Shown: positions 1 to 21,825 of the stretch, in pieces | How the letters are laid out: every line of letters starts with the position of its first letter | Position numbering within the stretch: position 1 is the stretch's first letter | Origin: a virus | Strand: one strand, 5' to 3' | DNA: 21,825 bases | IMG/VR virus record: IMGVR_UViG_3300026488_000054 | Location: 1 to 21,825 of that record | Position numbers and translations under genes: made by a program | The notes under the pieces: model-generated | The model's input: the letters and a program-made list of their open reading frames with translations, nothing else | The model's database searches: none | Told to the model about the DNA's origin: nothing

Positions 1-31
1 GGGGTTTAATTTTAAGGCGGGAAAAATAAAA

Positions 32-108
32 TGGAGCGGGCGACGGGATTCGAACCCGCGACCCTCAGCTTGGAAGGCTGATGCTCTAGCCAGCTGAGCT
101 ACGCCCGC
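32..108 (-). tRNA. tRNA-Gly (anticodon TCC), CCA encoded
   Basis: Read on the minus strand, a full cloverleaf can be folded. The 7-bp acceptor stem starts GCGGGCG (5' end at 108), followed by a D-arm and an anticodon stem TCAGC/GCTGA closing the loop CTTCCAA. The anticodon is therefore TCC, which reads glycine GGA. The T-arm carries TTCGAAT between GCGGG and CCCGT. The discriminator base is U (position 35), as usual for bacterial tRNA-Gly, and CCA is encoded at 34-32. It lies just downstream of the phage lysis genes on the same strand, so it may be a host gene at the prophage edge or a phage-carried tRNA. Its 5' end faces the phage, the reverse of the usual geometry for integration into a tRNA 3' end. 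Confidence 0.96.
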
Positions 109-127
109 TCATTGGTTGCGGGGGCGG

Positions 128-133
128 ACTATA
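128..133 (-). promoter_or_regulatory. Possible -10 box of a tRNA-Gly promoter
   Basis: On the minus strand the bases read TATAGT, 19 bases before the tRNA 5' end, followed by a GC-rich stretch (CCGCCCCC) of the kind found as a discriminator at stable-RNA promoters. No convincing -35 box sits 16-18 bases upstream, so this is only a candidate. Confidence 0.3.
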
Positions 134-144
134 ACCCCGCTTTG

Positions 145-178
145 CAGCGAGCAGGTTCCAAGCGGTTCCTGCTCGCTG
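145..178. repeat. 11-bp perfect inverted repeat between lysis genes and tRNA
   Basis: The arms CAGCGAGCAGG (145-155) and CCTGCTCGCTG (168-178) are exact reverse complements around a 12-base loop. The structure lies between the last phage gene (stop at 216-218) and the tRNA-Gly. It could end the long late transcript, but there is no U-run after it on either strand, so it is not a textbook intrinsic terminator. A binding site for a dimeric protein, or part of an attachment region, are alternatives. Confidence 0.6.
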
Positions 179-215
179 GCAAATAATATAGCCTATCTGC
201 AGCAGGTGTCAACCT

Positions 216-533
216 CTACTTTATGAAGTGTTTTACCACCTCTATAGCAATCGGCATTGCGACTGTGGCGAGTGCAACGGCGCCGTAGGCAATGCGTTTT
301 AACGCTTGCACTTCGTTTTCAAGTTTTTCTATTCTCTCAATCATAGCCTCTCTCTCTGCAGCAAAACTTTTAATCTGCGTATCAATCCTTATCTGAGCTT
401 TAGCTATCTCTGCAAGCTCCTTGAGGGTTTCTTTTATGTCTTTTATGTCTCCAGCGATTGTTACCACTTTAGACTCTATTTTTGTATATCCTATCTCAAG
501 CCTTCTTAGCCTTTCTTCAATTCCATCGCTCAC
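216..533 (-). CDS. Small coiled-coil protein with C-terminal membrane helix, XhlA-like lysis accessory protein
   Basis: This 105-residue protein has a long charged heptad-like helix (about residues 5-78) followed by one hydrophobic segment (about 81-100) and a short basic tail. That is the layout of XhlA/haemolysin-like proteins that sit beside holins and endolysins in phage lysis cassettes. It starts with GTG at 533, preceded by GGAGG six bases upstream, and overlaps the holin stop by four bases (GTGA), so the two are probably translationally coupled. It is the last gene of the late cluster. A second holin, or a spanin-like partner that spans the envelope, are alternatives. The role is inferred from layout and position, not from a diagnostic motif. 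Confidence 0.6.
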   Translation of the reverse strand: MSDGIEERLRRLEIGYTKIESKVVTIAGDIKDIKETLKELAEIAKAQIRIDTQIKSFAAEREAMIERIEKLENEVQALKRIAYGAVALATVAMPIAIEVVKHFIK

Positions 534-1000
534 TTTGTGCCTCCGAGCCTTTTGATGAACTCGTCTTTATCTTTTGACCCAATAGAGGAGCCGTAGTAGA
601 AAGCAAATATCTGCGTTGTAATCGTTGATAGAACGCCAAGAATGTAAATCACTATATCCTTGCGAGGCCCTTCAAAAGTGCCCTGTGCGAAGTAGAAGAA
701 AAGCAGAAACGTGGCAAGAACGGTTATTAGAGCAAGAATTGAGGGGAAAACCTTGTTAATGAAAGGGGCCGCCTGAGAGATTGACACGGACTTGTAAGCC
801 TCTCTGGCACTCTGAGTATCCTGCAGGTAAGCCTTTTCCCTTTCTAAACTTAACTGCTCCTGCTTTAGACGGAGTTCCTCTTTTTTTAGCATCTGCTCAA
901 AGCGTTCTTTATCGGTCGTCACAAACTCATCTACTATGTCTTTGACTCCCTCTAAGACCCCCTTCCCGGCAAGGGAGCTGAGGAATCCTAAGAAACCCAC
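530..1000 (-). CDS. Holin of the 3-TM / gene-transfer-release family
   Basis: This 156-residue protein has an amphipathic, Lys/Glu/Gln-rich N-terminal half (about 25-75) and two clear membrane segments (about 86-104 and 115-137). The second ends in FAFYYGSSIGSKDKDEF, which resembles the signature ending of the holin family first named for gene-transfer-agent release ('holin of 3TMs'). The short hydrophobic N-terminus (GFLGFLSSLAG) may supply the third membrane contact. Holins form lesions in the inner membrane that let the endolysin reach the cell wall. The start is GTG at 1000 with GGAGG seven bases upstream. It overlaps the end of the endolysin gene by 13 bases. Confidence 0.8.
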   Translation of the reverse strand: MGFLGFLSSLAGKGVLEGVKDIVDEFVTTDKERFEQMLKKEELRLKQEQLSLEREKAYLQDTQSAREAYKSVSISQAAPFINKVFPSILALITVLATFLLFFYFAQGTFEGPRKDIVIYILGVLSTITTQIFAFYYGSSIGSKDKDEFIKRLGGTK

Positions 1001-1494
1001 GATAAAGCCTCCAGCGTTCTGTTTATCCAGCCGCGCAAGTACAGCCCGTAGCGGCTGGGGTTGCGGTTAGCAAGAGCCGTATAGAAGGCTATCCGGGCAA
1101 GGGTATAGTCCTTGACAAAGTCCTCTGGGTCAGCGCTGTTGAGAGCAGAAAGAGTGATGGGACCTAAGATGCCGTCTGCCTTTACCCCTAAAACCCTCTG
1201 GGCGAGTTTGACGGCTTGCCTAATCCCCATGTTGACCGCCGCCTCAAAAAGAAGGTCTCGGATTTTCTCGCTTTCTACTTTTTCAAGCGGCTTGTAGAAG
1301 TTGTCGTAGTAAAACTTTTCTACAAGCTCAAAGGGAGGGAGTTCCCCCCTGTCTATGTAAATCCACCCCTCCCACTCGGGATGGGCTTTACGGTAGATGC
1401 CGGCGTAGGTTTCTGCATCTTCGGTAGGGTTGCGGTGTAGCTTGAGTCCTCCTTCAAGTTCTAAAACCTTAGCAAGGGCGTCTTTGAAGGGCAC
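988..1494 (-). CDS. Endolysin: GH108-type N-acetylmuramidase with C-terminal peptidoglycan-binding domain
   Basis: This 168-residue protein matches the plan of the ZliS/secretion-activator family. An N-terminal LELEGG motif places the likely catalytic glutamate at residue 14, and ETYAGIYRKAHPEW (about 28-41) follows, as in glycoside hydrolase family 108. The C-terminal part carries a peptidoglycan-binding-3-like segment (about 83-118, with GVKADGILGPITLSALN) and the family's RYGLYLRGWINR ending. It should cleave the glycan strands of peptidoglycan during lysis. Start is GTG at 1494 with AGAGGTG upstream. It overlaps the preceding peptidase gene by 26 bases and is followed directly by the holin. 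No signal peptide is seen, so export depends on the holin. Confidence 0.88.
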   Translation of the reverse strand: MPFKDALAKVLELEGGLKLHRNPTEDAETYAGIYRKAHPEWEGWIYIDRGELPPFELVEKFYYDNFYKPLEKVESEKIRDLLFEAAVNMGIRQAVKLAQRVLGVKADGILGPITLSALNSADPEDFVKDYTLARIAFYTALANRNPSRYGLYLRGWINRTLEALSWVS

Positions 1495-1990
1495 CTTTCA
1501 CCTCTGGAAGTTTTGTTGAATACTCAAACTTCAAAAGAGGGCTCTTTAAAAAGAGTCTTGGGCTGACTTCCGGGGGGTGGGTATTCTTGAGGAGTTCCAC
1601 TCCGGCATATTTGAATGCCGCAAATACCAGCTCAGAGCAGAACCATCTATTGCTCTTTTCCAGCTTCCAGTTCCGAAGGGGGAAGCCGAGAATGCCCAGC
1701 CAGTCGTAGGGCTTTCCCACTTGGTCCTTTAGGAAGATTTCCATCAAGTCTTTCTGAGGCTCTGACACTCTTACAGAATAAACGGCAAACTCCGTTCCCG
1801 GTGTGTGAACTTCTGAAAACTTTCCGTATCTAACGCCGTTCCACCACGCCTCTACTACTACCGGGTCGTTAGGGTCTGATAGGTCAAGGCAGTAGGCTAT
1901 GTGAGTATAAGGAAAGCCCCACTGCCACCACCTGATGAGGCGGGAAGTGAGGCTGATGCCTTTTGAGGCAAGGATATAAGCCTTAATCAC
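1469..1990 (-). CDS. Permuted papain-like amidase/peptidase (YiiX/YaeF type)
   Basis: From the GTG start the protein has 173 residues. Its conserved points come in the order expected for circularly permuted NlpC/P60-like enzymes: a histidine in YTHIAY (H30), a glutamate in VVVEAWW (E47), the KPYDWLGILGF block (about 93-103), and late the nucleophile candidate C118 in WFCSELVFAAF. The family includes lipid- and peptide-amide hydrolases, and phage members are often placed near tail or lysis genes. I prefer the GTG at 1990 because AGAGG lies six bases upstream. A TTG at 1996 would add two residues but has no spacing to the ribosome site. It sits between the tail-fibre block and the muramidase, so a second wall-cutting activity (peptide side) is plausible. 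Confidence 0.75.
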   Translation of the reverse strand: MIKAYILASKGISLTSRLIRWWQWGFPYTHIAYCLDLSDPNDPVVVEAWWNGVRYGKFSEVHTPGTEFAVYSVRVSEPQKDLMEIFLKDQVGKPYDWLGILGFPLRNWKLEKSNRWFCSELVFAAFKYAGVELLKNTHPPEVSPRLFLKSPLLKFEYSTKLPEVKGALQRRPC

Positions 1991-2513
1991 CTTCAACCTC
2001 TAAGGGGATTTGGGCATAGGCATCTTGGCAAAGTCGCTTCACGTCTAAGGAAAGGAGCTCTTCAAGGGTCATTGAGTCAACTTGCTCCTCAAGTTTGGCT
2101 TCGGCTTTCCAAATCGCCTCTTTCCATGCAATGATGCGAGCAATTTCAACTGCTCTTTCAAAGTCGGGAATTAAGTCTTCTGGAATGGAAAGCTTAGAGA
2201 TAGCTTCGTCTATTGTTTTTTTACCGAGAATTACCTGAACTGTCTCTTTTCTCACCTGCTCGGGAGGGATACCGTGAGCATCAAACACTCCTTCAAGCCA
2301 ACTCTTCTCTGATACAAGGTCTACGAGGTCTTCGTCTATGGAGAAAAGCTTTTGTTGAACATAGCGGTCAGTAGCTTGTGAGAGTTCTTCTTTTTGCTTT
2401 TCTTTGACTATGTCTATGTCTATCCCCTGGGCTTGGAGTTCTTGAATTGTTTCACTGTCAATATGCATGTTTACATATTCTTTATTACCTACCTTCAGAG
2501 TAAAGAATGGCAT
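1983..2513 (-). CDS. Unknown protein downstream of the tail fibre
   Basis: I do not recognise this 176-residue protein. It begins with a short beta-like segment (FFTLKVGNKEYVNMHI), then is mostly helical and acidic (pI clearly below 7), with no membrane helix, Cys pair or nucleotide-binding motif. Its position right after the fibre gene makes a fibre-assembly chaperone or a tail accessory protein possible, but nothing in the residues proves it. The start ATG at 2513 has a good GGAGGT site about six to eight bases upstream. Its stop overlaps the start of the peptidase gene. Confidence 0.55.
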   Translation of the reverse strand: MPFFTLKVGNKEYVNMHIDSETIQELQAQGIDIDIVKEKQKEELSQATDRYVQQKLFSIDEDLVDLVSEKSWLEGVFDAHGIPPEQVRKETVQVILGKKTIDEAISKLSIPEDLIPDFERAVEIARIIAWKEAIWKAEAKLEEQVDSMTLEELLSLDVKRLCQDAYAQIPLEVEGD

Positions 2514-2524
2514 GACCTACCTCC

Positions 2525-3400
2525 TTATAGGGAAACGTTAGATAGAACATTTCTGGGTGTACCATCAGGGTTTCTTGATATACCATCTATCAAGTCTGGT
2601 AGCGAGATATTACTGTCAGTGTTGTCGGTGATAGTGACAACGCCAAATTGCAGGGCAGTAGGGGAGTAATATGCTTGCAAAAGACGTGCATTCGCACTAT
2701 TCACTACTATTTCTGTACCCCAAAATTGAGACACAAGAAAATCATATCCTCCACCATAGTTGAAACCGTTGATTAGCTTAAAGTCACGATTGAGTATTAT
2801 TTTGTTGTAGTGGAATGAGATACCTACTGCTCCATAACTGTTGTAGCGAGGTATAAGCAATGAGTTATAAGTTGAGTGTGCAGGTTTATCTCCGTTGTAC
2901 TCTGGCAGAAGTAAATCAACCTTGTCAAAGTTAATGTGACCACCATCAACACCGATGTAGTTGAGAACAACTGTATCGGTTCCTTCCGAAACGACAGTTG
3001 TGATAATTGGGTTATCACCAGTTCCCCATTTTGTTAACTTTACCCGTCTTCCTCTCAGAGCAATGTTCTTGTTAATTAGAAATGTTGTTGCGGCTTTTAA
3101 GTAAATAGTTCCTATCCCTCCAGGAGGGATACTTTCTATTGCTTTTTCTATTGTTAAGAACGGAGCATTTTCTGTTCCTGGATTGTCGTCGGAGCCACTT
3201 ATAGGGTCAAGATAGAAAGCTGCATTCCACTTATTAGGTAAAGCATCAATACTATTTTTGTTTTCATTTATAGCTGCTACAAGATTTGTTTTATTCTGAG
3301 TTAATAAAGCATCTAAGTCCCCGATTGCATAAACTGTTCTCTCATTGAGATTGTCAGCATCAAGTGGAGTAATTCCATCTTCAAAAGGTGAAGGCCTCAT
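2525..3400 (-). CDS. Tail fibre / receptor-binding protein with beta-helix domain
   Basis: The 291-residue protein starts with DGITPLDADNLNERTV, a form common at the N-terminus of phage structural proteins that attach to the tail or baseplate. A short helical spacer follows (about 28-55). From about 65 on, the motif GSDDNPGTENAPFLTIEKAI opens a right-handed parallel beta-helix, as in DUF1565/pectate-lyase-like fibres, followed by repetitive short strands to the end. Such domains form trimeric spikes that bind or cut cell-surface polysaccharide. No catalytic acid pair can be assigned by eye. ATG at 3400 has AGGAGG six bases upstream. It lies directly after the hub gene, as receptor-binding genes usually do. 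Confidence 0.75.
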   Translation of the reverse strand: MRPSPFEDGITPLDADNLNERTVYAIGDLDALLTQNKTNLVAAINENKNSIDALPNKWNAAFYLDPISGSDDNPGTENAPFLTIEKAIESIPPGGIGTIYLKAATTFLINKNIALRGRRVKLTKWGTGDNPIITTVVSEGTDTVVLNYIGVDGGHINFDKVDLLLPEYNGDKPAHSTYNSLLIPRYNSYGAVGISFHYNKIILNRDFKLINGFNYGGGYDFLVSQFWGTEIVVNSANARLLQAYYSPTALQFGVVTITDNTDSNISLPDLIDGISRNPDGTPRNVLSNVSL

Positions 3401-3414
3401 TTTGGTCCTCCTAA

Positions 3415-6400
3415 TTAAACGGTTTGAATCGCCTCAAACTCTATTTCGTTTTTCCAGATGTCCTGGGATTTCTTCGTTATTAGGTAGTTTCCAGAGGTAA
3501 GAGAGGTTTGAAGGGCTATAACGTCCCCACGTTCAAGAGCAAGCCACTTGAGTGGTGTCCTAAATCTCACAATCTTGCGTGGCTGTTTAACCCTGTTCAA
3601 AATCCTCTCCACAATAGAGGTATCTGTTATAAGGCTAAATCGAATTTCTTTTCGTCTTTGTAGGGTTTGTGAGGGTTCGTTAACGGTCAGTGAGGTATTC
3701 CGAAAAGTTCCTGTTATTTCTGAGTAGAGAGAATCAAAGGGAGTCCAGCTTACGGTAAGGCTTCCAGCTATTATGTCATCTTCGGTTATTGTTGCTACGG
3801 GAGTATTTTTGTTCTTGTCTACGAGCTTTTTGCCAAAAAGATAGTGATCCGTTTCATAGGCTATTTCCTTTATGGCCTCCCGGGCTGTAGTCTGTTCTGT
3901 AAGAGCTCCATTAACGTAAATTCCCGAGAAGCTATCAAGACTAACTGCTGAAACTCCTACTTTCTCAAGGATTTCGTTTATGCACTCATCGGGCTTAGTG
4001 ATAGATCTGTAAGCCCTAACCTTAACCGTATCTGGAAACCGGTAGGAGACTGGGAAATATTCAACAACTAACCAGCAGCGCTGAATCAAAACAGCAGAAG
4101 GGTCATCGTTAAGGTGGGTGATTTTTACATCAAGATTTACAAGCTCATCAAAAGAAAAAACTGGCAATTCAAAAAACTCAACGGTTGTAACGGTGTTATT
4201 GGGTTCTTCTTTCTCAAGGATTCTCTTTTCCTCTATATCAGAAATTCCCCCGGTGGCAGGGTCAATTTGCAGGGCTGTATAGGTTTCATCTATACCTTCT
4301 GTTTTTATCGTTGCTACAGCTTGAGCAGAATTGATTGTGAACTTTGCCCAGCTATCACTTGCTCCACTTTCACTCAAAGAAACCGGAATAGTCGTTGTAT
4401 AAGTGTCTTGCGTCCACTGAAGAGTTTGATTGTTGAGATTAGTTCCAGAACCGCTATAAACTGTAGTTTCATTTATTTTTGCCTCTACGCTGTCAGGTGC
4501 ACTTCCTGCTGGATCTTCGTAGTTATAAGTTCTTGAAATGGAATTGATTTTTAGGGCTGTATGAGTAGTAGTAGGACTATCCATGTCCTTTGTAGAAAAA
4601 TTGGCATAAACAGAAATGAAAAATTCATTACTGGTGGTAGACCAGGAAACTTTTCCCGGAGAGTAATCGATAATATCTCCAGATTTGGAGAATATATTTG
4701 TACCACCAGCATAGATGTAGAAATTGGCAGAACCTGCTACTGAACCATCCTCGTTATAGTAAACAGCACCACGATAGTTATAGTAATCAAAATCAATAGT
4801 AACGGTAGCATTTGTTATGTTATGCCCTACATCTGAAAAAACTACTTTTGCACAATCTATAAGGGAAACTGAAACAGAAGTTTGCCCCTGTTCTATTTGG
4901 TTATCTATTTTCCATTCGTGTTCTCCTACCTTATAATTGTCGTCATAATCGTAAATCGTTGCGTCCTGAGAACCTGAACCTGTAACCACCTCGTCAGAAC
5001 TAACCGATAAACTCCAACCTATTGTATATTCAACGCTTTGAACAGTATCGTTGCTACCGAGGGTTAACTGAGGGAAAGAGATATTCTGAGAAACTGTCTG
5101 ATTTGTAGCTTGGATGGTAAACGGAACGTTTGTTGCTGTTTGTGTCTGGGTGCTCGTTGTTTTAATATACATAAGATGACCGTGAGCAAAATCAAAACCA
5201 ACATCGTGGTTGTGAGATATGTCTACTATATTTGTATTGGTTTTTGGAAAGGAGTTTGAAATTCCTTTGAGGTAGAAGGTTTTAGAAAATTTTCCGTTGG
5301 TTGCATCTATTTGGATTGTCGGAAACTTTCCGTCCTCTCCAAGTTCTGCCCAGTATTCAACTGCAAGCCAAGCTCTGTTTAGTTTTCCTTTTATATCAAA
5401 GGCTGAGTTCCGAACTAAATGAAGTTTTCTACTATCGGGAATATCTACATAAACAATTCTATGGGCATAGAGAACCTTTATTTCAGCACTTGAAACATTA
5501 TTCCCTAAATCAACCTTAATGCTTAAACTCTTTTTGTCTGCTGGGTTAAGAAAAACTCCTTCGTAAACGCTTCTCTGCGTCCAGCTTCCTTTTCCAGAGT
5601 GAGTATTGGTTATAGCGCCATCAATAGTGACAGTTAAAGAAGTATCAGGTGGCGGTTGGGTTTCTTTATCATAAGAGACAGAGTAAGCCGTTACCTGGTA
5701 GATGAGGTAAATCTCTGTCTTGGCAATGGTCCCCACAGGAGGCGTGTAATCGGGAAACTCCACGCTCAGGTCTATTCCAGCCCCGCCGGCTGGGAGTTGT
5801 GAAGCTTTGAATGCTTTTTTAATGGTCGTTGCGGGAGTTAGAACAGCAGCGTCAAGTCCCGGCTCTATTGCCATTTCAGGGAAAACAGCTGTGTTGGAGC
5901 TCCCCACCACGTCAAAGTCAAAGCTTTCTTGTGTAGGGGATTCAGCGTAGAAAGGTATTTTCCCAATTGTTATCTCTGCATTCGTCAGGTCAGCCGTATA
6001 GTCTGTAATTTCCTGCCCGTCCGCCTTGACGGAGATTACTGAGTCTAAAGGCTTATCACAGACTTTCCATTTTTGAGTAGTGCCTTGCGAAACGGTGGCG
6101 CCATACAGATGCACGTCAGGCGTAGTATTGTTATAGCCCCGCTGACAATTCAGAAAATCAGTAGCGGTTTTCCCTTCGTAGTAGATTTGCTCGTTGTCTA
6201 TGTGGAGAACCCCTGAGTCAGCAAAGCCCTCCGTGCTGTCAACTGTTATCGTTGTGTCGTCTTTAGTGAGAGTCTCTTTGAGCGTTGCAGTTGCGGGTGT
6301 TTCAATACAGACTGCTTCAACTTCAAAATCACCAAAACCTTTAGGGATAACCTTTCCTTTGTCGCGAGCCAGTGGATATTTGGTCTCGTCAACAGTTTCC

Positions 6401-6738
6401 AAGATGTCTATGTCAAGTTTTATATTTTCGTCGGCAATGGTTATGTCTATTTTTGTTTCAGTTTCCTGGAGCTCTATAACAATGCCCTTAAACAAAAGAA
6501 GCTCCTCGGAGAACCCTTGAAATGTTTGATATATCTCTACGACATCACCTATGCTAACGGTTGTCTGCCTTGCGATAGAAAAGGCGTACTCGTTAGTTCC
6601 TTCCTCGTAGAGCTCCTGAATGTTCCCAAAGTCAACGACCAGGGAAGTAACATCATTACCGTTGATGAGAATTTTTAGAACCGGAAAGCTTGAAGTTTTT
6701 TGAATCTCTTGAGCTAAAGCTTCAGGAAGCTCTTTCAT
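3415..6738 (-). CDS. Large tail hub / tail tip protein
   Basis: At 1,107 residues this is the largest product in the window. The N-terminal 110 residues look like the beta-rich hub domain of siphophage tail-tip proteins. Residues about 150-205 hold a module often seen in phage structural proteins (TITVDSTEGFADSG, then IDNEQIYYEGK and NCQRGYN). The middle (about 230-890) is Ser/Thr/Asn-rich, strand-rich and low in charge, suggesting several carbohydrate-binding or Ig-like beta-sandwiches. The C-terminal 210 residues (KVRAYRSITKPDECINEILEKVGV to the end) again resemble a hub domain. The ATG at 6738 overlaps the upstream stop (ATGA). Its place after tape measure and distal tail protein, before the fibre, supports the call. 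A copy of the dispersed 31-bp element lies within its 3' end (3659-3689). Confidence 0.75.
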   Translation of the reverse strand: MKELPEALAQEIQKTSSFPVLKILINGNDVTSLVVDFGNIQELYEEGTNEYAFSIARQTTVSIGDVVEIYQTFQGFSEELLLFKGIVIELQETETKIDITIADENIKLDIDILETVDETKYPLARDKGKVIPKGFGDFEVEAVCIETPATATLKETLTKDDTTITVDSTEGFADSGVLHIDNEQIYYEGKTATDFLNCQRGYNNTTPDVHLYGATVSQGTTQKWKVCDKPLDSVISVKADGQEITDYTADLTNAEITIGKIPFYAESPTQESFDFDVVGSSNTAVFPEMAIEPGLDAAVLTPATTIKKAFKASQLPAGGAGIDLSVEFPDYTPPVGTIAKTEIYLIYQVTAYSVSYDKETQPPPDTSLTVTIDGAITNTHSGKGSWTQRSVYEGVFLNPADKKSLSIKVDLGNNVSSAEIKVLYAHRIVYVDIPDSRKLHLVRNSAFDIKGKLNRAWLAVEYWAELGEDGKFPTIQIDATNGKFSKTFYLKGISNSFPKTNTNIVDISHNHDVGFDFAHGHLMYIKTTSTQTQTATNVPFTIQATNQTVSQNISFPQLTLGSNDTVQSVEYTIGWSLSVSSDEVVTGSGSQDATIYDYDDNYKVGEHEWKIDNQIEQGQTSVSVSLIDCAKVVFSDVGHNITNATVTIDFDYYNYRGAVYYNEDGSVAGSANFYIYAGGTNIFSKSGDIIDYSPGKVSWSTTSNEFFISVYANFSTKDMDSPTTTHTALKINSISRTYNYEDPAGSAPDSVEAKINETTVYSGSGTNLNNQTLQWTQDTYTTTIPVSLSESGASDSWAKFTINSAQAVATIKTEGIDETYTALQIDPATGGISDIEEKRILEKEEPNNTVTTVEFFELPVFSFDELVNLDVKITHLNDDPSAVLIQRCWLVVEYFPVSYRFPDTVKVRAYRSITKPDECINEILEKVGVSAVSLDSFSGIYVNGALTEQTTAREAIKEIAYETDHYLFGKKLVDKNKNTPVATITEDDIIAGSLTVSWTPFDSLYSEITGTFRNTSLTVNEPSQTLQRRKEIRFSLITDTSIVERILNRVKQPRKIVRFRTPLKWLALERGDVIALQTSLTSGNYLITKKSQDIWKNEIEFEAIQTV
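3659..3689 (+). repeat. Dispersed 31-bp element, copy C (inside tail hub gene)
   Basis: TGTA is followed by two tandem 10-base units, GGGTTTGTGA (3663-3672) and GGGTTCGTTA (3673-3682), then ACGGTCA. It matches copy A (14041-14071) at 27 of 31 positions and copy B (18178-18208) at 25. Here the opposite strand encodes NEPSQTLQR of the hub. Confidence 0.75.
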
Positions 6739-7103
6739 CCTTCAACCCTCAGCTTGATAGTCCCTTTGTAGCCTCCGGGCATAAAGTTTTCAAACTCTAT
6801 TGAGTCTTGCCAAAAACGAACCATGTAGGCAGTATCACCGCTCGCGTCAGGATAGAACTCCCAGGTTTTTCCTTGCCCTTCCTGCTTTTCAAACCACCCT
6901 TTCAACTTTTCGTAATCGTCAGCAGGCAAATAATCCCAAGAGAGCTCAAGGATTCTCTCCTTGTAGCGTGTATAGGTGAAAACCCTCCCGGTCTGGGTAA
7001 CTGTGGTTGTTTGATTGAATCGGGAGCTCTCCTTTAGAGGGAAACTTGGAGCAAGGATAATGACCTCATCTGTATCGTCTTTGAGCTTAATAAAGCTAAT
7101 CAA
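6735..7103 (-). CDS. Distal/minor tail protein
   Basis: The protein has 122 residues, is rich in beta strands and aromatics, and has the pattern WEFYPDASGDTAYMVRF...F...GGYKGTIKLRVEG. That is typical of short minor tail proteins lying between the tape measure and the hub (distal tail, M- or L-like). It would bridge tail tube and tip. The start is a TTG at 7103 with GGAGG five to six bases upstream, and the gene overlaps the tape-measure stop by eight bases. It ends in an ATGA junction with the hub gene. The assignment rests mainly on size, fold type and position. Confidence 0.65.
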   Translation of the reverse strand: MISFIKLKDDTDEVIILAPSFPLKESSRFNQTTTVTQTGRVFTYTRYKERILELSWDYLPADDYEKLKGWFEKQEGQGKTWEFYPDASGDTAYMVRFWQDSIEFENFMPGGYKGTIKLRVEG

Positions 7104-9345
7104 CTTGCCCTCCGGAAAGGTCTAACTGCCCCCGTTTGATTGCCTTTTCTATGTCTTCGTAGATAGCCTCAATGTGCCTGCGCACCTTTATGTCTATTGT
7201 GAACTCTTTGAGTTCATCAAACTTTTTCTTAATCTTTTCAAGTACCCCTGATACTTCGTCCTTTGCCTCAACCTTTACCTGTTTATCAGTAAGAGACTGA
7301 AGGAGTTCCAGTGCGGCACCTATTACTTCAGATGCCTTGTCCTCAGCCTCTATGGTTACTTTCCTGCTTGAGGGTAGTGAGGTAATGATGCCCTTCAATC
7401 GTTCTATATCGCTCATTCCACTAACGTTAGTAGAAACCTGTATAGCCCTGTCTTCAAGCTTCTCTAATTCTTTCTTAAGAAGTTCAAGAGCCCGTCCGTC
7501 AACTTCAACCTTCACCTGCTTATCAGTAAGAGACTGAAGGAGCTCCAGCTTGTCTTCCCCCTCTATCTGAACATTTATCTCTATCTCCCTACTCTTTAGA
7601 GCCCCAATGGCCTTTTTAAGTTCCTCAATCTCAGCTTTTATCTGCGTTACTACTTTAGAAGCTTTATCAATTACGCTGATTTCAATAGGGAGCAGATTTT
7701 CAATACTTTCTATCTCTTCCCTTACGCTTTCCATTTGAGCCTGTGCTTCGTCCGAGCCTGAAGTTTCCACGGATAGTGAGAGCTCCCCGGCTCCAAACCA
7801 CCTTCGTAAGTCCTCCAGGCTACTTTTAAACTCGGCAAGAACGTTTTCTTTACCCTCAAACTGAGAAAGTAGGTTCATATACTTCTGGAAGGTTTCTACG
7901 TATTCCTTTGCGGCCTCAACGTCGTTATCACTAAGAGCTTTTGTAAAAAGGTCACTGAGCTTACTTCTGACTTCTGCGTATTTCTCCTCAGGAGACATCT
8001 GTTGCCAGCGAATAGCGTCTATTACGCTTTTAAGCTTGTCCTGGAATACTTTTAGAGCAGATGTCTGCTGAAAAATAGAACTCGTTGCAGACTGAACAGC
8101 ATTAGAAACATTTTTTTGAGCATTAGCAAACTTTTGGGTAGCTTGAGCGGCGGTTTCCTGAGCCTTTTGGAGTTCCTGATACTTATTCCTGATTTCCTCT
8201 TCAAGTTTTCCTAACGCGGTAATGTTTTGTTTAAGTTCTGAAATCTTCTCAGCGGTTTTTTCTCTTTCTATAAGTAAATCTTGCTGGTGCTTTGTGAGTT
8301 CTATTCCTGCTGTAGCTATACCAGCCAATTTAACAGCTGTGTCTATTTTTCCCCTTCTAAGGGCTACAATGCTGCCTGCCCCTGCAAAAAGAGAAGCAAG
8401 CCAAGAATATTTCGAAACGGTATGAGCCAAATCTAAAATGGCATACTTGGATTCTTGAATAAGTAAAGGCACTCTTGCTAAGGTGGTTAAAGCTCCTTCA
8501 AACGCATTAACTATTGTTTCTCCTGCTCTCCTTGCCCATTCATCAAATTTCCCTGTTTGTTTAAGTTTCTTTATTTTTTCTAAAACAACCTCAAGGACAG
8601 CTTTAATGTAATTGAATACTCCCGATTCCATTACCTCATTCTTAAACTGTGTCCAGTAATCTGAAAGGTTAGAAAGCATTCCCCTTAGTGTATGAGACAT
8701 CTTTTCCATTCCGCCAGCGAACTTGTCACCAAAGATTTCCATCAGAGCTTTCTTGATTTCCTCTGCCGAATTCCTTACTGTTATAGCCATCTGTTGACCG
8801 TTTTTCATGAACCTGAGCGTTACCTGGTCAGCGGTGGCACTTGCTTTGATTCCAAATTCTTTAAGCCTTTCAAATTCGCCGGTCATTGCATCAGCTAAGG
8901 CTTCCACCGCATCATCAAGACTTTTACCCATAGCAGAGGCAGTATCACCAAGAATCCGCAGAGTACCGTCTGTTGGATCTATTCCGTAGTTTTTGAGTTT
9001 AATGAAAGCAGCAGTAACCTCATCAAGTTCATACGGAGTTTGCGCTGTGAAGGTCTGAATCCAGCCCATCGCTGCCTTTGCAGCCTGCATAGAACCGGTA
9101 ACGGTTTGAAGCCTAACGTTAAATTGCTCAAAGGCTGAGGCTGTATCAAGAAAAGACTTGGCAAGCATTCCAAGACCAGCTGTTCCACCAACCACAGCAA
9201 GAGTTTTTTCAAGGGAAGAAAAAGGATTGAGTAAATTAAATGTTTTTTGAGTTAATGATTTAACTCGTTCTTCTACTTTCTTAAAAGTAGAACTTGCCTT
9301 ATCTTGTGCCTCTATGATGATTTTCAGCTCTTTGTCGCTAAACAT
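7096..9345 (-). CDS. Tail tape measure protein
   Basis: The 749-residue protein opens with the usual tape-measure signature (LKIIIEAQDKASSTFKKVEERV) and a conserved-looking block about 45-210 (FEQFNVRLQTVTGSMQAAKAAMGWIQTFT... TPYELDEVTAAFIKL). It has a hydrophobic stretch about 290-350 and a long coiled-coil region (about 350-440). The C-terminal 190 residues are built of alternating short strands and helices, with LLQSLTDKQVKVE present twice. It sets tail length and is ejected during infection. At the roughly 1.5 angstrom per residue usual for tape measures, the tail would be about 110 nm. ATG at 9345 overlaps the end of the chaperone extension by eight bases. Confidence 0.9.
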   Translation of the reverse strand: MFSDKELKIIIEAQDKASSTFKKVEERVKSLTQKTFNLLNPFSSLEKTLAVVGGTAGLGMLAKSFLDTASAFEQFNVRLQTVTGSMQAAKAAMGWIQTFTAQTPYELDEVTAAFIKLKNYGIDPTDGTLRILGDTASAMGKSLDDAVEALADAMTGEFERLKEFGIKASATADQVTLRFMKNGQQMAITVRNSAEEIKKALMEIFGDKFAGGMEKMSHTLRGMLSNLSDYWTQFKNEVMESGVFNYIKAVLEVVLEKIKKLKQTGKFDEWARRAGETIVNAFEGALTTLARVPLLIQESKYAILDLAHTVSKYSWLASLFAGAGSIVALRRGKIDTAVKLAGIATAGIELTKHQQDLLIEREKTAEKISELKQNITALGKLEEEIRNKYQELQKAQETAAQATQKFANAQKNVSNAVQSATSSIFQQTSALKVFQDKLKSVIDAIRWQQMSPEEKYAEVRSKLSDLFTKALSDNDVEAAKEYVETFQKYMNLLSQFEGKENVLAEFKSSLEDLRRWFGAGELSLSVETSGSDEAQAQMESVREEIESIENLLPIEISVIDKASKVVTQIKAEIEELKKAIGALKSREIEINVQIEGEDKLELLQSLTDKQVKVEVDGRALELLKKELEKLEDRAIQVSTNVSGMSDIERLKGIITSLPSSRKVTIEAEDKASEVIGAALELLQSLTDKQVKVEAKDEVSGVLEKIKKKFDELKEFTIDIKVRRHIEAIYEDIEKAIKRGQLDLSGGQVD
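7266..7548 (-). repeat. 46-bp direct duplication inside the tape measure gene
   Basis: Positions 7266-7311 and 7503-7548 match at 42 of 46 bases, 237 bp (79 codons) apart and in the same frame. They encode the two LLQSLTDKQVKVE copies. The intervening DNA is less alike but encodes the same strand-helix pattern. Confidence 0.8.
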
Positions 9346-9643
9346 CGCTTTCGGCCTCTATCTTTGAGATTTCAGCATCAATCGTTTGAAACCATTGAAC
9401 AACTCGGTAAGGCTGATTTAGAATTCCGCCCTCGTAAGGGAGAAATCCTTTTTTGTAGAACTGCCAGAGTCTGATTGCCCTTATAGCCGTCTTGTTTACG
9501 GCTAACTTCGGGCAGAAATCAACCCTGAACTGCCCGAACCGGTCAAGGGCTATCGGCTCTACTGCTTTCCCTATTCTCCTGTATCCGTCGCAACCTCTAT
9601 ACTTGTAAAGCTTCCTTTCTCTACAGGTTTCACAGTCAAACAT
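9338..9643 (-). CDS. T-type extension of the tail assembly chaperone (made by -1 frameshift)
   Basis: This 101-residue reading frame contains CETC at the start, two more cysteines (GCDGYR and FCPKLA) and the motif YKKGFLPYEGGILNQP, which is of the type found in the second protein of tail chaperone pairs. Its ATG at 9643 has no ribosome site (preceding bases CTTAAAAAG). The frame is open without a stop back to the slippery site at 9688-9694 in the upstream gene. It is therefore most likely expressed as a roughly 205-residue fusion with the 91-residue G-like protein, through the linker LRIAVWALFSDRLKK. The fused form is expected to recruit tail tube subunits to the tape measure. Four cysteines could bind a metal. 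Confidence 0.78.
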   Translation of the reverse strand: MFDCETCRERKLYKYRGCDGYRRIGKAVEPIALDRFGQFRVDFCPKLAVNKTAIRAIRLWQFYKKGFLPYEGGILNQPYRVVQWFQTIDAEISKIEAESDV

Positions 9644-9651
9644 CTTTTTAA

Positions 9652-9694
9652 GGCGGTCTGAGAACAGAGCCCAGACCGCTATTCGGAGTTTTTT
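9652..9694 (-). promoter_or_regulatory. Programmed -1 ribosomal frameshift signal (A AAA AAC plus hairpin)
   Basis: On the minus strand the zero-frame codons CTA AAA AAC form the canonical heptamer A AAA AAC at 9694-9688. After a 7-8 base spacer comes a stem of 8 bp plus one GU pair (GCGGTCTG with CAGACCGC, 9680-9652) around an 11-base loop. The zero-frame stop TAG (9681-9679) lies at the base of this stem. Slipping by -1 opens the frame that runs through to 9338. Confidence 0.88.
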
Positions 9695-9954
9695 AGCTCT
9701 GCCTCGTCTGCAAATGAGAGGTTGATTACTTCAGCATAGAGCTTTGCAACATCGCCGGGCCTCATCTGTTTTAGCTCTTCTGCGGGAATGCCGATAGTCC
9801 TGAGAACTTTTGTTATGGCCTTGGCTGGAGGGACGCCGGGAGCTCTAAGGTCAACTCCCTGCATCTCAAGTTTTTCTATCTCTTCCCAATTAAGATTTCT
9901 AACGGTTATCTTTTTTCCGCCTGTTATTTCAACTTCTTTTTCAAATAAGGCCAT
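9679..9954 (-). CDS. Tail assembly chaperone, G-like
   Basis: The protein is 91 residues from the second of two adjacent ATGs (9957 and 9954). I prefer 9954 because AGGAGG then lies six bases upstream. It begins with a beta-hairpin (FEKEVEITGGKKITVRNL) and continues in helices rich in charge (NWEEIEKLEMQG, ITKVLRTIGIPAEELKQM, GDVAKLYAEVINLSF). That is the size and pattern of lambda gpG-type chaperones, which coat the tape measure during tail assembly. Its position between tail tube and tape measure, and the frameshift signal in its last codons, support the call strongly. Confidence 0.85.
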   Translation of the reverse strand: MALFEKEVEITGGKKITVRNLNWEEIEKLEMQGVDLRAPGVPPAKAITKVLRTIGIPAEELKQMRPGDVAKLYAEVINLSFADEAELKNSE

Positions 9955-9965
9955 CATTTACCTCC

Positions 9966-10898
9966 TTAGTAAAAGCGGATTTCAACTTCAGGACTTCCCG
10001 TGCACTTGAAGTTGAGAGGCATTGTTAAGATGCCATCTCTTTCGCCGTATTCAGCCCCGGTGTACTGAATAGCGGGGCAGACAACCTGAACTTTGTTTCC
10101 TTCTACCTCACCGATTGTCAGCTCAAGGTTTTCAGTAGAGCCGCTCTCAAGTCTGCTCCAGATGTCGTGAGCTCCCCTTGAGAAGGCGTCAGGGTCAATA
10201 GAGCCGGTTGGGTTTCTATCAGCTATGTAAGCAAAGGAATAACCGTCTGGAGCGTTGAGGTTCTCCCTTAGCTTCACGTCGTTACCAAAGTCAAGGCTGA
10301 CCGACTGAGCCACAGGAGCATAGCCACCTACAAAGAGGTCAGCAGACTTAACAAGAGGTGGGAGAGGGGCAGTTGGGGCGTTAGATGGGTGAGAGACGTC
10401 CTCAGGGGTCTCATAGAGTCCCTTAAAGGTAAACTCTGCTTTCCCCAAGTCTCCTGCCGGGAAGTTGAGCTTAACGTTCCCCATTCCGGAGATGAGTTTT
10501 ATGAGAATACCGTCAAGCCACATGTAGATTGTTGCCGTTTTCTCAGGAAAACCGAGTTTGTAGGCTGTATAGTCAGTGGAGCTCTCCTTTACGCACCCGC
10601 AGGCTTCAAACAGGCTTGCCCAGACTGGTGGTGTTCCTGGAGTTCCGCTCCCTGCAAGTTCAACTGTAATAGTGGCCTCAACGTATTTCTTTCCGGGAAC
10701 GCTTTGAGGGGTATAGAAAGAGTTGTTAACTACCTTTCTGTCAACCATCCCTACGACTGGTTTTACTTTGACCTCAGAAGCCACAAAAGCAGAGGAAGGG
10801 TCAACTGTGGCTACTCCAGTGACAGCATCTCCAGTATAAACCGCACCTACTACTGGGTCCAAAACGGCCGCTACCAGGACTTTTCTTGCATGTTTCAT
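9966..10898 (-). CDS. Major tail tube protein
   Basis: The 310-residue protein is beta-rich, Gly/Pro/Val-rich and without membrane segments. It has the two-part layout usual in siphophage tube proteins (about 45-165 and 185-310), with strands such as KKYVEATITVELAGSG and GKAEFTFKGLYE. Many copies stack into the tail tube. ATG at 10898 forms a TAATG junction with the tail terminator gene, so the two are coupled. Its place before the chaperone pair matches the standard tail order. No single diagnostic motif is visible, so the call leans on gene order, size and strand pattern. Confidence 0.8.
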   Translation of the reverse strand: MKHARKVLVAAVLDPVVGAVYTGDAVTGVATVDPSSAFVASEVKVKPVVGMVDRKVVNNSFYTPQSVPGKKYVEATITVELAGSGTPGTPPVWASLFEACGCVKESSTDYTAYKLGFPEKTATIYMWLDGILIKLISGMGNVKLNFPAGDLGKAEFTFKGLYETPEDVSHPSNAPTAPLPPLVKSADLFVGGYAPVAQSVSLDFGNDVKLRENLNAPDGYSFAYIADRNPTGSIDPDAFSRGAHDIWSRLESGSTENLELTIGEVEGNKVQVVCPAIQYTGAEYGERDGILTMPLNFKCTGSPEVEIRFY

Positions 10899-11272
10899 TA
10901 CTGCCTCCGGAATATGACGTTCAGAGTTATGTCAGCTCTACGGTAGGGATAAATGGCCCCAGCGTCAGAGCTGATAGAACCAACAACCGTGTAGAAAGAG
11001 CTCCCCTCGTAAAAGTCCAAAGCCCTTTCTATCTTCTCAATGAGGGCGACGAGATTAGCGTCAGAGTCCCTCTCCTTAGTCAGTAGCTTCAGCTCAACCT
11101 GCATGTTTATCTGAGTCCGGCTGAGGAGCTCTTTAGGGCTCTCGCCTTTGTAGACAACTGCAACGGCGGGAAGCTGGGCGTCTGCAACGTCCCAAAGGTT
11201 GCGCTTGACGGTCTTAATTCCGTCTATCTCCTTCAAAACAGCTACAATCTCGTCAATGATTTCGTTTCTCAT
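10898..11272 (-). CDS. Tail terminator (tail completion) protein
   Basis: From ATG 11272 the protein has 124 residues. It has an N-terminal helix (IIDEIVAVLKEIDGIKTV), then strands with LPAVAVVYKG and MQVELKLLTKERD, a central helix (ANLVALIEKIERALDF) and a final strand ADITLNVIFRR. This alpha/beta order is that of the gpU/gp17-like tail terminators that cap the tube and dock it to the head. A GTG at 11278 would add two residues, but the ATG overlaps the previous stop as ATGA, which I take as the true start. Its location just before the tube gene fits. Confidence 0.72.
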   Translation of the reverse strand: MRNEIIDEIVAVLKEIDGIKTVKRNLWDVADAQLPAVAVVYKGESPKELLSRTQINMQVELKLLTKERDSDANLVALIEKIERALDFYEGSSFYTVVGSISSDAGAIYPYRRADITLNVIFRRQ

Positions 11273-11700
11273 AGCCACTTCCAGACGACAGAGTTAATCA
11301 TGTGTCCCTTGTCTATGAGGGCTTTGGAGCTCCCTTTTCTCTTGATTGTCTGAGGTTTAAGAGGAATGAAAGGTCTGCCCCAGATGTCAGTTTGCCTGTC
11401 AACTCCTTCCTTGATATTTGCAATCAGAGCGTTAGCTATGTCTTGAATAAGCTCTCTAACCGTCTGGTTTGAACTAAGCCAGTGGTGCTTAATCTTCTCA
11501 AGCGTAGGTTTAAAGTCCTTTCTTACACCAAACCAGGGACGGGGAGGGATTCCTCTTTTGGTTCCGTAGTGTTGCCAGACTCCTTTCCTGTTTTCAAAAG
11601 GAGTGGAAAGATAAACAACAGCTTTAGCTGGCTCGTATTTCTCCGCTTCTTTGTTCAGCCACTTTTTTACAGCGTCAAAGTTTCCCTTTATCTGTATCAC
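11269..11700 (-). CDS. Tail completion / virion morphogenesis protein (gpG/gp10-like)
   Basis: The 143-residue basic protein ends with WGRPFIPLKPQTIKRKGSSK and ALIDKGHMINSV. This is the form of phage virion morphogenesis proteins (Phage_tail_S and HK97 gp10-like families), where W..PL...T...KG..LI..G.L..S is conserved. The middle (RKGVWQHYGTKRGIPPRPWFG) also carries the usual G-T-...-PPRPF turn. Such proteins join the tail to the head connector. It starts with GTG at 11700, two bases after the stop of the connector gene, with GAGGGTAAGG upstream. Confidence 0.78.
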   Translation of the reverse strand: MIQIKGNFDAVKKWLNKEAEKYEPAKAVVYLSTPFENRKGVWQHYGTKRGIPPRPWFGVRKDFKPTLEKIKHHWLSSNQTVRELIQDIANALIANIKEGVDRQTDIWGRPFIPLKPQTIKRKGSSKALIDKGHMINSVVWKWL

Positions 11701-11702
11701 CC

Positions 11703-12062
11703 TTACCCTCGCCCGATGTAACCACCAGAAGTGCTGACAGTTTCGCCCTCGTCGTTGATAACGAGGATATTCTGAATTGCCTCCTCAAAAGCCTCTTTAT
11801 AGCTTTGAGCTTTAGCGTAGAAGATGTCTTCTTTGTCTCTTGAGTTCATGTTGAAGATTAGGTAAAGGGCCTTGAGACAGGTTAAAGTTTTGAGTTCGTC
11901 GGGTGGGACGCTCTCCGGGTCAATTCCCTTAGCCTTCAGGGTGAGATTTATCTGGGCTTCAGCAAGAGCAATCTGAGGTGAAAAGTCTTCCTGCCCTTGA
12001 GGCACATAATCGGTTATAGAGGGTTCATATCTCAAAAGGTCTTCTTGCGTTGCGTATGCCAT
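11703..12062 (-). CDS. Head-tail connector (adaptor) protein
   Basis: This 119-residue protein starts MAYATQEDLLRYEP, a very common opening of gp36/DUF1320-like and gp6-like head-tail adaptors (YAT.EDL...). It continues with helices (IALAEAQINLTLKAKGI, PDELKTLTCLKALYLIF) and a Gly-rich tail. Adaptors form a ring under the portal that receives the tail. Start is ATG 12062 in a TAATG junction with the small Lys-rich gene. The place between capsid and tail completion genes supports the role. Confidence 0.75.
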   Translation of the reverse strand: MAYATQEDLLRYEPSITDYVPQGQEDFSPQIALAEAQINLTLKAKGIDPESVPPDELKTLTCLKALYLIFNMNSRDKEDIFYAKAQSYKEAFEEAIQNILVINDEGETVSTSGGYIGRG

Positions 12063-12220
12063 TACTTGCTACCTCTGCTGGAGCTCTTTCCCTTCGTTTT
12101 CTGCTTAGGCTTCTCCGAAGTTCTGGATTTGTTTGTCTGTTTTGGCTTCTGCTTAGGCTTCTCCGGAACTCCTTTTGTCTGCTCTCTCAACTTCCTAAAC
12201 CTTTCCAAGATATAGCCCAT
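12062..12220 (-). CDS. Small Lys-rich protein downstream of the capsid gene
   Basis: I start this gene at ATG 12220, which has GGAGG six bases upstream; an upstream in-frame start at 12310 would overlap the capsid gene and has no better site. The 52-residue product begins with an amphipathic helix (GYILERFRKLREQTK) and then is almost only Lys, Pro, Ser, Gln and Thr. The unit SEKPKQK is repeated (EKPKQKPKQTNKS, then SEKPKQKTKGKSS). It is extremely basic and probably disordered. It could bind packaged DNA or the capsid interior, act as a cementing peptide, or have another role; I recognise no family. Its stop overlaps the connector start. Confidence 0.6.
   Translation of the reverse strand: MGYILERFRKLREQTKGVPEKPKQKPKQTNKSRTSEKPKQKTKGKSSSRGSK
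12099..12165 (-). repeat. 19-bp direct repeat in the Lys-rich gene
   Basis: TTCTGCTTAGGCTTCTCCG (plus strand) occurs at 12099-12117 and again at 12147-12165, exactly 48 bp apart. It encodes the two SEKPKQK/PEKPKQK units in one frame, a sign of a recent 16-codon duplication. Confidence 0.8.
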
Positions 12221-12232
12221 GGTTTCCTCCAA

Positions 12233-12251
12233 AGGGGGCACAAAGCCCCCT
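12233..12251 (-). promoter_or_regulatory. Hairpin just after the capsid gene
   Basis: On the minus strand AGGGGGC and GCCCCCT form a perfect 7-bp GC-rich stem with a five-base loop, six bases after the capsid stop. Only three T follow before the ribosome site of the next gene. It may act as a weak terminator or as a block to mRNA decay, keeping capsid message above that of downstream genes. Confidence 0.55.
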
Positions 12252-12257
12252 GAGTAA

Positions 12258-13127
12258 TTACTTGCACCTGATTTCAATTGCTCCGTCCGGGTAAGTAGCG
12301 ACTGGACCAACGGCGTAGTGAACCGTGCAGGAAATCATCGTTGTCCTTGCAGCGATGTCCCTAAAGGTCTCAACCTGCGGCCTGCGTTTGTAGATAAGGC
12401 CTACAACTCCACGCCTTACGAGGAGGTTTTTGTAGTAGTAGGTGCCTGCGGAAGCGTCAACAACAACCTTTTCAACGATAGACGAAACGACGACAGGAAT
12501 GCCGTAAATCTGTCCGATTTCGCCGGTCTGGAGTACGGGGGAACCGTATTTAGAGGCGTCAATGAAGTTCGGGTCTTTGTAGAGTTTTGCCTTGAGCTTC
12601 GGGTGAATTACGAGGACAAAACCGTTGTTAACGGCATCTTCGTAGTCTTCTTCTTCTCCGAGCGCATCAGCAATGATAGAGTAGGAAATGTCTGTGTTTT
12701 GGTTTCCGAGAACCTTAGAGTTACCTTCAGCGTAAGAGACAAGCTCATCATAGATGTCTTTGTTAATCTTTCTGTTAACCACCCTAACAATCTGCCTACG
12801 AGCTTCTTCAAGTGGGTCTCCAACGGCGGTAAGGAGTGCTTTGTCGGTAATCTCTACGAGCTTTCCGACTTCCTTGATGGTTACGGTCTTTTCAGCTTGA
12901 GTAAGAATTTCAGGAGTAAGGGAATCTGTTTCAGCCACTTCCTCCGCATCAGAAAGGGGAAGGAAATTTGGAAGATGAACGGTTTCTCCAGGTTGTCCTA
13001 CAAGGGTATCGTACTCCCTCACAAGCTGGCGAAAAACAGTTGTATTGCCGACAAAGTACGCCTGAAGCGCATCAGCAAAAACATCAGGTTTTATTACGTT
13101 AGCCGACGTGGTTGGCCCTGTTGCCAT
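12258..13127 (-). CDS. Major capsid protein, HK97 fold
   Basis: The 289-residue protein has the expected landmarks: an N-terminal arm (about 1-45), an E-loop-like strand region with TVHLPNFLPLSDAEEVAE and TVTIKEVGKLVEITDKA (about 50-98), a long spine helix (about 104-133, LEEARRQIVRVVNRKINKDIYDEL), and the A-domain end with FVLVIHPKLKAKLYKD, GEIGQIYGIPVVVSS and a C-terminal strand. GxIxxxxGxPVxxS is a well-known turn in phage coat proteins. It follows the scaffold gene. ATG 13127 has a very strong AGGAGG six bases upstream, and a stable hairpin follows its stop, both as expected for the most abundant virion protein. Confidence 0.92.
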   Translation of the reverse strand: MATGPTTSANVIKPDVFADALQAYFVGNTTVFRQLVREYDTLVGQPGETVHLPNFLPLSDAEEVAETDSLTPEILTQAEKTVTIKEVGKLVEITDKALLTAVGDPLEEARRQIVRVVNRKINKDIYDELVSYAEGNSKVLGNQNTDISYSIIADALGEEEDYEDAVNNGFVLVIHPKLKAKLYKDPNFIDASKYGSPVLQTGEIGQIYGIPVVVSSIVEKVVVDASAGTYYYKNLLVRRGVVGLIYKRRPQVETFRDIAARTTMISCTVHYAVGPVATYPDGAIEIRCK

Positions 13128-13137
13128 GATTTACCTC

Positions 13138-13734
13138 CTAACTTCTTAGGTTTTGCACAAGCCTTTGATAGAGCTCCGGGTTCTCCTGAGCGAGTTTCAT
13201 CATCTCGCCCACAGTCATCTTTGTAAGGTCATATTGCTCTGTTGTTGACGTAGGCATTTCTGAACCTACAGCAGGGACAGGTTTAAAGAGTCCTTTTTCT
13301 TTTACTTTTGCTATCCAAGAGAGCTTTTCCGCAGGCGTCAAGCCTTCGGGAATAAGGTCTCTAAACTGCTCTGGAATTTGCTTTAGCTCTGCCTCAAGCA
13401 GCTTGTTAAGCGTTTCCTCGGCCTTCTCGGCCTTTTCCTTATAAACGTTGAGCTGAGCTTCAAGCTCTTTGACTTTCTTTTGGAGCTCCCTTGCCTTAAT
13501 CCTCTTTTCTGCCGCCTCCTGTCTGAGTTTCTTTACATAATCAGCCGGGTAAAGGAGCTCCTCCTCGGCCTTATCAGCTTCTGCCTCAAGTTCCTGAGCT
13601 TCTCTCTCAAGCCTTTCACTTTCCTCAATAGCATTCTGAATCTGTTCTTGTGTATCACCCACCTGGGGAGTGGTTTGTTCTTTTGTCTCTTCAGATTGCG
13701 GTTCTACCGCTTGAGTTTTTGCTTCCTCAGGCAT
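13138..13734 (-). CDS. Capsid scaffolding protein
   Basis: The 198-residue protein is very acidic, rich in Glu, Gln, Lys and Ala, with a disordered N-terminus (about 1-30), a long coiled coil (about 30-120) and a C-terminal segment of short helices (LIPEGLTPAEKLSWIAKVKEKGLF, then MTVGEMMKLAQENPELYQRLV). This is the form of DUF4355-like scaffold proteins, which help the capsid protein assemble and are then lost or cleaved. It is directly upstream of the capsid gene. Start is ATG 13734 in a TAATG junction with the gene before it. No protease domain or protease gene is seen in the head region. Confidence 0.85.
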   Translation of the reverse strand: MPEEAKTQAVEPQSEETKEQTTPQVGDTQEQIQNAIEESERLEREAQELEAEADKAEEELLYPADYVKKLRQEAAEKRIKARELQKKVKELEAQLNVYKEKAEKAEETLNKLLEAELKQIPEQFRDLIPEGLTPAEKLSWIAKVKEKGLFKPVPAVGSEMPTSTTEQYDLTKMTVGEMMKLAQENPELYQRLVQNLRS

Positions 13735-13994
13735 TACTTGCCTCCTTTACAGTGTTTTTCGTAAAGGCTCCTGGCCTTGCGTTCTACTGTTGAATAACCA
13801 TGTTGAGCGGCCCTGACGATGGCGGCCTTGAGCAAGTCACAACGGATTTTCCCGGTTTTAGGGTCCCGGTAGGGAAACTTCCTCTTCTTGGGGAGCAGAA
13901 AGTAAGAAGATGGCAGTTGTTTACGCTTCTTCCGGCTCTTAATAACTTGCTTAACCGTTTTGGGTATTTGCTTTCGCTTAATAACCTTTGCCAT
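13734..13994 (-). CDS. Small basic phage protein, DUF6582-like
   Basis: I choose ATG 13994 (86 residues), which has GAGAGG six to seven bases upstream; a longer version from a TTG at 14072 has no ribosome site. The N-terminal half is highly basic (VIKRKQIPKTVKQVIKSRKK). The C-terminal half reads FLLPKKRKFPYRD...LLKAAIVRAAQHG...VERKARSLYEKHC, which resembles the DUF6582-type motif F.LP..RKYPI.D..HA..AL.R..QHG. That motif is often found in phage head regions beside or fused to proteases or scaffolds. Its function is unknown. It is coupled to the scaffold gene (TAATG). Confidence 0.7.
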   Translation of the reverse strand: MAKVIKRKQIPKTVKQVIKSRKKRKQLPSSYFLLPKKRKFPYRDPKTGKIRCDLLKAAIVRAAQHGYSTVERKARSLYEKHCKGGK

Positions 13995-14020
13995 TTTCAG
14001 CCTCTCTGGTTTGATACTAT

Positions 14021-14048
14021 TTGTTTTGAGAATGGGGTGATGTAGGAT
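14021..14048 (+). promoter_or_regulatory. Weak candidate promoter for the plus-strand membrane gene
   Basis: TTGTTT (14021-14026) and TAGGAT (14043-14048) are 16 bases apart, just upstream of the plus-strand gene. The match to the sigma-70 consensus is modest. The -10 candidate overlaps copy A of the 31-bp element, which would allow a bound protein to block it. Confidence 0.25.
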
Positions 14049-14071
14049 TTGTGAGGGTTTGTGAATGGTCA
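14041..14071 (+). repeat. Dispersed 31-bp element, copy A (upstream of the plus-strand gene)
   Basis: TGTA, then GGATTTGTGA (14045-14054) and GGGTTTGTGA (14055-14064), then ATGGTCA. This copy shows the tandem 10-base structure most clearly (9 of 10 identical). It lies 20-50 bases before the TTG start of the plus-strand gene, a typical place for an operator. Confidence 0.78.
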
Positions 14072-14090
14072 AAGTTTTCAGGGAGGTATC

Positions 14091-14303
14091 TTGGAACTCC
14101 TACACTATATTGGTCTTCAAGAAATAATCATCATAACGCTTGCCTTCGTGGTTTTCCTGGGCTTTCCCCTCTATACCCTTGTTAAGGTGCTTAAAAGCCC
14201 AGCATCAGGAACGATGAAGATTGTATGGACACTACTTGTTATTTTTCTGCCCTTAGCAGTCTGGGTTCTTTACCCTATTCTTAAACCTCACAAGACTACT
14301 TAG
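14091..14303 (+). CDS. Two-helix membrane protein, PLDc_N-like; probable moron
   Basis: This is the only convincing plus-strand protein gene in the window. I choose TTG 14091 (70 residues), with GGGAGG at 14081-14086; a GTG at 14061 has no clear ribosome site. The protein has two membrane segments (about 10-29 and 43-61). The stretch GFPLYTLVKVLKSP through KIVWTLLVIFLPLAVWVLYP resembles the phospholipase D nuclease N-terminal (PLDc_N) membrane domain, here free-standing. Its stop overlaps the 3' end of the minor head gene by eight bases, tail to tail. Expression separate from the late genes is likely. Roles such as superinfection exclusion, host envelope change or inhibition of another phage are possible but unproven. 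Confidence 0.7.
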   Translation: MELLHYIGLQEIIIITLAFVVFLGFPLYTLVKVLKSPASGTMKIVWTLLVIFLPLAVWVLYPILKPHKTT

Positions 14304-15096
14304 CCAAATAATCCGGCACAGGAATCCACTGGTGCCTGCAATTAGGGTGTAGCCCATAGCTAAAAACGTACGGACTTATCTTCAACCACTCCTCTCTTGT
14401 CTTTATCTTCCCAACGTAGCGCCTACAGATAGCCGACGTTCTTTCGTCCACAGGCCCCACCATCTTGTAATACTTATAACCTCTCCCTTTGTTCACTTCC
14501 TCTATTGCTGTCCTGAATGCCCGGTGGAGCTCCGAACGGGCTATTGTCTCCAACCTATGTTTTGTAACGCCCCTGAAAAACCCATCTTCTGCCTTGAGAG
14601 CATTCATTATGTCGTCAATACTCATTGGGGAAATCGCAGCTTGAGTCAGAACCCTTGAAACCGTTACCTTTACATCCTCGGTAGCCTTCATTATTGATGA
14701 CTTATAGCTAGTGTAAACGGCCTTGGCTACCTCCGGAGAAAGCACCACGTTAGCCATAGACAGGCCGTAAGCAGTAATAACCTCTCTGAAACTCCTTTGA
14801 AGGGCTGGCAATATCCGCTTGTTGAACAGACTTTCATCATCAGTGACGTCAGCAAGGGGTTTAACGATGAGTTCCTGCAAAACAAAGTCTATCTGAGAAA
14901 GCAGAGGAACCAAGTCGTCAACAGACATTCCCTCTTTGTAGTTCTTTGCAATCCAATTTTCAAGGCGGAGAAGTCCCTTTTCCCAGGTATCTAAAAACTC
15001 CTTAACGACCTTTGAATCGTACTTTTGGGAGAGCTCCGTTAACTTCTTCTCAAGCTTCTTAATCCTTCTAAGGATTTTCTCTTTACTGGCCGCCAT
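14296..15096 (-). CDS. Minor head protein, SPP1 gp7 / MuF type
   Basis: The 266-residue protein is mostly helical and ends with the MuF signature: TIARSELHRAFRTAIEE, then VDERTSAICRRYVGKI and LHPNCRHQWIPV. The Cys/His pattern (C in SAIC, HPNCRH) is conserved in the family and may bind metal. Such proteins sit inside the head at the portal and are injected or affect DNA entry. The ATG at 15096 has GGAGG nine bases upstream and overlaps the portal gene by 14 bases. No C-terminal toxin domain is fused, unlike some polymorphic MuF proteins. Confidence 0.88.
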   Translation of the reverse strand: MAASKEKILRRIKKLEKKLTELSQKYDSKVVKEFLDTWEKGLLRLENWIAKNYKEGMSVDDLVPLLSQIDFVLQELIVKPLADVTDDESLFNKRILPALQRSFREVITAYGLSMANVVLSPEVAKAVYTSYKSSIMKATEDVKVTVSRVLTQAAISPMSIDDIMNALKAEDGFFRGVTKHRLETIARSELHRAFRTAIEEVNKGRGYKYYKMVGPVDERTSAICRRYVGKIKTREEWLKISPYVFSYGLHPNCRHQWIPVPDYLAK

Positions 15097-16426
15097 TCAG
15101 TTTAGCCTCCAAAGCTTTGAGTTCCACCGGAGAGACCCCTGTATTCTTCTCAAACCACGCGACGTTTTCAGCGTAAATCTTTTCAGCCTCCTCTCGGGTT
15201 AAATCAGGGTTCTTGGCGAGGATGTAGTCAATCGGAGTGGCTACACGGTTGTTGAATTTGAACTGCCACTCAAGGAGCTCCTCCCTATCCAGTGGCTCTT
15301 TTGGCTCAGGGTAGTCAACGATAATTTCAAGGTTCTGGGGCACACTCTTTCGCGTGTGAGTAGCGTAAACGTGAAGGGCAAGCTCTATTAGCTCTTTTTC
15401 CAAGGGCCTGAAGAATTCCGCTCTCTCTTTCTGCCACTCAATTAACGACTGCTGTTCTGCTACAAGTGCAACGCCGGACTTTGTAGTGGTGGCTTTTAAG
15501 CTTACCGCCCCTTCCGGTATTCTGAGAGACATTAGAGCTGAGTCTAAAAGAGCATTGATAACGTCAAGCATTTTATTGATGTCAGCGTCAGGTTTGATGA
15601 AAGAGGCGTCACCGTTTTCCGGCATTACGATGTAAGTGTCAGGGCCAAAAACGGGGCGGAAGTCGGGGGGAGCTCCCTTAACTACAAGTTGGCCGTGAGA
15701 CTGAAAAATCGTAGTCCAGATTAATTCAGTCCAGAGCTTGTTGAGAATCTCATTAGCCTTGATTATTTGAGCCCCCGGGACCTCTACCTCCCAGAAATCC
15801 CATAGAGGTTCTGAATTTCTAAAGAAAACAAGGGGAATTCTGCCGTAAGGGTTTTCTTGTCTCTCTACAACTTTATCGTTTTTTAGCTTTATGAACTCCT
15901 CTGCCGTCCATACGTGAGCTATTCTCTCAACTTTTGCTCCTTTGACCACTCCCCAGTGCAGGACTACTATCTCAGGCAGAGTTGGGTCGTTTTCCGACGG
16001 AATAACGTCAATCATGTTAGGGGTGTAAATAGCGTAGCGAATGGAGCCGTTTTCCTGGTAAATCGGCCTTACCGCTACCGTTCCAGTAAGGAAGGTGAAC
16101 CTGTCAACATTCTGCATGATGCGGGTAAGGGGTTTGAGTAACTCCTTTCCCCAGTCAACACTAACTTCACGCTTAACCTTACCGCTGTAAAGTTTGCATA
16201 CCGCCTTGGTAACGGCGAAAGTGAGATTAAGCCAAACTTTAGGCCTATTCTTAAAATGCTCATCAGACTCTTCAGGGTTTTTCTGTATGTATATCTCCTG
16301 ATTACCAAAGTAGTAATCTAAAATCTTGTCAGCCAAAGCTTTACGTTGATTACTCAGGTTTTGAGCCAGCACTCTAAGTGCAGCGTTTAAGGCGTCTTGC
16401 GCCGTAAATCCTCCGAGGTTGAACAT
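15083..16426 (-). CDS. Portal protein, SPP1 gp6 type
   Basis: The 447-residue protein has the family order. The early segment has KALADKILDYYFGNQEIY and RPKVWLNLTFAVTKAVCKLYSGK. A middle wing region follows (TFLTGTVAVRPIYQENG, YTPNMIDVIPSENDP, NPYGRIPLVFFRNSEP). Then come the clip and crown (IIKANEILNKLWTELIW, later SGVALVAEQQSLIEWQKERAEFF, the latter typical of SPP1-type portals). It forms the dodecameric ring for DNA entry and exit. It sits between large terminase and the gp7-like gene as in SPP1. ATG 16426 has AGGAGG eight bases upstream and overlaps the terminase end by 53 bases. Confidence 0.9.
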   Translation of the reverse strand: MFNLGGFTAQDALNAALRVLAQNLSNQRKALADKILDYYFGNQEIYIQKNPEESDEHFKNRPKVWLNLTFAVTKAVCKLYSGKVKREVSVDWGKELLKPLTRIMQNVDRFTFLTGTVAVRPIYQENGSIRYAIYTPNMIDVIPSENDPTLPEIVVLHWGVVKGAKVERIAHVWTAEEFIKLKNDKVVERQENPYGRIPLVFFRNSEPLWDFWEVEVPGAQIIKANEILNKLWTELIWTTIFQSHGQLVVKGAPPDFRPVFGPDTYIVMPENGDASFIKPDADINKMLDVINALLDSALMSLRIPEGAVSLKATTTKSGVALVAEQQSLIEWQKERAEFFRPLEKELIELALHVYATHTRKSVPQNLEIIVDYPEPKEPLDREELLEWQFKFNNRVATPIDYILAKNPDLTREEAEKIYAENVAWFEKNTGVSPVELKALEAKLNGGQ

Positions 16427-17606
16427 CTCTCATTCCTCCTGATTTCCATTGACCTTGAGTAGAGCTGAAAAGTGCATATCTCATTGCGTCCATAAGGTGA
16501 TCGTTTTCCTTGCGGGGCTTGTCAAGGATTTCGCCTGTCTTATCGGTCTCCCACTGGTAACTGTTAATCTCGTCTATCATGTAAACGAGATTTTTGAAGA
16601 TTTTGAGCTTTCGGGATTTAAGGAGAGACTGGACGAAGGAAATCCCAGCCAGGACGTCCTTCTTTGCGGCCCTCATGTTTACGCCTTTAGCTTTAAGAGT
16701 TTCAAGGGTTTCTTTACTCGCAGGGTCGCCGTAGTAAACGCTGCACTTTTCTTTTTTGAGAACTTTTTCCATGTCGTCAACTGTAAGGCCGCTTTTCTTG
16801 AACTCCTTGTATGCGTAGATTTCTCCTGTTTCCGGGTTTTCAGCAAGCCAGACGACGGCGAAGGGATTGTTAAAGCCAAAGTCCACACCTCCAAAGCGGT
16901 ACCAGCTTTCTGGAATGGCAAAAGGTTCAACGGTCTCGTAGTCTTCGTATATGAGTCCTGCGGGTTTGGTGAACTTGCCTTCAAACAACATTTTAAACTT
17001 CCACTCGGGAAGGGTTCTTTTTGCCCTCTCATACTCCTCCCTTGGGTAAAAGGGGTTATCAAGGGAGCTTGGATTCTCCACGTGAAAGGCAGGATCTCCC
17101 TCTATCCACCTATCCCAGACTTCGGTCTTTAACCAGTTATGGGAATAAGGCGTAGTGGTAAGGAGAATTTGCCCTTTTCTGTAAGCTATCCTTTGGACTG
17201 CCGTGTCCCACCAGAGGCGGTCAAAGAGGCCTGCCTCGTCTCCCACTATCCCTTTGGCGTGTATTCCCTGCATCCTGTCCGGAGTTTCGGCGGAGATGAA
17301 GTAAATTGTCCCGAGGCCGGGGAGCTCCATTACGAGGTCGGCCTTGTTGAACTCATAGTTAATTCCGTTGTCGTCAAAGAATTTTTTGATGTACTTAATC
17401 GGGTTTCTTTTGAGCATTTCCCGGGTTGGAGCAGAGACAACCCACTCCTCACCAGGGTTTTGGCACATTTTGACGTAGAGCCACCGGGGAAGAAAGTAAG
17501 TTTTACCCGTTCCGGTTCCACCGATGAGAGCAGTATAGGTAGCAGTAGACTTTAAGAGCCTCAGCTGGTAGGGAAGCAGATTTATTTCAATCTTCTTTTG
17601 AGCCAT
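16374..17606 (-). CDS. Terminase large subunit
   Basis: From ATG 17606 (410 residues) the packaging ATPase shows Walker A GGTGTGKT (29-36), Walker B IVGDE (D123, E124) and coupling motif TTTP (150-153). The C-terminal RNase H-like nuclease shows acids D242 (GGVDFGFNNPFA), D294 (YYGDPASKE) and D373 (DHLMDAMRY). All expected residues are present, so it should be active in cutting and pumping DNA. A GTG at 17615 would add three residues and cannot be excluded. It overlaps the small subunit stop, and its own 3' end runs 53 bases into the portal gene. The tail GMRDVQPRRIYGARRLKRC is basic. Confidence 0.94.
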   Translation of the reverse strand: MAQKKIEINLLPYQLRLLKSTATYTALIGGTGTGKTYFLPRWLYVKMCQNPGEEWVVSAPTREMLKRNPIKYIKKFFDDNGINYEFNKADLVMELPGLGTIYFISAETPDRMQGIHAKGIVGDEAGLFDRLWWDTAVQRIAYRKGQILLTTTPYSHNWLKTEVWDRWIEGDPAFHVENPSSLDNPFYPREEYERAKRTLPEWKFKMLFEGKFTKPAGLIYEDYETVEPFAIPESWYRFGGVDFGFNNPFAVVWLAENPETGEIYAYKEFKKSGLTVDDMEKVLKKEKCSVYYGDPASKETLETLKAKGVNMRAAKKDVLAGISFVQSLLKSRKLKIFKNLVYMIDEINSYQWETDKTGEILDKPRKENDHLMDAMRYALFSSTQGQWKSGGMRDVQPRRIYGARRLKRCT

Positions 17607-18132
17607 TGCCTGCACCTATCTCGTTTATGATAATTACCGGCTGAACGCTGGTAGCTTCCTGCTGTTCTATGCCGTCAAGCATTTCCTGCAACGTTTTGTT
17701 GGCCTTGCTGCTAACCTCAATAAGACGGGAGTAGCTGTCTTTTACGGATTTAGGGTTTTCTCTCTTTTTTCTGAGGAGCTCATTGGCTATTCGACAGGCC
17801 TCAAGCTGGTAGGCAAAGACTTCCTTCTTGAGGGCTATAACACTCTCAAGAATTTGCTCCTCCCGCAGCTTCTCACCGGGGTTTATCTGAACTTTAAGGC
17901 CGGTTTCTCTTGCCGCTTCAACCACCGCAACCTTGGCGGCCTTCTCAAGAAGGGAGTCCCAGCCGTATTTGCGCGCCCACCTCAGAATGGTAGAAGGGTT
18001 TATAGAGGTGTTGCGTTCCTCTTGCAACTTTTTTGCAATGCTTTGCAATGAGTAAACCCGATTCCCCTTCTCATCAACCGTCAAATACAGTTCCTTGGCG
18101 TAGTTAACAACCTCTTCACTATATCTGGGCAT
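17587..18132 (-). CDS. Terminase small subunit
   Basis: The 181-residue protein has an N-terminal helix-turn-helix (about 1-58: VVNYAKELYLTVDEKGNRVYSLQSIAKKL, then SINPSTILRWARKYGWDSLLEKA). A helical oligomerisation core follows (about 85-155), and a short acidic tail ends near ATSVQPVIIINEIGAGNG. It would recognise the packaging site and hand DNA to the large subunit. RKYGWDSLLEKA is a usual form for such HTH terminases. ATG 18132 has AGAGGTG upstream. It overlaps the large subunit start by 20-29 bases. The dispersed element copy B lies 46 bases upstream. Confidence 0.82.
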   Translation of the reverse strand: MPRYSEEVVNYAKELYLTVDEKGNRVYSLQSIAKKLQEERNTSINPSTILRWARKYGWDSLLEKAAKVAVVEAARETGLKVQINPGEKLREEQILESVIALKKEVFAYQLEACRIANELLRKKRENPKSVKDSYSRLIEVSSKANKTLQEMLDGIEQQEATSVQPVIIINEIGAGNGSKED

Positions 18133-18158
18133 TTTGTCACCTCTAACGTCAATCTACT

Positions 18159-18437
18159 TCACTTTTTTTCTGCTCGTTGTAGGCTTTGTGAAGGTTCGTA
18201 AACGTACGAGTGGCGTTCCTTGATAAACTCAATCAAATCTTTCTGGTGGACCCGATAATAAGGGGAGCTTCCATCTGCAATAACTATTGCTTTGAGCTTA
18301 CCGTATCTAATCCAGCTTAGAACAGTGTTATAATGCACGCCAAAAAGGCGCGCTATTTCTGATGGCTTCCAAACCCTTTTCCTCCGTGCCTCTTTTATCC
18401 AAGCCTCAGCCCAAATTTCACGAGCATCTTCAACCAA
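18159..18437 (-). CDS. Small HTH protein, excisionase/MerR-like
   Basis: In this 92-residue protein, residues about 21-70 form a typical helix-turn-helix of the excisionase/MerR type: WKPSEIARLFGVHYNTVLSWIRYGKLKAI followed by the wing YYRVHQKDLIEFIKE. It would bind DNA as a recombination directionality factor, a transcription regulator of the late genes, or an accessory packaging protein. Its position between RusA and small terminase favours a regulator of the late operon. The start is TTG 18437 with GGAGGTG seven bases upstream, and it overlaps RusA by eight bases. The last residues (YEPSQSLQRAEKK) are encoded by copy B of the 31-bp element, which suggests that this segment was acquired with the element. 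Confidence 0.78.
   Translation of the reverse strand: MVEDAREIWAEAWIKEARRKRVWKPSEIARLFGVHYNTVLSWIRYGKLKAIVIADGSSPYYRVHQKDLIEFIKERHSYVYEPSQSLQRAEKK
18178..18208 (+). repeat. Dispersed 31-bp element, copy B (3' end of the HTH gene)
   Basis: TGTA, then GGCTTTGTGA (18182-18191) and AGGTTCGTAA (18192-18201), then ACGTACG. It is the most diverged copy and lies at the junction between the replication and packaging modules, before the small terminase gene. Confidence 0.72.
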
Positions 18438-18813
18438 GTTCCCACACCTCCACTATCACCCTCTCTGAGGCCTCTAATCGCCTCTCTATTGAAAGAAAAT
18501 CCACTTGCCTATCATCTACCCATACAAGACCGTTAAAAGCGTCTAAAATCGCCTTCAATCGATTGTCTACGTCCCCGCGTCGGTACTTGACGCAGAGTAG
18601 AACTCTTACCCTAAGTCTGCCCTTAAGGGGTTTATGTTTGGGGAGCTGGCGCCTTACCTCGTTTGCTACCAACCTTTTCCACTCCCGGGCCCTTTTGGTT
18701 AGAAATCTTCTTTTCCCCCGTGAAGCCCAGTAGTGGTTTACAGAGGGCGGTATGGCCGGGATTTCTATTTTCAGCTTAGAACTCAAGGAAGTTGTAGTCG
18801 TAGTCCTCTTCAA
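18430..18813 (-). CDS. rusA: RusA-type Holliday junction resolvase
   Basis: The 127-residue protein has the RusA core: KIEIPAIPPSVNHYW at the start, and YRRGDVDNRLKAILDAFNG...VDDRQVDF. The acids D81, D83 and D100 (or D101) and the lysine K87 match the catalytic Asp, Asp, Asp and Lys of E. coli RusA. It should resolve Holliday junctions or branched DNA before packaging. The start is unsure: TTG 18813 gives a Thr-rich leader and a 38-base overlap with the helicase gene, while TTG 18789 gives a shorter protein closer to the family start; neither has a well-spaced ribosome site. Confidence 0.88.
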   Translation of the reverse strand: MKRTTTTTSLSSKLKIEIPAIPPSVNHYWASRGKRRFLTKRAREWKRLVANEVRRQLPKHKPLKGRLRVRVLLCVKYRRGDVDNRLKAILDAFNGLVWVDDRQVDFLSIERRLEASERVIVEVWELG

Positions 18814-20035
18814 CCTCCACCTCTATCTGGTCTGGTCTCTTAAACTGTGGAATACCGTTCTCAAACGGCACTGTAATTTCTCTGTTGGCCGTGTCTACCC
18901 GGCACTTGGCCACCTTGACCTGAAGAATGTCCGGAGTTTCTTTCAGGTTTCTGTGAAGGAGCAGGATGTTGGAAGCGTCCTGTTCAAAGTTCCCGGTTTC
19001 CTTGATGTGTTCTATCAGAGGCTCGTCTCTTCCCACCCGGGCGCCTCTGTTGAGCTGGGCAAGGGCGACGATAGGACAGGTCCTTTTAGCTATCTCTAAG
19101 AGTTCTGCCGAAACGTAGTCAAGAAACTCTTTACGGTTCTTGTTTGAGGAGTGCTGAGTAACTTTTTGAATATAGTCAATGTAAACTACGTCCGGCTTCA
19201 CCTCAAAGATTTTGGCCTTTATCTCCGGGAGAGTTAAGGGCCCCGGCTCAATGTATATGGGAAGGTTGCTGACGGCATCGGTCGCCTTAACAACGGTACT
19301 AAAGTCAAGCCAGCCATAGACTATTTTTTTCAGCGGCTCTCCGGTATGGATTGAGATAAGGCGGGCCATAACTTCATCTTCGGTTAACTCCAGAGAGAAA
19401 AACTGCACCTTGATGCCCATCTGGGCCTGGTTATAGAGGAGGGAAAGGGCCGTCATGGTTTTTCCAATTGAGGGGCGGGCGCATATCAGGGTTAGCTCTT
19501 TCCTATAGGTGAAGATAGCGTCAAGTTCCTGAGAGCCGGTTGAGATGCCTTGAATTTCGTCGCTCTGACGCTGCTCCTCCTGCTTCTTTAGCCATCTAAC
19601 AGCTATATCGCTTACCTTTCCTCCTCTTAACTCCCTATCCCTTTCAAGGTCTGAGAGATGGGCAAGGGCCTCTTCCCGGGTGATTTCACCGCTTGCAAGG
19701 GCTCTTGCGATGTCAAGCTCTTTGTGCTTCTTTGAATACTCAATGAGCTGTTTTATAAGGGTTTCAACGAGCTTCGTGTTATCTACGGCATACTCAACGG
19801 CCAGGCCGGCCGACTGCTCAAGCCGCTGGTCTGAGGCGGCGAGGGTAATAACCTCCTCAAAGTTCATTCCCTCCTCAAAGCGCTTCTTTAGTAGAGCGAA
19901 GAGCTCCCTGTTATCGCTGTTTATGAAGTCTTCGGGCTTCAGGATTGAAACGCACTTGTAGAAGGCCTCTTCCGACATAAGCATAGAGCCCAGAAGAGTT
20001 AGCTCCACTTCGGCCCTTTTCATTAAGACGTTCAC
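18776..20035 (-). CDS. dnaB: DnaB-family replicative helicase
   Basis: The 419-residue protein has a DnaB N-terminal helical domain (about 1-105), a linker (about 106-160) and a RecA-like motor. Walker A is ARPSIGKT (186-193), a likely catalytic Glu lies in SLELTEDE, Walker B is VYIDYIQ (284-290), and ALAQLNRG (325-331) and HIKETGNFEQDASNILLL (343-360) follow, all typical of DnaB. It is somewhat shorter than the usual 440-470. It would unwind the phage origin. Start GTG 20035 overlaps the loader stop as GTGA; ATG 20023, with AAGGTGA upstream, is an alternative that drops four residues. Confidence 0.94.
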   Translation of the reverse strand: MNVLMKRAEVELTLLGSMLMSEEAFYKCVSILKPEDFINSDNRELFALLKKRFEEGMNFEEVITLAASDQRLEQSAGLAVEYAVDNTKLVETLIKQLIEYSKKHKELDIARALASGEITREEALAHLSDLERDRELRGGKVSDIAVRWLKKQEEQRQSDEIQGISTGSQELDAIFTYRKELTLICARPSIGKTMTALSLLYNQAQMGIKVQFFSLELTEDEVMARLISIHTGEPLKKIVYGWLDFSTVVKATDAVSNLPIYIEPGPLTLPEIKAKIFEVKPDVVYIDYIQKVTQHSSNKNRKEFLDYVSAELLEIAKRTCPIVALAQLNRGARVGRDEPLIEHIKETGNFEQDASNILLLHRNLKETPDILQVKVAKCRVDTANREITVPFENGIPQFKRPDQIEVEVEEDYDYNFLEF

Positions 20036-20742
20036 CTTGCACCCCCTCTCTTGTCGGTTCCCTGGACGTAGATGGGAATGCCCCTTTCTGCGAGCCTTGA
20101 ACGACTCTTTTGGCTCACCAATTCAAGGAGCCTCTTTGGGGGTGCAATGTTGGTGGTGACTATCAGGAGGGTTTCGGTGTTATAGGCCTGGTTTACGAGC
20201 TTCTCAAAGGCCTCTACTGCTTCCTCCTCAAGGTCGTCAATGAGTATCAGGTCGTACTGCTTGGTTATCTCGGTAAAGGGAACTCTCTCCTGGGCGTTGT
20301 CGTAGGAAGGGGGACGGAGCTCCGTCTCAACGCTGAAAGTAACGTCGTCAACGAACATGCACAGGTGGAGCTCCCCACGATAGAGGGCCAGAAGCTCGTC
20401 GCTCGTGAGGAAAAGCGGCGTGAGGCGCTCTGTAACGGTCTTGATTGCAAGAAGCCTGACAGCCATGAGGGTCTTGTAGTTACCGACGTCGCCTGAGAAG
20501 ATGATATAGAGGGGAGGAAAGCCGCTGGCGAGGAGCTTTTCTTCCTCGCGCTTTATCTCTGCAAAGTAGCCCTTTGCGAACTCTTGGGGTATAATATCTG
20601 TGGCCAGTGCCCTTTCAAGTAAGGGCACCATTCCCCTTCTTTTAGGCAGGTTGCACCCGAGCAGGTTTCTCCACGTTCTGCTGTCGCAACCTGCCGCTTT
20701 CTCAAGGTACTTCCTGAGCTGCTCAAGGGTTCCGGTTCCCAT
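20032..20742 (-). CDS. DnaC/IstB-like helicase loader with unusual P-loop
   Basis: From ATG 20742 (236 residues; GGGAGG six bases upstream) this AAA+ protein has a small N-terminal domain with cysteines C19 and C30. Then come a P-loop FSGDVGNYKT (82-91), Walker B LILIDDLEEE (165-174), sensor-1 TTN (196-198) and candidate arginine fingers in KSRSRLAER (212-220). The glycine just before the P-loop lysine, nearly always present in GxGKT, is replaced by tyrosine (Y89). It likely loads the adjacent DnaB-like helicase onto the origin, like DnaC or lambda P. Start and upstream stop share the TAATG junction. Whether it still hydrolyses ATP is open. Confidence 0.82.
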   Translation of the reverse strand: MGTGTLEQLRKYLEKAAGCDSRTWRNLLGCNLPKRRGMVPLLERALATDIIPQEFAKGYFAEIKREEEKLLASGFPPLYIIFSGDVGNYKTLMAVRLLAIKTVTERLTPLFLTSDELLALYRGELHLCMFVDDVTFSVETELRPPSYDNAQERVPFTEITKQYDLILIDDLEEEAVEAFEKLVNQAYNTETLLIVTTNIAPPKRLLELVSQKSRSRLAERGIPIYVQGTDKRGGAR

Positions 20743-21692
20743 TACCAACCTCCCTTCACAGAGAAGTAGACGCCTTCTGTGTTAGTGGCCTGAAGCGACA
20801 CGGGCTTGTTTAAGAGGTCTGGAGCTCTAAAGCTAAAGGCAAAGAAGGAGTAGCCTTTATCCATTACCCACTTATCCCGCAAGCTAAAGAACTCAGGAAT
20901 TCGCTCCAGCAGACGCTTAACAATGTCTTGGAGCTCCTCTTTTGTTGACGCTGAAGTTTTTAGATGCTCGGTAAGCCTTTTTACCGACCTGGTGTCTATA
21001 AGCGGGTAGCGACCGAATTTGCGCTTGTAGTTGAGCTTGAACTCGTTAACGATGATGTTTTGAACCAGGTTCTCTGCTAAAGTAGCTATTTCCCTATTAA
21101 TTTCTTTTTTAGAATTATCTAAAACATTATTGCCTTCTTCAGGCGGCTTATCATCTCCCTCTAAAACTTTTATCTGGGAATTTTTATCTAAAACTCTTTC
21201 TCTAATAATATTATTTACGGGTGGCTCTGGGCTTTGTGGCTCTTGGGCTACAGAAGATTTTTTAGACCCATTTTGGGTCTTAGTTAGACCTATATTAGGT
21301 CTTTCTAAAACCTGTTTTGGGTCTTTTTTAGACCCATTTTGGGTCTCATTAAGACCTATTTCAGGTCTATTTGAAGAACCTAATTTAGATGTTATAAATT
21401 CTCTTAATCTCTCAATATCTAATGAGATTTTCTTACCTTCTCGTTTAATGATAGAAAATTCTTTTGTTACTCCATCTACCTTTTTGGTATAGGTCAGTCG
21501 CTTTAATTCAGTATAAATGTGGTCTTTTCTTATTCCGGTTTTCTCCGCCAAAATATCAATTGTGAATGCACCACCGCCCCTGAGGTTAAGGAAGGAAAAC
21601 AGACAAAGAACGATACATCTCTGCCTATTTGTAAGAATTTTTGAGTTGTATAAAAGTTCTGGAAAGTCATAGATAGAATATTTCTGCTCCAT
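20742..21692 (-). CDS. O-like replication initiator containing the phage origin
   Basis: The 316-residue protein has an N-terminal winged helix (about 15-100: SKILTNRQRCIVLCLFSFLNLRG, FTIDILAEKTGIRKDHIYTELKRL, then a wing with EFSIIKREGKKISLDI). A low-complexity linker follows (about 105-205), with TQNGSKK twice. The C-terminal helical domain (about 210-316) has QNIIVNEFKLNYKRKFGRYPLIDTRSVKRL, similar to C-terminal parts of phage replication proteins that contact the helicase or its loader. The linker is encoded by five iterons. The order initiator-loader-helicase supports the role. ATG 21692 has GGGAGGTG upstream. By analogy with lambda O, the winged helix would bind the iterons. Confidence 0.85.
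   Translation of the reverse strand: MEQKYSIYDFPELLYNSKILTNRQRCIVLCLFSFLNLRGGGAFTIDILAEKTGIRKDHIYTELKRLTYTKKVDGVTKEFSIIKREGKKISLDIERLREFITSKLGSSNRPEIGLNETQNGSKKDPKQVLERPNIGLTKTQNGSKKSSVAQEPQSPEPPVNNIIRERVLDKNSQIKVLEGDDKPPEEGNNVLDNSKKEINREIATLAENLVQNIIVNEFKLNYKRKFGRYPLIDTRSVKRLTEHLKTSASTKEELQDIVKRLLERIPEFFSLRDKWVMDKGYSFFAFSFRAPDLLNKPVSLQATNTEGVYFSVKGGW
21096..21217. other. AT-rich flank of the iterons, probable DNA unwinding region
   Basis: Two very AT-rich blocks (21096-21130 and 21178-21217) lie on the helicase-gene side of the iterons, as the AT-rich strip does in lambda. The octamer GTTTTAGA (minus strand) occurs at 21118-21125, 21160-21167 and 21187-21194, with a fourth copy within the iteron array at 21304-21311. 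Confidence 0.6.
21264..21368. repeat. Five 17-bp palindromic iterons, 22-bp period: predicted origin of replication
   Basis: Units start at 21264, 21286, 21308, 21330 and 21352, each exactly 22 bp from the next. Units 1 and 4 are AGACCCATTTTGGGTCT, unit 2 is AGACCTATATTAGGTCT, unit 3 is AAACCTGTTTTGGGTCT and unit 5 is AGACCTATTTCAGGTCT. Each is an inverted repeat of 7-base arms around three AT bases (units 3 and 5 are imperfect), with 5-bp spacers that differ. A degenerate sixth unit may sit at about 21376-21392. All lie within codons of the initiator gene, as in lambda. Confidence 0.9.
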
Positions 21693-21703
21693 TATTCACC
21701 TCC

Positions 21704-21825
21704 CTAAACTCTTTCAATTGCTTTAAGCATTCTCAAAACGGCTCTGACGGCCTCCCACCCTTCCTTACTAAGTCTTTCTTTCTCTCTTGGGCTTATCTCG
21801 TCGTCGTCAATCGCTTCAGCGTGGG
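21704..21825 (-). CDS. C-terminal end of an unrecognised gene (partial)
   Basis: An open frame enters from the right edge and ends with TAG at 21704-21706. The visible 39 residues are helical and charged: HAEAIDDDEISPREKERLSK, then EGWEAVRAVLRML and KAIERV. It ends eleven bases before the initiator's ATG, close to that gene's ribosome site, so it belongs to the same transcript. The rest lies outside the window, and no family can be named. Confidence 0.65.
   Translation of the reverse strand, partial: HAEAIDDDEISPREKERLSKEGWEAVRAVLRMLKAIERV

Follow-up and report, generated by a model that had tools for sequence, protein, structure and literature searches.

A predicted iteron replication origin inside the initiator gene of a phage related to prophages of heat-loving Aquificota

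We analyzed a stretch of viral DNA of 21,825 bp, an IMG/VR virus record that may be a fragment (here called the window), and found an array of five repeated sites at positions 21264-21368. By far the best reading of this array is an in-gene iteron replication origin. As with lambda ori and SPP1 oriL, the initiator gene would itself contain the origin, of which the array would be the initiator-binding part; for this reading, taken as a whole mechanism, we estimate a probability of roughly 0.88. Four features of such an origin were present: a series of repeated sites within the gene for the initiator itself, DNA conservation of these repeats that exceeds what coding requires, an initiator with a predicted DNA-binding domain beside loader and helicase genes, and AT-rich, unstable DNA beside the repeats, which in the window lies 47 bp away. 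In-gene initiator origins are already known from lambdoid phages and SPP1, and the literature that we searched contained no paper describing one from Aquificota phages.

The initiator gene (20742..21692, minus strand) encodes 316 amino acids and matched phrog_678, "replication initiation O-like." This match was weak (E of 8e-4 for the full protein and 1.2e-4 for the N-terminal part), and part of it covers the iteron-coded linker. AlphaFold2 modeled the N-terminal domain (codons 1 to 108; 21369..21692, minus strand) as a winged helix with moderate confidence (mean pLDDT, 71.5). The best chain found by VIA-align was 2d1h (Z, 8.4; rmsd, 3.9; 94 aligned). Proteins of the MarR and DnaD types ranked below it, and the fold searches pointed to a generic winged helix. 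Model and fold comparison agree with the winged-helix domain that had been predicted by the sequence-only reading. The predicted recognition helix, KDHIYTELK (model residues 56 to 64; 21501..21527, minus strand), differs in sequence in relatives with other iterons. Alignment and model delimited an all-helical C-terminal domain (20745..21107, minus strand; pLDDT, 81), which presumably contacts the loader or helicase and is common to the relatives regardless of their type of DNA-binding domain. A fold search with the C-terminal model gave no clear match, and sequence searches of solved structures returned no credible relative for either initiator domain and none for lambda O.

The genes next to the initiator are, as had been claimed, a DnaC-like helicase loader (20032..20748, minus strand; phrog_3277, E of 2e-6) followed by a DnaB-type replicative helicase (18776..20035, minus strand; PF03796, E of 1.3e-37). 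On the other side, the 3' end of a putative CII-like (Phage_CP76) gene (21704..21825, minus strand) was assigned by position and by eye from its translation. In the relatives, a Phage_CP76 (CII) gene matching PF06892 lies directly upstream, and a CI-like repressor with an S24 peptidase domain is present. The helicase gene is followed by a RusA resolvase in the window (18430-18813) and in the relative L005; at this place L082 (8360-8851), L085 (3389-3862), and L002 (6548-7030) carry another protein with a GID(P/N)G start, RuvC-like by eye, possibly a resolvase swap at one position.

Relatives were not found by protein searches of IMG/VR with the initiator, the loader, and DnaB, nor by an initiator search of INPHARED; the loader gave only a weak DnaC match, in Iodobacter phage PhiPLPE. 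A terminase search led to L002 and L005, both with the order initiator, loader, helicase, terminase. L082 was found with a profile of the shared C-terminal domain, L085 (a contig of a Thermovibrio genome) with a helicase profile, and L173, at the far end of L005's contig, with a profile of the N-terminal domain. Searching the phylum added L169 (which matches L082; genome G121), L170 (G130), and the remote L171 (G122). These three genomes fall within the family of the Thermovibrio genome; Thermovibrio is assigned by NCBI to the Aquificota, Desulfurobacteriaceae. An L082-type prophage sits in G121. From the relatives, among them prophages of heat-loving Aquificota, we infer the host of the window's virus. 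The literature on phages of this host family yielded no relevant work. Scanning viral contigs for AGACCY-type arrays returned L082's contig as the only initiator array; the other seven matches were isolated or short, without a homologue of the window's initiator.

Some of these loci showed peculiarities of their own. The first ~119 bases of contig IMGVR_UViG_3300028030_000027 (L005:1-119) recur near its far end (L173:3801-3919), and beyond that repeat lies a different replication module with a type-1 initiator; apparently the assembly went round a circular or permuted genome and continued into a sibling phage whose module had been exchanged. In L170, the G130 prophage, the DNA-binding and C-terminal domains are in different frames (912-1358 and 1282-1848), with the shift immediately past the iterons; this could reflect a split initiator, a frameshift, or an error in the sequence. 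The two domains of L171 are likewise in separate frames (794-1297 and 1369-1818), and toward the end of the first there are two near-palindromic copies of CTACARAAATTTGTARGA at a distance of 45 bp.

The array is composed of 17-bp sites with 7-bp arms around a 3-bp centre (7-3-7). The sites start at 21264, 21286, 21308, 21330, and 21352, which bears out a spacing of exactly 22 bp, and 7, 7, 4, 7, and 6 of the 7 arm pairs, respectively, are complementary. Numbered in gene order, iterons 5 (AGACCCATTTTGGGTCT, 21264..21280), 4 (AGACCTATATTAGGTCT, 21286..21302), and 2 (AGACCCATTTTGGGTCT, 21330..21346) are the three perfect palindromes, iteron 3 (AAACCTGTTTTGGGTCT, 21308..21324) is degenerate, and iteron 1 (AGACCTATTTCAGGTCT, 21352..21368) falls one pair short. 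The earlier description as five inverted repeats is therefore slightly generous for the third copy, although the 17-bp sites are present. The sites had also been placed on the same side of the helix; this is only approximate, since at 10.5 bp per turn the phase drifts by 0.38 turn in total over the five. With a matrix built from the five sites, the array sites scored 18 to 23 bits, and the next best in the 21.8-kb window scored 7.8, with no comparable site elsewhere. A possible vestigial sixth iteron (weak; GAACCTAATTTAGATGT, 21376..21392), 24 bp further on, scored 6.3 bits, within the window background. At the matching place L173 has a clear sixth iteron (L173:5298-5314, 24 bp upstream of the five), of which the window and L082 keep only a decayed trace. 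An exact-pattern search found no second array in the window, L082's record, or genome G121.

We then considered whether the repeats could come from a repetitive, disordered protein linker, their DNA similarity being a by-product of coding. The linker peptide does contain TQNGSKK twice, confirming the sequence-only reading on this point, and model confidence beyond residue 105 was very low. However, because 22 cannot be divided by 3, each copy is read in another frame than the one before it and encodes a different peptide. Moreover, the best five-site score at 22-bp steps among 2,000 synonymous-codon shuffles of the gene was 26, compared with 31 observed; none of the 2,000 equaled it, and the encoded protein therefore cannot explain the array.

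The sequence-only reading had proposed a check in relatives, in which the repeats should be kept while synonymous sites elsewhere change, and the outcome was as predicted. The initiators of the window and L082 are 64% identical. Among codons for the same amino acid, 1 of 28 differed between the two in the array, compared with 34/79 in the N-terminal part (Fisher p, 5e-5) and 35/59 in the C-terminal part (p, 3e-7); the corresponding figures were 72% for the loader and 61% for the helicase. Four of the five sites were base-for-base the same, including the degenerate third site, and iteron 1 kept 13 of its 17 bases. This comparison indicates that the array is under selection as DNA. A short recombination tract could contribute in part to the low synonymous change between the window and L082, but not to the concerted change in L173 described below.

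The DNA-binding domain of L173 is 82% identical to that of the window (89/108), yet its array reads AGTGCYA where the window has AGACCYA. ACC is replaced by TGC in 9 of 10 half-sites and by TAC in the tenth. At arm positions 3, 4, 14, and 15 the two arrays differ in 20 of 20 cases, covering all five sites, compared with 9/65 at the other positions (p, 7e-13). Nine arm pairs were altered on both sides with complementarity kept, and L173 retains the spacing, the order, the AAA core, and the degenerate middle copy. Amino-acid-changing codons amounted to 20/35 in the array and 21/108 in the DNA-binding domain; the switch of sites thus rewrites the linker peptide, yet the palindromes are retained. 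That all sites are altered alike in so close a relative suggests that site and protein change together. In L170, whose domain is 36% identical, we found four AGTCCCA-AAA-TGGGACT-type sites at 23-bp spacing. The predicted recognition helix varied with the half-site: KDHIYT or KDHIYC with AGACC, KEHIYR with AGTGC, and RNKIYQ with AGTCC. Residues of this helix may thus set the specificity for the site. A coding by-product is already contradicted by the different frames, the frozen synonymous sites of the array, and the palindromes that stay in L173 while the peptide changes, and we regard it as hardly tenable.

The sites come in AGACCCA and AGACCTA types, which had been taken to hint at two binding strengths. 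Reading frame explains this alternation better. A T-type palindrome would introduce a stop codon in two of the frames (TAA in frame 1, TAG in frame 2), and a C-type palindrome in frame 2 reads DPKWV. The window, L082, and L173 all have T types in frame 0 alone and C types in frame 1; their copy in frame 2 is the degenerate site. Because stop codons account for the alternation, two binding strengths are not needed, and the coding conflict is the simpler reason; a difference in affinity may follow from it.

L005, L002, and L085 share the C-terminal domain of the window but have another winged-helix domain. Their iterons lie at the same position in the gene and are non-palindromic: CGTGGACACC at 23-bp steps, CCGATAACAA, and AAGGTGAACA, respectively. 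The DNA-binding domains of L002 and L085 are 63% identical, and their iteron spacings nearly coincide (23, 22, 12, 12, 45, 12, 12, 22 versus 23, 22, 12, 45, 12, 22, 23), although the motif differs. These arrays have 5, 6, and 7 copies, compared with maxima of 4, 6, and 5 in synonymous shuffles; as the excess is modest, the case for them rests on position and spacing. Direct repeats of this kind at the same place also bear on a role of the palindromes at the RNA level, as hairpins in the transcript of the initiator that serve attenuation or translational control. Each 7-3-7 repeat could indeed fold in the mRNA, but hairpins would require neither a constant 22-bp spacing nor a conserved AAA core, and the cousins' repeats are not palindromic. 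We consider hairpins very unlikely.

The least stable 50 bp of the gene (21168..21217), a candidate unwinding element, lie on the gene's 3' side of the iterons, with the instability minimum 47 bp from the last site. AT-rich DNA had been noted on one side of the array; the minimum is indeed on the 3' side, but the 5' flank is AT-rich too and almost as unstable. Of the seven genes compared, six, among them that of lambda, had their least stable 50 bp where the iterons end on the 3' side or a little further 3'; L170 departed from this pattern by a small margin. The same arrangement argues against the palindromes being an operator, used by the initiator or a different phage regulator to control its own operon, with the origin elsewhere. 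Palindromic sites of a winged-helix protein are typically operators, and binding within the gene could block transcription. Nevertheless, the sites are ~325 to 430 bp inside the gene, rather than at a promoter, and do not recur elsewhere in the window. The cousins' non-palindromic arrays agree with them in place and in the side on which unstable DNA lies, which is the layout of lambda ori. An operator in place of an origin is accordingly improbable in our judgment; autoregulation could accompany origin function.

For the in-gene origin, the sequences show an array that is selected as DNA, keeps its place from relative to relative, changes in concert with the DNA-binding domain, and lies beside an instability minimum; binding, dimer stoichiometry, melting, loader recruitment, and origin activity are what we infer. 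Dimers of the N-terminal winged-helix domain would bind the 17-bp palindromes and stack roughly two helical turns apart. The initiator-iteron complex would then melt the AT-rich stretch that lies toward the 3' end of the gene. The DnaC-like loader and the phage's own DnaB helicase, whose genes follow, would be recruited by the C-terminal domain.

Lambda O carries its iterons likewise, as the sequence-only reading had stated. Gene O has four iterons at 0.43 of the gene, with unstable DNA just 3' of them, and these are imperfect 7-3-7 repeats around an AAA-type centre; the first has CAA AAC GAG, and its window counterpart reads CAA AAT GGG. Lambda ori and the window share in-gene iterons at about 0.4 of the initiator's length, inverted repeats of 17 to 18 bp whose centre is A-rich, DNA instability on the gene's 3' side, a CII-like gene upstream, and a loader gene downstream. 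The window differs in its iteron sequence, its regular 22-bp spacing, and its five sites instead of four, and it encodes a DnaC-type loader and its own DnaB, whereas lambda uses P and the host DnaB. The window protein did not match PF04492 (Phage_rep_O) at an E of ≤1, compared with 5.7e-36 for lambda O. The term lambda-like consequently holds for the way of working, without detectable membership in lambda's Pfam family. A comparison by hhalign with the N termini of lambda, P22, and HK446 gave an indecisive probability of 12%. In HK446, another coliphage, lambda's 20/24/23 spacing is kept with a different iteron sequence, so that the separation of spacing from sequence is already present among lambdoid phages. 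Lambdoid origins such as that in P22 gene 18 also have in-gene repeats that differ between phages with related initiators. P22 differs from the window in repeat sequence and hosts, and no homology of the C-terminal domains was established.

For SPP1, a Bacillus phage, our comparison drew on the published description. Its oriL lies in gene 38, the loader is gp39, and the helicase is gp40; the origin contains repeats and an AT-rich unwinding element (PMC6316719). SPP1 therefore resembles the window in having an origin inside the initiator gene, with the genes for the loader and a DnaB-type helicase numbered directly after it (PMC6316719). Unlike the window, where, in what may be a fragment, there is no second array, SPP1 also has oriR ~13 kb away.

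A matched series of initiators and iterons lifts this case above an ordinary new example. With one type of DNA-binding domain the series comprises AGACCYA (window and L082), AGTGCYA (L173), and AGTCCCA (L170), and with the other type, the three non-palindromic motifs of L005, L002, and L085. We think it fairly likely that these phages form a natural series: with spacing fixed, the specificities of the DNA-binding domain and of the whole array would change jointly, accompanied by changes in the recognition helix, and the resulting origins would be mutually incompatible. Within a gene, the reading frame limits which iterons can be held. Since close relatives in the series differ in the protein and likewise in every one of its sites, the rules by which an origin-binding winged helix recognizes DNA would become readable and testable, and this group of phages supplies candidate heat-stable initiators and origins.
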